Of a DNA stretch of 64,000 nucleotides, positions 1 to 64,000 are shown piece by piece. Below the pieces are notes generated by a model, which saw only the letters and a list, made by a program, of their open reading frames with translations, was not told the origin of the DNA and did not search any database. The stretch comes from Agromyces terreus (GTDB lineage Bacteria; Actinomycetota; Actinomycetes; Actinomycetales; Microbacteriaceae): positions 496,001-560,000 of the forward strand of contig NZ_WBIS01000002.1 of assembly GCF_009749465.1 (NCBI RefSeq), given 5' to 3'. The translations under genes were made by a program, and so were the position numbers. Position 1 is the stretch's first letter, and each line of letters starts with the position of its first letter.

Positions 1-2471
1 TCGGTCAGGGCGGCGTCGGTGACGCACTCCTTGAACGGGTACGTCTTCACCACGCCGAACGCGGCGTTCGAGGACTGCGCCCTCGACGGCATGTTCTTCA
101 GCGTCGACGTGTCGACGGTCGCCGCCGCCCCCGTGCGACGCAGCGGGTCGAAGTGGCTGTCGACGATGAGCAGGCCGCCCTTCGCGCCGCCGCTCGGCAG
201 CGCCGTGAGGTTGGACTGCACGTGGTTCGCGTCGCCGTACGTGGTGTCGCGGTACCAGACCAGTGCGCCGGGGGCGTTGTACTTGATCTTGTCGACCTTC
301 CAGGCACCCTCATCGGTCTGGTAGACCGTGTCGTACGCGTACTTCAGGCCCTCGTCGAAGCCGTCGAAGTTGCGCCACTCGACGAGGTAGTACTGCGCCT
401 GCGTCGAGGTGCCCGAGTCGATGCGCCAGCCCGGACCGGTGGTGCTCGCCCACGATGCGACCTCGTTCGTCCAGCCGTTCTCGCCGCCCTCGACGTCGTC
501 GCTCCAGGTGGTGGTGCCGTCGGCGACCAGCGAGAAGTCGTCGGAGAACCAACCGCGGTCCTGGTAGGCGGCGTCGGTCGCGAGGCGAAGGCGAACGCCG
601 ATCGTCTGCCCGGCGTACGCCGAGACGTCGATGTAGTCGTAGCGCCAGCCGCCCGACGTGCCCGTGAGGCCGTACTTCTTGCCCCCGAAGGTCGCGAGGT
701 TGCCGTTCGGGTCGGGGTAGCCGTCGGGCGTCGTGACCTCGCCGCCGGCCTCGGTGAACACCTTCTGGTCGGTCCAGGTGGTGCCGCCGTCGGTCGAGAT
801 CTCGACGAAGCCGAAGTCCCAGTCCTCCTCGATGATGTAGTCGTTCCACATCCAGAACTTCGCGTCGGTCGCGCCGGCCGGCACGTCGACGTTGCGCGAG
901 AGACGGATGTCGCCCCAGTCCTGATCGGCGCCGGTGTACCACGCGTTCGCGCCGCTGTGCGGCGTGGTCATGGTGACGACCTTGTCGGGCAGGTTGATCT
1001 TCACGCCGTCCTGCGTGCCCTTGAGCGGTCGCGAGTTCTGGCCGAGCAGCACCGACTTCGCGCGGTCGCCCGGGTTGAACTCGACCGGGTCGGCCCAGCC
1101 CAGCACCCACTTGTCCCAGAGGCCCATGTGGGTCGGCAGCGACTGGAAGATCGGCCCCGAGTGCGAACCCGAGGACATGAGGTCCCAGAAGTCGATGTCG
1201 GAGTCGCCGGCGCCCGAGGTGTCGTAGAGGTCGGGCAGGCCGAGGTCGTGGCCGTACTCGTGCGCGAACACGCCGACGCCCGAGTCTTCAGGCTGCACGA
1301 TGTAGTTCGACAGCTTGAGGTTCGTGCCCGGGATGTCCGCGCCGCCGGCGACCGCCGACGAGTGCGCCCAGATGGCGTACGTGCCCTCGTCGCCGCCGCC
1401 GCCGGACTTGTCGGCACCGGCGTGCACGAGCACGACGTGGTCGATGACGCCGTCGGGCTCGTTGTAGTTGCCGTCGCCGTCGCGGTCGCCCTGGTCCTCG
1501 ATGTCGTAGTCGGCCCACGGGAAGTCGGGCTGCGCCTGGGCGAGCGCGTTGACCGCGTCGATCGGGAGCTGGCCCGGGCCGAGCGGGTTGTCGGGGTGGC
1601 CCTGCATGTCCTGGATCGCGCCCGCCTCGTAGACGCCCTCGTCGTTGAGGTGGCAGACGCTCGCGCCGTAGTACGCCTCGGAGTGCGGAACCGTGACCCA
1701 CGGGGTCGCGGTGCCGGTCACCGTGTAGGCGCCGTGCGACATCTCCTCGTACATGGCCTTCATCGTGTAGCCCGAGATGTCGATGCCCTTCTTGCCATCG
1801 GGGCCCTTCAGGTCCTTGCGCACGCGCTCGGTGATGCCCTTCTTCGAGAAGAGCATGTCGTTGTAGTGCTTCGGCGAGAAGTCGGGGACCCACATCGAGT
1901 TGTTGTCGAGGTTCGCGAGGTTCGCCGGGTTGGGGAGGTTGTTGTGCAGCGGTCCGCTCTGCACGTCGCCCGGCTTGCAGTCGGTCGCGCCGAACGCGGT
2001 CGGGACCTGCACGTCGGAGAAGTCATCGGCTGCGTTCGGGTCGAACTCGACGAGGATCGTGAGCAGCTTCGCGGTCTGCGTGTCCTTCGCCGTCTTGTAG
2101 AAGTGCTTCAACCACTTCGGGCTCTTGCCGGTCTGGATCGACTTCGACTCCAGCTTCGCGAGCCCCTCGGCCGCGACGGGATTGCCGGAGGTGAACTTGC
2201 GTTCGAGCGCGTCCGCCTTGATCAGCGCCGCCTGCTGCTCCTGCGCCTCGATGGCGCCCTCGGAGACCGTCAGGTCGGTGCCGAACGCCGCTTCGGTGCG
2301 GGGCTCGACGTAGTTCATGTAGTACTCGGAGTCGCTGATCACCGGCGGCTCGAATCCTGATGCCGTCGCGGCACCCGCAGCGCCCGTCGCCGCCAACGTG
2401 GCGGCTGCGAGCGCGAGGACCGGGACGAACGCCACTGCGCGCCGTCGGGCGCGCCTGGAGTTTCCAGACAT
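1..2471 (-). CDS. Secreted M6 family metallopeptidase, immune inhibitor A-like (3' end beyond window)
   Basis: A secreted zinc protease that degrades extracellular protein. The frame opens at ATG 2471 and stays open to the window edge, giving about 823 codons without a stop. A basic N-terminus followed by an Ala/Val-rich segment and AGAAGAATA looks like a Sec signal peptide. The zinc motif HEYGH lies at residues 404-408, followed by DLGLPDLYDTSG and DFWDLMSSG, which are typical of peptidase M6. The C-terminal part has paired beta-sandwich segments (around STDGGTTW and WFSDDFSL) as in InhA proteins. It stands alone, with a likely promoter at 2548-2577. InhA proteins run to about 750-900 residues, so little should be missing. 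The family call is strong; substrates are unknown. Confidence 0.93.
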   Translation of the reverse strand, partial: MSGNSRRARRRAVAFVPVLALAAATLAATGAAGAATASGFEPPVISDSEYYMNYVEPRTEAAFGTDLTVSEGAIEAQEQQAALIKADALERKFTSGNPVAAEGLAKLESKSIQTGKSPKWLKHFYKTAKDTQTAKLLTILVEFDPNAADDFSDVQVPTAFGATDCKPGDVQSGPLHNNLPNPANLANLDNNSMWVPDFSPKHYNDMLFSKKGITERVRKDLKGPDGKKGIDISGYTMKAMYEEMSHGAYTVTGTATPWVTVPHSEAYYGASVCHLNDEGVYEAGAIQDMQGHPDNPLGPGQLPIDAVNALAQAQPDFPWADYDIEDQGDRDGDGNYNEPDGVIDHVVLVHAGADKSGGGGDEGTYAIWAHSSAVAGGADIPGTNLKLSNYIVQPEDSGVGVFAHEYGHDLGLPDLYDTSGAGDSDIDFWDLMSSGSHSGPIFQSLPTHMGLWDKWVLGWADPVEFNPGDRAKSVLLGQNSRPLKGTQDGVKINLPDKVVTMTTPHSGANAWYTGADQDWGDIRLSRNVDVPAGATDAKFWMWNDYIIEEDWDFGFVEISTDGGTTWTDQKVFTEAGGEVTTPDGYPDPNGNLATFGGKKYGLTGTSGGWRYDYIDVSAYAGQTIGVRLRLATDAAYQDRGWFSDDFSLVADGTTTWSDDVEGGENGWTNEVASWASTTGPGWRIDSGTSTQAQYYLVEWRNFDGFDEGLKYAYDTVYQTDEGAWKVDKIKYNAPGALVWYRDTTYGDANHVQSNLTALPSGGAKGGLLIVDSHFDPLRRTGAAATVDTSTLKNMPSRAQSSNAAFGVVKTYPFKECVTDAALT

Positions 2472-2547
2472 TCTTCTCCCCTCGATGCGACCTTCGGAGG
2501 TGACCGTCGGCCGCGATGTCGTCCGTCGATGGGCGGACGTACTGGGG

Positions 2548-2577
2548 AATCTAGACCCCCCGATCTGGGGGGGTAAA
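2548..2577 (-). promoter_or_regulatory. Promoter of the M6 peptidase with an inverted repeat in its spacer
   Basis: On the minus strand a -35-like TTTACC (2577-2572) and a -10-like TAGATT (2553-2548) are 18 nt apart. The spacer is almost wholly an inverted repeat: six C (2556-2561), GATCT, then seven G (2567-2573), flanked as ACCCCCC...GGGGGGT. Transcription would start near 2541, leaving a leader of about 70 nt. A protein bound to the repeat would sit between the promoter boxes. The boxes are read by eye. Confidence 0.45.
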
Positions 2578-2863
2578 CCCTGTCGCTATGGATTCGCAGA
2601 ATATTTGCGTCGAATCCGCTGTGGCGTCGATCGTGCGCGCCGGATCGCTGCGCGATGCACATCCGGTGCTCTGTGCCGTCGGTTCCGCATGTCGTGGCAT
2701 CCGTTCGACGCGTGTGCGGTACCCATGGGCCGACGCGGGCGCAGGGAGAGGAGCGCGAGCGGATGCCACGGGGCGCGCGCCGTGCCGGGGCGCGAGCGGA
2801 TGCCGCGGGGCGCGCGCGGATGCCGCTCGGCCAGCGCTGCCCGTGCCGGGCCTGTGCCGCGGG
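2578..2863. other. Intergenic region with GGATGCC/GGGGCGCGCGC repeats
   Basis: No credible gene is seen here. Between 2759 and 2837 the words GCGGATGCC and GGGGCGCGCGC alternate three times, so the tract is a degenerate short-repeat array just beyond the HAD gene stop. It may help end transcription of the HAD gene, but no T-run follows any hairpin. Confidence 0.4.
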
Positions 2864-3550
2864 TCAGCCGACGAGCAGCGTGCGCAGCTGGTCTGCGGAG
2901 TGCACGACCGCGATGGCGCCCTCGGCCTCGGCGGGGGAGCCGTAGCCCCACTCGACGAGGATCGTGGGCACGTCGTTGGCGGCGGCTCCGAGCAGGTCGT
3001 AGCCGCGGTCGCCGACCATGACGGCGTGCGTGGTGTCGACGCCCTCGGCCTGGAGGCGGCGCAGCGCGTCGGCGACGACCTCGGCCTTGGTGCTGCGCAC
3101 CTCGTCGTCGCTGGCGCCCGCGATGACGGTGAAGTACGAGGTGAGCCCCGCGTGGTCGAGCACGACGCGGGCCATCGACTCGGGCTTCGAGGTGGCCAGG
3201 GCCATCGGGATGCCCGCGGCGTGCACGCGCTCGAGCACGCCGGCGACGCCGGGGAACACCGGCGACTGCGTGAGGCGGGCGGCGTAGTCGCTGCGGTAGA
3301 TCGCGAGTGCGCGCTCGGCGCCCGCGTCGTCGAAGCCGGCGAGCAGGCGCAGGCTGTCGAGCAGCGGCGGGCCGACGTAGGCGAGCAGCTCCTCGCGGCC
3401 GGGAACGTCGAGGCCGAGCTCGGCGAACATGTGCGCGAGCGAGTCGGTGATGTCGGCGGCCGAGTCGACGATGGTGCCGTCGAGGTCGAAGAGGATGGCG
3501 GCCCACGTCCTCGTGGGCGCGACGGTACTGGTGTGGCTGGGGGAGATCAC
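2864..3550 (-). CDS. HAD-superfamily hydrolase, phosphoglycolate phosphatase-like
   Basis: A cytosolic phosphatase of 228 residues, the usual size for the Gph/PGP-like branch. Motif I is FDLDGT with nucleophile Asp22 and acid/base Asp24. Motif II is ATSKP, the motif III lysine lies in the STKAEV region, and motif IV is MVGDRGYD. A helical cap (DITDSLAHMFAELG and the residues after it) sits between motifs I and II as in subclass IA. The start is GTG 3550. It follows nucS by 90 nt on the same strand and may be co-transcribed. The physiological substrate cannot be read from the sequence. Confidence 0.88.
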   Translation of the reverse strand: MISPSHTSTVAPTRTWAAILFDLDGTIVDSAADITDSLAHMFAELGLDVPGREELLAYVGPPLLDSLRLLAGFDDAGAERALAIYRSDYAARLTQSPVFPGVAGVLERVHAAGIPMALATSKPESMARVVLDHAGLTSYFTVIAGASDDEVRSTKAEVVADALRRLQAEGVDTTHAVMVGDRGYDLLGAAANDVPTILVEWGYGSPAEAEGAIAVVHSADQLRTLLVG

Positions 3551-3640
3551 CGTGTCATCCTACGTCCCGAGAATGCGAGCGCCACTCAGGTTTCGATGGG
3601 GCGGATGCCTCGGCGCCACCGCCCGGCCGCCCACCCGCCG

Positions 3641-4336
3641 TCAGAACAGCCGTGAATCGCTGTCGTCGAGGCCGCGCATCGCGTCGTAGTCGAGCACCAC
3701 GCAGCGGATGCCGCGGTCTTCGGCGAGCGTGCGGGCCTGCGGCTTGATCTCCTGCGCGGCGAACACCCCGGAGACGGGCGCGAGCAGCGGGTCGCGGTTC
3801 ATGAGCTCGAGGTATCGGGTGAGCTGCTCGACCCCGTCGATGTCGCCGCGACGCTTCAGCTCGACCGCGACGGACGCGCCCGAGGCATCCGTCGCCAGGA
3901 TGTCGACCGGGCCGATCGCCGTCATGTACTCGCGGCGCACGAGCCGGTGGCCGTCGCCGAGGAGCTCGATCTGCTCGGCGAGGAGCTTCTGGAGGTGCGC
4001 CTCGACGCCGTCCTTCTGCAGGCCGGGGTCGATGCCGAGCTCGTGGGTGGAGTCGTGCAGCATCTCGTGGATCGACACGATGAGCTGGTCGGCGGTCTTC
4101 TTGTGCGTGACCTTCCAGACCTCGACGACGCCGGCGGCCGCCTGCGCCTCGTCGGGCGCGACGGTCTCGAGCACGCACGGCGGGCTCATCCAGTTGAGCG
4201 GCTTGTAGCTGCCGCCGTCGGAGTGCACGAGCAGCGAGCCGTCGCCCTTGACCATGAGCAGGCGCTGGGCGAGGGGCAGGTGGGCCGAGAGCCGACCCGC
4301 GTAATCGACGGAGCAGCGGGCGATGACGAGACGCAC
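3641..4336 (-). CDS. nucS: Endonuclease NucS (EndoMS), mismatch-specific
   Basis: NucS cuts both strands at mismatched bases and gives actinobacteria mismatch repair in place of MutS/MutL. The 231-residue product has the characteristic N-terminus [20 protein letters not shown], which begins the DNA-binding and dimerisation domain. The RecB-like nuclease core is GPVDILATD (Asp145) followed by VAVELKRRG (Glu159, Lys161), with Gln171 further on. The protein ends in DSRLF, the sort of C-terminal tail that binds the beta clamp. The start is GTG 4336. It lies 19 nt after the MFS gene, so the two are probably co-transcribed. Confidence 0.96.
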
Positions 4337-4355
4337 CCGACGAGTGTATGCGGGT

Positions 4356-5696
4356 TTACGAGCCGGAGCGGTCGGATGCCGCGCCGGTCGCGCCCTCCGA
4401 CGCGGCCGGTCCGTCGGACTCGCCGCCCGTCGCGCCGGGCATGCGCGAGCGCTCGCGTGCCGCGGGTGCGGCGAGGCCGGCCATGACCATGAGCAGCAGC
4501 ACCACCAGCAGGGCGTTGAGGAGGCCGAACTGCTCGCCGAGGAACCCGATGAACGGCGGGCCGACGAGGAATGCGCAGTAGCCGATGATCGCGACGGCGC
4601 TCACCCGGGCCGCAGCCTGCGCGCGGTCGGGCACGTCGGCCGCCGCGGACATGCCGACCGGGAAGCCCATCGACGCGCCGATGCCCCACAGCACGGTGCC
4701 GACGACGATCACCCAGACCTCGGTGCCGAAGATGAACAGGCTGAGCCCGACCACGCCCGTCGCGGCGAGCACCCGGAGCGTCGCGACCCGGCCGAAGCGG
4801 TCGACGAGCGGGCCGCCGAGCACGCGGGCGGTCGTCATCGAGACCGCGAACACCGTGAAGATCGCCGCGCCGACGGCGGGGTCGAACCCGTGGCCGTCGA
4901 CCGCCGCGAGCGTGAGCCAGTCGTTCGCGGATCCCTCGGCGAACGACATGCCGAGCATGATGACGCCGATGAGCAGCAGACGCACGTCGGACCAGACCCG
5001 GAGGCTGTCGCGAAGGCGTTCGGTCCAGGGGCGTGCGGGCGCGGCATCCGCTCGTCCGTCGGCATCGGCGTCGGCGTCGGCATCGGTGCTCGCGGGGTCG
5101 CCCAATTCGGCGCGCTTGGGCACGAAGCGCACCGCCACGACGCCGCCCACCGCGATGATCGCGCCGATCGTCGACAGGTGCAGCACGACGGGAACGTCGA
5201 GGGCGGATGCCGCGGCCGCGACGCCGGCGCCGGCGACCGTGCCGAACGAGAAGAAGGCGTGCATGAGCGGCATGAGCGTGCGGCCGATCTCGCGTTCGGC
5301 CTCGGCGCCCTCGACGTTCATCATGACGTCGACCGCGCCGTTGCCGAAGCCGGCGAACGCGAGCCCGATCGCGATGAGCGGGACGGACGGCACGAGCGAC
5401 CCGCCGATGCCGATGAGCACGAGTCCGACCGAGACCGCGACGAGCGCGCCGGCCATGCCCGTGCGGGCGCCGAACCTGGCCATGAGCGGCGGGGCGGCGA
5501 TGAGGCCGAGCACCGAGGCGATCGACCCCGAGAGGATCACGAGCCCGACGCCCTGCGTGCTGAGCCCCGTCTCGTCGCGCACCTCGGGGAGCCGGGCGAC
5601 CCAGCTCGCGAGGCTCAGACCCGAGAGGAAGAAGATCGCGAAGACGGCGTTGCGCCAGGCCGTGAGGCCGCGGCGGTTCGTGGTGGTGGCGGTCAT
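4356..5696 (-). CDS. MFS transporter, YbjJ-like
   Basis: A 446-residue inner-membrane transporter with about twelve hydrophobic spans. The first spans, [21 protein letters not shown] and the [22 protein letters not shown] segment, match the YbjJ-like branch of the major facilitator superfamily. A polar Asp/Ala-rich loop ([14 protein letters not shown]) separates the two six-helix halves. The frame continues upstream, but ATG 5696 is chosen because the upstream residues look non-coding and include the operator. A perfect 18-bp palindrome lies 51-68 nt before the start and matches one ahead of the LacI gene at 9492, so this is a likely LacI target. The substrate is unknown. Confidence 0.88.
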
Positions 5697-5746
5697 GCTT
5701 CTCGTCTTCTTCGTCGGTGCGGCGATTCGGGGTCGAATCGTTGAGG

Positions 5747-5764
5747 GGTCGAATCGATTCGACC
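5747..5764. promoter_or_regulatory. LacI-type operator upstream of the MFS gene
   Basis: GGTCGAATCGATTCGACC is a perfect 18-bp palindrome. Its 14-bp core TCGAATCGATTCGA recurs exactly at 9415-9428 ahead of the lacI-family gene. The half site GGTCGAATCG is repeated in direct orientation at 5731-5740. On the minus strand a -10-like TACAGT (5770-5765) lies immediately upstream, so the operator would cover the MFS transcription start and block RNA polymerase when bound. Confidence 0.7.
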
Positions 5765-5823
5765 ACTGTATCCGAGTCGCGCGCGCGATGCATGCCGCCG
5801 GGGCATCCGTCGCCCGACCAAGT

Positions 5824-5900
5824 TGCCGGATTCGGAGATTCGGGCGACGCGCCGCACCGCAGGGGGGACGGCACGGCGCGTCGCCCAGAACTCCGAATCG
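5824..5900. repeat. Long palindromic element, copy A
   Basis: An approximately 77-bp near-palindrome. The outer arms ATTCGGAG (5830-5837) and CTCCGAAT (5891-5898) and the inner arms GGGCGACGCGCCG (5842-5854) and CGGCGCGTCGCCC (5874-5886) are perfect inverted repeats. A close relative lies at 37893-37974 inside hemY. The two share the start TGCCGGATTCGGAGATTCGG and the end CTCCGAATCG. It resembles a non-coding REP or MITE-like element. No coding function is seen. Confidence 0.75.
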
Positions 5901-5907
5901 CGTGAAC

Positions 5908-6000
5908 CACCCCGGCGCAACCACCCGGCGCGACCACCCGGCGCAACCGGCCCGGCGCAACCACCCGGCGCAACCGGCCCGGCGCAACCGGCCCCGGCGC
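5908..6000. repeat. Tandem 13-14 bp repeats before tdh
   Basis: About seven degenerate units of the form CCRSCCCGGCGCAA follow one another between element A and the tdh promoter. The unit length alternates between 13 and 14 bp. There are no unique spacers, so this is not a CRISPR array. With the operator and element A it fills most of the 425-bp gap between the divergent MFS and tdh genes. Confidence 0.7.
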
Positions 6001-6031
6001 ATCCGCCCGGCCGGATTCCACCCCCGCCCGA

Positions 6032-6037
6032 TACGAT
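6032..6037 (+). promoter_or_regulatory. Probable -10 box of tdh-kbl
   Basis: TACGAT fits the actinobacterial TANNNT -10 consensus and lies 84 nt before the tdh ATG, giving a leader of roughly 75-80 nt. No convincing -35 is visible upstream. Confidence 0.4.
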
Positions 6038-6121
6038 GGATCCGCCATCCGGCGCACCCACCGGACCACTTCGCAGCGGCCGCCGCACCCAGCGGCCCCT
6101 GCACCGAACAACGAGGTATCG

Positions 6122-7165
6122 ATGAAGGCCCTCTTCAAGCCCGCCCCGGGCGCAGGTTTCGAGTACACCGACCGCCCAGAGCCCGATCCGGGTCCGGCCG
6201 ACGTGAAGATCCGGGTACTCCGCACGGGCATCTGCGGCACCGACCTGCACATCGAGGCGTGGGACGACTGGGCTGCGTCGAACATCGCGACGCCGCTCGT
6301 GCCGGGCCACGAGTTCTTCGGCGAGGTCGTCGAGGTCGGGCCGCTGGTGCACGACATCTCGGTGGGCGACCTGGTGTCGGGCGAGGGCCACGTGGTGTGC
6401 GGCATGTGCCGCAACTGCCGCGCGGGCCGCCGTCAGATGTGCATCCGCACGCTCGGCGTCGGGCTGCACCGCGACGGCGCCTTCGCCGAGTACATCGTCA
6501 TCCCGGGTGAGAACGTGTGGGTCCACCACGCGCCCGTCGCGCCCGAGGTCGGGGCGATCTTCGACCCGTTCGGCAACGCCGTGCACACGGCGCTGGCCTT
6601 CTCGGTCGTCGGCGAAGACGTGCTCGTCACCGGGTGCGGCCCCATCGGGCTCATGTCGATCGCGGTCGCACGTCACGTGGGCGCCAGATTCATCGTGGCG
6701 ACGGATGTCTCGCCCGCGCGCCTCGAGCTCGCGAGGTCGATGGGGGCCGACGCCGTCGTCGACGTGTCCCGGGAACGCGTCTCCGACGCGCAGGCCGCGC
6801 TCAGCATGCGCGAGGGCTTCGACGTCGGATTCGAGATGTCGGGTTCGCCCCGCGCGCTGCCCGAGATGATCGAGAACATGAACCACGGCGGCCGCATCGC
6901 CATGCTCGGGCTGCCGAGCGAACCGTACGCGATCGACTGGGGCAAGGTCGTCACGCACATGCTGACGGTCAAGGGCATCTACGGCCGCGAGATGTTCGAG
7001 ACCTGGAACTCGATGAGCGCGATGCTGCAGACGAGCCCGGTGCTCGGCGAGCGGGTCGCGTCGATCATCTCCGAGCGGTACCCGGCGCACGAGTGGCGTC
7101 AGGCGTTCGACACGGCCAGGGCGGCCGGGGTCGGCAAGATCATCCTCGACTGGACGGAGGTCTGA
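6122..7165 (+). CDS. tdh: L-threonine 3-dehydrogenase
   Basis: Oxidises L-threonine to 2-amino-3-ketobutyrate with NAD+ in the cytosol. The 347-residue protein is a zinc medium-chain dehydrogenase: [10 protein letters not shown] carries catalytic Cys38, and VPGHEF carries His63-Glu64. The structural zinc cysteines are in CGMCRNC and RRQMC, and the Rossmann motif is [10 protein letters not shown]. The length matches E. coli Tdh. ATG 6122 has GAGG 5 nt upstream. It is followed after 1 nt by kbl, the next enzyme, so the pair degrades threonine to glycine and acetyl-CoA. Upstream DNA holds a LacI-type operator nearer the divergent gene. Confidence 0.96.
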
Positions 7166-7166
7166 G

Positions 7167-8342
7167 ATGTACGGATCGGTGAAGGCGCAGTTGCAGGCCG
7201 AGCTCGACGAGATCGAACGGGCGGGCCTGACGAAGCGCGAGCGCGGCATCGCCGGCCCGCAGTCGTCGGAGGTGTCGGTCGGCGGCGCCGAGGTGCTGAA
7301 CTTCTGCGCGAACAACTACCTCGGCCTGGCGAACGACCCGCGCATCGTCGAGGCGGCCCATCGCGGCCTCGACGAGTGGGGCTACGGCATGGCGAGCGTG
7401 CGCTTCATCTGCGGGACCCAGGAGCAGCACCTCGAGCTCGAGCGCAGGGTGTCGGAGTTCCTGGGCTACGACGACACCATCCTGTTCTCGTCGTGCTTCG
7501 ACGCGAACGGCGGCGTCTTCGAGACGCTCTTCGGGCCCGACGACGCGATCATCTCCGACGAGCTGAACCACGCGTCGATCATCGACGGCATCCGCCTCTC
7601 GAAGGCCCGCAGGCACCGGTACCGGAACCGCGACCTCGACGACCTCGAGGCGCAGCTCGTCGCGGCATCCGATGCCCGTCGGCGCGTCATCGTGACCGAC
7701 GGCGTGTTCTCGATGGACGGGTACATCGCCCCGCTGGCCGAGATCTGCGACCTGGCCGACCGGTACGACGCGCTCGTGTTCGTCGACGACTCGCATGCCG
7801 TGGGCTTCGTGGGCGAGCACGGCCGGGGAACGCCCGAGCTCTGCGGGGTCGAGGGCCGTGTCGACATCACGACCGGCACGTTCGGCAAGGCCCTCGGCGG
7901 GGCATCCGGCGGGTACGTGGCGGCCAGGCAGGAGATCATCGACCTGCTGCGCCAGCGCGCGCGTCCCTACCTCTTCTCGAACACGCTCGCGCCGGCGATC
8001 GTCGCGGGCACGCTGCAGGCGCTCGAGCTGCTCGCGTCGTCGGGAGAACTGCGGGAGCGGCTCAACGCGAACGCGGCGCTCTTCCGCCAGCTGATGACGG
8101 ATGCCGGATTCGACCTGCTGCCCGGCGAGCACGCGATCGTGCCCGTCATGTTCGGCGACGCCGTCGTCACGGCGCGCATGGCCGAGCTGCTGCAGGAGCG
8201 CGGGGTCTACGTGACGGCGTTCTCGTTCCCGGTCGTGCCGCGAGGGGCCGCCCGCATCCGCGTGCAGCTCTCGGCGGCGCACTCCGAGGACGAGATCCGG
8301 CGCTGCGTCGAGGCGTTCGCGGGGGCGCGCGCGGCGATCTGA
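7167..8342 (+). CDS. kbl: Glycine C-acetyltransferase (2-amino-3-ketobutyrate CoA ligase)
   Basis: A PLP enzyme of 391 residues that cleaves 2-amino-3-ketobutyrate with CoA to glycine and acetyl-CoA. The alpha-oxoamine synthase signatures are present: [43 protein letters not shown], and the PLP lysine in [14 protein letters not shown]. The final part ([13 protein letters not shown]) is also typical. It starts one base after the tdh stop, so it is translated from the same message. A strong hairpin at 8377-8428 ends the operon. Confidence 0.96.
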
Positions 8343-8376
8343 TCTCGCGTTCGTGCGCACGTCCCGACCGAGTTGC

Positions 8377-8428
8377 AGGAAACGAGGCGGCATCCCCCTC
8401 TCACAGCGGGGATGCCGCCTCGTTTCCT
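8377..8428. terminator. Bidirectional terminator between kbl and the SDR gene
   Basis: A perfect 21-bp inverted repeat (arms 8377-8397 and 8408-8428) surrounds a 10-nt loop. The arms begin AGGAAACGAGG and end CCTCGTTTCCT, so each strand ends in a short T-rich run. It sits between two convergent genes and should stop transcription from both sides. Confidence 0.88.
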
Positions 8429-8445
8429 TCATGTGAGCAGGGAGG

Positions 8446-9210
8446 TCAGCGCCCGCGCGAGCCGACCCGCATCGCGAGCGTCGAGGGCAGCAGCCGCGTG
8501 AGCGCGATGAGCATGCGGTAGCGCAGCGACGGGATGGACACCGCCCTGCCGTGGGCGGTGTCGCGGAGGGCGGTCGAGACGACGGTGCGTGCGTCGAGCC
8601 ACATCCACGCGGGCACGCCCTCCTTGCCGGGCGGCAGCCCCATGCGCTCGTGGAAGTTCGTGTGCGTGAAGCCGGGGCACACGGCCGTGGTGGTCACGCC
8701 GCGGACGGCGTACTGCTCGTTCGCCCATCGGCTGAAGCTGATGAGCCAGCCCTTGCACGCGCCGTAGGTCGAGCGCGGGATGAAGCCGGCCACCGAGGCG
8801 ACGTTGATGATGCGTCCGCGGTGGCGGGGCAGCATCTGGCCGAGCGCCGCGTGGCTCAGGCGCATGGGCACCTCGACGTGCATCTGGAGATGCCGCACCT
8901 CGTCGTCGATGTCGTTCGCCGCGAAGTCGAGCGGCAGGCCGAAGCCCGCGTTGTTCACGAGCAGGTCGATCGGGCGCTCGGCATCGGACACCCGCGCCAC
9001 GACCTTCGCGAGCTGGCGCCGCTTCAACAGGTCGGCCTGCAGGACCTCGACGGTCACGCCGTACCGAGCACGCACCTTGGCGGCGATGCGCTCGAGCGCG
9101 GCACGATCGCGGGCCACGAGCACGAGGTCGGCTCCGGTGGCGGCGAGCTGGCGGGCGAATTCGGCGCCGAGCCCGGAGCTCGCGCCGGTGATGAGTGCGG
9201 TCTTGGGCAT
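8446..9210 (-). CDS. SDR family NAD(P)-dependent oxidoreductase
   Basis: A 254-residue classical short-chain dehydrogenase. The cofactor motif is TGASSGLG (8-15), with NNAG at 86-89. The catalytic triad is Ser139, Tyr149 and Lys153 in YGACK. Arg34 after the second strand suggests NADP preference. ATG 9210 is chosen because it places the Rossmann motif at the normal distance; the frame stays open further upstream but the residues there are low complexity. It is a monocistronic gene, convergent with kbl. The substrate is unknown. Confidence 0.9.
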   Translation of the reverse strand: MPKTALITGASSGLGAEFARQLAATGADLVLVARDRAALERIAAKVRARYGVTVEVLQADLLKRRQLAKVVARVSDAERPIDLLVNNAGFGLPLDFAANDIDDEVRHLQMHVEVPMRLSHAALGQMLPRHRGRIINVASVAGFIPRSTYGACKGWLISFSRWANEQYAVRGVTTTAVCPGFTHTNFHERMGLPPGKEGVPAWMWLDARTVVSTALRDTAHGRAVSIPSLRYRMLIALTRLLPSTLAMRVGSRGR

Positions 9211-9308
9211 GCGCCCAAGCCTAGGCGTGCAGGCGTGCAGCGTCGCGCGCGGCCGGACGCCGCAGGTCCGCGCCGGCCCGGCACGAGGCATCCGCTCGCC
9301 CGCTCGGT

Positions 9309-9363
9309 GCCGGAGTGCGGAATCGGCGCGCGCGGGCCGATTCGGCGGGGCGGTATCCGCACT
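9309..9363. repeat. Inverted repeat in the SDR/lacI gap
   Basis: GAGTGCGGA (9309-9317) and TCCGCACTC (9355-9363) are perfect complements about 37 nt apart. The word CGATTCGGC occurs twice nearby. The 281-bp divergent gap otherwise holds the lacI operator and promoter at 9414-9445. The role of the repeat is unclear. Confidence 0.4.
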
Positions 9364-9413
9364 CGTGCGCCGATTCGGCACTTCGGTGGGCGTGCGGCAC
9401 CCGCGCGCCCGTT

Positions 9414-9445
9414 CTCGAATCGATTCGAGGGCAATGATCTATGAT
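9414..9445 (+). promoter_or_regulatory. lacI promoter with autoregulatory operator
   Basis: CTCGAATCGATTCGAG (9414-9429) is a perfect 16-bp palindrome with the same 14-bp core as the MFS operator at 5749-5762. A consensus -10, TATGAT, is at 9440-9445. The -35 position (9417-9422, 17 nt upstream) lies inside the palindrome, so bound repressor would exclude RNA polymerase. Transcription would start near 9452, about 40 nt ahead of the ATG. Confidence 0.72.
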
Positions 9446-9491
9446 CGGGCGTGTCGGCCCACCCGAACCGCCCACCTGAGGAACGAACCGC

Positions 9492-10550
9492 ATGTCCGAG
9501 TCCCCGCGCCCCACGCTGGCCGATGTCGCCGCACGCGCCGGCGTCTCGGCATCGACCGCCTCGCTCGCGTTCAGCGGCTCGGGCCCGGTATCGGATGCCA
9601 CGAAGCAGAAGGTGCACGCGGCCGCCGCGGCGCTCGGCTACGCGGGCCCCGACCCGCGGGCCCAGTCGTTGCGCCGGGGCCGTTCCGGCATCGTCGGGGT
9701 CGTGCTCGAGGAGCGGGTGCGCGCCGCGTTCCTCGACCCCGTGAAGATCCAGATGCTCGACGGCATCACCGAGGGCATCGGCTCCCTCGGCGCAGGCCTG
9801 CTGCTGCTCACCGACACGGGCGAGGCCGGCGGCAACGCGGTCGGCATCGAGAGCGCTCCCGTCGACGCGGTCGTGCTCGTGGGCTGCAGCCCGAGGCTCG
9901 GCCAGTCGGTCGAGGTGCTGCGGCGCCGCGGCATCCCGAGCGTCGCGATCGAGGGCGACGCGGGCGACGGGATCCCGAAGATCTCGATCGACAACCGCGA
10001 GGCGACCCGTCGCGGTGCCGAGTACCTGCGCGACCTTGGCCACACGCGCGTCGAGGTCGTCACGCTCCCGTTCGACGCGGCGCGCACCCGGGGGCCCATC
10101 ACGTCCGAGCTCGAGCACGGCAGCACCGCCGAGACCGCCAGCGAGCGACTGGCCGGCGCACGCGAGGTGTTCCCCGACGTCACGGGCCGGGTCGCCGGTG
10201 CGAGCTCGATCGAGGAGGGCCTCGAAGCGGGGCGGGCGCTGCTCGCGGATCCGTCATCGCGCCCGACGGCGATCATCGCGCAGAGCGACCTCCTCGCGGC
10301 GGGCGTCATCCAGGCCGCCGAAGAGCTCGGCATCGCCGTGCCCGCCGAACTCAGCGTGCTCGGGTTCGACGGCATCCGCGTCGACGGGCTGCAGCACGAC
10401 CTCACGACCCTCGTGCAGCCGTCGGTCGCGAAGGGTCGCGCCGCCGGAGAGGCGGTCGTGAGCCTGCTCGCGGGCGACACCCCCCGGTCGGTGTGCTTCA
10501 CGAGCGTGCTGCACGTCGGCGACACGACGGCGCCGCCGCGCACCGGCTGA
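9492..10550 (+). CDS. LacI family transcriptional regulator
   Basis: A 352-residue dimeric DNA-binding regulator. The N-terminal helix-turn-helix is PTLADVAARAGVSASTASLAF, with the hinge-helix region near residues 45-60. A periplasmic-binding-like effector domain follows (SGIVGVVLEERV at about 70-80, AIIAQSDLLAAGVIQAAEELG near 258-278, and SVLGFDGI). It probably represses itself and the MFS gene at 5696 through the shared TCGAATCGATTCGA operator. The effector is unknown. No sugar operon adjoins it, which is unusual for the family. Confidence 0.93.
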   Translation: MSESPRPTLADVAARAGVSASTASLAFSGSGPVSDATKQKVHAAAAALGYAGPDPRAQSLRRGRSGIVGVVLEERVRAAFLDPVKIQMLDGITEGIGSLGAGLLLLTDTGEAGGNAVGIESAPVDAVVLVGCSPRLGQSVEVLRRRGIPSVAIEGDAGDGIPKISIDNREATRRGAEYLRDLGHTRVEVVTLPFDAARTRGPITSELEHGSTAETASERLAGAREVFPDVTGRVAGASSIEEGLEAGRALLADPSSRPTAIIAQSDLLAAGVIQAAEELGIAVPAELSVLGFDGIRVDGLQHDLTTLVQPSVAKGRAAGEAVVSLLAGDTPRSVCFTSVLHVGDTTAPPRTG

Positions 10551-10613
10551 GGCCGCGCACCGCGCACCGCCCGCCGCGCGCCGCCCGCCGCGCGCCGCGC
10601 ACCGCGCCGCCCG
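10551..10613. repeat. GC-only tandem words between lacI and the MATE gene
   Basis: The 63-bp gap between the convergent lacI and MATE genes consists of repeated GCGCACC, GCCCGCC and GCGCGCC words. It could fold into several GC stems and act as a terminator, but there is no T-run. Confidence 0.35.
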
Positions 10614-11978
10614 TCAGGCCGCCGGAGCGCCCGTGACCATCCAGCTCGCCCCGCGGGCCCGCAGCGACAGCGTCACCGCGCGGGCGGCGAGGTAGCCGAT
10701 GGCGAACGCGCCGGTGAGCAGCGCGAGCGAGGCCGCACTCGGCAGGCCCGCGGCATCCGACCCCCACACCGTGCCCAGCGCGAGGGGGACGAACACGGCG
10801 AGGTTCACGAGGCCCGTCCACGCGAGGTAGCGGGCGTCGCCCGCGCCGATGAGCACGCCGTCGAGCACGAACACGAGCCCGCCGAGCGGCGCCGAGAGGC
10901 CGAGCACGACGAGCGAGGGCGGGAGCAGCGCCGCGACCTCGGCCGAGGAGGTGAACAGCCCAGGCAGCACCCACGCGGTCGAGATGACGAGGAGCCCGAG
11001 CGCGACGCCCGACCAGACGCCCCACTGCACGCAGCGCCGCAGCACGGCGCGTACCTGTTCGACGTCGCCCTCGCCGAGCCCCTTGCCGATGAGGGCCTGC
11101 GCCGCGATCGCGAGGGCGTCGAGCGCGAACCCGAGCGTGAAGTACACCGTGATCGCGACCTGGTAGGCGGCGAGCTCGTCGGGGCCGAGGGAGGTCGCGG
11201 CCCACGTCGCGAGCAGCAGCGCCGCGCGCAGGCTCGCCGTGCGGAGGAACAGCCACCCGCCCGAGGTCGCGCCGCTCAGCACGCCCGCGTGGTGCGGCCA
11301 CGGGCTCGCACCGACGCGCGCCGCGTGCCGGGCGACCACGACGACGTACACGAGCACCATGCCCCACTGGGCGATGACCGTGCCGATCGCGGAGCCGGCG
11401 ATGCCGAGGCCGAGGCCGTAGATGAACAGGAAGTTCAGGCCGATGTTGGCCGCGAACCCGATGCCGGCGACCCAGAGCGGCGTGGTCGTGTCCTGGAGCC
11501 CCCGCAGCAGGCCCGTGGCCGCGAAGACGAGCAGCATCGCCGGGAGCCCGAGCATCGAGATCGAGAGGTAGACGGATGCCTCGGCCGTGACCTCGGGCGA
11601 CGCGCCGAACAGGTGCACGAGCCACGGGGCCGCGAACCAGCCCAGCACCGCGAGCAGGGCGCCGAGCCCGAGCGCGAGCCAGAGCCCGTCGACGCCGGCC
11701 GAGACGGCCCCGCGCTCGTCGCCGGCGCCGAGCCGTCGTGCGACGGCGGGCGTCGTCGCGTAGGCGAGGAACACCATGAGGCCGATGATCGTCTGCAGCA
11801 CCGCGCTCGCGAGTCCGAGTCCGGCGAGCGGGGTGGCTCCGAGATGGCCGACCATCGCGGTGTCGGCGAGCAGGAACAGGGGTTCGGCGATGAGGGCGCC
11901 GAGGGCCGGCACCGCGAGACGCAGGATCTCGCGGTCGACGCTTCGCGGGTTCGACGGGGGAGCGGGTCGGGGTTCCAT
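10614..11978 (-). CDS. MATE family efflux transporter, DinF-like
   Basis: A 454-residue membrane protein with twelve predicted hydrophobic spans. The start REILRLAVPALGALIAEPLFLLAD and TAMVGHLG are hallmark residues of the DinF branch of MATE cation antiporters. The second half repeats the pattern with AVLRRCVQWG and later segments. ATG 11978 lies 10 nt after the YccF gene, so it is probably the last gene of an operon starting at 15330. The transported compound cannot be predicted. Confidence 0.92.
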   Translation of the reverse strand: MEPRPAPPSNPRSVDREILRLAVPALGALIAEPLFLLADTAMVGHLGATPLAGLGLASAVLQTIIGLMVFLAYATTPAVARRLGAGDERGAVSAGVDGLWLALGLGALLAVLGWFAAPWLVHLFGASPEVTAEASVYLSISMLGLPAMLLVFAATGLLRGLQDTTTPLWVAGIGFAANIGLNFLFIYGLGLGIAGSAIGTVIAQWGMVLVYVVVVARHAARVGASPWPHHAGVLSGATSGGWLFLRTASLRAALLLATWAATSLGPDELAAYQVAITVYFTLGFALDALAIAAQALIGKGLGEGDVEQVRAVLRRCVQWGVWSGVALGLLVISTAWVLPGLFTSSAEVAALLPPSLVVLGLSAPLGGLVFVLDGVLIGAGDARYLAWTGLVNLAVFVPLALGTVWGSDAAGLPSAASLALLTGAFAIGYLAARAVTLSLRARGASWMVTGAPAA

Positions 11979-11988
11979 GGGCGCCTCG

Positions 11989-12360
11989 TCAGAGGTCGAC
12001 GATCTCTTTGCCGAGCGGGGCGAGCGAGACGGGGATGAGCTTGAAGTCGGCGATGCCGAGGGGGATGCCGATGATCGTGATGCAGAGCAGCACGCCCGAC
12101 ACGAGGTGCGCGATCGCGAGCCAGAGCCCCGCGAGCAGGAACCAGATCACGTTGCCGAGGAAGGACCACACGCCGCTCGTCGGCTTCGCGACGACGGTGC
12201 GGCCGAACGGCCAGAGCGCGTAGAGCCCGATGCGGAACGAGGCGATGCCCCACGGGATGGTCACGATGAGCACGCACATGATCACCCCGGCCGCCAGGTA
12301 GCCCAGGAAGAGCCAGAAGCCCGAGAGCACGAGCCAGATGATGTTGAGCAGGGTGTTCAT
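11989..12360 (-). CDS. YccF domain membrane protein
   Basis: A 123-residue inner-membrane protein of unknown function. It has two repeats of the YccF domain, each with a hydrophobic segment followed by a short conserved loop: VIMCVLIVTIPWGIASFRIG and VLLCITIIGIPLGIADFKL. The sequence MNTLLNIIWLVLSGFWLFLGY is a classic start, so ATG 12360 is chosen over open sequence upstream. It lies 8 nt after the membrane protein gene at 12369 and 10 nt before the MATE gene. Confidence 0.88.
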   Translation of the reverse strand: MNTLLNIIWLVLSGFWLFLGYLAAGVIMCVLIVTIPWGIASFRIGLYALWPFGRTVVAKPTSGVWSFLGNVIWFLLAGLWLAIAHLVSGVLLCITIIGIPLGIADFKLIPVSLAPLGKEIVDL

Positions 12361-12368
12361 GCTCTGAT

Positions 12369-13454
12369 TCAAGCAGGTGTGCTCGGGGTCTCCCCGTCGT
12401 CGGTCGCGCGCTCGAAGGCGCGCTCCCATTCCTGCAGTTCGGCGCGGCCGCCGACGAGCCCGTCGAGGGAGACCTGGAAGTGCAGGCCCCGCCGCGCGTT
12501 GACCTGCCGGATGTTCTGCACGAGCTCGTCGGCGACCGCGGTGGTCGCGTTGCGCACCTCGCGGACCCGCTCGTCGGGGTCGTCCCACAGTTGCGGGTGC
12601 GTGAGGATGTCGAGCAGGTAGTCGCGGTCGAGCGCGGCGGTCAGCTTGCCGAGCGTGGCGTCGAGCTCGATCGAGGCGAGGCTGCGCTGGCCGGCGCCGC
12701 TGCGCTGGTCGAGTCGGGCGAACAGCTCCTCGACGTTGACCGCGATGCCCGCGACGTCGGTCGCGGTCTGCGCGGCCACCGCGTTGCCGGCGGCGCCGAC
12801 CTGCGCGTAGGCGGTGCTCAGCGCGCGAAGCTTGGCGACGTGCAGCCGGATCGGTTCGGGCAGCCCGTCGTCGTCGGTGCGGCGGCGGCGCCGCGCACGG
12901 ACCACCGCGAAGGCCGCGGCGCCGACGGCGACGAGCACCGCCGCGCCGACCACGAGTCCGACGAGCATGCCGCCGCCGTCGCCGCCGACGACGGATGCCG
13001 GCTCCTGGGCGGCCTGCACGCCCTGCACCGTCTCGCCGAGCGCGGGGCCGAGGCCGTCGGCGCCCGTCTCGGCCTCGTTCGCGATCTGCATCGCCTCGCC
13101 GGCGTCGAGCACGCGCGATCCCGCCGACAGGTCGTCGCCGACCGCCACGATGATCGTGTCGTAGCCGGTGGTCTCGGCGAGCTCGGCCACGATCTCGGGT
13201 CCGGATGCCTCGAGCTGCGCGTTGTCGGAGAACACGGCGATGCCGATCGACGCGTCGCCGACCTGTGTCAGCAGCTGGTCGTGCAGGCCGGCGGCGTCGC
13301 CGACCTCGGGCGACACGTAGACCGGGCCGCTCTGCAGCGCGTCGGACGCGTCGTCGATGTAGCCGGCGGGGACCACCGCGGCGAGGTCGCCCGCCCGCCA
13401 GGCAGGCGCGGGCCCCGCCACGGGCGCGGTGGCCACGACGAGTTCGGCAGACAT
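12369..13454 (-). CDS. Single-span membrane protein with extracytoplasmic TPM-like N-domain
   Basis: A 361-residue protein. Residues about 20-120 form an alpha/beta region (GPVYVSPEVGDAAG, GIAVFSDNAQLEASG and TIIVAVGDDLSAGS) resembling TPM or Rv1476-type extracytoplasmic domains. A transmembrane helix at about 165-190 (GMLVGLVVGAAVLVAVGAAAFAVV) is followed by arginines, so the C-terminal half is cytosolic. That half is helical and rich in charged residues. No signal peptide is obvious. It lies 10 nt downstream of the VWA lipoprotein gene. The family call is tentative. Confidence 0.6.
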   Translation of the reverse strand: MSAELVVATAPVAGPAPAWRAGDLAAVVPAGYIDDASDALQSGPVYVSPEVGDAAGLHDQLLTQVGDASIGIAVFSDNAQLEASGPEIVAELAETTGYDTIIVAVGDDLSAGSRVLDAGEAMQIANEAETGADGLGPALGETVQGVQAAQEPASVVGGDGGGMLVGLVVGAAVLVAVGAAAFAVVRARRRRRTDDDGLPEPIRLHVAKLRALSTAYAQVGAAGNAVAAQTATDVAGIAVNVEELFARLDQRSGAGQRSLASIELDATLGKLTAALDRDYLLDILTHPQLWDDPDERVREVRNATTAVADELVQNIRQVNARRGLHFQVSLDGLVGGRAELQEWERAFERATDDGETPSTPA

Positions 13455-13464
13455 CCGCTGGCCC

Positions 13465-15330
13465 CTAGAAGTTGTTGATGACCGAGGCGAACACGAGGTC
13501 GATCTTCGCGGGGTCGGAGGCGTCGAACCACTGGCCCCCGGTCGCCTCGGCGATGCGCTGCAGGGCGCCCGTGTCGGCGCCCTCGCCGTATGCGATCGGG
13601 AAGATGCGCACGGGCGAATCGCCGCCGCCCTCGCCGCTCGACCTGCCGATCCTCGTGATGAGCGAGTCGATCGAGATCGAGGAGTCCGTGTCCTGTCCGT
13701 CGGAGAGCACGACGATCGCGTTGATGCGGCCCGGTTCGGCCCGGTCGCTCATCTCGTCGTAGGCGGCCGCGATGGCGTCGTAGAGCGGGGTGCCCTGCCG
13801 GTTCGCGTAGCGGAGGTCGGCGATCGAGGACCGCAGGGCCTCGCCGTCCGAGCCGAGGGGCGAGACGGCGCGCAGCTCGAGGATGTTCTTGCCGGCGGCC
13901 GATTCGACGTCGGTCGTGAACGCCCAGACGCCGACCTCGTCGGTCGGGCGGAAGTGGCCGAGCGTCGACTGGGCGCCCTCGATCGCGCCGTCGAGCTTGG
14001 AGCGTCCGTCGCCGATGGGGTCGTCCATCGAGCCGGAGATGTCGATCACCTCGAGCACCGAGGAGGGCTTGCGGATCTGGGTCCACTGGTCGAGGGCGGC
14101 GGACACGACGTCGACGCCCGGGCGCGGCAGCGTGATCGCCGGCCCGGCGGGGTCGACGCCGTACTGCTCGGTGAACAGGTCGCCGAGCGGCACGGACTCG
14201 TCGAGCGGGCGGAACCCGTACTCGGGCAGGATGCGCTGCGCCGGCTCGGTCGCGAGGAAGTCGATGAACGACTGGCCCGCGGTCGACTGCTCGGCCGTCA
14301 CCCAGTCGGCGCCGAGCACGGTCACGGGGTTGTCGGACCACATCGACCCGCCCGACGGGTAGACCGCGACGAGCTTCTCCTTCGGCGGGGTCAGCGTCTC
14401 GCCGGGCTGCACGGTGTGCGAGTCGGGGTTGCCCTGGTTGTAGTTGAGGAGCGAGGTCTCCTCGAGCGCCACGGCGGAGACGTAGCCGGAGCCGCCCGAG
14501 CCGTGCTGCGTCTCGTCGTAGAGCGTGTTCAACACCTTGCCGGTCGTGTCGCCGTAGTGGATCACGCATTCCTCGAACACGCGCGAGAACTCCTCGGCCG
14601 CGGCGACGTCGTCGGCCGTGAGGTCGGCCGTCTTGCCGGATGCCTCGTACGACTGCATGAGGATCGCCGACAGCCCCGTGGTCGACGTGTTGGGGTTGGT
14701 CTTCGAGATCTTGAACGAGCCCCAGATGGGCTTGCCGACGCTGCTCCAGCCGGCGGGGTCGGCGCAGAGGCGCTCGAGGTCGGCGATGCCGATCTCGGCG
14801 TCGGGCCAGCCGAGCGCCTTCGCCATGGTCTCGGGCACGCCGAACACGACGGGCGTGTGCGTGAACGAGACCGGATCGCCGACGAGGGAGGCGGATGCCG
14901 CGGCGGCGACGCGCTCGGTCCACACCGTCGAGGCGGGCGACCAGAGGGTCGGCCAGCGGCGCGGGTCCTCGTCGGGCCAGTCGCCGCCCGCCGTGAGGAA
15001 CCGGGTCGCGTCGCCCGAGGAGACGTTCACGGGCCGCACGGTCGCGCACTCGTCGAGCGCCTCGTGCTCGGGGGACTCCTTGAACGCGTCGGCCAGCGCG
15101 TCGAGCATGTTGACCTTCTCGCTCGAGGTGGCGACGACGACGCTCGTGCAGCCGTCGTCGGCGAAGTCGCCGCCGTCGAAGTCGCCGTCGACCGGGCCGC
15201 CGAACGTGCACGCGCTGAGGGCGAGGCCCGCCGCCACCGCGGCCGAGATCGCGAGCGACGCGCGCCGGCCTCGTCTCGAGGTCGTCGTGAGCGGGGAGCG
15301 GGCGGCCGTGCGCCGCGGAACGGGTGCCAT
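13465..15330 (-). CDS. Lipoprotein with solute-binding region fused to VWA domain
   Basis: A 621-residue exported lipoprotein. The twin-arginine/basic start and the lipobox LSAC predict lipidation at Cys41. Residues about 55-385 resemble an extracellular solute-binding protein (FLTAGGDWPDEDPRRWPTLWSPAS, VLGADWVTAEQSTAGQSFIDFLA). Residues about 422-615 form a von Willebrand A domain with the metal site DISGSMDD near 430 and VLSDGQDT. It heads an operon with a TPM-like membrane protein, YccF and MATE. The start ATG 15330 is divergent from the potassium transporter. Its role is unknown; a surface adhesion or assembly scaffold is possible. Confidence 0.85.
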   Translation of the reverse strand: MAPVPRRTAARSPLTTTSRRGRRASLAISAAVAAGLALSACTFGGPVDGDFDGGDFADDGCTSVVVATSSEKVNMLDALADAFKESPEHEALDECATVRPVNVSSGDATRFLTAGGDWPDEDPRRWPTLWSPASTVWTERVAAAASASLVGDPVSFTHTPVVFGVPETMAKALGWPDAEIGIADLERLCADPAGWSSVGKPIWGSFKISKTNPNTSTTGLSAILMQSYEASGKTADLTADDVAAAEEFSRVFEECVIHYGDTTGKVLNTLYDETQHGSGGSGYVSAVALEETSLLNYNQGNPDSHTVQPGETLTPPKEKLVAVYPSGGSMWSDNPVTVLGADWVTAEQSTAGQSFIDFLATEPAQRILPEYGFRPLDESVPLGDLFTEQYGVDPAGPAITLPRPGVDVVSAALDQWTQIRKPSSVLEVIDISGSMDDPIGDGRSKLDGAIEGAQSTLGHFRPTDEVGVWAFTTDVESAAGKNILELRAVSPLGSDGEALRSSIADLRYANRQGTPLYDAIAAAYDEMSDRAEPGRINAIVVLSDGQDTDSSISIDSLITRIGRSSGEGGGDSPVRIFPIAYGEGADTGALQRIAEATGGQWFDASDPAKIDLVFASVINNF

Positions 15331-15397
15331 GCAAACAGGGTACGGCCCCGCGACCGCGCCTCACGCCGCTGGGGTGGAAGCGTCCTAGTGTTGCCCT

Positions 15398-16774
15398 GTG
15401 ACCATCCGCCAGTCGCCTCGCCCTCGCGGGCGCAGGCTGCGACCCCGAGGGTTCGGGCTGCACCCCGCGCAGGTCGTCGTCCTCGGGTTCGCGGCGACGA
15501 TCTCGGTCGGCACCCTGCTCCTCCTCCTGCCGTTCGCCAAGGCGGGGCCGGGCGGCGCCTCGTTCGTCGACGCCGTGTTCACCGCGACCTCCGCCGTGTG
15601 CGTGACGGGCCTCACCGTGGTCGACACCCCCACGTACTGGAGCCCGTTCGGGCAGGTCGTCATCATTCTGCTCATCCAGCTCGGCGGCCTCGGCATCATG
15701 GTGTTCGCCTCCCTCATCGGACTGCTGCTCCTGCGCCGCGTCTCGGTGCGCACCAGGTTGAACACGGCGAACGAGGCGAAGGCGGTGGGCCTCGACGACG
15801 TGCGGGGGCTCGTGCGCCGCATCGTCCTCATCTCGCTCGCCATCGAGGGCGCGGTGTTCGTGTGCCTCTTCCTGCGGTTCCTGTTCGGGTACGGGTACGG
15901 CATCGGCGAGGCCGCCTGGCACGCGCTCTTCCACGCGGTGTCCTCGTTCAACAACGCCGGGTTCGCGCTGTACAGCGACAACCTCATCGGCTTCGTGTCC
16001 GACCCGCTCGTGCTGCTGCCGATCTCGGCGGCGATCATCCTCGGCGGCCTCGGGTTCCCGGTGCTCATGCAGCTCCGCAGGGAACTGCGCCGCCCGCTGC
16101 ACTGGACCATGAACACGAAGCTCGTGCTGTGGGCCACCGTCGTGCTGCTCGTCTCCGGCACGGTCTACATCTGCGCGATCGAGTGGAACAACCCCGCCAC
16201 CATCGGTGACCTCGACGTCGGCTCGAAGCTGCTCGCGGGTTTCTTCCACTCCGTGCAGGTGCGCACGGCCGGGTTCAACGCGGTCGACATCGGCGCGATG
16301 CACGACGAGACGTGGCTCGGCATGGACGTGCTCATGTTCATCGGCGGCGGGCCGGCCGGCACCGCGGGCGGCATCAAGGTGACGACGTTCGCCGTGCTGT
16401 TCTTCATCCTGCTGACCGAGCTGCGCGGCGAGGCGGCGGTCAACATCTTCGGCCGCCGCCTGTCGCGCGCGGTGCACCGGGAGGCGATCACGGTCGTGCT
16501 CGTCGCCGTCGGCGCCGTCGTCGGCTCGACGGTGCTGCTCATGCTCATCACCGGCCACAACCTCGACCGCGCGCTCTTCGAGGCCGTCTCGGCGTTCGGC
16601 ACCGTCGGACTGTCGACGGGCATCACCCCCGAGCTTCCGGATGCCGCGAAGTTCGTCCTCGTGGCGCTCATGTTCCTCGGCCGCCTGGGGCCGCTGACCC
16701 TCGGCACGGCGCTCGCGCTCCGCGAGCGCCGCATCCTGTACGAGTACCCGAAGGAAAGGCCCGCAATTGGCTAG
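15398..16774 (+). CDS. ktrB: Potassium uptake membrane subunit, TrkH/KtrB family
   Basis: A 458-residue polytopic protein that forms the K+ pore. The four repeated pore-loop segments can be followed: AVFTATSAVCVTGLTVVDT, HAVSSFNNAGFALYSDN, HSVQVRTAGFNAVD and FEAVSAFGTVGLSTGI. Each carries the selectivity-filter glycine. The start is GTG 15398. The stop overlaps the start of the regulatory subunit by 8 nt. The single-RCK partner suggests a Ktr rather than a Trk system. The divergent promoters in the 67-bp gap are not resolved. Confidence 0.95.
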   Translation: MTIRQSPRPRGRRLRPRGFGLHPAQVVVLGFAATISVGTLLLLLPFAKAGPGGASFVDAVFTATSAVCVTGLTVVDTPTYWSPFGQVVIILLIQLGGLGIMVFASLIGLLLLRRVSVRTRLNTANEAKAVGLDDVRGLVRRIVLISLAIEGAVFVCLFLRFLFGYGYGIGEAAWHALFHAVSSFNNAGFALYSDNLIGFVSDPLVLLPISAAIILGGLGFPVLMQLRRELRRPLHWTMNTKLVLWATVVLLVSGTVYICAIEWNNPATIGDLDVGSKLLAGFFHSVQVRTAGFNAVDIGAMHDETWLGMDVLMFIGGGPAGTAGGIKVTTFAVLFFILLTELRGEAAVNIFGRRLSRAVHREAITVVLVAVGAVVGSTVLLMLITGHNLDRALFEAVSAFGTVGLSTGITPELPDAAKFVLVALMFLGRLGPLTLGTALALRERRILYEYPKERPAIG

Positions 16775-17465
16775 ATTCTCGATCTTCGGCAGCGAGACGA
16801 ACCGTCGCATCGCCGAAGCCGACTCCGTGGCCGTCATCGGCCTCGGACGGTTCGGATCCGCGCTCGCGCTCGAGCTCATGGCCTCGGGCACCGAGGTGCT
16901 CGGCATCGACGTCGACGAAGACCTGGTGCAGTCGTTGAACGGACGCCTCACCCAGGTCGTCCGCGCCGACTCGACGAAGGAGGAGGCGCTGCGGCAGCTG
17001 GCCGTCGACGAGTTCGACCGCGTCGTCGTCGCCATCGGGCACGACATCCAGGCGTCGATCCTGACCTGCTCGGTCCTGCTCGGCCTCGGGATCCCGGTGA
17101 TCTGGGCCAAGGCGGTCGAGGACCGGCACGGGCTCATTCTCGAGCAGCTCGGCGTGCACCGGGTCATCTATCCCGAGAAGGCGATGGGCAAGCGCGTCGC
17201 CCACCTGGTGCGCGGCGCGGCCCTCGACTACATCGAGGTCGACCCCGGCTACGCGCTCGTCAAGACGGCGGCGCCGCGCGTGCTCCTCGGCAAGCGCCTC
17301 GGCGACACCGGGCTGCGCGGCGCCTACGGGGTGACGGTCGCCGCGTTCAAGCGCGACGACGACGAGTGGTCGAACGCCGACGCCGACACCGTGCTCGCCG
17401 AGGGCGACACGATCCTCGTCGTGGGCCCGACCTCGGCGGCCGAGGGCTTCGCCCAACTGCGCTGA
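16767..17465 (+). CDS. ktrA: Potassium uptake regulatory subunit, TrkA/KtrA family
   Basis: A 232-residue cytosolic gating protein that binds nucleotide and controls KtrB. The RCK_N Rossmann motif is VIGLGRFGSALALEL at about 22-36, with the acidic end of strand two at GIDVDEDLV. An RCK_C domain follows at about 145-232 and ends with VAEGDTILVVGP-like residues. The start is TTG 16767, supported by AAGGAAAGG at 16751-16759 and the 8-nt overlap with ktrB. The single RCK unit of about 230 residues is the KtrA type. Confidence 0.94.
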   Translation: MARFSIFGSETNRRIAEADSVAVIGLGRFGSALALELMASGTEVLGIDVDEDLVQSLNGRLTQVVRADSTKEEALRQLAVDEFDRVVVAIGHDIQASILTCSVLLGLGIPVIWAKAVEDRHGLILEQLGVHRVIYPEKAMGKRVAHLVRGAALDYIEVDPGYALVKTAAPRVLLGKRLGDTGLRGAYGVTVAAFKRDDDEWSNADADTVLAEGDTILVVGPTSAAEGFAQLR

Positions 17466-17566
17466 GCCGACGGGCTCCATTTCGACGTCGGGCCACGCTG
17501 CGAGTGCGCCATGAGACCGGCACCGGGGCATCCGCTCGGTCGGCGGGCACGCATAGGGTGGAACGC

Positions 17567-19624
17567 ATGACCGACGTCTCGCTCACCTCCGGCATCGCGC
17601 ACGACGAACTCGACGAGGCGGTGCGTCCGCAGGACGACCTGTTCCGGCACGTCAACGGCAAGTGGATCGAACGCACCGAGATCCCGGCCGACAAGGCGCG
17701 CTTCGGGTCGTTCATCGAGCTGCACGAAGAGGCCGAGAAGGCCGTGCGCGAGATCATCCAGGAGTCGCAGGCGGCCGAGCCGGGCACCGAGGCGCGCAAG
17801 GTCGGCGACCTGTACGCGAGCTTCCTCAACGAGGAGCGGGCGAACCTGCTGGGCGCGACGCCGATCGCCGGGCAGCTCGTCGAGGTCGCGCTCGTCGCCG
17901 ACATCCGCTCGTTCCTCGACACCCTCGGCCGGCTCGAGCGCCAGGGCGTCGCGGGGCTGCTGCAGCTCTTCGTCGACAACGACCCCGGCGACCCCGACCG
18001 CTACCTCGTCTTCTTCGAGCAGGGCGGCATCGGCCTGCCCGACGAGAGCTACTTCCGTGAAGAGCGCTTCGCCCCGATCCGCGAGGCGTACCGCGCGCAC
18101 CTCGAGCGCATGTTCGGGCTCGCGAGGCTCGAAGACCCGGCGGATCGCGCCGCGCGCGTCTTCGAGCTCGAGACCGCGATCGCCGCCGCGCACTGGAGCA
18201 ACGTCGAGACGCGCGACAGCGAGAAGACGTACAACCTCGTGTCGTGGGCCGATGCCGCGGCCGCGGCCCGCGGCGGCGACGACGACGTCGACCTCGACGT
18301 GTGGCGCGACGCCATGGGCGTGCCCGAGCACGCGTTCGACGAGGTGGTCCTGCGCGAGCCCTCCTTCGTCGAGGCCTTCGGCACGCTCCTCACGGCCGAC
18401 CGCATCGACGCGTGGAAGGACTGGCTCGCGTGGCAGGTCATCCGCTCGAGCGCGGCCTACCTGTCCGACGACTTCGTCGAGGCGAACTTCGACTTCTACG
18501 GCCGTACGCTGAGCGGCACGCCGCAGCTTCGCGAGCGGTGGAAGCGCGGCGTCTCGCTCGTCGAGGGCGCCATGGGCGAGGCGGTCGGCCGCATCTACGT
18601 CGAGCGGCACTTCCCGCCCACCGCGAAGGCCGCCATGGACGACCTCGTCGCCAACCTGGTCGAGGCGTACCGGCAGTCGATCGACGCCCTCGACTGGATG
18701 GGCGACGAGACCCGCGCGAAGGCCCTCGACAAGCTCGCGAAGTTCACGCCGAAGATCGGGTTCCCGGTGAAATGGCGCGACTACTCCCCGCTCGAGATCT
18801 CCGAAGACCTCGTGGGCAACGTGCGCGCGACGGCCGAGTTCGCGTTCAACCGCGAGCTGGGCAAGATCGGCAGGCCGATCGACCGCGACGAGTGGTTCAT
18901 GACCCCGCAGACCATCAACGCCTACTACAACCCCGGGTTCAACGAGATCGTGTTCCCCGCGGCGATCCTGCAGTACCCGTTCTTCGACGAGGGGCGCGAC
19001 GCCGCCGCGAACTACGGTGCCATCGGCGCCGTGATCGGGCACGAGATCGGCCACGGGTTCGACGACCAGGGCTCGAAGTACGACGGCGACGGGCGCCTCA
19101 CCGACTGGTGGACCGAGAGCGACCGCGACGCCTTCGAACAGCGCACCAAGGCGCTCATCGCCCAGTACGACGCGCTCGTTCCCGCGCAGCTGGCGGATGC
19201 CTCGGGCGAGGCGTCGGGCGCCGGCGAGCCGGTCGACGCGGCCGACGACGCCCCCGCCGAAGGCGATGCGGCCGGCGGAGCGCACCACGTCAACGGCGCC
19301 CTCACGATCGGCGAGAACATCGGCGACCTCGGCGGCCTCGCGATCGCCTGGAAGGCCTACGTCATCTCGCTCGGCGGCGAGGAGCCCCCGGTGATCGACG
19401 GCCTCACGGGCGTGCAGCGGTTCTTCCTCTCCTGGGCCCAGGCCTGGCAGATGAAGGGCCGCGACGAAGAGGTCATCCGCCTCCTCGCGATCGACCCGCA
19501 CTCGCCGAACGAGTTCCGGTGCAACCAGATCGTGCGCAACATCGACGAGTTCTACACTGGATTCGAAGTGACCCCCGATGACGCGCTCTGGCTCGACCCG
19601 GCCGACCGCGTCACCATCTGGTAG
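17567..19624 (+). CDS. M13 family zinc endopeptidase (PepO/neprilysin-like)
   Basis: A 685-residue metallopeptidase cleaving oligopeptides. No signal peptide is seen, so it may be cytosolic. The N-terminal domain (DDLFRHVNGKWIERTEIPADKARFG) is the M13_N signature. Zinc is bound by HEIGH at 492-496 and by Glu583 in GENIGDLGG. NAYYNP precedes the catalytic domain as in the family. The gap between HExxH and the third ligand is about 28 residues longer than usual because of an Ala/Asp/Gly-rich insert near 545-572. ATG 17567 is chosen since upstream residues do not match the family; a TAGGGT box lies at 17554-17559. Confidence 0.95.
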   Translation: MTDVSLTSGIAHDELDEAVRPQDDLFRHVNGKWIERTEIPADKARFGSFIELHEEAEKAVREIIQESQAAEPGTEARKVGDLYASFLNEERANLLGATPIAGQLVEVALVADIRSFLDTLGRLERQGVAGLLQLFVDNDPGDPDRYLVFFEQGGIGLPDESYFREERFAPIREAYRAHLERMFGLARLEDPADRAARVFELETAIAAAHWSNVETRDSEKTYNLVSWADAAAAARGGDDDVDLDVWRDAMGVPEHAFDEVVLREPSFVEAFGTLLTADRIDAWKDWLAWQVIRSSAAYLSDDFVEANFDFYGRTLSGTPQLRERWKRGVSLVEGAMGEAVGRIYVERHFPPTAKAAMDDLVANLVEAYRQSIDALDWMGDETRAKALDKLAKFTPKIGFPVKWRDYSPLEISEDLVGNVRATAEFAFNRELGKIGRPIDRDEWFMTPQTINAYYNPGFNEIVFPAAILQYPFFDEGRDAAANYGAIGAVIGHEIGHGFDDQGSKYDGDGRLTDWWTESDRDAFEQRTKALIAQYDALVPAQLADASGEASGAGEPVDAADDAPAEGDAAGGAHHVNGALTIGENIGDLGGLAIAWKAYVISLGGEEPPVIDGLTGVQRFFLSWAQAWQMKGRDEEVIRLLAIDPHSPNEFRCNQIVRNIDEFYTGFEVTPDDALWLDPADRVTIW

Positions 19625-19756
19625 CCCCGCCTGCCGGCCCGCTTCAGCCCCGCCCGACCAGACCAGAACCCCCCGCCATCCGACCCGTTCCCAACCGTGC
19701 GTGCCGACCGCCGTGGCCCGGCACGCCGACCAGCCCAGAGAGTTCGTGCAAGCATC

Positions 19757-20665
19757 GTGGTGACGCCGTCGCAGGGATCCGAGCGACGAGCGCGCCACTC
19801 GAACGTGCACCGGGGCAAGCACCGCGGTGAAGAGGCGAACGAGAACTTCGCGCGCGGCTTCCTCGCGCTGAGCGAGCTCGCGCTCGCCGGAGTCCAGGTG
19901 TCGGCGCGGGCGACCGACCTTGCCACCGGCAAGGAGCTGTTCTCGGTCGACGACCACGTGGTCATGCCGACGGCGAGCATCGGCAAGGTGCTGCTGCTCG
20001 TCGAGGTCGCCTCCCGGCTCGCGGGCACCAGCGCCGAGGCGTTCACCGTGCTCGACCGGGCGCCGCGCGACGCCGTCGGCGACTCGGGCATCTGGCAGCA
20101 TCTGCAGTCGCCGTCGCTGCCGCTGGCCGACCTCGCCGCGATGATCGGCGCCACGAGCGACAACCTGGCGACGAACGTGCTGCTGCGCCACGTCGGCCTC
20201 GAGTCGGTGCGCGCGCGCACCGAGGCGCTCGGCCTCACGCGCACGGCCCTGCTCGACCTCGTGCGCGATCACCGCGGGCCCGACGACGCCCCGCAGCTCT
20301 CGATCGGCTCCGCGAAGGAGCTGACGTGGCTGTTCGCGTCGCTCGCGCGCGGCGAGATCGTGAGCCCCGAGGTCTCGCAGCGCGTCATCGGCTGGCTCTC
20401 GCTGAACTCCGACCTCTCGATGGTTGCGAGCGCCTTCGGCCTCGACCCGCTCGCGCACCGCACGCCCGACCACGGGGTGCTGCTCGTGAACAAGACGGGC
20501 ACCGACGGGGGCGTGCGCAGCGAGGTCGGCGTGCTGCGCGGCCCGCGCGCGAGCGTCTCGTACGCCGTGTCGACCTACTTCGCCGACACCGGCCTCTCGT
20601 CGCGTCTCGCCGTGCTCGACGGCATGCGCCAGCTCGGCATGGACCTGCTCGAGTACGTGCACTGA
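19757..20665 (+). CDS. Serine hydrolase of the class A beta-lactamase fold
   Basis: A protein of about 302 residues. Three class A signatures are in order: the active serine motif S74-I-G-K77, the SDN loop in ATSDNLATN, and KTG in VNKTGTDGG. No signal peptide is present and no convincing omega-loop glutamate is visible, so it is more likely a peptidase or amidase of this fold than a true beta-lactamase. Two GTG codons at 19757 and 19760 are candidate starts. It stands alone between the M13 peptidase and a surface protein. Confidence 0.8.
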   Translation: MVTPSQGSERRARHSNVHRGKHRGEEANENFARGFLALSELALAGVQVSARATDLATGKELFSVDDHVVMPTASIGKVLLLVEVASRLAGTSAEAFTVLDRAPRDAVGDSGIWQHLQSPSLPLADLAAMIGATSDNLATNVLLRHVGLESVRARTEALGLTRTALLDLVRDHRGPDDAPQLSIGSAKELTWLFASLARGEIVSPEVSQRVIGWLSLNSDLSMVASAFGLDPLAHRTPDHGVLLVNKTGTDGGVRSEVGVLRGPRASVSYAVSTYFADTGLSSRLAVLDGMRQLGMDLLEYVH

Positions 20666-20702
20666 CCCCTCCCGCGGCACCCCCGACGACGCGTTGTCCA
20701 CA

Positions 20703-20747
20703 GGGGAGCGCTCCCCATGTCGGTCGTTCCCCGTGCGCCGCTATGGT
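20703..20747 (+). promoter_or_regulatory. Palindrome and -10 box before the LAETG surface protein
   Basis: GGGGAGCGCTCCCC (20703-20716) is a perfect 14-bp palindrome about 25 nt upstream of a TATGGT -10 box (20742-20747). It covers roughly the -35 region and could be an operator. Transcription would begin near 20755, about 54 nt before the GTG start. Confidence 0.5.
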
Positions 20748-20807
20748 GACCGGGCGTGCTCACCCGTGGGCACTGTTCCGACCCCGAACCCATACGAAGG
20801 ATCATCC

Positions 20808-21737
20808 GTGGCATCCACAGCACATCGCCTCCGGCTCGGCGCCCTCGCCGCCGCAGCCGCCCTCGCCCTCACCGGTCTCGCCGCGGCGGCGCCCGCCTCT
20901 GCCGCCGAGGGCGACGCGCCCGTCATCGCGCTCGACCAGACCACGTTCGCCGCGGGCGACTGGGCCGGCGGCTTCGACGTCACCGGCTCCGGTTTCGACC
21001 CCAGCGTGCCGGTCGCCGAGGTGAGCATCGGCGCCAACGGCGAGAACGGCGGCGGCCAGCTGTGGTCGGCCGAGGTCGCCGTCGCCGCCGACGGCACGAT
21101 CGACGAGCACCTCGTCCCCGACCAGAGCACGCAGGCGCCCGACGAGAACGGCTACCCGAAGTACAACGTCAACGCCAGCCAGCACCTCGGCGAGACCTGG
21201 CTGTTCTCGAACAGCGTCGCGCTCACCATCACCGAGGGCGTCTCGGCCGCCGCGCCCGAGGAGGCGTCGGCCGACCAGCTCGCCGGCGGCATCGCCGTGC
21301 AGTTCTCCGGCTTCGCCGGGGGAGAATCCGTGCAGTACACCGCAGTGCTCCACCACTGGAACGAGGCCGACGAGGTCGATGAGATCGTCGACCAGGCCGA
21401 GGGTGCCGTGACCGCAGACGGCGCGGGCTCCGGCGGCTTCACCGTCGCACTCGCCGGTGCGCAGGAGGGCGACTACGTCGTGATCGACCTCGTCGGCACC
21501 GAGAGCATGCGCCTCGGTTCGGCCTGGACGTCCGTGGTCGCCGCCGACGTCGCCCCTCCCGCGCCGGTCGACCCCGCGCCCGCTCCTGCGGTCGACGCTG
21601 CGGCCCCAGCCGCCGCGACCGGTCCGCAGCTGGCCGAGACCGGTCCCGACCTCGGCATCGGCCTCGCGGCGATGGCGCTCATCGCGCTCGGTGCGGGCGT
21701 CGTCGTGATGCGCCGCCGCACGGCGGCCACGCGCTGA
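20808..21737 (+). CDS. Secreted LAxTG-anchored surface protein
   Basis: A 309-residue exported protein. A signal peptide (LGALAAAAALALTGLAAAAPASA) is followed by two Ig-like beta domains (FAAGDWAGGFDVTGSGFDP and the region from about 150 to 240), a Pro/Ala linker, and the sorting signal LAETG at 275-279. A hydrophobic span and RRR tail complete a cell-wall sorting signal. LAxTG is the class E sortase motif of high-GC actinobacteria. The start is GTG 20808 with CGAAGG upstream. No sortase gene is in the window. The ligand is unknown. Confidence 0.85.
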   Translation: MASTAHRLRLGALAAAAALALTGLAAAAPASAAEGDAPVIALDQTTFAAGDWAGGFDVTGSGFDPSVPVAEVSIGANGENGGGQLWSAEVAVAADGTIDEHLVPDQSTQAPDENGYPKYNVNASQHLGETWLFSNSVALTITEGVSAAAPEEASADQLAGGIAVQFSGFAGGESVQYTAVLHHWNEADEVDEIVDQAEGAVTADGAGSGGFTVALAGAQEGDYVVIDLVGTESMRLGSAWTSVVAADVAPPAPVDPAPAPAVDAAAPAAATGPQLAETGPDLGIGLAAMALIALGAGVVVMRRRTAATR

Positions 21738-21855
21738 TCCCGGCGCAGCGCGGCAGGCGCCGCGACTGACCGAACGCGACGGCGGGGTGGGCGAATGCCC
21801 GCCCCGCCGTTCGCATGCCCGGGTGCCGAGGCATCCGCCGTCGCCGGCCGCGATC

Positions 21856-22761
21856 TCAGGTCGCGTCGCGGGAGGCGAGATGCGCGATGCCCTCGCACAC
21901 GGCCTTCGCCGTCGCCGGCGCGCGGAGGATGCGGAAGTGCCCCGCAGCCGGAACCCGCACGTTGGTCGCCCCGGCGAGCTCGCTGCCCTCGGGCACGTGC
22001 GGGTCGAACACGCCGAAGACCGACACGATCCCGGCGTTGACGGATGCCGCGGCCGCGAGCCGCACGATGGTCTCGTCGCTCGGGCGGAGCGCCCGGATCG
22101 TCGGGTCGACGAAGAGGCGCGCGTAGCGGGACCCGGCGAACGGCGTGCAGATCGCGACGAGGCCGAGCACCCGCGCCGCATCCGCGTCGGCCGCGGCGGC
22201 GGCGGTCGCCGGACCGACGGCAGCCGCGTCGGCATCCGCGTCGGCATCCGCGTCGGCGCCCGGGCCGGCAGCCGCGTCGCTGCTCGACGCCTGCGCCGCG
22301 GCCTCCTGATCCATGAGCACGTGCTTTCCCACGAGTCCGCCCTTGCTGTGCGCCACGATCACGCGCCCGGCCGCCGGCGCTGGGGCTGCCGCGATGGCCG
22401 CCGCCGTGCGGTGGGCGGTCTCGGCGATCGGGATCCGGTTGGTGCCAAGTCCGCGCACCACGCGCACGCGGTGGCCGGCGGCGTTCAGCGCGTTGCCGAG
22501 CGGGCGGAGGAACGTCCAGTGCTCGTAGACCCCGGGCAGCAGCACGACCTCGGGCAGCGCGTCGTCGCCCTCGCGCCACGCGGCCGGTCGTCGGGTGCCG
22601 CCGAGCAGCGCGAGCTGGCGCCAGCCGGCGTAGAGCTCGTCGAGGAGAGTCCACGCGATCAGCTTCAGCACGCCTGGGCGCTTCGGCCGGCCCTCGACCG
22701 AACCGGGCATCGCCCGATCGTCGGACCCGAGGTCCTGGCCCGACCCGACGCCCCCGGACAT
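21856..22761 (-). CDS. Alpha/beta hydrolase, lipase-like
   Basis: A 301-residue putative esterase. The region VVLLPGVYEHWTFLRPLG resembles the oxyanion strand, VIVAHSKGGLVG carries the nucleophile elbow (AHSKG), and VFDPHVPEGSE and AAGHFRIL could supply Asp and His. A Gly-Ala-(Asp-Ala)n stretch in the middle is encoded by repeated GGCATCCGCGTC words at about 22222-22262 and looks like a recent expansion. ATG 22761 overlaps the Nudix stop as TGATG, so the two are translationally coupled. The substrate is unknown. Confidence 0.78.
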   Translation of the reverse strand: MSGGVGSGQDLGSDDRAMPGSVEGRPKRPGVLKLIAWTLLDELYAGWRQLALLGGTRRPAAWREGDDALPEVVLLPGVYEHWTFLRPLGNALNAAGHRVRVVRGLGTNRIPIAETAHRTAAAIAAAPAPAAGRVIVAHSKGGLVGKHVLMDQEAAAQASSSDAAAGPGADADADADADAAAVGPATAAAAADADAARVLGLVAICTPFAGSRYARLFVDPTIRALRPSDETIVRLAAAASVNAGIVSVFGVFDPHVPEGSELAGATNVRVPAAGHFRILRAPATAKAVCEGIAHLASRDAT

Positions 22762-23177
22762 CAGTCGATGGTTCCGGATGCCGCGAGCCGCCGCAGCACC
22801 TCGGCGCCCGCGGGCGGGCACCGGTCCAGGTCGGCCGTGGTCACCCAGTGCAGTGCGCCGACCTCGGCGGAGGCCGAGGGCGAGGCATCCGTCTCGGCCC
22901 TGAAGACGCGCATGCGCACGAGTCGGCCGTCGGGTTCGCCGTGCGCCTGGGTCACGACCTCGAAGAGCTCGACGAGGTCGTCGGGATCCAGGTCGAGGGC
23001 GATCTCCTCGAACGCCTCGCGCGCGGCGGCCTGCGCGGCCGTCTCGCCGGGATCGATCTTGCCGCCCGGCATGTAGTGCACGTCCCGACCCCGCGCCGTC
23101 ACCATGAGCACGCGGCGGTCGCGCACGAGCGCGATCGCGGAGACGAGGAGGTCTGGCAGCGGCATCCGTTCAACCAT
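22761..23177 (-). CDS. Nudix hydrolase
   Basis: A 138-residue pyrophosphohydrolase, probably acting on a nucleoside diphosphate derivative. The Nudix box is complete: GGKIDPGETAAQAAAREAFEEI fits GX5EX7REUXEEXGU except that the final Gly is replaced by Ala. It is the first gene of a two-gene unit with the lipase-like hydrolase. The substrate is not predictable. Confidence 0.9.
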   Translation of the reverse strand: MVERMPLPDLLVSAIALVRDRRVLMVTARGRDVHYMPGGKIDPGETAAQAAAREAFEEIALDLDPDDLVELFEVVTQAHGEPDGRLVRMRVFRAETDASPSASAEVGALHWVTTADLDRCPPAGAEVLRRLAASGTID

Positions 23178-23269
23178 AGGACCCCGCCGTCGCAGCGGCC
23201 TGTTCCCGCCGCGGCCGGGGCGGATACGCTGGCGTGAACCGCGAGGGAGCCGGAGCGCGAGGGGGAAGC

Positions 23270-24595
23270 GTGAGCGATGCAGATGGTCGGGGAATCGGCC
23301 GGGCCGTGCAGTCCGAGGTCTACCGCGCCGGGCTGAGCGGGTCGAAACCCGCCGTGCCGGTGGACCCGGCCGCGCTCGAACGGGCTGCGCGCAAGGCCAC
23401 GACCGCCGAGGCGTTCGCCTACCTCGCCGGCGGCGCCGGGTCCGAGTCGACGATGGCGGCGAACCGCGCCGCCTTCGACCGGTGGCGCATCTGGCCGCGG
23501 GTGCTGCGGGATGTCTCGCACCGCGACCTCTCGATCGAGCTGCTCGGCCGTCGTCGGTCGACGCCGTTCCTGCTCGCGCCCATCGGCGTCGCCGAGCTCG
23601 CGCACCCCGACGCCGACACGGCCGTCGGCCGGGCGGCGGCCGCGCTCGACGTGCCCTACGTGCTGTCGAACCAGGCGTCGCGCTCGATGGAGGAGGTGAC
23701 CGCCGAGATGGGCGACGCGTCCCGGTGGTTCCAGCTCTACTGGAGTTCGTACGACGAGCTCAACGAGTCGTTCGTGCGTCGCGCCGAGGCGTGCGGCTGC
23801 GAGGCGATCGTCGTCACGCTCGACACGCACCTGCTCGGCTGGCGCGCCCGCGACCTGGACGCCGCGTTCCTCCCGTTCAGCCGCGGGCAGGGCATCGCCC
23901 AGTACACGAGCGACCCGGTCTTCGCCGATCTCGTGCGAGACCGGGTGGCGGCGTCGGGCGCGGCGCCCGGAGCCGCCGGCGCCGGGTCCCGCCCCAGGAT
24001 CACGCCCACCCTGCTCGTCTCCGCCCTGTCGATCGCCCGCGCCGGAGCCCGCAGCCCGCTCGTCGACGGCGGCATCCGCGAGGCGCTCAGGTCGCCGTTG
24101 CCGCGCGCGGCGATCGAGACGTTCCTCGACGTCTTCGCCGACCCGGGCCTCACCTGGGACGACCTCGGCAACCTGCGCGAATGGACGGGCCTGCCGATCC
24201 TGCTGAAGGGGGTCATGCATCCGTCGGATGCCGCGCGGGCGCTCGACGCGGGCGTCGACGGCATCGTCGTCTCCAACCACGGCGGCCGGCAGATCGACGG
24301 CTCCGTCGCCTCGCTCGAGGCGCTGCCCGCCGTGCTGGAACGCGTCGGCGGACGCGTGCCGGTCGTGCTCGACAGCGGGGTCCGCGGCGGGGCCGACGCG
24401 TTCAAGGCGCTCGCGCTCGGCGCCTCCGCCGTCGGCATCGGACGCCCCTACGCCTACGGCCTCGCGGTCGCGGGCGCCGAGGGCGTGCGCGAGGTCGTGC
24501 GCAACCACATCGCGGAACTCGACCTCACGATGGCGCTCGCGGGTCGCCGCTCCATCGAGGAGATCGGCCGCGACTCGCTCGCCGCGTCCGAGTAG
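23270..24595 (+). CDS. FMN-dependent alpha-hydroxy-acid oxidising protein (lactate 2-monooxygenase-like)
   Basis: A protein of about 441 residues in the L-lactate oxidase/monooxygenase family. It has FLLAPIGVAELAHPDAD, the active-site stretch VSNHGGRQIDGS (His near 337), and the FMN phosphate site VLDSGVRGGADAFKALALGASAVGIGRPYAYG. A long lid loop with many Gly/Ala/Pro residues at about 225-245 is shared with lactate 2-monooxygenases. GTG 23270 has GAGGGGG 4 nt upstream. A second GTG at 23234 lies just after a TACGCT box and could be a leaderless start. Substrate is probably a 2-hydroxy acid such as lactate. Confidence 0.88.
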   Translation: MSDADGRGIGRAVQSEVYRAGLSGSKPAVPVDPAALERAARKATTAEAFAYLAGGAGSESTMAANRAAFDRWRIWPRVLRDVSHRDLSIELLGRRRSTPFLLAPIGVAELAHPDADTAVGRAAAALDVPYVLSNQASRSMEEVTAEMGDASRWFQLYWSSYDELNESFVRRAEACGCEAIVVTLDTHLLGWRARDLDAAFLPFSRGQGIAQYTSDPVFADLVRDRVAASGAAPGAAGAGSRPRITPTLLVSALSIARAGARSPLVDGGIREALRSPLPRAAIETFLDVFADPGLTWDDLGNLREWTGLPILLKGVMHPSDAARALDAGVDGIVVSNHGGRQIDGSVASLEALPAVLERVGGRVPVVLDSGVRGGADAFKALALGASAVGIGRPYAYGLAVAGAEGVREVVRNHIAELDLTMALAGRRSIEEIGRDSLAASE

Positions 24596-24628
24596 CGCCG
24601 CACCCGCGGCATCCGCTCGCCCCGGGCG

Positions 24629-27205
24629 TCAGCCGCTCAGGGTCCGCACGAGCGCGACGGCCTCCTTCGGCGACACCTCGGGCAGGTAGGCCCTGCCGAT
24701 CGCGAGCCCGATCGCCGGCAGCGCCAGCGGATCGGGGTACGCCATCGAGATCGTGACGTAGTCGGGGTTGAACTTCGCCTTGAAGCGGAACAGCGAGGTG
24801 AACCCGTAGGCCGGCTCGAGCGTGCGGCCGAGGAACTCGAGCAGGCGCGACATCGCCGTCGGCTCCGGCGGCTGCTCGCCGGCCACGACCGGCTTCGTCG
24901 CCAACGGGGCGCCCGAGAGGCTCAGCACCTCGGCGCCCTCGTCCTTCATGTGCAGCGCGGCCGACGCGATGAGGAACTCCATGATGCCGTTCATGCTCCC
25001 GTCGGCGCGGCGCATGAAGTCGATCGTCCAGCCGATGACGGCCCCGTCGCGGTACACCGGCAGCCAGCTCGTCACCGCCTGCAGCCGCCCGTCGGGCGCG
25101 ACCGCGAGCATGAGGCGCACGTCGGGGTCCTTCAGCTCCTCCATGCCGCCGAGCGTGAAGCCCATCTCGGGCATCTCCTTCTCGGCGACCCACTCCTCCG
25201 AGATCGCGGTGATCTCGGCGACGGTCGCACGCGGCAGCTCGCTCCAGCTCGCCCAGACCGTGGTCATGCCCTCCTTGACGCCGCGGTTCAGCGCCTGCCG
25301 CACCTTCTGCCACGGCTTTCCCGTGAGCTCGAGGCCGGTCGTGCGCACGACCGTCTCCTCGCCGACCGACATGTGCTGCCAGCCGAGCTCCTCGAACACC
25401 GGCAGATACTGCGGGTGCACGCTGTAGAAGACGGGCACCCAGCTGTTGCGGTCGCAGAAGGCGGTGAACTCGCGGATGACCCGGCCGGCGTCCTCGTCGC
25501 GGCAGATCGGGTCGGACAGGGTGATCGCGATGCCGTTGATCACCCGGTACGCGACGGCGGCCTCGACCTCGGACGAGGTCCAGATGACGTTGCCGGGCCA
25601 CGTCGACATGAAGCCGAGCGTGCCGCCGCCGTTGCGGCGGAGCAGCTCGCGCAGATGCGCGGCATCCGCCCCCGCGCCGACCTCGGTACGCGTCATGAGG
25701 TGCACGCTCGCGACGATGAAGACGATCCAGAACACGACTCCGACGCCCTGCCAGAGCACGCTCGTCAGGTCGTGGCCGGGCACGACGATCGGGTCGACGA
25801 CCGCGAGCAGATGCGGCGGCACGAAGCGCTTGAGCGTGTCGACGGCGAGATCGGCGGGGGTCGCGGACGGCCAGAACTCCTCGATCGTCACGAGGCCCAC
25901 GACGAAGTAGACCCCGGCGAGCACGACGAAGGTCGCCGCGACGACGGCGACGAAGCGCCGGTACGCCCGTCGGGGGGACCGGATCCGGAAGTGGCGTCGC
26001 GTCACGAAGAGCATCACGAGGATCCCGATGGGCAGCGCCAGCGCGGCCAGCGCCCACACGACGAGCTCGCCGAGATCGAACACCGTCCAGGTGCCGTCGT
26101 CGAGGTCGCCCGTCGTCACGGTCACGTCGAGCGAGGTGCGCGCGAAGAGCAGGATCGCGACGTTGACGACGATCCCGAGCCAGCGCGCGAACCGGCGCCC
26201 GCGGTGCAGGCCCCACGAGGCGAGCAGGAGCAGTGCGACCGGCACGAACGAGAGCAGCAGCATCCCGAAGCCCTGGGAGGTGAGGATCGCGAGCTCGCGC
26301 AGGCAGTCGTCGCCGAGGGATGCCGCCGTGTCGCCGCAGCGCGCCACGAGCTCGTCGAGCGACACCGGATCCTCGGCGAAGAGGTACGAACCGAACGCGA
26401 ACGGCGTGAGCTCCGACCGGTTCACCAGTGCCACCACCGGACCGACCGCGGTCACCGCGATCGTGGCCGCGACGAGCGTGCGGGTCTCGGCGTGCGAGCT
26501 GCGCCGCACCGAGAGCTTCGAGGCGTCGCCCGCGAGCAGCGCGCCCAGCAGGTAGCCGGCGACGGCCGCGATGAGCCGGTACGCGTTCGAGGAGTCCCCG
26601 TCGTAGAGCACGAACGTGAGGATCGCGGCGAGCGTCACCAGCCGGATACGGCGGCGCCACAGCGCCCCCATGAACGACGTCGAGGCGATCAGCGCGCCGA
26701 CGACGCCCGTGAGGGGGTCGAGGGTGAGGTCGGCGGAGGTGCCGGTGGCCCACCACTCGCCGACCTCTGCGCCGAACCACTGCAGCCACGTGCCGAGCGC
26801 GACGCCGATCGCGCCCGTCACGGCGAACGCGACGATCGCGCGCCAGGTGCCCATGCGCCGCTCGGCGACGCCGAGGAGCAGGAGCGCCGCGATGACGCCG
26901 AAGACGAGCTGGAACGGGTCCTGCGGGATCACGAGCGCCGTGAAGACGGTCCACCACTGCCCGCCGTCGAAGGTCGTGATGACGCCCGCGGCCCAGGCCT
27001 CGAGCGTCGCCTCGCTCGCGAGCCCGAACATCGTGCCCGTGACCGCCGCCGTGACGACGAGCGTCAGCGCGACGGCGATGCTGAACGGGATGCGCCGGGC
27101 GAACGAACCCAGGAGCTCGCCCGTCGATCGCAGGCGGCCCTTGGGCTCGACGTCGCCGGGCGGGCCGGAGGCCTTCATGTCGGTGCGGGTCGTGTGCTCA
27201 GCCAT
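24629..27205 (-). CDS. MprF-like aminoacyl-lipid synthase (DUF2156) with N-terminal membrane domain
   Basis: An 858-residue membrane protein. Residues about 35-540 hold ten or more hydrophobic spans, the first part resembling a rhomboid-like fold (MGTWRAIVAFAVTGAIG). From about 565 on lies the soluble aminoacyl-tRNA-dependent transferase domain of MprF, with tandem GNAT folds (FMSTWPGNVIWTS, FCDRNSWVPVFYSVHPQYLPVF, MEFLIASAALHMKDEGAEVLSLSGAPLA). The family moves Lys or Ala from tRNA to phosphatidylglycerol or diacylglycerol, lowering surface charge. The start ATG 27205 has GGAG upstream. It follows a membrane esterase by 44 nt. Amino acid and lipid specificity are unknown. Confidence 0.88.
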   Translation of the reverse strand: MAEHTTRTDMKASGPPGDVEPKGRLRSTGELLGSFARRIPFSIAVALTLVVTAAVTGTMFGLASEATLEAWAAGVITTFDGGQWWTVFTALVIPQDPFQLVFGVIAALLLLGVAERRMGTWRAIVAFAVTGAIGVALGTWLQWFGAEVGEWWATGTSADLTLDPLTGVVGALIASTSFMGALWRRRIRLVTLAAILTFVLYDGDSSNAYRLIAAVAGYLLGALLAGDASKLSVRRSSHAETRTLVAATIAVTAVGPVVALVNRSELTPFAFGSYLFAEDPVSLDELVARCGDTAASLGDDCLRELAILTSQGFGMLLLSFVPVALLLLASWGLHRGRRFARWLGIVVNVAILLFARTSLDVTVTTGDLDDGTWTVFDLGELVVWALAALALPIGILVMLFVTRRHFRIRSPRRAYRRFVAVVAATFVVLAGVYFVVGLVTIEEFWPSATPADLAVDTLKRFVPPHLLAVVDPIVVPGHDLTSVLWQGVGVVFWIVFIVASVHLMTRTEVGAGADAAHLRELLRRNGGGTLGFMSTWPGNVIWTSSEVEAAVAYRVINGIAITLSDPICRDEDAGRVIREFTAFCDRNSWVPVFYSVHPQYLPVFEELGWQHMSVGEETVVRTTGLELTGKPWQKVRQALNRGVKEGMTTVWASWSELPRATVAEITAISEEWVAEKEMPEMGFTLGGMEELKDPDVRLMLAVAPDGRLQAVTSWLPVYRDGAVIGWTIDFMRRADGSMNGIMEFLIASAALHMKDEGAEVLSLSGAPLATKPVVAGEQPPEPTAMSRLLEFLGRTLEPAYGFTSLFRFKAKFNPDYVTISMAYPDPLALPAIGLAIGRAYLPEVSPKEAVALVRTLSG

Positions 27206-27249
27206 TGCCACTCCTCTGGCGTGCGGTGGACGTGGTCCGTCGTGCGTCG

Positions 27250-28632
27250 TCAATCCTCGGGCGCGGGCGTGCCCTCGGCCGGCGGGTCGCCCTCGGCGGG
27301 CGCCTCGCCCTCGGCCGGCGGGTCGCCCTCGGGCGGGGCGAGCCCCATCCTGGTGGTGAGCAGCGCGAAGCCCTCCTCGAGCCCGCCCGTCAGGGCTGCC
27401 GCGTCGTGGCCCGCGTCGGGCACCTCGACGTAGGCGGCATCCATGCCCGCGGCCGTCGCCGCGTCCGCGAGCCGGTGCGTCCCGGGCTGGAAGGCGCGGT
27501 CGCGCTCGCCCACCGCGAAGATCGCGGCACTGTCGGGGTAGGGCGCCTTCGCCTCCATGATGGTCACGGGCTTGACCTCGTCGTAAGCGGCCTGATCGCC
27601 GCCGAACACGTCGGCCAGCACCTCGCTCGACCGCTCGACCCCCGCGTACTCGGTCGGTGCGACCGCGACGATGTTGCCGAACGACTCGGGGTACTTCGCA
27701 CCGAAGTACGCCGCGCATCCGCCGCCGTTCGAGTAACCGGCCACGGTCGTGAACGTCGGCCCCTGCAGCACGTTCAGGTGCAGCCGCGCCCACGGGAGCA
27801 CGTCCTGCATGACGTACGTCTCGACCTGGCCCAGCTCGGTGTCCAGGCACAGCGGGTCCACGGTCGGGTCGCCGAGCTGGTCGATCACGAGCGCGATGGG
27901 CGCGAGCCCGTCGTGCTCGGCGGCGAGGTCGTCGAGCGCCTCCGCGATGAAGGTCGCGTCGGGCGACCCGGGCTGGCCCATCATCATGATCACGAGCGGG
28001 AGGCGGGGCGGATCCTCGACGAGCGCGGCGGGCGGCAGGTACAGCTCCGCCCGCCTGGCCGGGAATCCCGAGATCGTGTTCGGCACCGCGGGCACCGGAT
28101 AGCCCACCTCGCCGTGCGTCGGCATGCCCGGCGGGGCCGTCCAGGTCGTGTACAGCGGTTCGGCGGGGTCGGCGGGCGGCGGATCGACCCCGGGGTCCCG
28201 GATGTCGAGCGGCGCCGCCGTCGAGATGTCGAGGAGGTCGCCGAGCGTGCGGTCGAGCGCGTAGTCGGCGTTGATGCCGAGCATCGCGGTCGCCGCGAAC
28301 ACGGGGATCGAGAGCAGGGCGATGACCTTGCGCCACCAGCGCGAGCGCCACAGGTTCCAGACGGCGAGCGTGCAGGCGGCGAACGCGCCGGGGACCCACA
28401 GCCACGCGGCATCCGACACCGGACCGCCGAAGAGGTCGAGCACGTGCACCGAGGCCCAGAGCACGGCGCCGCCGACCATGCCCCCGACGAACATCACGAC
28501 CAGGGCGGTGAGCGCCCAGCGCACGGATGCCTCGCGGCAGAGCAGATACGCGAACAGCACGCCCGCGATCACGTAGACCGTGATGAGCACGGGGCCCTCG
28601 ACGATCACGAGATCGAGCACTGCATCGGGCAT
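27250..28632 (-). CDS. Membrane-anchored alpha/beta-hydrolase esterase
   Basis: A 460-residue protein. Four hydrophobic spans at about 5-120 (VYVIAGVLFAYLLC, ALVVMFVGGMVGGAVLWASV and two more) anchor an extracytoplasmic esterase-D-like domain with VAGYSNGGGCAAYFGAKYP (nucleophile Ser) and VEVPDAGHDAAA (His). The C-terminus is a Pro/Glu/Gly repeat (GDPPAEGEAPAEG). ATG 28632 is used. The next gene is the MprF-like synthase, so this enzyme may hydrolyse the aminoacyl lipid or another surface ester. The pairing is seen; the function is inferred. Confidence 0.78.
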   Translation of the reverse strand: MPDAVLDLVIVEGPVLITVYVIAGVLFAYLLCREASVRWALTALVVMFVGGMVGGAVLWASVHVLDLFGGPVSDAAWLWVPGAFAACTLAVWNLWRSRWWRKVIALLSIPVFAATAMLGINADYALDRTLGDLLDISTAAPLDIRDPGVDPPPADPAEPLYTTWTAPPGMPTHGEVGYPVPAVPNTISGFPARRAELYLPPAALVEDPPRLPLVIMMMGQPGSPDATFIAEALDDLAAEHDGLAPIALVIDQLGDPTVDPLCLDTELGQVETYVMQDVLPWARLHLNVLQGPTFTTVAGYSNGGGCAAYFGAKYPESFGNIVAVAPTEYAGVERSSEVLADVFGGDQAAYDEVKPVTIMEAKAPYPDSAAIFAVGERDRAFQPGTHRLADAATAAGMDAAYVEVPDAGHDAAALTGGLEEGFALLTTRMGLAPPEGDPPAEGEAPAEGDPPAEGTPAPED

Positions 28633-28741
28633 CCGTCCCCCCGTCCGCCGATGAGCACAGCGTACCGGCAGAGTCGTCGCCGCCCTCGGAGCGACGGACC
28701 CGGGCGGATGTCCCGGTGAACCGCCGGCGCGGGGCTCAACG

Positions 28742-28747
28742 TAGGAT
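28742..28747 (+). promoter_or_regulatory. -10 box of glyS
   Basis: TAGGAT fits the actinobacterial -10 consensus and lies 57 nt before the GTG start, giving a leader of about 50 nt. No T-box or clear -35 element is seen. Confidence 0.5.
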
Positions 28748-28804
28748 GGTGGCACCGTTTCTTCCGGGCCGATCAGCCCGAATCCCTCGACCATTGGAGC
28801 CACC

Positions 28805-30190
28805 GTGGCCGCCGCCAGCCGTCTCGATTCCGTCATCGCCCTCGCTCAGCACCGGGGCTTCGTGTTCCAGGCCGGCGAGATCTACGGCGGGTCCCGGTCC
28901 GCGTGGGACTACGGCCCCCTCGGCGTCGAGCTGAAGGAGAACATCAAGCGCCAGTGGTGGCGCTACATGGTGCAGGGCCGCGACGACGTCGTCGGCCTCG
29001 ACTCGAGCGTCATCCTGCCGAAGGCCGTGTGGGAGGCATCCGGCCACGTCGAGGTCTTCAGCGACCCGCTCATCGAGTGCCTCAGCTGCCACAAGCGCTA
29101 CCGCGAAGACCACCTCATCGAGGCCTACGAGGCGAAGAAGGGCCGCGCCCCCGAGAACGGGCTCGCCGACATCGTCTGCGCCAACTGCGGCACCCGCGGC
29201 CAGTGGACCGAGCCGCGCGCCTTCTCGGGCCTGCTGAAGACCTACCTCGGCGTCGTCGACGACGAGTCGGGCCTGCACTACCTGCGACCCGAGACCGCCC
29301 AGGGCATCTTCGTCAACTTCGCCAACGTGCTGCAGGCGTCGCGCATGAAGCCGCCGTTCGGCATCGGCCAGATCGGCAAGAGCTTCCGCAACGAGATCAC
29401 GCCGGGCAACTTCATCTTCCGCACGCGCGAGTTCGAGCAGATGGAGATGGAGTTCTTCGTCGAGCCCGGCACCGACGAGCAGTGGTTCGAGTACTGGCTC
29501 GACCAGCGCTGGAACTGGTACGTCGACCTCGGCATCGACCCCGAGAACCTCCGCCGCTTCGAGCACCTGCCCGAGAAGCTGTCGCACTACTCCAAGCGCA
29601 CCGTCGACATCGAGTACCGCTTCGGCTTCACCGGCGGCGACTGGGGCGAGCTCGAGGGCGTCGCGAACCGCACCGACTTCGACCTGTCGACGCACACGAA
29701 GCACTCCGGCAAAGACCTGTCGTTCTTCGACCAGCAGAAGAACGAGCGCTGGACCCCGTACGTCATCGAGCCCGCCGCGGGCCTCACCCGCTCGCTCATG
29801 GCGTTCCTCGTCGACGCGTACCACGTCGAAGAGGTGCCCAACGCGAAGGGCGGCGTCGACAGCCGCACGGTGCTGCGCCTCGACCCGCGTCTCGCCCCCG
29901 TCAAGGTCGCCGTGCTGCCGCTGTCGCGCAACGAGAAGCTCTCGCCGCTCGCCCGCGAGGTCGCCGCGAACCTGCGCAAGAACTGGAACGTCGACTTCGA
30001 CGACGCCGGCGCGATCGGCCGACGCTACCGCCGTCAAGACGAGATCGGCACCCCGTTCTGCATCACGGTCGACTTCGACTCGCTCGACGACGACGCCGTG
30101 ACCGTGCGCGAGCGCGACAGCATGGCGCAGGAGCGCGTGCCGCTCAGCGAGCTGCAGGCGTACCTCGGCGCGCGTCTCGTCGGAGCCTGA
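28805..30190 (+). CDS. glyS: Glycyl-tRNA synthetase, one-subunit alpha2 type
   Basis: Charges tRNA-Gly in the cytosol. The 461-residue product is a class II synthetase. Motif 2 is [24 protein letters not shown] and motif 3 includes [15 protein letters not shown] probable zinc site has CLSCHKRY and CANCGTRG. The anticodon-binding domain occupies the last 100 residues ([24 protein letters not shown]). The length matches bacterial one-subunit GlyRS. The start is GTG 28805. It is followed by a palindromic repeat array and then a convergent acetyltransferase. Confidence 0.97.
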
Positions 30191-30203
30191 CCCCGCGCCG
30201 GTC

Positions 30204-30400
30204 CGCCGGTCGAGGAGGCGCGCCAGCGCCGTCTCGAGACCTCGCCGGTCGAGGAGGCGCGCCAGCGCCGTCTCGAGACCTCGCCGGTCGAGGAGGCGCG
30301 CCAGCGCCGTCTCGAGACCCCTCGTGCAGGTCTCGAGACGCTGCGCTCCTCGACCACCGGAGGGTGCAGGTCTCGAGATGCTTCGCTCCTCGACCGACGC
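30204..30400. repeat. Array of TCTCGAGAC palindromic repeats after glyS
   Basis: Three identical 38-bp units start at 30204, 30243 and 30282 (period 39). Each runs from CGCCGGTCGAGGAGG through GCGCGCC to CCGTCTCGAGACC. Two inverted variants of the form GGTCTCGAGACGCT...CTCCTCGACC follow at 30329-30360 and 30369-30395, then degenerate remnants up to the acetyltransferase stop. The same family occurs at 46827, 48188 and 48783-48973. The array lies between convergent genes and may terminate both. The last five codons of the acetyltransferase lie in the remnant. Confidence 0.85.
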
Positions 30401-30423
30401 TTCGCTCCCCGCCCGGCGTTGCG

Positions 30424-31113
30424 CTACTCGACCGCCGGGCGGCCGGCCCATTCACGCCGTAGGATGCCGTACATCGCGGTGTCCTGCCACTCGCCGTCGT
30501 TGTACTCCTCTTCGAGGATGGTCGCCTCGCGCCGCATGCCCAGGCGTTCGCACAGCGCAGCGGATGCCGCGTTGCGGGCGTCGAGCAGCGCGTGCACGCG
30601 GTGCGCGCGAAGCGTGTCGAACGCCAGCCGCATGATCGCGTCGGCCCCCTCGCGTGCGAGCCCGCGCCCCTGGAAGTCGGGGTGCACGACCCAACCGATC
30701 TCGAGCTGCCCGTGCTCGACGCGGTCGGCGCGAAGCATCACGTCGCCGATGACGCGCCAGCCCGCGGCATCCGCCCGCTCGTGCTCCATCTCGACGATGC
30801 GCGGTTCGCGGACGCGCGGCTCGCCGACGAGCTCCATCGCGAAGAAGACCGCGTCCTCGTCGCTCTCGAGGCGCCGGAGGCCGGCGCGCTTCTCGGTGTG
30901 GGCGCGCCCCTCGGCGGGTGAGCGCTCGGGCCACGGGATGTAGCGCAGCACCTCGGGAAGCCGCTGGTACTCCCACACATCGCGGGCGTCGGAGGCTTCG
31001 AGCGGGCGCAGGACGAGGCGCGCGGTCTCGATGGGTTCGAAGCGCGGGTCGTCGAGGTCGAAGGGCAGGGCGAGCTGCGGAGGCCCGTCGAAGCTGGGCG
31101 TCGCGGCGGTCAT
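30424..31113 (-). CDS. GNAT acetyltransferase, RimJ/RimL type
   Basis: A 229-residue acetyl-CoA-dependent N-acetyltransferase. The RimJ/RimL-like start TARLVLRPLEASDARDVWEY is followed by GWRVIGDVMLR, the acetyl-CoA loop HPDFQGRGLAREGADAIMRLAF, and HRVHALLDARNAASAALCERLGMRRE. The C-terminal residues RPAVE and the stop are encoded in the neighbouring repeat array, so the tail is not conserved sequence. The acceptor is unknown. Confidence 0.88.
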   Translation of the reverse strand: MTAATPSFDGPPQLALPFDLDDPRFEPIETARLVLRPLEASDARDVWEYQRLPEVLRYIPWPERSPAEGRAHTEKRAGLRRLESDEDAVFFAMELVGEPRVREPRIVEMEHERADAAGWRVIGDVMLRADRVEHGQLEIGWVVHPDFQGRGLAREGADAIMRLAFDTLRAHRVHALLDARNAASAALCERLGMRREATILEEEYNDGEWQDTAMYGILRREWAGRPAVE

Positions 31114-31166
31114 GCTCCGACGTTACCGCGGCGCGCCGACGCCGATGCGGTGAAGGCGCGCGGGCG

Positions 31167-32558
31167 TCAGCCGGCCGAACGCGTGTGCTGGGCCGCCGAG
31201 GTCGCCGCGGGGTCCGCCGGGGCGGATGCCGCGCCGCGATCGGCGCCGGTCTGCGCCGCTGCCGCCGGAGCGATGCCGAAGAGCGCGTCGAGGCCGTCGA
31301 TCCACGCGCGCTGGTCGCCCGATCGGGCGAGCTCGCGCGAGCGCACCATCGGGGTGTGCAGGAGGACGCCGGCCATGTGGCGCAGCGCAGCCTCGGTGCG
31401 GCCGTCGTCGTCGCCGCGCGAGGCCGCGCGTTCGATCTCGGCGTCGAGGATGTCGAAGACGTGCTTGCGCAGGGCGACGACCGCCGGCGCGAGGCGCTGC
31501 TCCTCGCCGGACTCGCCGAAGGCGCGGGCGTCGTGCAGCACGATCGAGCGGGCGGCGTCGGTGGCGGCGAACTCCTCGAGCGGCGCGTGGATCTTGATCG
31601 TCTCGAGGTCGAGCAGCTCGACCCCGGGCACCTCGACGACGTCGGGCGCGACGTTGCGGGGCAGGCCGAGGTCGACGACCAGTTGGCGGCGGTCGGCGTG
31701 CAGGAGCGGTTCGGCGTCGCCGATGACGGGGAGCGCGGATGCCTCGGCTTGCGCCGCTCGGCCCGCGCGCAGGAGGTCGCGGTCGACGACCTGCCGGTCG
31801 GCCGTGGTGCAGGTGACGATGAGGTCGACGGATGCGGCCACCGATGCGTAGGCCGCCGCGGACACGGGTTCGATGCCGTGGTTCGCGGCGAACTTCGTGC
31901 CGCGGCCCGAGGGCGAGTACACGACGACGTCGGTCACGCCCCGGTCGCGGAGCGCGGCGAGGGAGGCGCCGGCGAAGCGCCCCGTGCCGACGAGGAGGGT
32001 GCGCGTCTGCGCCCAGTCGGTGACGCGGCTCTCGGCCAGGTCGAGGGCGAGCCGCACGAGGGAGCGCCCCTCGCCGCCGAGTTCGGTCTCGTTCTTGACG
32101 CGGCGTGAGGTCTGGGAGGCCCGCTGGAAGAGGCGTTCGAGTTCGGGTGTGGTGGTGCCCTCGGCGCGGGCGAGTTCGAGCGAGCGCTTGACCTGTCCGG
32201 CGATCTCGCCCTCGCCGACGACCACGGACTCGAGGCCGGATGCCACCGAGAAGAGATGCCCGGCGACGGCGTTGCCGTGCACGAAGCCGAAGGTCTGCCG
32301 CAGTTCGGCGGCATCGAGGTCGGCGACGGAGCCGACCGCGCGCACCGCCTCGTGCACGACCTCGACCGGGGACGAGCCGTCGGGGGCGTCGAGGTCGAGG
32401 TACGCCTCGAAGCGGTTGCAGGTGGCGACGACGACCGCGCCCTTCACGGCGTCGTGGCCCTCGAGAATGCGCGGTGCCGCCTGATTCGCGTTCGCCGAAA
32501 GACGCTCGAGCATGTCGAACCCGGCGTTCTTGTGACTCGCGGAGAAGCAGATGAGCAC
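31167..32558 (-). CDS. hemA: Glutamyl-tRNA reductase
   Basis: First enzyme of heme synthesis by the C5 route: it reduces glutamyl-tRNA to glutamate-1-semialdehyde with NADPH. The 463-residue protein has catalytic Cys47 in VATCNRFEAYL, the region SVVVGEGEIAGQVKRSLELA, a Rossmann motif LLVGTGRFAGASLAALRDRG and the C-terminal dimerisation helices. ATG 32558 fits the family start. It is on the opposite strand from the other heme genes. A perfect 17-nt palindrome 48-64 nt upstream may be an operator. Confidence 0.95.
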   Translation of the reverse strand: MLICFSASHKNAGFDMLERLSANANQAAPRILEGHDAVKGAVVVATCNRFEAYLDLDAPDGSSPVEVVHEAVRAVGSVADLDAAELRQTFGFVHGNAVAGHLFSVASGLESVVVGEGEIAGQVKRSLELARAEGTTTPELERLFQRASQTSRRVKNETELGGEGRSLVRLALDLAESRVTDWAQTRTLLVGTGRFAGASLAALRDRGVTDVVVYSPSGRGTKFAANHGIEPVSAAAYASVAASVDLIVTCTTADRQVVDRDLLRAGRAAQAEASALPVIGDAEPLLHADRRQLVVDLGLPRNVAPDVVEVPGVELLDLETIKIHAPLEEFAATDAARSIVLHDARAFGESGEEQRLAPAVVALRKHVFDILDAEIERAASRGDDDGRTEAALRHMAGVLLHTPMVRSRELARSGDQRAWIDGLDALFGIAPAAAAQTGADRGAASAPADPAATSAAQHTRSAG

Positions 32559-32605
32559 GGAGAGATTCTACCCGCCGTCGAGCGGGCTCCCGCCCGGGGG
32601 CCTGT

Positions 32606-32622
32606 GCACCGTGTCACGGTGC
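32606..32622 (-). promoter_or_regulatory. Palindrome upstream of hemA
   Basis: GCACCGTGTCACGGTGC is a perfect inverted repeat with 8-bp arms and one central base. It sits in the 73-bp gap between the membrane protein stop (32632) and the hemA start (32558). It could bind a regulator of hemA, the committed step of heme synthesis, or terminate the upstream gene. No T-run follows it. Confidence 0.45.
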
Positions 32623-32631
32623 GCCGAAGTG

Positions 32632-33381
32632 CTACCTCCGTGCGGCGGCGAGGGCGCGGGCTTCGGCGTCTTCACGGGCCATCGCCGCGGTGATGACGGG
32701 GATGGGCGCAGTCAGCGGCGGCACCTCGAGGCCCTCGGCCGCGAGGGCGGTGCGGTGCTTCGCCTTCCATTCGCGCACGACGGCGAAGAACGCGGCATCC
32801 GAGAGCGCGAATCGACCCGGGCGGCCCGAGGCCAGGACGACCGGCAGCTCGACGCTGTTCTTGTGGCGGCGCACCCGGAGCACCAGCACCGAGAGCACCC
32901 CGGTGCCGGCGACGGTCGCATCGGCGCGGATGTTGCGGACCTCGCGCCACGGGTACGAGTCGACCATGCGGGGGCGGCGCCCGCCGTCCCAGAAGGCGAT
33001 GCCGGACTCGTCGGCGACGATGCTGTAGCGACGACTGATGCGGATCGGCGAGGCGTTGTCGAGCCGGAGCTCGTTCATGCGCTGGGCGAGCGGGCCGACG
33101 CGGATCGCGCACGCGAGCCCCTCCGGATGCCGGCGCGCGAGCGCGGTGCGGCGGGCGCGGACACGTGCGTCGCGCACGAGCAGCGCGATCGCCGAGACCG
33201 CGGCGCCCACGAGGCAGGCCACGGCGACGAGCGAGGCCAGCCCCTCGGCCGGCACCGCCGGGAGCCGGGAGACGAGACCGTGGATGACGGGGGACCCGGC
33301 GATGAGCGCCGCCACCACGAGGGTGGCCGCGACGGCCACGAGCACGGTGAGGACCGTGCGGTGCCGTGCGTCGGCGCTCAT
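32632..33381 (-). CDS. Two-span membrane protein of unknown function
   Basis: A 249-residue protein that I do not recognise. Two hydrophobic helices lie at about 12-32 (LVAVAATLVVAALIAGSPVIHG) and 45-67. A basic segment and a soluble beta-rich domain follow, reminiscent of PH-like membrane-protein domains (ISRRYSIVADESGIAFWDGG, RHKNSVELPVVLASGRPGRF). ATG 33381 is chosen because it begins just before the first helix. hemA follows 73 nt downstream on the same strand; a functional link is not evident. Confidence 0.7.
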   Translation of the reverse strand: MSADARHRTVLTVLVAVAATLVVAALIAGSPVIHGLVSRLPAVPAEGLASLVAVACLVGAAVSAIALLVRDARVRARRTALARRHPEGLACAIRVGPLAQRMNELRLDNASPIRISRRYSIVADESGIAFWDGGRRPRMVDSYPWREVRNIRADATVAGTGVLSVLVLRVRRHKNSVELPVVLASGRPGRFALSDAAFFAVVREWKAKHRTALAAEGLEVPPLTAPIPVITAAMAREDAEARALAAARR

Positions 33382-33695
33382 CGCCGGGCTCCGTCGGCGA
33401 CTCGGCGAACGGCGGACGACGGGATGCCCGGCTCGGACAACCCTGCTTCGAACGAGTGCGGGCGCGCGGCATCGGAGCCACGACTCGCACGGTCGGACAT
33501 CGGCGAGGGGGACAGAGGGGGACACACGAACCAGGACACGTCGTCTTTTCTCCGGGGGGACGGAGGCACGCCGCCTTCGGCGCGTCGTCGTGCGAGGGGG
33601 GCGCACGACGACACTGACCTTAGACCCTCGGCGCGGTCGCCGACAAGCGCGGATCTCGGGAGCGGTGGGCGGCCGTCGGCGGGCACGGACACGGG
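33382..33695. other. Intergenic stretch with an 11-bp hairpin
   Basis: No gene is supported here. GTCGTCGTGCG (33584-33594) and CGCACGACGAC (33602-33612) form a perfect 11-bp stem with a 7-nt loop. It may be a second terminator for the surface protein gene at 33750 or a control site for the membrane protein at 33381. The rest is unstructured by eye. Confidence 0.5.
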
Positions 33696-33729
33696 AACGG
33701 GCCCGCCACCGCGAGGTGACGGGCCCGTT
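33696..33729 (-). terminator. Terminator of the Ig-like surface protein gene
   Basis: AACGGGCCCGCCACC (33696-33710) pairs with GGTGACGGGCCCGTT (33715-33729) over 15 bp with one wobble and a GCGA loop. It lies 20 nt past the stop codon at 33750 and ends in TT on the transcribed strand. The strong stem supports rho-independent termination. Confidence 0.75.
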
Positions 33730-33749
33730 CGAGTCGAGCGTGCGCCGGG

Positions 33750-36305
33750 TCAGCCGCGCGCGCCGGCGGCGCGACGACGGAGCGACATGATCGCCATGGC
33801 GGCGCCGCCGAGCAGCATCGCCGCGACGGCGACGAGTCCGGGCACGGTGCCGTCGAAGCCCGTGTCGGCGAGACCGGCCGTGGTGGCGTCGGTCGCCGCC
33901 GTGGCGGACGCGTCGTCGGCCGGTGCGGCCGCGGCATCCGCCGCCGTCACCGTGATCGGGACCTCGACCGTGCTGCCGTCGGGGAGCAGCGCCACCACGT
34001 GGTGCGCGCCCTCGGGCGTCGACGTCGGCACGACCGCCGCGAAGGCGACGGCGCCGTTCTCGTCTGCGGCGACCGCACCGAGCGCGACCGGGGTCGAGTG
34101 CAGTTCGAACTCGACCGAGGTGCCGGCCGGGAAGTCCGCGCCGGTCACGTTCACGGTGCCGCCGCGGACGATCTCGTGCACGTCGATCGCGAGCGAGGGC
34201 AGCGCCGTCGAAGGCTCCTCGGTGCCGGGCTGCTCGGTCTCGGTCTCCTCCGTGCCGTCGCCGGTCTCTTCGGTGCCGTCGCCGGGCTCTTCGGTGCCGT
34301 CGCCGGGCTCTTCCGTGCCGTCACCGGTCTCGCCCGCGGCGACCGTCGAGTCGATCACGATCGAGCGGTTGACGGTGCGGTTGTTGCCGGCCAGGTCGTT
34401 GAGGCCGACCCGCAGGGTGTAGGTGCCGTCGGCGAGGCTCGCCGGGAGGGTCCAGGCGCCGGCCCAGGCCGCGGCACCGGCGGTCGCCTGCGTGCCGAGC
34501 GACTTCAGGAGGGTGCCGTCCTTGTACAGGTTGACCACGACGGCGTTGAAGCCGCTGGCGTCGGATGCCTCGACGTCGACCTGCACGCCGGTGCTGGTCT
34601 CGAACACCGCGCCCTCGGCGGGGCTGGTGACGTCGAGCGTCGGCCGGGTGTTGTCGACCGTGATCTTCGTCTTCGTCTCGGTCTTGTTGCCGGCCTTGTC
34701 GGTCGCGGTGGCGAGCAGCGTGTGCACGCCGTCGGCGAGGGTCTTCGTGTTCAGGCTGAACTCGGGCTGGGCGCCGTTGGTCGCCTGGTACGCGTACGTG
34801 AGACCCGCCGAGTCGATGCGCAGGTTGTAGCTCTGCAGGTGCGCGTCGTCGAGCGTGACCTTCACCGGCACGGTGCCCTTGACGAACGCGCCGGCACCGG
34901 GGGCGTCGATCGTGACGACGGGCTTGGTGTTGTCGATGACGAACGGCACGACGCGGTTGGCCGAGAGGCCGTCCTTGTCGATGGCGTTGATCTTCAGCGC
35001 GTAGGCGCCGTCGGCGTACGCGGCGGTGTCGATCACGAGCTTGGGCTTCAGGCCGCTGTTGCTCGAACCGGCCGCCTTGGTGTTGTCGGTCAGCCACGTG
35101 CCGCCGCGGTTCAACTCGATGTAGGTGTAGCTGATGTTGTCGTCCTGCAGCTCGACCGTGAAGGTCTGCTTGCCCGCGACGATCTTGCCGTCCTCCAGCA
35201 CCTTGGCGATGACCGGCGCCGGGCCCACCTGCTTGGTGAACGGCTGCGTCGAGCATCCGTAGTCGACACTGGTCAGCTTGATCGAGTTGGGGCCCGCGTT
35301 CACGTACACCTTGAGGGTCTCGACGATCGGGTTGGACTGGAGGTCCGCCGCGAGGTCGCGGGTCTCGTAGTAGCCGCCCTTGATCGACGAGTCGCGGAGG
35401 ATGCCGCGCTGGGAGGTCCAGAAGCGTCCGTCGTCGTCGTAGTGCAGCTGGGCCGTGAGCTCGCCGCCCTCGAGGATGATGCCGCCCCAGTAGACGCCCG
35501 AGGTGGTGCCGTTCGCGGAGAGTCGCTCGAGGTCGGCGAGGCGGGTGCCCGCGGGGAGCGTGAGGCGGGCCCAGGCGGATGCGCCGGCCGTCGAGGTGAG
35601 CGTCATCGACCCGGACTGCCAGGTCGGGGTGACGCCGTCCTTGACGACCCAGGCGCCGAGCGCCTGGTCGGTGACGGGTGCAAGTGCGGTCGGGGCGTCG
35701 CAGGAGGCGCCGGCGAAGCCGTCGAACGTGTAGCGGTGCTCGCCCGCGACGACCGCGTGCACGACGCCGTCGCCCTTGACGCCCGAGCCGAGGCTGAAGC
35801 CGACCTTGACGATGTGCGCGGCGGGTGCCGCCGCCGACCACTCGGCGAGGGTGCCGAACCACTCGCTGCCGTTGCCGCCGTTCGCCGGGCCCGAGGGGTC
35901 GAGCGCCTTGAAGGCCGCGCTCGAGCTGCCGGTGAGCCACCAGTTCTCGCCGTAGACGGCCTCGCCGACGAGGATGCCGTCGGGCGTGCCGTCGTCGTCG
36001 ATGTCGACGACGAACTGGGCGCCGGGCGCGATGCCGGTGGTCGCCGTGTACTCGACGCCGCCCGTCAGGGCCTCGTCGAGCGGCAGGTCGACGCCGAGGT
36101 ACCCGGCGACCTTGTCGGTCGACGTGGTGCCCTCGGTCCAGATGTGCAGGCCGTCGGCCGTGCGCTCGTAGTGTCCGGTGGCGCGGGTCTCGCCGAACGA
36201 CCACTGGTCGAGGGGCGCGGCCTGGGCGGGCGCGGCGACGGCGAAGCCGGCGAGTCCCAGCGCGAGGCAGGCGACACCGCCCATCGCGATCGTCTTCTTG
36301 ATCAT
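33750..36305 (-). CDS. Secreted multidomain Ig-like surface protein with LADTG anchor
   Basis: An 851-residue exported protein. MIKKTIAMGGVACLALGLAGFAV plus AAPAQA is a signal peptide. A beta-rich domain (35-240), a second domain (to about 390) and Ig-like repeats follow, with the repeated phrase PFVIDNTKPVVTIDAPGAGAFVKG and ITVDNTRPTLDVTSPAEGAVFE. A GDGTEEPGDGTEE stalk, a further Ig-like domain and the sorting signal LADTG (812-816) with a hydrophobic helix and RRR tail complete it. ATG 36305 has AGAAGGA upstream. It is divergent from hemE. LAxTG is the class E sortase motif. A hydrolase or adhesin role is possible; none is visible. Confidence 0.87.
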   Translation of the reverse strand: MIKKTIAMGGVACLALGLAGFAVAAPAQAAPLDQWSFGETRATGHYERTADGLHIWTEGTTSTDKVAGYLGVDLPLDEALTGGVEYTATTGIAPGAQFVVDIDDDGTPDGILVGEAVYGENWWLTGSSSAAFKALDPSGPANGGNGSEWFGTLAEWSAAAPAAHIVKVGFSLGSGVKGDGVVHAVVAGEHRYTFDGFAGASCDAPTALAPVTDQALGAWVVKDGVTPTWQSGSMTLTSTAGASAWARLTLPAGTRLADLERLSANGTTSGVYWGGIILEGGELTAQLHYDDDGRFWTSQRGILRDSSIKGGYYETRDLAADLQSNPIVETLKVYVNAGPNSIKLTSVDYGCSTQPFTKQVGPAPVIAKVLEDGKIVAGKQTFTVELQDDNISYTYIELNRGGTWLTDNTKAAGSSNSGLKPKLVIDTAAYADGAYALKINAIDKDGLSANRVVPFVIDNTKPVVTIDAPGAGAFVKGTVPVKVTLDDAHLQSYNLRIDSAGLTYAYQATNGAQPEFSLNTKTLADGVHTLLATATDKAGNKTETKTKITVDNTRPTLDVTSPAEGAVFETSTGVQVDVEASDASGFNAVVVNLYKDGTLLKSLGTQATAGAAAWAGAWTLPASLADGTYTLRVGLNDLAGNNRTVNRSIVIDSTVAAGETGDGTEEPGDGTEEPGDGTEETGDGTEETETEQPGTEEPSTALPSLAIDVHEIVRGGTVNVTGADFPAGTSVEFELHSTPVALGAVAADENGAVAFAAVVPTSTPEGAHHVVALLPDGSTVEVPITVTAADAAAAPADDASATAATDATTAGLADTGFDGTVPGLVAVAAMLLGGAAMAIMSLRRRAAGARG

Positions 36306-36706
36306 CGGGTTCCTTCTGGTCGCGAACGCGGGCGCGGCGGAGCCGGGGTCGCGTTCTGAGGGCGTGCCGTCCCGGCGGGCGGGTCGACGCTGATCACGCG
36401 GGCGCGGGGCACGGGCGAACACCCTCTGGGCGGGGGCCGGACGCTGGGCGTCCTGGGTCGGGCGTGCTCGTCGGGCCGGCGGGGTTCGGGTGAGCGGGTT
36501 CGCCGGACGTCGGAACGATTCAACGCTAACAAGCCGCTGACCGGCCAGATTGCGCTTTCCCCGCCCCATTTCGGGGGGTGCGGCCAGGAAGGCGTCGCCG
36601 TGCGCGGTCGCCGCGCACCCGTTGCGCACCCGCCACGCACCCGTTGCGCCGCGCAGCGTCACCGCAGGGGCGGGCGCCGACCGTTCGTTCAGGCCGATAC
36701 GGGACA
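36306..36706. other. Divergent gap with 14-bp direct repeats before hemE
   Basis: CGCACCCGTTGCGC occurs at 36614-36627 and again at 36636-36649. The copies are 22 bp apart, two helical turns, so they face the same side of the DNA and could bind a regulator of hemE. No gene is supported in this gap. A palindrome-like GGCGGGTGCGG region lies nearer the surface protein gene, but its promoter is not clear. Confidence 0.55.
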
Positions 36707-37855
36707 ATGGCACGCGTGATCCTCTCTCCGCTGCATCCCCTCTCCGCAGGCCTCACCGGCGACTCGCGTCTCGTGCGCGCATACCGGGGCGAGCGCGCCG
36801 ACACCGCGCCCGTGTGGTTCATGCGGCAGGCGGGCCGCTCGCTGCCCGAGTACCGCGACCTGCGGGTCGGAACGCGCATGCTCGACGCCTGCCTCGACCC
36901 GGCGATGGCGAGCGAGATCACGTTGCAGCCCGTGCGTCGCCACAAGGTCGACGCCGGCATCTTCTTCAGCGACATCGTCGTGCCGTTGAAGCTCGTCGGC
37001 GTCGACGTCGAGATCCAGCCGGGTCGCGGGCCCGTGTTCGGCCGCGGGTATGCGGATGCCGCGGGCGTGGCCGAGCTCACGGCGATCGACCCCGCGCGGC
37101 TCGACGAGGCATCCGCCCCTATCACCGAGGCCGTGCAGCGCACGATCGCCGAGCTGAACCGCACCGACAACGGCAGCGGCACCGCAACCCCCCTGATCGG
37201 TTTCGCGGGCGCGCCGTTCACCCTCGCCGCGTACCTCGCCGAGGGCGGCCCCTCGAAGGACCACCTGGCCGCGCGCACCCTCATGCACGCCGACCCGGGC
37301 GCGTGGCGCGCGCTCATGGAGTGGACGGCCGAGCTCACGGGCCGCTTCCTGCGCACGCAGGTGCTGGCCGGGGCATCCGCCGCCCAGCTCTTCGACTCGT
37401 GGGCGGGGGCGCTGTCGCTCGCCGACTACGAGACCCACGTCGCGCCCGCCTCGGCGACGGCGCTGAGCCACGTGCACGGACTCGAGTACGAGACGACGGA
37501 TGCCGCGGGCGCGGCCGTGACGCGTGCGGTGCCGGTCGTGCACTTCGGGGTCGGCACGGGCGAGCTGCTCGGCGCGATGCACGCCATCGGCGTCGACGCG
37601 GTCGGCGTCGACTACCGGGTGCCGCTGGATGTCGCGGCGGCGCGCATCGGCGACGGCGTCCCGCTGCAGGGAAACCTCGATCCGGCGCTGCTGGCCGCGC
37701 CGTGGCCCGTGCTCGAGGCCGCGGTGCGCGACGTGCTGCGGCGGGGGCGGGCCGCCCCCGCGCACGTGTTCAACCTCGGCCACGGCGTACCCCCCGAGAC
37801 CGACCCCGCCGTGCTCACGCGCGTTGTCGAGCTCGTGCACGAGGCGGGCGCATGA
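36707..37855 (+). CDS. hemE: Uroporphyrinogen decarboxylase
   Basis: Converts uroporphyrinogen III to coproporphyrinogen III. The product is about 382 residues. The family signatures APVWFMRQAGRSLPEYR, GFAGAPFTLAAYL and VVHFGVGTGELLGAM are present, with VFNLGHGVPPETDP near the end. ATG 36707 is used; a GACAAT -10 box at 36703-36708 overlaps it and would place transcription at a GTG 36716, so the real start may be leaderless GTG three codons later. Its stop overlaps hemY by 4 nt. Upstream direct repeats suggest regulation. Confidence 0.94.
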   Translation: MARVILSPLHPLSAGLTGDSRLVRAYRGERADTAPVWFMRQAGRSLPEYRDLRVGTRMLDACLDPAMASEITLQPVRRHKVDAGIFFSDIVVPLKLVGVDVEIQPGRGPVFGRGYADAAGVAELTAIDPARLDEASAPITEAVQRTIAELNRTDNGSGTATPLIGFAGAPFTLAAYLAEGGPSKDHLAARTLMHADPGAWRALMEWTAELTGRFLRTQVLAGASAAQLFDSWAGALSLADYETHVAPASATALSHVHGLEYETTDAAGAAVTRAVPVVHFGVGTGELLGAMHAIGVDAVGVDYRVPLDVAAARIGDGVPLQGNLDPALLAAPWPVLEAAVRDVLRRGRAAPAHVFNLGHGVPPETDPAVLTRVVELVHEAGA

Positions 37856-39480
37856 GCGAGGGGGTCGCGGCCGCGCCGGGCGGGACCGAGTCTGCCGGAT
37901 TCGGAGATTCGGCCCGACACGCCGGTGGGCGGGATGCCGCAGACGGCGCGTCGGCGACATCTCCGAATCGGGCAGCCACCACGACCGACGTGGTCGTCGT
38001 CGGCGGGGGAGTGGCGGGGCTCGTCGCTGCGCTCGAGTGCGCGAAGATCGGCCTCGCCGTCACCGTGCTCGAGAGCCGCGAGGCGCCCGGCGGCTGCGTC
38101 GGCCGCGTGACGCTCGGCGGACTGACCCTCGATTCGGGCGCCGAGTCCTTCGCGACCCGCGGCGGAACGGTCGCCGAACTGCTCGACGGCCTCGGCCTCG
38201 CCGACGCGATCGAGCAGCCGGACCCCTCCGGGGCGTGGCTCGTCTGGCCGGCCGGGCGCTCCGGTCGCGACGGCTCGCCCGTCGACGCCGCGCCGTTGCC
38301 GCGCACGGGCATGCTCGGCATCCCGGCCAACCCCCTCGGCGACGACGTGCGACGCATCATCGGCTGGAAGGGGGCGTCCCGCGCCTACCTCGACCGGCTG
38401 AAGCCGATCCTCCGCATCGGTCGCGCGCACAGCCTCGGCAAGCTCGTGCGCGACCGCATGGGCGACCTCGTGCTCGACCGGCTCGTCGCGCCGATCTCGT
38501 CGGGCGTCTACTCGACGAACCCCGACGACCTCGACCTCGACGTGGTCGCCCCCGGCCTCAACGAGGCCATGACGCGCACCGGTTCGCTGTCGGGCGGCGT
38601 CGGCCAGCTCCTCGAGGAGCGCAGGGCGGGCAGCGCCGTGCAGGGGCTCGACGGCGGCATGCACCGTCTCGTCGACGCGCTGCTCGCGCAGCTCGAGCGC
38701 TTCGGGGCCGACGTGGTGACCCAGGCCCCCGTCACGTCGCTCGTGCGCGCCGAGGGCGACGGCGGCGACGCCGGCTGGCGGGCGACGGTCTCGCGCGACG
38801 ACGAGGACGATCTCGTGCTCGACGCGCGGTTCGCGATCATCGCGGCCCCGGCGGTCTCGGCCCGGACCCTGCTCGCCGGCGCCCTCGACGGCTGGGCCGA
38901 CGATTTCGCGGAGGGCCCGGCCGAGGCATCCGTCGAGGTCGTGATCCTCCTGCTCGACGCACCCGTGCTCGACGCCGCCCCGCGCGGCACGGGCGTGCTC
39001 GTCGCGACCGACACGCCCGGCATCACGGCGAAGGCGCTCACGCATTCGACGGCGAAGTGGCCGTGGCTGGCGAGGCGCACCGACGGTCGGCACGTCGTGC
39101 GACTGTCGTACGGGCGCACGGGCGAGCCGAACCCGCTCGCGGGGCTGAGCGACGACGAGGTCCGCGAGGTGGCGCTCGCCGATGCATCCGCCGCGCTCGG
39201 GGTCGACCTGCCCGCCGGCGCGCTCCTCGAGGTCGGCCGTGCGAGCTGGCGCGACGCCCTCTCCCAGGCGACCATCGGCCGCCGCGATCGCGTGCGCGCG
39301 CTCGAGGAGGTGCTCGACGCGGAGGACGGGCTCGAGGTGACGGGGTCGTGGGTCGCCGGCACCGGGCTCGCCTCGGTCGTGCCGCACGCGATCGAGGCCG
39401 CCGCCCGCATCCGGCATCTCGCGGTCGCACCCCGGATCGACCCCGGCGCGCGCCCCGACCCGACGGCCGGGAACGCATAG
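37852..39480 (+). CDS. hemY: Coproporphyrinogen III oxidase (HemY/CgoX type)
   Basis: FAD enzyme that oxidises coproporphyrinogen III to coproporphyrin III in the coproporphyrin-dependent route of monoderm bacteria. The 542-residue protein has the Rossmann motif VVVVGGGVAGLVAALE at about 46-61, LDSGAESFATRGG and, near the end, WVAGTGLASVVPHAIEAAARI. The first 45 residues are an unusual Gly/Ala/Ser-rich extension, and residues about 14-41 are encoded by a palindromic repeat element (37893-37974). The overlap with hemE (ATGA) supports ATG 37852. Downstream is the YtxH protein. Confidence 0.93.
   Translation: MSEGVAAAPGGTESAGFGDSARHAGGRDAADGASATSPNRAATTTDVVVVGGGVAGLVAALECAKIGLAVTVLESREAPGGCVGRVTLGGLTLDSGAESFATRGGTVAELLDGLGLADAIEQPDPSGAWLVWPAGRSGRDGSPVDAAPLPRTGMLGIPANPLGDDVRRIIGWKGASRAYLDRLKPILRIGRAHSLGKLVRDRMGDLVLDRLVAPISSGVYSTNPDDLDLDVVAPGLNEAMTRTGSLSGGVGQLLEERRAGSAVQGLDGGMHRLVDALLAQLERFGADVVTQAPVTSLVRAEGDGGDAGWRATVSRDDEDDLVLDARFAIIAAPAVSARTLLAGALDGWADDFAEGPAEASVEVVILLLDAPVLDAAPRGTGVLVATDTPGITAKALTHSTAKWPWLARRTDGRHVVRLSYGRTGEPNPLAGLSDDEVREVALADASAALGVDLPAGALLEVGRASWRDALSQATIGRRDRVRALEEVLDAEDGLEVTGSWVAGTGLASVVPHAIEAAARIRHLAVAPRIDPGARPDPTAGNA
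37893..37974. repeat. Long palindromic element, copy B, inside hemY
   Basis: An 82-bp near-palindrome. The outer arms (37893-37908 and 37959-37974) match over 16 bp with one mismatch, with ATTCGGAGAT opposite ATCTCCGAAT. Inner arms CCGACACGCCG and CGGCGCGTCGG differ by one base. It is related to copy A at 5824-5900. It lies in frame and encodes part of the HemY N-terminal extension. Confidence 0.8.
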
Positions 39481-39510
39481 CCCGAACGGCATACTTTCGA
39501 GCGCAACCCC

Positions 39511-39538
39511 TTGCGCCACTCTTCTCGGGGTCTACGCT
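39511..39538 (+). promoter_or_regulatory. Promoter of the YtxH-holin-DUF3618 set
   Basis: TTGCGC (39511-39516) and TACGCT (39533-39538) are separated by 16 bp, close to the vegetative consensus. Transcription would begin near 39545, about 36 nt ahead of the YtxH ATG. The promoter overlaps the end of the short gap after hemY, so the membrane set is probably transcribed separately from the heme genes. Confidence 0.65.
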
Positions 39539-39580
39539 GGAATGACGTCGCGATCACGCGCGGTGGGGAATGGGGTGCAC

Positions 39581-40051
39581 ATGAAGGGCAAGGTCCTCTT
39601 CGTCGTCGGACTCGGGGTCGGCTACGTGCTCGGCACTCGTGCCGGCCGTCAGCGCTACGAGCAGATCAAGGAAGCAGCCGAGAGCGTGTGGAACACGCCG
39701 ACGGTGCAGAGCGGCGTGACCACGGTGAAGGACTTCGCCATGGCCCGCGTCGGCGACGTCAGCGACACCGTGCTCGACGGCGTCAAGAACCTCATCGGCA
39801 CCGCGACCAAGGGGTCGGGCGCCACCCGGCAGGATGTGAAGTCCGCCGCGCGGTCGGCGAAGTCGAACGTCACCAAGGCTGCGGATGCCGCGCGCGACGC
39901 CATCGACGACACCGCCGCGAAGCTCGAGTCGGCCATCGACGACGCGAGCGACATCGCGGCCGAGTCCGCCGCGCCGAAGAAGGCGGCCCCCAAGAAGGCG
40001 GCACCGAAGAGCGCCGCCTCGAAGCCGCGCACGTCGAAGTCCGGTTCCTAG
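39581..40051 (+). CDS. YtxH domain membrane-associated protein
   Basis: A 156-residue protein with one N-terminal helix (KVLFVVGLGVGYVLGTRAGRQRYEQIK), a characteristic YtxH-like start in actinobacteria. A long helical, Lys/Ala-rich region (SAARSAKSNVTKAADAARDAIDD) and a repeated KKAAPKKAAPK tail follow, resembling LEA or apolipoprotein-like helices and histone-like tails. ATG 39581 has GGGG 5 nt upstream. It lies 12 nt ahead of a holin-like gene. The function is not known; stress-related membrane protection is speculative. Confidence 0.8.
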   Translation: MKGKVLFVVGLGVGYVLGTRAGRQRYEQIKEAAESVWNTPTVQSGVTTVKDFAMARVGDVSDTVLDGVKNLIGTATKGSGATRQDVKSAARSAKSNVTKAADAARDAIDDTAAKLESAIDDASDIAAESAAPKKAAPKKAAPKSAASKPRTSKSGS

Positions 40052-40063
40052 GCGGGAGCGACC

Positions 40064-40468
40064 ATGGCAGCCCCCACGAACGACGACCGCTCGCTGTTCC
40101 AGCTGATCGGCGAGCTTCCCGACACGGTCTCCACGCTCATCAAGGCCGAGATCGATCAGATCAAGGCCGAGATCTCCTACAAGATCAAGCACTTCGGCAT
40201 CGGTTCGGGCCTGTTCGCGGCCGCGGCGGTGGTGGCCGTGTTCCTGCTGTTCACGCTCATCACGGCGGCGATCTTCGCGTTCGCGCTCATCATGCCGCCG
40301 TGGGCGGCCGCGCTCACCGTCGCCGGCATCCTGGTGCTCATCATCGCCGTGCTCGTGTGGATCGCGATCATCAACTTCAAGCGCGGCTCCCAGCCGCTCG
40401 AGTCCGTCGAGAGCCTGAAGGCCGACCTCGACGCGCTGAAGGGAACCGGTGACTATGACCACCGCTGA
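40064..40468 (+). CDS. Actinobacterial holin-like (DUF1469/phage holin superfamily III) membrane protein
   Basis: A 134-residue protein with two adjacent hydrophobic helices (GLFAAAAVVAVFLLFTLITAAIFAFAL and AALTVAGILVLIIAVLVWIAIINF) and amphipathic helices on each side (IKAEIDQIKAEISYKIK and SLKADLDALKG). This architecture is annotated as a phage-holin-family domain in actinobacteria without phage context, and nothing phage-like is nearby. It overlaps the next gene's start by up to 14 nt, so the three genes are translationally coupled. Confidence 0.82.
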   Translation: MAAPTNDDRSLFQLIGELPDTVSTLIKAEIDQIKAEISYKIKHFGIGSGLFAAAAVVAVFLLFTLITAAIFAFALIMPPWAAALTVAGILVLIIAVLVWIAIINFKRGSQPLESVESLKADLDALKGTGDYDHR

Positions 40469-40763
40469 CGCCGCCCAGCCGTCCAAGCGCACCGAGAAGG
40501 AGCGCGAGCGCAACCTCACCCGAGTGCAGGCCCGCGCCGCCTCCGAGCGCGCCCGTGCCGACTTCGCCGAGACGCTCAACGCCCTCGAAGACAAGCTCAA
40601 CCTGCCCAAGCAGGCCAGGCGCAAGGGCCGGCAGGTCAAGGCCCGGCTGCGACGCATGGCCGACGAGCAGCCGGGCGTGCTGCTCGGCGCGGCGATCGGC
40701 GCGGTGGCGGTGGTCGGCGTCACCGTGTGGCTCGTCGTGCGCGCCGCTTCCTCCGACGACTGA
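40455..40763 (+). CDS. DUF3618 domain membrane protein
   Basis: A 102-residue protein. A charged helix (RARADFAETLNALEDKLNLPKQARR) precedes a Lys/Arg-rich segment and a single C-terminal helix (GVLLGAAIGAVAVVGVTVWLVV). The order fits DUF3618, often found beside YtxH and holin-like proteins in actinobacteria. ATG 40455 is chosen with AAGGGAA 9 nt upstream; a GTG at 40449 is possible. The GntR gene follows after 23 nt. Confidence 0.8.
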   Translation: MTTADAAQPSKRTEKERERNLTRVQARAASERARADFAETLNALEDKLNLPKQARRKGRQVKARLRRMADEQPGVLLGAAIGAVAVVGVTVWLVVRAASSDD

Positions 40764-40786
40764 ACCCCGTCGCGAGCACGTGATCG

Positions 40787-41443
40787 ATGCCGGCTGAACG
40801 ACGTCGAGCGGGCCGGCACGGCGGCACCGCCGTGGAGCGCGTCGCCGACGCCCTGCGCGACGAGATCCTGACGGGCGCGCTCCCCGCCGGGGCGCCCCTG
40901 CGCGAGGAGGCCGCGGCCGCGCGGTTCGGCGCCTCCCGGCACACCGTGCGCGCCGCCTTCCAGCGGCTCGCGGCCGAACGGCTCGCGATCGCCGAACCGT
41001 ACCGCGGCGTGCGGGTCGCCGAGTTCGACCGCGAGGCCGTCATCGCCCTCCAGCAGGTCCGCGCCGCGCTCGAGGTCGAGGCGGTACGCATCGCGCGCGA
41101 ACGGCACGGAGCGCGGTGGCCCGACGACCTGCTCGCACCCGCACGCGACGCGCTCGTCCGGCTCGCGGCATCCGCCGACTGGCTCGAGGCGCAGCGCGAG
41201 CACCTGGCCCTGCACCGTGCGCTCGTCGCGGCGTCCGGGAGCCCGCGCATCATCGAGGCCCATCGGGCGATCGGCGGCGAGATGCTGCTGTTCCTGCTCC
41301 GCGTGAGCCCGCACTACACGCTCGAGGAGCTGGTCGCGGAGCACCGCGCCCTCGTCGACGAAGTGCAGTCGCGCGGGCCCGACGCGATCCGCGAGCACCT
41401 CGAGCACTCCACCGCGCTGCTCGTCGGTCCGCCCGCCCCATAG
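40787..41443 (+). CDS. GntR family regulator (FCD subfamily)
   Basis: A 218-residue regulator. The winged helix at about 15-80 has VERVADALRDEILTGALPAGAPLREEAAAARFGASRHTVRAAFQRLAAERL, and the C-terminal domain is all-helical (LHRALVAASGSPRI and HRALVDEVQSRGPDAIREHLEHS) as in FCD-type effector domains that usually bind metal and organic acids. It lies between the membrane set and hemQ, 83 nt upstream of hemQ. The position suggests it could regulate the heme genes, but this is inference from location only. Confidence 0.9.
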   Translation: MPAERRRAGRHGGTAVERVADALRDEILTGALPAGAPLREEAAAARFGASRHTVRAAFQRLAAERLAIAEPYRGVRVAEFDREAVIALQQVRAALEVEAVRIARERHGARWPDDLLAPARDALVRLAASADWLEAQREHLALHRALVAASGSPRIIEAHRAIGGEMLLFLLRVSPHYTLEELVAEHRALVDEVQSRGPDAIREHLEHSTALLVGPPAP

Positions 41444-41526
41444 GCGTCGACCGCCGGATTGTCCACCCGCACGACGGATCTGCGCCGATTTTTGGCCGAT
41501 CCCGTCGAAAGGGGGAGACTAGGTGC

Positions 41527-42264
41527 ATGTCTTCCCCCGCTGCCGAAGCGGCAGCCGACGCGCTCCAGACCGAATCCGACGCCGAGCAGTCTCCTGAGGG
41601 CTACACGGTGTTCGCAGTGCTCCGCCGCGATCCCGCCCGCCCAGACGATCTCGACGGCCACGACGTGCCCAGGTTCGTCGACGAACTCGACGGCATGATC
41701 GACCTCGTCGAAGACGAGGGGGTCACCCTGCGCGGCATCTACGACGTGTCGGGCCTCCGCGCCGACGCCGACGTCATGCTGTGGCTGCACGGCGACACCG
41801 CCGAGGGGCTGCAGTGGGCGCTGCGCGAGCTCCGCCGGTCGCGGCTGCTGCGCGCCCTGCTGCCCACGTGGAACGCCATGGGCGTGCACCGCGACGCCGA
41901 GTTCAACAAGGCGCACGTGCCCGGGTTCCTCCGCGGCGTCGAGCCGAAGGACTGGCTCACCGTCTACCCGTTCGTGCGCAGCTACGAGTGGTACCTGCTC
42001 GACCCGGGCGAGCGCGGCCGCATGCTCGCCGAGCACGGGCGCAAGGGCGCCTCGTTCCGCGGCGTGGTCGCGAACACGGTCTCGGCGTTCGCCCTCGGCG
42101 ACTACGAGTGGCTCCTCCCGATGGAGGCCGACGAGCTCACCGACCTCGTCGACATGATGCGCGACCTGCGCGCCACCGACGCCCGCCGCCACGTGCGCGA
42201 CGAGCTGCCGTTCTACACCGGCCGACGCATCTCGACCGCCGAGCTCGTCGAGGTGCTGCAGTAA
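41527..42264 (+). CDS. hemQ: Coproheme decarboxylase HemQ
   Basis: Last enzyme of the coproporphyrin-dependent route: it decarboxylates coproheme to heme b with peroxide. The 245-residue chlorite-dismutase-family protein has GYTVFAVLRRD, DVMLWLHGDTAEGLQWALRELRRS and KAHVPGFLRG. The YPFVRSYEWYLLDPGERGRMLAEHGRKG region carries the tyrosine expected to form the catalytic radical in the actinobacterial type. ATG 41527 has AGGGGGAG 9 nt upstream. It couples to hemH by a TAATG overlap. Confidence 0.95.
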   Translation: MSSPAAEAAADALQTESDAEQSPEGYTVFAVLRRDPARPDDLDGHDVPRFVDELDGMIDLVEDEGVTLRGIYDVSGLRADADVMLWLHGDTAEGLQWALRELRRSRLLRALLPTWNAMGVHRDAEFNKAHVPGFLRGVEPKDWLTVYPFVRSYEWYLLDPGERGRMLAEHGRKGASFRGVVANTVSAFALGDYEWLLPMEADELTDLVDMMRDLRATDARRHVRDELPFYTGRRISTAELVEVLQ

Positions 42265-43541
42265 TGGCGGCGGTGAACCTCGGCTCCAGCGGTGCCGACC
42301 GACAGGGCGCGGATGCCACGGGCACCGCGCACCGCGGACGCAAGCCCGCGCCCGCGGCATCCGCCCCCTGCGCCGTCGGCGCGATCGTGCCCGGCGCGAC
42401 CCCGGCCGCCCAGGGCGGGCCCGAACACGTCACCGAGCCCGTCGCGTACGACGCGATCCTGCTCGCCGGGTTCGGCGGCCCAGAGGGCCAGGACGACGTC
42501 ATCCCGTTCCTGCGCAACGTCACGAGCGGTCGCGGCATCCCCGACGAGCGCCTCGAAGAGGTGGCCCACCACTACCGCCACTTCGGCGGCACCAGCCCCA
42601 TCAACGAGCAGAACCGGCAGCTGAAGGCCGCGCTCGAGGCCGAGCTCGCGAGCCGCGGCATCGACCTGCCCGTGCTGTGGGGCAACCGCAACTGGGACCC
42701 GTACCTCAACGACGCGCTCGCCGAGGCGAACGCCGCCGGCCACACGAAGCTCATCGCCATCGCGACGAGCGCGTACAGCTCGTACTCCAGCTGCCGCCAG
42801 TACCGCGAGGACTTCGCCGACGCGCTCGCCGACACCGACCTGGGCGACGTGATCCGCATCGACAAGGTGCGCCAGTTCTTCGACCACCCCGGCTTCGTCG
42901 CCCCGTTCGTCGAGGGCGTGCGCGACGGCATCGTCAGGCTCGTCGCGGCAGACCCCGCCCTGAACCCGGTCACCGACGTCGAGGTGCTCTTCGCGACGCA
43001 CTCGATCCCGTCCACCGACGCCGCGAAGTCGGGCCCCGCCGAGCGCGGCTTCGGAGAGGGCGGCGCCTACGCGGCCCAGCACCGTGCCGTCGCCGAGGTG
43101 GTCATGCGCGAAGCGGGGGCATCCGACGTGCCCTGGCAGCTCGTCTACCAGTCGCGGTCGGGTCCGCCGTCGATGCCGTGGCTCGAGCCCGACATCAACG
43201 ACGCCATCGCCGAACTGCCCGCCGCCGGCCGCAAGGCCGTCGTGATCGTGCCGCTCGGATTCGTCAGCGACCACATGGAAGTGCTCTGGGACCTCGACAA
43301 CGAGGCGCTCGAGACGGCCGGCGAGCACGGCCTCGCCGCCGTGCGCGTGCCCACGCCCGGTACCCACCCCGCCTACGTCGCCGGCCTCGTCGACCTCGTG
43401 CTCGAGCGGGTGAACGGCACCCCGGTCGCCGAGCGCCCCGCGAAGACCGAGCTCGGGCCCTGGTACGACGTGTGCCGCCCCGGGTGCTGCGAGAACGTGC
43501 GACTCGGGTTCCGTCCCGCGCTGGCCGGGATCGCGCCGTGA
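42264..43541 (+). CDS. hemH: Coproporphyrin III ferrochelatase
   Basis: Inserts Fe(II) into coproporphyrin III. The 425-residue protein carries AILLAGFGGPEGQDDVIPFLRNVTSGRGIP, GGTSPINEQNRQL, and the metal-site ATHSIPSTDAAKSG and GFVSDHMEVLWDLD segments. Cys177 (SSCRQYR) and the C-terminal VCRPGCC (404, 408, 409) are candidates for a [2Fe-2S] cluster, as in other actinobacterial enzymes. The first about 62 residues are a low-complexity Ala/Gly/Pro extension not found in most ferrochelatases; a later start is possible. ATG 42264 overlaps the hemQ stop. Confidence 0.94.
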   Translation: MAAVNLGSSGADRQGADATGTAHRGRKPAPAASAPCAVGAIVPGATPAAQGGPEHVTEPVAYDAILLAGFGGPEGQDDVIPFLRNVTSGRGIPDERLEEVAHHYRHFGGTSPINEQNRQLKAALEAELASRGIDLPVLWGNRNWDPYLNDALAEANAAGHTKLIAIATSAYSSYSSCRQYREDFADALADTDLGDVIRIDKVRQFFDHPGFVAPFVEGVRDGIVRLVAADPALNPVTDVEVLFATHSIPSTDAAKSGPAERGFGEGGAYAAQHRAVAEVVMREAGASDVPWQLVYQSRSGPPSMPWLEPDINDAIAELPAAGRKAVVIVPLGFVSDHMEVLWDLDNEALETAGEHGLAAVRVPTPGTHPAYVAGLVDLVLERVNGTPVAERPAKTELGPWYDVCRPGCCENVRLGFRPALAGIAP

Positions 43542-44530
43542 GCGCCGCGTCCGGTTCCGTGATCCGCGTCGGCACGCGTGCGAGCGCCCTCGCGATGGCG
43601 CAGACCCGCCAGATCGCCGACCGCATCGCCGCCGCCGCGAAGGCCGAGGTCGAGCTCGTCCCCGTCACGACCGAGGGCGACACCTCGCGTGCCTCGCTCG
43701 CCTCGCTCGGCGGAACGGGCGTGTTCGTCACGGCGCTCCGCGAAGCGCTCCTCGAGGGCCGCTGCGACGTCGTCGTGCACTCGATGAAAGACCTCCCGAC
43801 GGCCGAGCACGAGGGGCTCCGTCTCGGCGCCGTGCCGAAGCGCGCCGATGCCCGCGATGCGCTCTGCGCCCGCGACGGCCTCACGCTCGCGACCCTCCCC
43901 GAGGGTGCGCGCGTCGGCACCGGGTCGCCGCGCCGCATCGCCCAGCTGCGCGCCGTGCGCCCCGACCTCGAGGTGCTCGACATCCGCGGCAACATCGACA
44001 CGCGGCTCGGCAGGGTCGCGTCGGGCGACCCGTCGACCGGCTCAGGAGAGGCGCTCGACGCGGTGCTGCTCGCGGCCGCAGGACTGGGCCGGCTGGGGCG
44101 GTCGGATGCCGCGACCGAACTGCTCTCGCTCGACGACTGGCCCACCGCCGCAGCCCAGGGCGCCCTCGCGATCGAGGTGCGCCGCGAGCGCGGAGACCGT
44201 GCGCTCGAGCACGCGCTCGAAGCCGTCGACCACCGCACGAGCCGCGCCGCGGCGCTCGCCGAACGGCTCGTGCTCGCGGGCCTCGAGGCCGGATGCGCGG
44301 CCCCCGTGGGCGTCACCGCGTTCCTCGACGACGAACTTCTGTTCCTGAGCGCGACCGTGTACAGTGCCGACGGTACGCGGCGCATCACCAGTTCGCATGC
44401 CGCAACCCCCGAGAGCCGCTCGGCCGCCGATCTGGCGGAATCGGCTCGTGATGTCGCCGATCGCGCCGTCGCAGAACTCCTCGGCAACGGTGCCGCTGAA
44501 CTCGCTGCTGCCATTGAGGAGACTTCATGA
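43538..44530 (+). CDS. hemC: Hydroxymethylbilane synthase (porphobilinogen deaminase)
   Basis: Polymerises four porphobilinogens to hydroxymethylbilane. The 330-residue protein shows IRVGTRASALAMAQT, the substrate loop VHSMKDLPT, GTGSPRRIAQL, LDIRGNIDTRLGRV and LEAGCAAPVG with the cysteine that carries the dipyrromethane cofactor. The start is GTG 43538, overlapping hemH as GTGA. The hemD ATG at 44527 overlaps its stop. Length fits the family. Confidence 0.96.
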   Translation: MSAASGSVIRVGTRASALAMAQTRQIADRIAAAAKAEVELVPVTTEGDTSRASLASLGGTGVFVTALREALLEGRCDVVVHSMKDLPTAEHEGLRLGAVPKRADARDALCARDGLTLATLPEGARVGTGSPRRIAQLRAVRPDLEVLDIRGNIDTRLGRVASGDPSTGSGEALDAVLLAAAGLGRLGRSDAATELLSLDDWPTAAAQGALAIEVRRERGDRALEHALEAVDHRTSRAAALAERLVLAGLEAGCAAPVGVTAFLDDELLFLSATVYSADGTRRITSSHAATPESRSAADLAESARDVADRAVAELLGNGAAELAAAIEETS

Positions 44531-45339
44531 CCGAATTCGAACCCATCACCGGGGCCATCGGATTGCCCTCGCATGCCGGAAAGCCGTTGAGCGGCTGGCG
44601 CGTGCTCGTGCCCCGCGGCGGCCCCTGGGGCGACGGCGTCGCCGGCGCACTGCGCGCCCGCGGCGCGACGCCGATCATCGCCCCGCTCATCAACTTCGCG
44701 CCCACCGACGACCAGCCGGCGCTCGAGGCCGCGCTCGCGAAGCTCGCGGCCGGCGAGTTCGACTGGCTCACCGTCACGAGCGCCACCACGGTCGACGTCC
44801 TCTCCTCGTACGACGCCGTGATCCCGGAGACCACGAGGGTCGCCGCCGTCGGTGAGACGACCGCGGCCGCCCTCGTGGCCGCCGGGTACCACGCCGACAT
44901 CGTGCCCTCCGAAGACAACTCGGCCAAGGGCCTGCTCGAGGAGTGGGAGGCCGCGACCGAGGGCGCCCAAGGCCTGCGCGTGCTCGCACTGCGCTCGGCC
45001 ATCGCCAAGCAGGTGCTCTCGATCGGCCTCGCCGAGGCCGGCCACACCGTCGACGCGGTCGTCGCGTACCGCACCGTCGGCGTGCCCGTCGCGCAGAAGG
45101 TCGTCGACGACGTGCGCAGCGGCCGGGTCAACGCCGTGCTGGTGACCTCGGGCAGCGTCGCCGAGCAGGTGCAGGAGCAGCTCGGCCCGATCCCCGACTC
45201 CATCCTGGTCGCCGCCATCGGCCCCCAGACGCAGCGCGACGCGGCCGAGCTCGGGCTGCGGGTCGATGTCGTCGCGCGTGAGCGCAGCGCCGAGTCGCTC
45301 ATCGACGCCGTCGTCGACGCCGCGATCGCCCACGCCTGA
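44527..45339 (+). CDS. hemD: Uroporphyrinogen-III synthase
   Basis: Cyclises hydroxymethylbilane with inversion of ring D. The 270-residue HemD has two alpha/beta lobes (GWRVLVPRGGPWGDGVAGALRARGA, DWLTVTSATTVDVL, VAAVGETTAAALVAAGY, and, in lobe two, LVTSGSVAEQVQEQL, VAAIGPQTQRDAAELGLRVDVVA). Sequence divergence between HemD proteins is normal. It begins with ATGA overlap of hemC, completing hemQ-H-C-D as one unit. Its stop is inside a 35-bp tandem duplication. Confidence 0.93.
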   Translation: MTEFEPITGAIGLPSHAGKPLSGWRVLVPRGGPWGDGVAGALRARGATPIIAPLINFAPTDDQPALEAALAKLAAGEFDWLTVTSATTVDVLSSYDAVIPETTRVAAVGETTAAALVAAGYHADIVPSEDNSAKGLLEEWEAATEGAQGLRVLALRSAIAKQVLSIGLAEAGHTVDAVVAYRTVGVPVAQKVVDDVRSGRVNAVLVTSGSVAEQVQEQLGPIPDSILVAAIGPQTQRDAAELGLRVDVVARERSAESLIDAVVDAAIAHA

Positions 45340-45400
45340 CGCCACTCCGAGCCGGGACGCCGCCCCACGCCTGACGCGGCTCCGAGCCGGATGCCGCCCC
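45331..45400. repeat. 35-bp tandem duplication across the hemD stop
   Basis: ACGCCTGACGC...CTCCGAGCCGG is present twice in tandem with period about 35. The first copy contains the last two codons and stop of hemD. The second copy carries the GGATGCC word. This looks like a recent duplication; possible stems in both copies may help end transcription. Confidence 0.65.
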
Positions 45401-45566
45401 GCGGCATCCGCTTGCCCGCGGCATCCGCCGCCCGTTGTCATTCCGGGCTGCTCCTAACGCCGACACGCCGGTCGAAGCCGACGACATGCCGGCTCGTCGG
45501 CCCGATGCCAGCCCGCAGTCGCGCCGCGAGCAGCCGAGCGGGCTCGCCCGAACTCCGTCTCCCCGG

Positions 45567-45649
45567 GCGCAATTCAGGCGCGGAGCGGCGTGTTGCCAGA
45601 CGGTATGCGGAAAGCCGGCTCGCGACACACCTCTGCACCTGAATTGCGC
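45567..45649. repeat. Inverted repeat upstream of hemB
   Basis: GCGCAATTCAGG (45567-45578) and CCTGAATTGCGC (45638-45649) form perfect 12-bp arms about 59 nt apart. Inside, GGCGTGTTG and CGACACACC are partly complementary, so the 83-bp unit could fold or be a degenerate mobile element. It is AT-richer than the region around it. No open frame within it is credible. Confidence 0.6.
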
Positions 45650-45654
45650 ACGTG

Positions 45655-45770
45655 GCTCGGGAGGCGGGGAGCTGAGGAAGAGGGAGTGGGGCGTGGGGGA
45701 AGTGGGGAGGCGGGGGGCTGAGGAAGGGGAGTGGGGGAAGCGGCGTGGCGGGGAAGGGGGGAGGGGTGGG
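45655..45770 (+). repeat. G-rich purine tract ahead of hemB
   Basis: About 115 nt of the plus strand are almost all purine and mostly G, with many runs of four or more G. A phrase of about 40 nt built on GAGGCGGGG-GCTGAGGAAG-GGGAGTGGG occurs twice. Such a tract could form G-quadruplexes or triplex DNA. It ends about 47 nt before the hemB start. The other bases of the 477-bp gap are repeats described separately. Confidence 0.75.
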
Positions 45771-45804
45771 ATGCGCGCCCAGGCGGCGTTCGAGCGGGGC
45801 GACG

Positions 45805-45810
45805 TAGGCT
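45805..45810 (+). promoter_or_regulatory. -10 box of hemB, leaderless
   Basis: TAGGCT fits the -10 consensus. Counting 6-7 nt downstream, transcription would start at the GTG 45817 itself, so the hemB-hemL message is likely leaderless. No Shine-Dalgarno is seen. Confidence 0.55.
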
Positions 45811-45816
45811 TGTGCG

Positions 45817-46815
45817 GTGACTCCCACGCCTGCTCCCCGCATCCGCCCGCGGCGCCTCCGCGAGACCCCGGCCCTGCGCCGGCTCGTCTCCGAGACGCGA
45901 CTCGACCCGGCCGACCTCGTGCTGCCGATGTTCGTGCGCGAGGGGGCGAGCGCGCCCGTGCCGATCGGGTCGATGCCGGGCGTCGTGCAGCATACGCTCG
46001 ACAGCCTCCCGCAGGCGGTGGCGGATGCCGCGGCCGCGGGCGTCGGCGGCGTGATGCTGTTCGGCGTGCCCGAGGTGCGCGACGCGCGCGGGTCGGGGGC
46101 GACCGACCCGAACGGCATCCTGAACGTGGCGACGCGGGTCGCCGTCGAGGCATCCGCCGGCTCGCTCGTGGTGCAGACCGACCTGTGCCTCGACGAGTTC
46201 ACCGACCACGGGCACTGCGGCGTGCTCGACGCGCACGGCCGGGTCGACAACGACGCGACGCTCGAGCGGTACACGTCGATGGCGCTCGAGCAGGCGCGCG
46301 CGGGGTCGCAGGTGCTGGGCCTGTCGGGCATGATGGACGGCCAGGTCGCGGCGGTGCGCGAGGCGCTCGACGCGTCGGGGCACGAGCACACGGCGATCCT
46401 GGCGTACTCGGCGAAGTACGCGTCGGCGTTCTACGGCCCGTTCCGCGAGGCGGTCGAGTCGACGCTCGAGGGCGACCGCCGCACCTACCAGCTCGACCCC
46501 GGCAACCGGCGCGAGGGGCTGCGCGAGGCGATGATCGACATCGACGAGGGCGCCGACATCGTCATGGTCAAGCCCGCGGGCAGCTACCTCGACGTGCTGG
46601 CCGATGTGGCCGCGGCATCCGAGGTGCCGGTGTGGGCCTACCAGGTGTCGGGCGAGTACGCCATGATCGAGGCGGCCGCCGCCCACGGGTGGATCGACCG
46701 CAAGCGCGCCGTCATCGAATCGGTGCGCGGCATCCGTCGTGCGGGTGCCGATGCCGTGCTCACCTACTGGGCCGTCGAACTGGCCGAGTGGATCCGCAAG
46801 GGAGACGCCGCATGA
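45817..46815 (+). CDS. hemB: Delta-aminolevulinic acid dehydratase (porphobilinogen synthase)
   Basis: Condenses two 5-aminolevulinates to porphobilinogen. The 332-residue enzyme has [11 protein letters not shown], the metal-region [19 protein letters not shown] with two cysteines, [17 protein letters not shown] with one Schiff-base lysine and [12 protein letters not shown] with the second. The start is GTG 45817 with a -10 box just upstream. ATGA overlap couples it to hemL. Confidence 0.96.
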
Positions 46816-48179
46816 CCGCCGCACCTGATCTCGAGACGGCTGCTTCGCAGCCTCCTCGATCGACGAACGCCGAGCTCTTCGCCCGCGCGCAGGCCGCCAT
46901 CCCGGGCGGGGTCAACTCGCCCGTGCGCGCCTTCCGCTCGGTGGGCGGCACGCCGCGCTTCCTCGTGAGCGCGAAGGGCGCCTACGTGACCGATGTCGAG
47001 GGGCGCGAGTACGTCGACCTCGTGGCCGGGTGGGGTCCCGCGATCCTCGGGCACGCCGACCCGCGCGTGATTCAGGCCGTGACGGATGCCGCGGCGCGCG
47101 GTCTCTCGTTCGGCTCCTCGACGCCCGCCGAGACCGAGCTCGCCGAACTCGTCGAGGCGCGCGTCACCCCGGTCGAGCAGTTGCGCCTGGTGTCCACGGG
47201 CACCGAGGCGACCATGAGCGCCATCCGCCTCGCGCGCGGCTTCACCGGCCGAGACGTGCTCGTCAAGTTCGCCGGGCACTACCACGGCCACTCCGACGGG
47301 CTGCTCGCCGAGGCCGGCTCGGGGCTCGCGACCTTCGCCCTGCCGGGGTCCGCAGGCGTGCCCGCCGACATCGCGGCGCTCACGCTCGTGCTGCCCTACA
47401 ACGACCTCGACGCGGTGCGCGCGGCGTTCGCCGAGCACGGCGACCGCATCGCGGCCGTCATCGTCGAGGCATCCGCCGCCAACATGGGCGTCGTGCCGCC
47501 GCTTCCGGGCTTCAACGCCGCCCTCGTGGAGTTGGCGCATGCGAACGGCTCGCTCGTGATCAGCGACGAGGTGCTCACCGGGTTCCGCGTGTCGGAGGCC
47601 GGATGGTGGGGCCTGGAGTCGCGCACCGAGCACGCGTACACGCCCGACCTGCTCACGTTCGGCAAGGTCATCGGCGGCGGCATGCCCGTCGCCGCGCTCG
47701 GCGGCCGCGCCGAGATCATGGAGCAGCTCGCCCCGCTCGGGCCGGTGTACCAGGCGGGCACGCTCTCGGGCAATCCGGTCGCCGTCGCTGCGGGCGTCGC
47801 GACGCTGCGGGCCGCGGATGCCGCGGTGTACGCGCACCTCGACGGCGCCGCCGCGACGATCAGCGCCGCCGTGTCCGACGCGCTCGCCGCCGAGGGCGTC
47901 GCGCACGGCGTGCAGCGGGCCGGCAACCTGTTCAGCTTCGTGTTCGGCGAAGAGGTCGTAGGCGGCGTGCACGACTACGCGGCCGTGCAGCGCCAGGAGG
48001 CGTTCCGCTACGCGCCGTTCTTCCACGCGATGCTCGACGCGGGAGTCTCGCTGCCGCCGTCGGTGTTCGAGGCGTGGTTCGTGACGGCCGCGCACGACGA
48101 TGCCGCGATCGCGCGCATCGTGGAGGCGCTGCCGGCGGCCGCCCGCGCCGCGGCATCCGCGCGCCCTCCGGTCGCGTAG
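46812..48179 (+). CDS. hemL: Glutamate-1-semialdehyde 2,1-aminomutase
   Basis: PLP enzyme that makes 5-aminolevulinate, the step after HemA. The 455-residue protein has [58 protein letters not shown] and the PLP lysine in [16 protein letters not shown]. The N-terminus, residues about 6-17 ([12 protein letters not shown]), is encoded by a palindromic TCTCGAGAC-type repeat and precedes the conserved [15 protein letters not shown]. It is coupled to hemB. hemA lies on the other strand upstream of the cluster. Confidence 0.96.
46827..46861. repeat. TCTCGAGAC-family repeat inside hemL
   Basis: A 35-bp imperfect palindrome bounded by GATC on both sides, with GATCTCGAGAC on the left, a GGCTGC-TTC-GCAGCC hairpin in the centre and CTCCTCGATC on the right. 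It matches the repeat family found at 30204, 48188 and 48783. It encodes residues 6-17 of HemL in frame. Confidence 0.75.
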
Positions 48180-48187
48180 CCGCCGGC

Positions 48188-48225
48188 CGCCGGTCGAGGA
48201 GGCGCCCCGGCGCCGTCTCGAGACC
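48188..48225. repeat. TCTCGAGAC-family repeat after hemL
   Basis: A single 38-bp unit of the family (CGCCGGTCGAGGAGG...CCGTCTCGAGACC) lies 8 nt past the hemL stop, before the convergent acetyltransferase. It probably terminates the hemB-hemL message. Confidence 0.75.
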
Positions 48226-48261
48226 CCCGTTGACTTCCCACCTGCTCTCTGCCCGTGTGCC

Positions 48262-48720
48262 TCACGGAGCGGAGATCGGGCGCGACCAGGCGACCTCACG
48301 GCCCAGCTGCCCGCTCTCTTGGAACAACCGCACCTGGTGGGTGTCCGCCAGCGCCTCGGCGAGCTCGTCACGATCAGCAGACTCGAAACCCAGGCTCTGC
48401 CAGAACGGGCCAGAACGGCGACTGAACAGCCACGCTCGACGCGCGCCCTCCTCAGCCGCGCGGTCGAGCGCGAAGCTCGCAAGCGCGCTGCCGCGACCAC
48501 GCGATCGCTGCGTCGGACTGACCGCGACGCTCCGAATCAGCGCGTGCTGACCGTCAGAACTGATTTCGTACCCCGTACTGCCGACGACCGCGCCGGCCTC
48601 ATCTCGCTCGACCCACAATCGAACGCCGGACGCATCGAGGCCGCTCAGCGTGAGATCGACCTCTCTGAGGAACGCCGTCAACGCCTCGACATCCGTCGGC
48701 TGGCACCGCTCAAGATCCAC
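48262..48720 (-). CDS. GNAT acetyltransferase, ArsN2-like
   Basis: A 152-residue N-acetyltransferase. ERCQPTDVEALTAFLREVDLTLSGLD at the start, GAVVGSTGYEI, LIRSVAVSPTQRSRGRGSALASFALDRA (acetyl-CoA loop) and a FWQSLGFE near the end resemble ArsN2-type acetyltransferases linked to arsenic or arsinothricin resistance, but no ars gene is near. Start GTG 48720 keeps the conserved N-terminus; its Shine-Dalgarno GAGGAG is unusually close. Base composition looks less GC-rich than its neighbours, and repeat arrays flank both sides, so it may have been acquired. Confidence 0.8.
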   Translation of the reverse strand: MDLERCQPTDVEALTAFLREVDLTLSGLDASGVRLWVERDEAGAVVGSTGYEISSDGQHALIRSVAVSPTQRSRGRGSALASFALDRAAEEGARRAWLFSRRSGPFWQSLGFESADRDELAEALADTHQVRLFQESGQLGREVAWSRPISAP

Positions 48721-48724
48721 TCCT

Positions 48725-48755
48725 CAAGTCAACCATTCACGACCATCTTGACTTG
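48725..48755. repeat. Inverted repeat at the acetyltransferase promoter
   Basis: CAAGTCAA (48725-48732) and TTGACTTG (48748-48755) form perfect 8-bp arms 15 nt apart, just upstream of the GTG 48720. An operator is possible. The motif is AT-rich for this genome. Confidence 0.5.
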
Positions 48756-48782
48756 ACTGAAGACGTAGGAGCACCTTCCGTG

Positions 48783-48973
48783 GGTCTCGAGATGCTTCGC
48801 TCCTCGACCGGCGGGCGTTCCTTCGTTGGTCGAGGAGGCGCGCCAGCGCCGTCTCGAGACCCGGCATCGGTCTCGAGACGCTTCGCTCTTCGACCGGCGG
48901 GGGTGGTCTCGGGACGCTTCGCTCGTCGACCGGCGGGGGGTGGTCTCGAGACGCTTCGCTCCTCGACCGGCGG
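48783..48973. repeat. Array of five TCTCGAGAC-family repeats
   Basis: Units at 48783-48814, 48869-48900, 48905-48936 and 48942-48973 have the form GGTCTCGAGACGCTTCG...CTCGACCGGCGG. One at 48828-48861 is in the opposite orientation. They fill most of the 355-bp gap between the acetyltransferase and the gene at 49076. No gene is supported in the gap. Confidence 0.82.
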
Positions 48974-49075
48974 GCGGCGGGTCGTCGGTCACGGGAGGAT
49001 AACGGAATCGACCCGTTTGCCCGTTGCCGGGCGTCGCCCCGCCGCATGTCGGTCGACTCGGGCAGGATGGAACCC

Positions 49076-49444
49076 ATGGCCCAGCTACGCGTGCACACCG
49101 ACCGGATCGAGGTTCACCTCACGCCGGCCGAGAAGTCGCTCGCGCTGCGTTCCGACGACATCGTCGTGCAGCGCGACGACATCCGCTCGGCGACCATCAC
49201 CGACGACCCCTGGGTGTGGATCCGCGGCATCCGAACCCGCGGCAGCATCGTGCCCCTCGTCGTGGCCGTCGGCGCCTGGAAGTACCACGGCGGGCTCGAC
49301 TTCGTGATCGTCAAGGGCAAGCGGCAGGCCGTGGTGCTCGAGCTCGCGGGGGGCGAGTTCGCCCGCATCATCCTCAGCACCAATCACGCCGCGGCGCTCA
49401 TCGACCGGCTGAAGCTCGGCGAGACCCCGCCCGACGTCGACTGA
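49076..49444 (+). CDS. Small protein of unknown function
   Basis: A 122-residue protein that I do not recognise. It is beta-rich with several strands (LRVHTDRIEVHLT, IVVQRDDIRSATI, FVIVKGKRQAVVLEL, ARIILSTNHAAALIDRL), suggesting a PH-like or similar small barrel. No signal peptide or membrane helix is present. ATG 49076 is chosen. A CAGGAT -10-like box at 49063-49068 predicts a leaderless transcript starting at the ATG. It is monocistronic and 202 nt ahead of the kinase. Confidence 0.65.
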   Translation: MAQLRVHTDRIEVHLTPAEKSLALRSDDIVVQRDDIRSATITDDPWVWIRGIRTRGSIVPLVVAVGAWKYHGGLDFVIVKGKRQAVVLELAGGEFARIILSTNHAAALIDRLKLGETPPDVD

Positions 49445-49535
49445 GCCGTCGCGCACGGGTCGTCGCGGCGGGCCGTCGCCGATCGCGTCGATGACGCCGA
49501 TCGTCGGCCGATTCGGAGCCTCGGCCCCCCTCGTT

Positions 49536-49541
49536 TAGGAT
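49536..49541 (+). promoter_or_regulatory. -10 box of the kinase-to-phosphatase operon
   Basis: TAGGAT fits the actinobacterial -10. It lies 105 nt before the GTG 49647 and leaves a leader of about 98 nt. The leader includes GGATGCC. No clear -35 is visible, which is usual for this genome. Confidence 0.5.
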
Positions 49542-49646
49542 GATGCCCGGATGCCGCGGGTCGACCCGTCGACGCATCCGGAATCCCGAGACGAACGACC
49601 GGCCTGCCGGCGACTCAGACGTACGACGGCAGAGGGGGAGCGGTCC

Positions 49647-50786
49647 GTGCCGAAACGACTGCCGTCCGCGCCCCCGGTGCTCGCCGGGTACAGCTACGTG
49701 CGGCCCCTCGGCGCGGGCGGATTCGCCGACGTCTTCCTCTACGAACAAGACCTGCCGCGGCGCGTCACGGCCGTCAAGGTGCTGCTCGTCGACGTGATCG
49801 ACCCCGAGGCCCGTCGCGCGTTCACGCTCGAGGCCGACGCGATGGCCAGGGTCAGCGCGCACCCCTCGATCGTGACGATCCACCAGGCGTCGATCTCGTC
49901 CGACGGGCGCCCGTACCTCGTCATGGAGTACTGTCCCGAGTCGCTCGGCGCGCGCGTCAAGCGCGGTCCCATGCCCGCGGGCGAGGTGCTCGACATCGGC
50001 GTGCGCATGGCCGGCGCGCTCGAGACCGCGCACCGGTCGGGCCTGCTGCACCGCGACATCAAGCCGTCGAACCTGCTCGTGAACTCGCTCGGCGCGCCCG
50101 TGCTCGCCGACTTCGGCATCGCGGGCGCCGTCGGCGACGCGGGCGGCGGCGAGACCTTCGCGATGTCGATCCCGTGGAGCGCGCCCGAGGTGCTCGGCGA
50201 GCGCACCACGGGCACGGTCGCCACCGAGGTGTGGAGCCTCGGCGCCACCCTGTACACCCTCCTCGCGGGGCACAGCCCGTTCGAGCTCGCCGACCGCTCG
50301 CGCAACTCCGTTGACCAGCTGTCGCGCCGTGTGCTCGGCGCGAAGTACACCCCGCTCGCCCCGCGGGGGGTGCCCGCCCGCATCGACACCGTGCTCTCCA
50401 CCGCCATGCAGCGCGATCCCGCACGCCGGTACGCGTCGATGGCGGAGTTCGGCGAGCAGCTGCGGTGGGCGCAGTACGAGCTCGGCGTCGCGCCGACGAG
50501 CCTCGAGGTCGCCTCGCCCGAATGGGCCTCGGCCGCGCACATCTCGTTCGGCGAGGCCACGCAGCGCGGCCCGGTCGTGACGACCGTGAACGCCGACTCG
50601 CGTCGCGCCGGGCGAGCCGCGGCGACCGCGCAGGTGCGGGCCGGCTCGGCGGTGGTCGACGCCGGCGGCCTCGCGCCGACGCGTGGGGGCGGCGGATGGC
50701 TGAAGCCCGCGCTCATCGGCGTCGGCGCGGCCGTCGTGGTGCTCGCCGGGGGCGCGGCGGCGTTGCTGTTCGCGGGTGTCATCTGA
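49647..50786 (+). CDS. Membrane-anchored serine/threonine protein kinase
   Basis: A 379-residue Hanks-type kinase. The nucleotide loop LGAGGFADVFLYE, the lysine in AVKVLLVD, the catalytic HRDIKPSNLL and DFGIA, and the activation-loop end IPWSAPEVLG are all complete, so it should be active. A cytosolic juxtamembrane region follows and one C-terminal helix (LIGVGAAVVVLAGGAAALLFAG) ends at the last residue, leaving no PASTA or other outside sensor. GTG 49647 has AGAGGGGGAG 6 nt upstream. Its TGA overlaps the ATG of the giant Ig/FN3 protein. It is first in a seven-gene operon that ends with a PP2C phosphatase. Confidence 0.94.
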   Translation: MPKRLPSAPPVLAGYSYVRPLGAGGFADVFLYEQDLPRRVTAVKVLLVDVIDPEARRAFTLEADAMARVSAHPSIVTIHQASISSDGRPYLVMEYCPESLGARVKRGPMPAGEVLDIGVRMAGALETAHRSGLLHRDIKPSNLLVNSLGAPVLADFGIAGAVGDAGGGETFAMSIPWSAPEVLGERTTGTVATEVWSLGATLYTLLAGHSPFELADRSRNSVDQLSRRVLGAKYTPLAPRGVPARIDTVLSTAMQRDPARRYASMAEFGEQLRWAQYELGVAPTSLEVASPEWASAAHISFGEATQRGPVVTTVNADSRRAGRAAATAQVRAGSAVVDAGGLAPTRGGGGWLKPALIGVGAAVVVLAGGAAALLFAGVI

Positions 50787-53700
50787 TGGCCGCCGCTCGT
50801 GCGACGCCCAGGGCGGGTCGCCGCGGTGCGATCGTCGCGGCCGTCGCCGGCATCGCCGCGGTCGCGGTCGTCGCGACCCTGGCGGTCACCGCGAACGGCT
50901 ACGAGGCCCAAGAGGTGCCGCGCATCGAGACCTCGGTCTGGGTCACGCGCGACTCGGGCCAGTACGCCCGCGTCAACACCGATCTGGCCGAGATCGACGT
51001 CGTCCGCGACGTCGACGACCCGAGCACCGTGCTGCAGGCCGGGGCCGAGACCTCGGTGTACACGCAGGGGTCGCGTCAACGCTGGCCGATCGACCCGGCC
51101 GACCCGGCCGACCTCGTGAGCGACGACGGCGGCGGGTCCATTCCGACGCCGACCGGCACGCGCGACGTCGTGAGCGCCGGCCCGTGGGTCGTCTACCGCA
51201 CCGACACGGGCACCGTGCACGTCGGGCGCCTCGACGGCGACGAGGTCGCACCGGTCGATCCGTACGCCGAGCGCGAGTCCGACGCCGCGGCCGACGGCGC
51301 TGACGGCGACGCCGCCGACGGCGAGGAGGCCGGCGAAGAGGAGACCTACGCGGCGACCGCGGTCGGCGTCTCGCCCGACGGCCTCGTCGCGCTGTACTCG
51401 GCCCGGGAGTCGGCCGTCCGCCTGTACGACGCCGCGACCGGCGAATTCGAGGGCGACGCCGCGGCCATCGCCGACGCCCCCGCGGCCGATGCGCGCCTCG
51501 AGCTCACCCTGGCCGGATCCACGTGGGCGATGCTCGACGCCGCCGACGCACGCGCCTGGATCGACGGCGACCCCGAGCCGGTCGCGGTCGACGTCGCCGG
51601 AGACGCCCGTCTGCAGCAGGGCGCCGGCTCCGCGGCATCCGTCGTCATCGCCGACTCCCGAGGCCTCGTCGAACTCGCCGTCGACGGCAGCGGCGACACG
51701 CAGCGCATCGTCGACGCGACCGGCACCCCGGCACGGCCGATCATCGTCGACGGCGAGACGGTCGCGGCCTGGCTCTCGCTCGACGGCGGCACCGCCTGGT
51801 CGAGCCGTGACGGCCGGTCGGTGCCGCTCGAGCTGCCCGAGGGCGAGCGCGATCAGGATGCCGCGCAGTCGCTCGCGCCCGTGCTGCGCGGCAACGGCGA
51901 CCGGGCCGTGCTCAACGAGACGAGCTCGGGCATGGTCTGGACCGTGCCCGACGGTCGGCTCGTGCCGCTCGAGCAATGGGAACTCGACGACGAGATCGAG
52001 GACCGCGTGGGCACCGAGGAGGTCGAGGACCTCGCCCGCCAGGAGCCGCCCGTCGCGGTGGCCGACAGCTTCGGCGTGCGCGCGGGCCAGCAGGTCGAGC
52101 TCCCGGTGCTGCTGAACGACCACGACCCGAACGCGAAGGACGTGCTGACGGTCGACCCCGCCTCGATGACGGGCGGGCTCGCCGACCCGGCGTTCGGGGA
52201 GCTCGCGCTCGTGGGCGACGACCAGACGCCGACGGTCCGCGTGCGGGCCGAATCCGGGAGCACCACGTTCACCTACGCGGTGACCGACGGGGCGGCCGCC
52301 TCGCCGCCCGTGACGGTCACGCTCACGGTCGTGCCCGACGACGTGAACACCGCGCCCGTGTGGTGCGGCGTCGACGCCTGCGTGCAGCGCTGGCCCGCCC
52401 CCGAGCTCATGCCTGGCGGAACCGCCCTCGTCTCGGTGCTCTCGGGCTGGGTGGACCCCGAGGGCGACGCGTTCGTCCTCGCCGACGCGCAGCCCGTGGA
52501 CCCGTCCGCACCCGTCACCGTCGTGCCCATGGCCGACGGCCGGGTCGCCGTGCGGCACACCGACCCGAACGCCGCCGCCGAGAAGGTGCAGGTGCGGCTC
52601 ACCGTCGCCGACGAGCGGGGCGCGACGACCGAGGCCACCCTCGACCTCCGGGTGACCTCGAGCGCCGTGCTCGAACTCGCGCCCGTCGCCGTCACCACCG
52701 GTGCGGGCGAGGCGGCCGCCGTGCAGGTCGCCGACCACGTGAGCGGCGGCTCCGGGTCGCTCCGCCTCCTCGACGCCGTGCCGACCGCGACGGCCGCGAG
52801 CGGCGGCCTCACGGTCGTGCCGAACGCCTCGTCGGGCGAGATCGAGCTCTCGGCCGACGAGCCGGGCGCCTACCTCGCGACCTACACGGTCCAAGACCTC
52901 GTGACGCGCGCCGAGCAGACGGCGTCGATCAGGGTCACGGTCGCGGCGTCGGGCGCGCCGCTCTCGATCGCGCCCATCACGGCGTTCGTGCGCGCCGGCG
53001 AAGACGCGCTCATCGACGTGCTCGATGCCGCGCAGAACACCACCGGCCGCGTGCTCGTGGTCACCGGGGCGACCTCGTCGTCCCCCGAGCTCGGCGTCGG
53101 GGTGGTCTCGCAGTCACAGGTGCGCGCGACCGGCGTGACCCTCGACGGCCGCCCCGGGCTCGTCGGGCGCGCGAAGGTCTCCGTCGCCGACGGCGCGGGC
53201 GGCGCCGCGGTCGCCGACCTCGCGGTGTTCCTCGTCGCGCCCTCGGTGGGGCTCAGCCCGATCGCGCTGCCCGACACGGTGACGATGCGGGTCGGCGAGC
53301 TCATCGACATCCCGGTGACCGAGAACGACGTCAGCCCGCGCGGCGAGCGCCTCGTGGTGCACCCCGAGGTCAGCTCCTCCGGCACCGAGGGGGAACTCGC
53401 GTTCGCCTCGGGCGACCGGGTGCGCTACCTCGCGCCGAACACCCCCGGCACCTACGAGCTCGGCTACGCGGTCGGCCTCGAGCAGGCCCCCGACCGGCTC
53501 GACCACAGCACCGTCACGGTGACGGTGCTGCCCTCCGGCGCGAACCGGGCACCGGAGCCGCGGTTGCTCGTCGCGCGCGTGCTCAGCGGCCAGAGCGTGC
53601 GGGTGCCGGTGCCCACGACCGGCATGGACCCCGACGGCGACCGCACCGTGCTCACCTCGGTGACGCAGCCGGCGACCGGGCTCGGCATCGCCACGATCTC

Positions 53701-56700
53701 GGCAGAGGGCGATGCGATCCTCTACAGCGCCCCCGCCAACGGCACCGGCGCCGAGCAGCCGTCCTTCGAGTACACGGTGCGCGACGCGTCCGGCGACGAG
53801 GGCTCGGCCCGCGTGCGCATCGGCGTCCTGACCGCTGCGGTGACGGATGCCGCGCCCGTGACGTTCAGCGACTACGTGCGGGCCCAGCAGAACGCACCGT
53901 CCCCGGTCACGGTCGAGCCGTCGGGCAACGACCTCGATCCCGCGCAGGGCGAGCTCTCGATCGTCGGCATCGTGCCGAACGCGCCCGAGGGCAGCTCCGA
54001 GTACTCGCGGCTCGCGGCACTCGTCGACGACTCCACCTCCCTCGCCGACGGCCGTGTCGTGCTGCACCCTGGCGACGTCGCCGGCACCAACTCCTACCGG
54101 TACACCGTGAAGTCCGCGCGCACCTCCAGCACGGCGGAGGGCCTCGTGGTCGTCAGCGTGACCGAGACGGAGTCGCCCGATGCACCCGTCGTCTCCGACA
54201 CGATCGTGACCGCGCGTTCGCGGTCGCAGCTGCCCGAGGAGGGCATCGACGTCGTCGCCGGGCACGTGGTGTGGGCCAGCGGCGACCTCGGCGAGCTCGA
54301 GGTCGAGCTGTGGGGCGACACCGCCGGCCCGTACCGGGTCTCGGGCCAGCGCATCGTCGGCCCCACGCCCGACAAGGGCGCGCTCGTGCCGTTCCGCGTC
54401 CACGGCACCGACCGTGCGGGACGCGAGGCGGAAGCCTTCGGATTCCTCGTGGTCCCGGCATCCGACGACCTGCGCGTGCAGCTGCGCACCGATGTCGAGG
54501 CGGTCGAGGTGGGCGAGGAGCAGACCGTCGCGTTCGACGTGCGGTCGATGCTCGACCTGGCGTCGACGGACTCGGTCGAGGTCGACGCCGCCGACGAGTA
54601 CGCCGTGCAGCGCGCGGCCGCGAAGTGCCGGCCCGCATCGGGCGGCGACGTGGAGTACGCGGCCGGGCGCGAGGCGCCGTGGAGCGACCACTGCCTGGTC
54701 CCGGTGCGGCTCGACGGACAGCACCGCTGGTCGTGGGTCGGCGTGCCGATCTCGATCATCCCGAAGGACCCCCAGGCCATCCTCTCGGCCGTGAGTCGCA
54801 CGGTCGCCCCCGGCGCATCCGAGTCCGTCGCGCTCTACGAGGAGATGACGACCTGGGAGGGCGGGCGCGAGGGCGATCGCGCGAAGCTCGACTACTCCGT
54901 GTCCTACTCGGGCAGCTCGTTCACGGTCGAACAGGTCGGCGACCGCGTGAACATCTCGGCGCACGCCGACGCCAGGCCCGGCACGCGCGAGACGGCCACG
55001 ATCAGCGTCGGCGCGTTCGGCGGCCTCACCTCCGCCGTCTCGCTCGTCGTGGGCGCCGCGCCCGCCGACGCCCCCCGCGGCGCCGTGCTCACGCAACAGT
55101 GCTCGGTCGGCGACGGCGCCTCGTGCACGGTCACCGTCGTCGGCGTCGGCGGCGAGTACGACCCGTTCGCCGGCAAGACCGGATCCGGGCTCAAGCTGAC
55201 CGGGCTCGACGCGGGCGCCGAATCCTGCCCGGTCGCGACCGTGCGGGCCGCCGACGAGCGCTCGATCGTCGTCACCTGGCCGAGCGGCCAGAACGCGTTC
55301 GGCGGCGAGTGCGTCGTGCCCTTCCGGGTGGCCGACGCGCAGGGCCGGGCCGGCGCCGGCCGGCTCACGGTCGACCTGCAGGGGCTTCCGCAGGCCCCGG
55401 CGGCGGTGTCCACCGCCGACTACACCGCCTCGAGCGTGACCCTCGAGGTGTCGCTCGGCGAGGCGCTTCGCGCGCACCCCGCCATCACGGGCCTCGACGT
55501 GCTCGAGGGCGGGCGCACGGTCTCCTCCGACTGCCGCCCGCGCGCACCCGGCGCCTGGTGGTGCACGGTCTCCGGGCTCACGCCGGGCGAACGGCACGCC
55601 TTCGCCGTCCGTGCGGTCAACGGGGTCGGCGTCTCGACGGCCACGACCCCCGTGACGACCTGGAGCTACCAGGCGCCCGGCATCGCCGCGGCGTCGGCCG
55701 AGCCCGTCTACCGGCAGGGCACGACGTCGCCCCGAACCGGCGTCGTGTCGCTCAGCATCACCGCCGAGCGGGATGCGCGTTCGTTCCGCGTGGTCGAGAC
55801 CGGCCAGGTCATCGATCGCCGCGGCGCCACGACCACGGTCGAACTCCAACTCCCGCCGGGGCCGCAGATGCTGACCCTCGTGCCCGTGAGCATCTTCGAG
55901 CCGCCCACCGGCCGCGGCGGCAACGAGGGCGGCACCAAGAGCGTTCCCGTCACGGTCGCCGGAGCACCCGTGCTCAGCCCGAACGCGATCTCCGCGGCAT
56001 CCGCCTCGAACACGTCGATCCAGGTCTCCGGCATCGGGCTCGACGCCAACTTCAGCACCCGCGCCTCGGACGTGCGCTACCTCGCCTGGCGGAACGGCGA
56101 CGCGCGCTGCTCGGCCGACGGCGACGGCAACCTGCAGGTTTCGGGCGCCGAGGTCGAGTCGACCGCGGCGACCATCTCGGGGCTCGCCGAACGCGAGCGT
56201 TACTTCATCAAGGCGTGCGCGTCGAACGGCTACGGCGTCGCCGAGTCCGACACCGTCCGCGCCGACACGATCCACAACGTGGCACCGCCGAGCGGCACCC
56301 TGAGCTACACCGTGTCGACGACGCCCTCGGGCGGCGGCGACCACTTCGAGTACCGCCTGCAGCAGGCCCCCGTCGTCGACGTGAGCGGCGGATTCAAGGC
56401 CCAGTACTGGATGTACGACGCGTGGCGCGACGGGTTCGCGCTGCAGACCTGGGGTGTGCCCGGCGACGTCAAGGTGAAGACCTGCAAGCAGTCCTGGTTC
56501 AGCAACAAGTGCTCGGGCGAGGTCGCGATCGTCGCGGCCACGGCGCCCACCGAGGTCACCGTCGACTTCGCCGTGCAGCAGTGCGTCGAGAGCCCCGACC
56601 AGATCGCCGTGACCGTGTCGCAGGCGGCCGCCGGCTCGTGGAGCATCGTCAACTGGCGCATCCCCGACGCGACGCAGCCGTTGGCCGCGGCGTACGACCT

Positions 56701-56845
56701 CGAGTTCAACGGCGCCTTCGTGACCCTCGACTCGATTCCCAGGACGGCGAGCATCTGCCCGCCGCCCGACCCCGAGCCAACCGACCCGCCGACCGACCCG
56801 CCGACGGATCCGCCGACGGAACCCGCCGAACCGCCGGCCGAATAG
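50786..56845 (+). CDS. Giant membrane-anchored Ig/FN3 surface protein
   Basis: A 2019-residue protein. A single N-terminal helix (GAIVAAVAGIAAVAVVATLAVTA, about 13-36) anchors it with the rest outside. Residues about 45-400 look like a beta-propeller or WD-like domain with an acidic insert. From about 420 there are many Ig-like domains of the Big_9 kind (PVAVADSFGVRAGQQVELPVLLNDHDPN and similar repeats of VGELIDIPVTENDVSPRGERL). FN3-like domains occupy about 1535-1740 (LTPGERHAFAVRAVNGVGVST). The end is a Pro/Thr stalk (TDPPTDPPTDPPTEP) without a sorting signal. It is the fn3-like gene of a PFNA-type cluster. Confidence 0.9.
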   Translation: MAAARATPRAGRRGAIVAAVAGIAAVAVVATLAVTANGYEAQEVPRIETSVWVTRDSGQYARVNTDLAEIDVVRDVDDPSTVLQAGAETSVYTQGSRQRWPIDPADPADLVSDDGGGSIPTPTGTRDVVSAGPWVVYRTDTGTVHVGRLDGDEVAPVDPYAERESDAAADGADGDAADGEEAGEEETYAATAVGVSPDGLVALYSARESAVRLYDAATGEFEGDAAAIADAPAADARLELTLAGSTWAMLDAADARAWIDGDPEPVAVDVAGDARLQQGAGSAASVVIADSRGLVELAVDGSGDTQRIVDATGTPARPIIVDGETVAAWLSLDGGTAWSSRDGRSVPLELPEGERDQDAAQSLAPVLRGNGDRAVLNETSSGMVWTVPDGRLVPLEQWELDDEIEDRVGTEEVEDLARQEPPVAVADSFGVRAGQQVELPVLLNDHDPNAKDVLTVDPASMTGGLADPAFGELALVGDDQTPTVRVRAESGSTTFTYAVTDGAAASPPVTVTLTVVPDDVNTAPVWCGVDACVQRWPAPELMPGGTALVSVLSGWVDPEGDAFVLADAQPVDPSAPVTVVPMADGRVAVRHTDPNAAAEKVQVRLTVADERGATTEATLDLRVTSSAVLELAPVAVTTGAGEAAAVQVADHVSGGSGSLRLLDAVPTATAASGGLTVVPNASSGEIELSADEPGAYLATYTVQDLVTRAEQTASIRVTVAASGAPLSIAPITAFVRAGEDALIDVLDAAQNTTGRVLVVTGATSSSPELGVGVVSQSQVRATGVTLDGRPGLVGRAKVSVADGAGGAAVADLAVFLVAPSVGLSPIALPDTVTMRVGELIDIPVTENDVSPRGERLVVHPEVSSSGTEGELAFASGDRVRYLAPNTPGTYELGYAVGLEQAPDRLDHSTVTVTVLPSGANRAPEPRLLVARVLSGQSVRVPVPTTGMDPDGDRTVLTSVTQPATGLGIATISAEGDAILYSAPANGTGAEQPSFEYTVRDASGDEGSARVRIGVLTAAVTDAAPVTFSDYVRAQQNAPSPVTVEPSGNDLDPAQGELSIVGIVPNAPEGSSEYSRLAALVDDSTSLADGRVVLHPGDVAGTNSYRYTVKSARTSSTAEGLVVVSVTETESPDAPVVSDTIVTARSRSQLPEEGIDVVAGHVVWASGDLGELEVELWGDTAGPYRVSGQRIVGPTPDKGALVPFRVHGTDRAGREAEAFGFLVVPASDDLRVQLRTDVEAVEVGEEQTVAFDVRSMLDLASTDSVEVDAADEYAVQRAAAKCRPASGGDVEYAAGREAPWSDHCLVPVRLDGQHRWSWVGVPISIIPKDPQAILSAVSRTVAPGASESVALYEEMTTWEGGREGDRAKLDYSVSYSGSSFTVEQVGDRVNISAHADARPGTRETATISVGAFGGLTSAVSLVVGAAPADAPRGAVLTQQCSVGDGASCTVTVVGVGGEYDPFAGKTGSGLKLTGLDAGAESCPVATVRAADERSIVVTWPSGQNAFGGECVVPFRVADAQGRAGAGRLTVDLQGLPQAPAAVSTADYTASSVTLEVSLGEALRAHPAITGLDVLEGGRTVSSDCRPRAPGAWWCTVSGLTPGERHAFAVRAVNGVGVSTATTPVTTWSYQAPGIAAASAEPVYRQGTTSPRTGVVSLSITAERDARSFRVVETGQVIDRRGATTTVELQLPPGPQMLTLVPVSIFEPPTGRGGNEGGTKSVPVTVAGAPVLSPNAISAASASNTSIQVSGIGLDANFSTRASDVRYLAWRNGDARCSADGDGNLQVSGAEVESTAATISGLAERERYFIKACASNGYGVAESDTVRADTIHNVAPPSGTLSYTVSTTPSGGGDHFEYRLQQAPVVDVSGGFKAQYWMYDAWRDGFALQTWGVPGDVKVKTCKQSWFSNKCSGEVAIVAATAPTEVTVDFAVQQCVESPDQIAVTVSQAAAGSWSIVNWRIPDATQPLAAAYDLEFNGAFVTLDSIPRTASICPPPDPEPTDPPTDPPTDPPTEPAEPPAE

Positions 56846-56918
56846 CGGTCGAGCAGACGCCGCCCCGCGGCATCCGCCCCCCAAGCCCCGCAGACACCAC
56901 CTCCGAGAGGAACACCCC

Positions 56919-57884
56919 GTGACGATCGCACCGGAGCAAGCCGCCTGGTTCGCCGAGACGTTCTCGCTCATCGCCGACAACATCGAGCAGGCCGTGCTCG
57001 GCAAGCGGCACGTCGTCGAGCTCGTGCTCGCGACCGCCGTGAGCGGCGGCCACGTGCTGCTCGAGGATGCCCCGGGCACCGGCAAGACGGCGCTCGCGCG
57101 GGCCATCGCCGAGACGATCCACGGCACGAGCTCCCGCATCCAGTTCACGCCCGACCTCCTGCCCGGCGACGTCACCGGCATCACGGTGTACGACCAGAAG
57201 GCCGGACGCTTCGAGTTCCACGCGGGCCCCGTGTTCGCGAACATCGTGCTCGCCGACGAGATCAACCGCGCGAGCCCGAAGACGCAGTCCTCGCTGCTCG
57301 AGGTCATGGAGGAGGGCAACGTCACGATCGACGGCGTCACCCGCCCCGTCGGCAACCCGTTCCTCGTCATCGCGACCCAGAACCCGATCGAGCAGGCCGG
57401 CACGTACCGCCTGCCCGAGGCGCAGCTCGACCGCTTCTCGATCAAGACCTCCATCGGCTACCCCGACGAGGCCGCGACGATGCGCATCCTGCAGGCCGTC
57501 GGCGCGCCGAAGCCGAAGCTCGAGGCGATCGTCGGCACCGACACGATCGTGGCGATGACCGAGCTCTCGCGCGGCGTGTACGTCAACCCGCTGGTCTCCG
57601 ACTACATCATGCGACTGGTGGATGCCACGCGGCGGGCCTCCGAGGTCCGTCTCGGCGTGAGCGTGCGCGGCGCCATCGCGCTCTCGCGGCTCGCCATGAC
57701 CTGGGCCGCGGCCGCCGGCCGCACGTTCGCCACGCCCGACGACGTGCGCGCGCTCGCCGTCGGCGCCCTCGCGCACCGCCTGGTGCTCGAGCCCGAGGCC
57801 GAGTTCGACGGCGTGACCGCGGTCGCCGTGATCAACCAGATCCTGCTCGACGTGCCCGCGCCCCGGGAGAACGGCGTGGCGTGA
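56919..57884 (+). CDS. MoxR-family AAA ATPase
   Basis: A 321-residue chaperone-like ATPase. Walker A is EDAPGTGKTALAR, Walker B is VLADEINRASPKTQSSLLEVMEE, and sensor 1 is FLVIATQNPIEQAGTYRLPEAQLDRF. MoxR proteins remodel partners that often carry VWA or DUF58 domains. The start is GTG 56919 with GAGAGG 8 nt upstream. The 73-bp gap after the giant protein is the only break in coupling in this operon. Its TGA overlaps the DUF58 start as GTGA. Confidence 0.96.
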   Translation: MTIAPEQAAWFAETFSLIADNIEQAVLGKRHVVELVLATAVSGGHVLLEDAPGTGKTALARAIAETIHGTSSRIQFTPDLLPGDVTGITVYDQKAGRFEFHAGPVFANIVLADEINRASPKTQSSLLEVMEEGNVTIDGVTRPVGNPFLVIATQNPIEQAGTYRLPEAQLDRFSIKTSIGYPDEAATMRILQAVGAPKPKLEAIVGTDTIVAMTELSRGVYVNPLVSDYIMRLVDATRRASEVRLGVSVRGAIALSRLAMTWAAAAGRTFATPDDVRALAVGALAHRLVLEPEAEFDGVTAVAVINQILLDVPAPRENGVA

Positions 57885-59269
57885 CCCCTCAGAACGCCTT
57901 CCTCCGCGAACCCGCGACCACCGACACGGTCACCTCGACCCGTGGCGCCACGGTCACGCGGCTCGCGCGCACGCGTCGCGGCCCGATGGCCGCCGGCGCC
58001 GCTCGGGCGCGCCGCGGTGCGCGCGCCGTCGGCGGCGCCTTCGCGAGCGCCGGCCGCTGGGTGCGCGAGACGGTCTCCCCGGCGGGCATGCTCCTCGCCG
58101 GCATCGCCGTCGGAGGAGCCGTCGCCGGGGCGGCGTTCGGATGGTTCGAGGCGTGGGTGGTGGCCGCGATGGCGACCGTGCTGCTCCTCGTCTGCGTGCC
58201 CTTCCTGCTCGGCGCGCACGAGTACCGCGTGCGGCTGGAGCTCGACCGCGACCGCGTCGTCGCGGGCTCCGAGATCCGCGGGACCCTCGACCTCGTCAAC
58301 GACGGCACCCGCCCGTCGCTGCCCGGCGTGGTCGACATCCCCGTCGGTCGCGGCCTCGTCGAGGCGCACGTGCCGATGCTGCGCGGCGGCGGCCACCACC
58401 GCGAGGAGCTCGTCATCGCGGCGCAGCGACGCGGCATCATCGACGTCGGGCCGATGACGGTGTCCCGCGGCGATCCGCTGCGGATCCTGCGGCGGGCGAT
58501 GAGCTGGCCCGAGGTGCAGCGGGTGCACGTGCATCCCGTCACCGTCGCGCTCCCGTCCTCGAGCGCCGGGCTCATCCGCGACCTCGAGGGCACGCCCTCC
58601 AATCGCCTCGTCGACGCCGACCTCTCCTTCCACGCGGTCCGCGACTACGTGGTCGGCGACTCGCAGCGGCACGTGCACTGGAAGTCGACGGCGCGCACGG
58701 GCAAGCTCATGGTTCGCCAGTACGAGGAGTCCCGTCACGCGCGCATCGCGGTGCTGCTGGATCTCGACCTCGAGGGCTACTCCGACGAGGACGAGTTCGA
58801 GGCCGCCGTGAGCGCCGCGGCATCCCTCGGAGTGAAGGGCGTGACCGAGGGCCGAGACGTGCTCGTCGCGGTGAGCGCCGCCCTCGACACCGCCGATCGC
58901 GGCGCGGTGCAGTCGATGCGTTCCCTCGCGACGATCACGCCGCGAACCCTCCTCGACGGCATGTCGGCGCTCGAGGGCGGGTCGGCGTCGGGGCCCGACG
59001 CCCGCGTCGTGCGACTCGAAGCAGTCACCGCGCTCGTCGCCCAGTCGTTCGGCGACCTCTCGATCGCCTTCCTCGTCACGGGCTCGCACGTGCCGTTGCA
59101 GCGCCTGCGTCGTGCGGCCGTCGCGCTCCCGCTCGGCATCGCGGTCGTCGCCGTGCGCTGCGAGCCCGGCGCGGAGCCCGGCGTGCGGCGTTCCGACGAC
59201 CTCACGGTGCTCACGATCGGCGAGCTCGACGACCTCCCGCAGCTCCTCGCCCGCGGAGCCGTGCAGTGA
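57881..59269 (+). CDS. DUF58 domain membrane protein
   Basis: A 462-residue protein. Two hydrophobic helices at about 65-110 (GMLLAGIAVGGAVAGAAFG and AWVVAAMATVLLLVCVPFLLGA) precede a beta region and the DUF58 signature AVRDYVVGDSQRHVHWKSTARTGKLMVRQYEE at about 250-282. A VWA-like end domain has VLLDLD. DUF58 proteins are the normal partners of MoxR ATPases. The start is GTG 57881 by coupling to MoxR; it couples to the next gene by GTGA. Confidence 0.94.
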   Translation: MTPQNAFLREPATTDTVTSTRGATVTRLARTRRGPMAAGAARARRGARAVGGAFASAGRWVRETVSPAGMLLAGIAVGGAVAGAAFGWFEAWVVAAMATVLLLVCVPFLLGAHEYRVRLELDRDRVVAGSEIRGTLDLVNDGTRPSLPGVVDIPVGRGLVEAHVPMLRGGGHHREELVIAAQRRGIIDVGPMTVSRGDPLRILRRAMSWPEVQRVHVHPVTVALPSSSAGLIRDLEGTPSNRLVDADLSFHAVRDYVVGDSQRHVHWKSTARTGKLMVRQYEESRHARIAVLLDLDLEGYSDEDEFEAAVSAAASLGVKGVTEGRDVLVAVSAALDTADRGAVQSMRSLATITPRTLLDGMSALEGGSASGPDARVVRLEAVTALVAQSFGDLSIAFLVTGSHVPLQRLRRAAVALPLGIAVVAVRCEPGAEPGVRRSDDLTVLTIGELDDLPQLLARGAVQ

Positions 59270-61866
59270 GCGCCGCACGTCGCCGGGGCACGGATGCCGC
59301 GACGTCGGCCGCGGCCCGCGAGGCCGAGGCCCGGCGCACCGCGCTCGGGGTCGGCTACGTCGTCGTCGCGGGCGCGCTCGCGACCGTCGCGGCCTGGCCG
59401 ATCTACGGCTCGTGGCGGGTGCTCCTCGTCGCGGCCGTCGGCATGCTCACGGGCCTCGGGATCGTCGCGCTCGCCCGCCGACTGCCGATCAGGGGCGCCG
59501 TGAAGTGGCTCGTCGTCGTCGCCGCGACGGTGGCCGCCTACCTCCTGCTCGTCGTGCCGGTCGCGATCCCGAGCGCGATGAACGGACCCGCGGCGTGGCT
59601 TCGCGGCATCCGCGACGGCGCCGTCGGCATCGTGGTGGGCTGGAAGCAGGTGCTCACCCTCTCGATGCCGATGGGCGAGTACCAGGCCGTGCTCGTGCCC
59701 TTCCTGCTCGTCATGCTCGTGGGCACGCTCGTCGCCGGACTGCTCGTCGTGCCCGACCGGCGGGTCTCGCCCCTGGCAGTCGTCGTCGGCCTCGCCATGT
59801 CGGGGTTCGGCCTCGCGTTCGGCTCGAGCGCCGTGAGCACCCCGCTCGCGATCGGACCGGTCGTCGTCCCGGCGCCGCGCGAACTCCTCGTCGCGATCGG
59901 CGGCCTCGTCGCCGCCCTCGTCTGGCTGCTGCTCAGGTCGCGTTCGGCGCGGGCCGCCGCGCTCCGGCAGGCGACCGCGGGCACCGTGCAGCGTGCGGGC
60001 CTCACCGGGTGGCCCGCGTTCCGGCGGCGCGCGCTCGCCGCGGTGCTCGTCGTCGCCGCGCTCGTCGCGGGCGCCGTGATCGCACCCGCCGCGGCGGGCG
60101 TCGTCGAGCGCTCGGCCCTGCGCGACGCCGTGCAGCCCGAGGTCGTGCTCCGGCAGACGCCGACCCCGCTCGCGAACTACCGCTCGGCGTTCGGCGCCGA
60201 GCGCATCGACGAGACGTGGCTGAGCATCGAGGGCGACACCGCGGGCGTCGAACGCCTGCGCCTCGCGACGCTCGACGCCTACGACGGCGAGACCTTCCAC
60301 GTCGGCACCGGCGACGAGGCCTCGGGGGCCGAGCGCTTCAGCCGTCTTCCGCGCGCGGCCGTGCGCGCGCCGGGCGACGCCGTGTTCACCCTGCGGGTCG
60401 GCGACGGCTACGCCGGGATCTGGGTGCCGGTGCCGCTCGGCCTCCGCGCCGCACCCGACTTCGCCGGGTCCCGTTCGGCGGCGCTCGACGACGGTTTCCA
60501 CCGGTCGGCCGACGAGGCGACCTCGATCGACATCGCCGCGATCCGCGGGGCTTCCGAAGCGGATGCCTCGACCGCGGGTGCCTCGGCCGCGGGTGCCGTC
60601 GCCCGCGGGCTCGCCTCGGGCGACGAGTACGCCGTGGTCGCGGCCCCCGACGAGGTCGAGGCGCTCGACGACCCCGGAACCTCGGCGCAGCTCGACCCCG
60701 AGGAGTACCCCGCGCTCACCGCCTGGCTCGAACTCCAGGACCAGCCGCGCACGGCCGAGGGGTTCCTCGCCCTCGTCGAGCGCCTGCGCGCGCGCGGCTA
60801 CCTCAGCCACGCCGCCGTCGACGGTCCCGACGCGGCGGGCTGGATCGGCGGCCTCGGCGGCGGATACGCCTTCCTGCCGAGCTACTCGGGCCATTCGAAG
60901 GCGCGCATCGAGGCCCTGTTCACCCAGCTCGCCGACCAGCAGCGCCTCGCGGGCCCTGAGGCATCCGACGCCGCGCTCGTCGCGGGTGTGGGCGACGACG
61001 AGCAGTTCGCCGTCGCAGTCGCGCTCATCGCGCGTTCGCTCGGCTACGACTCGCGGGTCGTGCTCGGATTCCGCCTGCCCGACGCCCCCGAGCTCGCGGG
61101 CGTGCAGGCCTGCTCCGACGTGTGCAGGGGCGCCGCGCTGACGGCCTGGGCCGAGGTGTCGGGCGGATCCGACGCCTGGCTGCCGGTCGACGCGACCCCG
61201 CAGTTCGCGGTCGCACCCAGCCTGATCCAGGAGGGCGAGCAGCTTCCGCAGCATCCGACGACGCCCGAGCGGGTGGACGCGCCGATCGTCGACCCGCCGT
61301 CGGCGCAGAGCGAGTCGACCGATGCCGCGACCGCGCCGGAGGCCGAGGACGCCGTGATTCCGCCGGTCGTGTCGAACTGGCTGCGCTGGGTCGCGCTCTC
61401 GTCGGTCTCGCTGCTCCTGCTCGTGCTGCCCCTCGTCGTGCTGTTCGCGGCCAAGGCGCTGCGGTCGCGACGTCGCCGGCACGATCCGTCGCCCGAGGTG
61501 CGCGTCGTCGGCGCGTGGGAGGAGCTCGTCGACCTCTACGCAGACCACGGCCTGCTGAGCGCCGACACGACCGTTCGCGCCGACACCGCCCGCGCCGTCG
61601 GCCGCCCGGCCGCCGTCGCGCTCGCGGCGCAGGTCGACCGTGCGGTGTTCGCGGGCGACCCGCCCACCGCGGGCGAAGCGGATGCCGCGTGGGCGCTCGT
61701 CGACGAGGAGCGTGCCGCCCTGCGCGCGGGAGCCCGTGCCCGCCGCAGGCTCGCGGCCAGGCTCTCGTTCGCCTCGCTCGCCAGGACCCTCCGCCCCGCA
61801 CGCCCGTCGCGCGGACCGCTCGCACCGCCCGCATCGCCCGCATCACTCGAGGAGCCCGCCCGATGA
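59266..61866 (+). CDS. Transglutaminase-like membrane protein with degenerate active site
   Basis: An 866-residue protein. About six hydrophobic spans occupy residues 27-280, then an outside region with beta strands and a transglutaminase-like core, and a last membrane helix near 705-730 before a basic tail. In the core, GDDEQFAVAVALIARSLGYDSRVVLGF aligns with GDCxQFA: the catalytic Cys is replaced by Asp578. ALTAWAEV aligns with xHAWVEV: the His is replaced by Thr626. Asp642 of DATPQ remains. The fold is kept but transferase chemistry is not expected. The start is GTG 59266 by overlap with DUF58. Confidence 0.9.
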   Translation: MSAARRRGTDAATSAAAREAEARRTALGVGYVVVAGALATVAAWPIYGSWRVLLVAAVGMLTGLGIVALARRLPIRGAVKWLVVVAATVAAYLLLVVPVAIPSAMNGPAAWLRGIRDGAVGIVVGWKQVLTLSMPMGEYQAVLVPFLLVMLVGTLVAGLLVVPDRRVSPLAVVVGLAMSGFGLAFGSSAVSTPLAIGPVVVPAPRELLVAIGGLVAALVWLLLRSRSARAAALRQATAGTVQRAGLTGWPAFRRRALAAVLVVAALVAGAVIAPAAAGVVERSALRDAVQPEVVLRQTPTPLANYRSAFGAERIDETWLSIEGDTAGVERLRLATLDAYDGETFHVGTGDEASGAERFSRLPRAAVRAPGDAVFTLRVGDGYAGIWVPVPLGLRAAPDFAGSRSAALDDGFHRSADEATSIDIAAIRGASEADASTAGASAAGAVARGLASGDEYAVVAAPDEVEALDDPGTSAQLDPEEYPALTAWLELQDQPRTAEGFLALVERLRARGYLSHAAVDGPDAAGWIGGLGGGYAFLPSYSGHSKARIEALFTQLADQQRLAGPEASDAALVAGVGDDEQFAVAVALIARSLGYDSRVVLGFRLPDAPELAGVQACSDVCRGAALTAWAEVSGGSDAWLPVDATPQFAVAPSLIQEGEQLPQHPTTPERVDAPIVDPPSAQSESTDAATAPEAEDAVIPPVVSNWLRWVALSSVSLLLLVLPLVVLFAAKALRSRRRRHDPSPEVRVVGAWEELVDLYADHGLLSADTTVRADTARAVGRPAAVALAAQVDRAVFAGDPPTAGEADAAWALVDEERAALRAGARARRRLAARLSFASLARTLRPARPSRGPLAPPASPASLEEPAR

Positions 61867-63281
61867 CCCCCGAAGAAGCCCAGCAGATCGCCGTCGCCTC
61901 GCTGCTCACGAGCGGGCTCTCGCTCGTCATCGGCCTCGGCGTGTACGTCTGGTACGCGATCATGCTCGCGAAGGTGCTCGCGCAGTTCGGCCGTCCCGGA
62001 TGGGCGGCGTGGATCCCGGTCTACAACGAGATGCAGGTGTTCCGCATCGGCGGCCAGCAGCCGTGGCTCGCGCTCCTGCTGTACGTGCCCCTCGTGCAGA
62101 TCGTCGGCCTCGTCTTCAAGGTGTTCGCGCTGCACCGCATCAGCACGCAGAGCTGGCGCGGCGTCGGCACGACGATCCTCGGCGTGCTCCTGCCGCCCGT
62201 GTGGGCGACGGTGCTCGCCGTCGGACCCTCGCCCGATCCGGAGCGGGGCCGGATGCCGCGTGGACCCGTCTCCGGCGCGATCCCGCCCGTGCAGCCCAAC
62301 GGCCCCCTGGCGGCGCCCCACCCTGGCGCGGCCGAGCCCGTCGCACCCTTCGGCGCTCCTCCGGCCGGGCCGCCCGCGCCGGCGGCGCCCGGTTCTGCAC
62401 CGCTGCCCGTGTGGCTGGTTCCGGGGGCCCCCGTGCCGCCGGCCCCGCCTCAGGGCGCACCACTGCCGTTCGATCCGCCGCAGGGAGCGCCCTTCGAGCC
62501 GGCGCCGGCCCCGCAGCATCCGGCGCCTGCCGCGGCTGTCGCGCCCGCCGCGCCCGTGCCCGCAGAACCCGCCTCCTCGCCGTTCGCGCCCCCGTCGGCG
62601 TTCGCGGCGGCGGAGCCCTCGCGGGCGCCGGGCCGCATCGAGCCGTTGCCGCCGATGCCCGGTTCGGCACCCGCGCCGGCCGCACCGCAGGGGCAGCCGC
62701 CGCAGCCCGAGCCCCCGTCGTACGCGCCGGCGGCGACCGGCACCGGCCCCTTCGCAGCGCCGCCGGCCCAGGTCGCGAATCCGTACGCCGCGCCCGCGGC
62801 CCCGCCGGCAGCTCAGGCGGGCGCGCAGGCGGTGGCGTCGCCCCTCGACGCGTTCGAGGTCGACGACGCGGCGACCATCGTCACGGGCGACGAGGACCCG
62901 TTCGATCGCACGGTCGTCGTCGAACGCCGCCCGGCGTTCCCGTGGCGCCTCCTGCTGCCCGACGGCACGGCGCTCCAGCTCGAGGGCGCGTCCACGCTGC
63001 TCGGTCGCAATCCGCGTTCGGGCGACGGCGGGGCCCGTCCGATGGTCGTGCCCGACCCGAGCCGCACGCTCTCGAAGACCCACGCGCTCATCCGGTACGA
63101 CGGCGGGCAGTGGTGGATCACCGACCTCGACTCGACGAACGGCGTGCTGCTGGCCGACGCGGCCGGCACCGACCAGCTCATCGACGTGGGGGTGCCCGCG
63201 CCGTTCTCCGACCGGTTCGTGCTCGGCACGCTCGAGATCCGCGTCGCCGCCGACCCGCAGGCGGGAGCGGCGTACCGATGA
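61863..63281 (+). CDS. Membrane protein with C-terminal FHA domain
   Basis: A 472-residue protein. Three hydrophobic segments at about 10-125 (LLTSGLSLVIGLGVYVWYAIMLAKVL and others) with GWAAWIPVYNEMQVFRIGG match the DUF5684 type. A Pro/Ala-rich linker runs to about 330. The FHA domain is at about 358-465 with LLGRNPRSGDGG, SRTLSKTHALIR and TDLDSTNGVLL, the phosphothreonine-binding residues. Just before it, EDPFDRTVVVERR has a threonine suited to kinase phosphorylation and FHA self-binding. ATGA overlaps link it to both neighbours. It should report the kinase and phosphatase balance. Confidence 0.93.
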   Translation: MTPEEAQQIAVASLLTSGLSLVIGLGVYVWYAIMLAKVLAQFGRPGWAAWIPVYNEMQVFRIGGQQPWLALLLYVPLVQIVGLVFKVFALHRISTQSWRGVGTTILGVLLPPVWATVLAVGPSPDPERGRMPRGPVSGAIPPVQPNGPLAAPHPGAAEPVAPFGAPPAGPPAPAAPGSAPLPVWLVPGAPVPPAPPQGAPLPFDPPQGAPFEPAPAPQHPAPAAAVAPAAPVPAEPASSPFAPPSAFAAAEPSRAPGRIEPLPPMPGSAPAPAAPQGQPPQPEPPSYAPAATGTGPFAAPPAQVANPYAAPAAPPAAQAGAQAVASPLDAFEVDDAATIVTGDEDPFDRTVVVERRPAFPWRLLLPDGTALQLEGASTLLGRNPRSGDGGARPMVVPDPSRTLSKTHALIRYDGGQWWITDLDSTNGVLLADAAGTDQLIDVGVPAPFSDRFVLGTLEIRVAADPQAGAAYR

Positions 63282-64000
63282 CCCATCCCCGCATCCGGCT
63301 CGCGGCCGCGACGGCATCCGACGTCGGCCGCGTCCGTCGTGTCAACGAGGACTCCGCGCTCGCCGAGTGGCCGGTGTTCGTCGTCGCCGACGGCATGGGC
63401 GGGTACGAGGCGGGCGACCGGGCCAGCGCCGCGGTGATCGCCGCGTTCCGCGAGCACGTGACGGGGGCGGATGTCGCGACCGTCGGCCGGGTGCGTTCGG
63501 CGCTCGCGTCGGCCGGCGAGGGGGTGGCCGCGGTCGCCGCGGGCACCGCTCGGGGCGCCGGGAGCACGGTCGCGGGCGTCGCCCTCATCGAGGACGAGGA
63601 CGGCCCGTCCTGGTTGGTCTTCAACGTCGGCGACTCCCGCGTCTACCGGCACCACGGCATCGAGCTCGAGCAGGTCACCGTCGACCATTCGCTCGGCCAG
63701 GAGCTCGTCGAGAGCGGCGAGCTGCGGCCCGACGAGCTCGCGACGTTCTCGCGCCGCAACGTCATCACGCGTGCGATCGGCGCTCCCGACAGCACCGCCG
63801 ACAGCTGGCTGCTACCGGTCGTGAACGGCGAACGGCTGCTGATCTGCAGCGACGGCCTCACCTCCGAGGTGAGCGACGAGGGCATCCGCGCGACGCTCAC
63901 GATGAGCGGGCGTCCAGAGTCGGCGGCAGCCGCGCTCGTGCAGCGGGCGGTGCAGGCGGGCGGACGCGACAACGTCACCGTCGTGGTCGTCGACGTGATC
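63278..64000 (+). CDS. PP2C family Ser/Thr phosphatase (3' end beyond window)
   Basis: At least 241 residues are in the window. The metal-binding PP2C motifs are RRVNEDSALAE, FVVADGMGGYEAGD, FNVGDSRVYRH, LLICSDGLTSEVSD and GGRDNVTVVVVD, all complete. No membrane helix is seen up to the edge. It should dephosphorylate the FHA protein and the kinase in this operon. ATG 63278 overlaps the FHA stop by ATGA. Since GGRDNVT is normally close to the end, only a few residues of the catalytic domain are missing. Confidence 0.95.
   Translation, partial: MTHPRIRLAAATASDVGRVRRVNEDSALAEWPVFVVADGMGGYEAGDRASAAVIAAFREHVTGADVATVGRVRSALASAGEGVAAVAAGTARGAGSTVAGVALIEDEDGPSWLVFNVGDSRVYRHHGIELEQVTVDHSLGQELVESGELRPDELATFSRRNVITRAIGAPDSTADSWLLPVVNGERLLICSDGLTSEVSDEGIRATLTMSGRPESAAAALVQRAVQAGGRDNVTVVVVDVI

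Follow-up and report, generated by a model that had tools for sequence, protein, structure and literature searches.

The palindrome that lies in frame within the hemY gene of Agromyces terreus is probably a solo copy of a repeat that belongs to a two-part system, the other part of which is a chromosomal nuclease gene that spreads the palindromes. Genome comparisons reveal the pairing of gene and palindrome, the specificity of the arm word, turnover in place and conservation of the arms, and we infer that it is the nuclease that spreads the palindromes.

Results

The window that was analysed comprises 64 kb (G000:C20:496001-560000) of the 3.7-Mb draft genome of A. terreus (G000), and coordinates without a contig refer to this window. 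Unless a family search is quoted, the names hemE, hemY, hemD, hemB, hppD, dapA and thyA are based on inspection of the translations. The hemY-like gene is an open reading frame on the forward strand at 37852..39480 (PF01593 Amino_oxidase, E 1.7e-31), and its N-terminal linker contains a solo palindrome of the GATTCGGAG family at 37892..37975, which was recognized by inverted-repeat search, by folding and by a match to a covariance model termed R1 (G000:C20:533891-533976, E 2.4e-12). The same three approaches identified an intergenic solo palindrome of this family at 5822..5906 (R1 match G000:C20:501822-501906, E 1.0e-12). The original prediction of two related palindromes at these places was confirmed for both arms and folding: the arms in hemY (37892-37908 and 37959-37975) are 17 nt long and 94% complementary, those of the intergenic copy (5829-5859 and 5869-5899) are 31 nt long and 84% complementary, and folding as single-stranded DNA yielded -36.2 kcal/mol (z -5.7) and -36.4 kcal/mol (z -6.7), respectively, with none of 200 shuffles as good in either case. 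Directly behind the intergenic palindrome is a short tandem repeat of 13-14 bases (AACCACCCGGCGC and similar; 5905-5989), and a 58-bp hairpin with a score of 21.5, possibly a terminator, is located at 8374-8431.

The expectation that a search with the 20-base ends would find further copies in the genome proved correct. With up to three mismatches, the 19-mer GCCGGATTCGGAGATTCGG had 21 matches in the A. terreus genome (some of them both arms of one palindrome, a few of them non-palindromes) versus one match for the reversed control, and 14 strong copies of the family were recognized; the looser pattern ATTCGGAGNNTNNGCGACNCG with three mismatches was rejected (56 matches versus 25 for the control). 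R1, which was built from the 14 copies, retrieved these sites with E < 1e-6, while the next match in the whole genome had an E value of 6.5e-4. All 14 copies measure 70-72 from GATTCGGAG to CTCCGAATC, the loop is different in each, and the aligned layout consists of an outer arm (T)TGCCSGATTCGGAG, an inner part GCGACACGCCG, a loop of about 20-25 bases and the mirror image. Base-pair covariation in the stem did not exceed that in shuffled alignments, and therefore a selected hairpin is not claimed. At E <= 0.001, R1 also had weak matches in relatives, with 22 of 60 genomes matched; these probably reflect an inner core common to other palindrome families and were therefore left out of the counting. 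The window also contains a solo palindrome of a second family, with the arm word GCAATTCAGG, between hemD-like and hemB-like genes (45561..45655), and this word brackets another gene of the AbiEi-DUF559 type in A. terreus (L144, G000:C21:8947-9759).

Counted from the ATG at 37852, the palindrome encodes residues ~14-41 of HemY, in frame as predicted, and in A. terreus HemY an additional stretch of about 28 residues (SAGFGDSARHAGGRDAADGASATSPNRA) follows a variable N-terminal stub and precedes the FAD motif. Comparison with 29 hemY loci, found by searching 36 other Agromyces genomes, indicated that the copy is lineage-specific, again in line with the prediction: an insert of the SAGFGDSARHAGGRDAADGASATSPNRA type was present in none of the 26 readable N-termini (L117, L128 and L129 gave no motif match), the best palindrome in the 29 regions was never of the GATTCGGAG family, and conservation in hemY of distant genera, which would have spoken against the idea, was not observed. 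The exact ends of the insert are unreadable because the length of the linker varies. The idea that the palindrome is tolerated inside genes, as in Rickettsia, gained support from a second copy of the family, which a histidine ammonia-lyase gene (PF00221, E 5.6e-179) carries in frame. Residues 2-158 and 199-531 of this enzyme align with residues 8-164 and 166-497 of the PDB lyase 1gkm, and because the alignment runs straight across the insert, about 40 residues are extra, 29 of which are encoded by the palindrome. A third copy (L024) overlaps the end of an FMO-like frame and would encode its C-terminus, and in three genomes (L210, L220, L227; Pfam on two) a LysR-type gene contains an in-frame copy of another palindrome family.

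In several genomes, two palindrome copies lie about 1.1-1.2 kb apart, and each of the five intervals that were read holds one gene of about 300-410 codons. In A. terreus this partner gene, bracketed by the same palindrome, is situated outside the window at G000:C6:33652-34581, and three palindromes (R1 matches) flank it, a pair at one end and a single copy at the opposite end; the two on the same side are in tandem, 105 bases apart (L062, G000:C6:33426-33614). The protein of about 300 amino acids combines an N-terminal AbiEi-like winged helix (a weak match) with a C-terminal DUF559 (Vsr/EDxHD-like) nuclease. Among five partner proteins, the Pfam profile DUF559 scored above the cut-off in four (E 6e-8 to 5e-4), MTES_1575, which has been termed a Vsr REase (PMC3710099), scored below the cut-off in all five (E 2e-7 to 0.015), and the N-terminal AbiEi_4 profile scored above the cut-off in two (E 4e-8 to 0.28, the latter for the A. 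terreus protein). The AlphaFold model has a mean pLDDT of 61, with residue blocks 201-330 at 76-90 except 271-290 at 55-65. A Foldseek search with this model returned no match at E <= 0.001, and its best neighbours were 3hrl (E 1.6e-3) and 3r3p, the catalytic domain of the homing endonuclease I-Bth0305I (E 8e-3, TM 0.79 of target); TnsA and an AbiEi antitoxin (6y8q) were far weaker matches. The candidate active-site residues E, D, H and D, which we equated with the EDxHD family motif by our own assignment, are kept in 68, 68, 70 and 69 of 70 relatives, respectively. Six of the seven named loci that match the partner protein are from Agromyces (A. salentinus best) and one is from Glaciibacter. 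A search of plasmids and phages retrieved only four weak relatives on plasmids, one of the plasmid relatives being annotated as an AbiEi family antitoxin, and one on phages, and thus there is no evidence for carriage on mobile vectors. The A. albus nuclease gene is broken up into different frames, and it was matched with equal scores on two contigs (L107, L108), which may be due to duplication in the assembly.

The bracketing of the gene was tested blind by scanning 70 relatives (30 + 40 loci, taken from a longer match list) for palindromes of any sequence. Palindrome candidates were present on both sides in 52 of the 70 loci, and the left and right arms were alike (score >=9) in 34. Of 338 mismatched pairs, 14 had similar arms, and so did 5 of the 233 intervals that were taken from other loci as pseudo-genes (4/143 and 1/90). 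The 36 loci that failed were made up of 18 without candidates on both sides and 18 with dissimilar arms. These counts are lower bounds, because the palindrome finder was ungapped and missed the bracket of A. terreus (L074, arm score 5), although R1 copies flank that gene. Flank palindromes with a score of at least 13 were found in 30 of 60 gene flanks versus 4 of 227 windows further off. In a set of 20 further loci, for which the most similar arm pair was chosen, a looser rule than for the 70, and in which one locus (L256) represents a gene already included among the 70 (as L152), ten were bracketed, among them 6 of the 12 from other families of the order; one genome of this set, G038, has a pair of near-identical 72-bp palindromes. 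Bracket pairs also occur at a Glaciibacter locus, on a Tsukamurella plasmid and on an Actinomyces oris plasmid, the palindrome of which, used as a query, matched only its own record, in two places. A second Tsukamurella locus (L243) had no pair, and on a phage contig (L244) only one palindrome was present near the gene.

The arm word is tied to the protein. For the 36 loci with a pair, arm similarity correlated with protein identity (Mantel r 0.564, 0 of 5000 permutations), and the fraction of pairs that shared an arm word was 3/3 above 70% protein identity, 14/18 at 60-70%, 16/63 at 50-60% and 19/546 below 50%. Beside hppD, the words are GGATTCGGAGAT in A. terreus and A. salentinus (G027), GGATTCGGGGAT in G019, CGTTCAGGGGATT in A. 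humatus, AACTCAGGATGC in A. italicus (G028; near-identical in G025) and TCCGGATGC in A. albus (G031) and ISL-38 (G007); TCCGGATGC is also present in G008, and its location beside hppD was read for A. albus and ISL-38. The arm word at this place thus shifts stepwise.

A second locus is situated between dapA- and thyA-like genes. Five genomes contain GCGGATATACGATCC there, G033, G012, G024 and G034 have the gene with other words, and G018 has the gene as well, but a palindrome was visible at just one of its two sides. Neither the gene nor a palindrome of the family type was seen in G036, G003 and G030; the three gene-less alleles (L234, L236, L238) lack a family palindrome, and their flanks are too diverged for an exact junction. 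As judged from the sequences, one chromosomal locus holds different types of gene and palindrome, or none, in different species. An exact search with the current word of G033, GCGAGTCAGCGGATG, found the two bracket copies in G033 and one lone match in G005, which is an under-count because the site L272 of G033 has a one-base variant.

Solo copies of an arm word are scattered in genomes that possess the corresponding gene type or that have close relatives with it. GCGGATATACGATCC is present in 8 of 60 genomes (reversed control, none), five of which have the gene bracketed by GCGGATATACGATCC, and most sites were counted, by hand, in G035 (27). G033, G012 and G018 carry GCGGATATACGATCC, the matching bracketed gene was not found in them, and these copies look like orphans. 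The intact GATTCGGAG palindrome is present in 3 of 60 genomes: A. terreus and G027, both with the bracketed gene, and G013, which has a single GATTCGGAG match without the core. Forty solo copies that were examined are 66-67 bp long and have near-invariant arms. In 15 orthologous pairs the identity was 98.6% for the outer arm, 90.7% for the inner arm, 68.5% for the loop, 69.3% for the first 30 flanking bases and 83.5% for bases 30-300. It should be noted that the orthologous sites were located by one intact arm, which favours conserved arms; nevertheless, at ~69% identity hardly any 15-base word would be expected to survive, and several orthologues kept the word.

The original prediction of a small mobile palindrome was upheld in part. 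Presence and absence differ between species: when seven G017 sites were compared with G033, G020 and G036, four were seen in G017 only, G033 shared one, G033 and G020 both shared another, and G020 shared the last (L214). At this last site, G017 and G020 hold the old type, and the palindrome of G033 (L272) is one base away from the word of its current gene, as if the resident nuclease imposed its own arm word on existing sites. Signs of recent movement were not found: there was no recent duplicate pair, the loops differing in every copy compared, and neither a target-site duplication nor a clean junction was readable, the intergenic flanks being unreadable. The one identical palindrome pair (L038/L059, both in G027) was rejected as a sign of recent movement, since the printed flanks are identical too, and it is probably a duplicated or twice-assembled stretch.

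Discussion

In the mechanism that we propose, a protein dimer would bind the two inverted arms through its winged helices, and the EDxHD domain would cut or nick at the palindrome. Repair or replication from another copy would then plant palindromes at new sites and restore the arm sequence. The gene would keep its locus while its specificity changes and the palindromes follow, with old ones staying behind as orphans, and a copy inside a gene would persist where it leaves the reading frame open, hemY and the histidine ammonia-lyase gene being examples. I-Bth0305I, for which binding as a dimer across nearly 60 bp has been reported (PMC3943268), is a fair physical model for such a dimer.

A different reading, which we regard as unlikely, is that the protein is mainly an autoregulator like AbiEi, with the palindromes as binding sites, the solo copies as its regulon and the nuclease as a secondary property. 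The binding of AbiEi antitoxins to inverted repeats at their own promoter (PMC7319586), the position of one bracket palindrome next to the start of the gene, and the conservation of the arms but not of the loops would all suit operators. However, the second palindrome is located behind the gene, some copies lie inside coding regions, and the nuclease residues are kept in 68-70 of the 70 relatives. In addition, the solo copies are seldom found between divergent neighbours: a simple GC-frame method assigned only 5 of 40 to this context, compared with 15 convergent, 14 tandem and 5 within ORFs (1 unclear), and for the 14 copies of the A. terreus family the same method gave 7 tandem (hemY included), 5 convergent, 1 divergent and 1 within an ORF.

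In a restriction-like or addiction role, the nuclease would protect or attack DNA, and the palindromes would not be a spreading unit but would serve as marks, as decoys or as sites of cleavage through which loss or invasion is punished. Such a role would agree with the Vsr-like nuclease, with allele turnover at one locus, as in restriction specificity, and with orphan copies after a switch. We nevertheless consider it improbable, as no methylase or toxin partner was noticed by eye in the loci that were read, and a scatter of palindromes in dozens, up to the number counted in G035, would be left unexplained. It is highly improbable that, as for the Rickettsia elements, some unseen enzyme without relation to the nuclease spreads the palindromes, and that nuclease genes merely landed between copies; in-frame coding copies are indeed common to both cases (PMC3733652, PMC10969869), but arm words that are gene-specific and track the protein, and bracketing in several families, would not be expected. 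Movement of REP elements by a Y1 (RAYT) transposase, the enzyme that the original prediction had suggested looking for, can practically be dismissed, because the likeness of dispersed palindromes and a bracketed gene is one of form only, the profile PF01797 matched none of the 37 Agromyces genomes and 2 of all 60 genomes while the same search matched 5 of 14 control genomes, and the repeats are ~56-115 bp long versus 16-37 nt for REPs (PMC8266576).

Nevertheless, the proposed system of nuclease and palindromes has several features in common with the REPtron, i.e., REP sequences together with TnpA-REP/RAYT (PMC8266576, PMC3733652): dispersed palindromes, one chromosomal gene that is bordered by them and does not multiply, type-specific pairing, and solo copies that are mostly outside genes and sometimes inside. 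The gene-palindrome system may thus work like a REP/RAYT pair, with an unrelated enzyme: the REPtron has an HUH Y1 enzyme, whereas a winged-helix DUF559/EDxHD-like nuclease is present here, and the repeats described here are longer and have a rigid length and a free loop. The palindromic elements of Rickettsia (RPE) likewise lie in frame inside unrelated genes, but in the present case the palindrome brackets a matching enzyme gene; CGTC-tagged REPs, to which RPE-4 and RPE-6 were assigned, have been reported without a dedicated transposase (PMC3733652). The EDxHD homing endonuclease I-Bth0305I is a fold neighbour of the protein (3r3p), with which it shares the conserved E, D, H and D, but the partner gene was not seen in an intron or intein, and the word that is recognized, if it is the arm, stays on both sides of the gene and is not interrupted. 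The type IV toxin-antitoxin system AbiE is similar in the N-terminal AbiEi_4 match and the weak fold match to 6y8q, but the C-terminal half of the partner protein is a nuclease, and neither inspection of the loci by eye nor the gene tables of three plasmid loci revealed an AbiEii gene nearby.

We regard the system as categorically new, because the known families considered either fail a tested defining feature or could be compared in some of their features; if, however, the mechanism turned out to be that of the REPtron in all but the enzyme, a REPtron variant would be the fairer class. The literature consulted, mostly open-access and seen in part, contained no description of a gene of the DUF559/AbiEi type paired with palindromes. 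The evidence seems to us evenly poised as to a more general view: that a widespread actinobacterial class of palindrome-dispersing systems, unrelated to REP/RAYT, is run by a winged-helix EDxHD nuclease, that the specificity changes in place between sister species, that the palindromes are replaced or abandoned to match, and that strays become coding.

Dispersed palindromes are common in bacteria. The literature considered, in the parts that were available, named only Y1 (RAYT-type) enzymes as their partners. In several actinobacterial families, by contrast, a nuclease family that is unrelated to these enzymes, and that annotation calls an antitoxin or leaves without a name, is flanked on both sides by its own palindromes. 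Which enzyme makes such repeats could thus be tested directly, for which a single small protein and a short piece of DNA would suffice, and the system may offer proteins matched with their targets as a natural series from which a DNA-recognition code could be read, as well as another lineage in which palindromes became parts of proteins.
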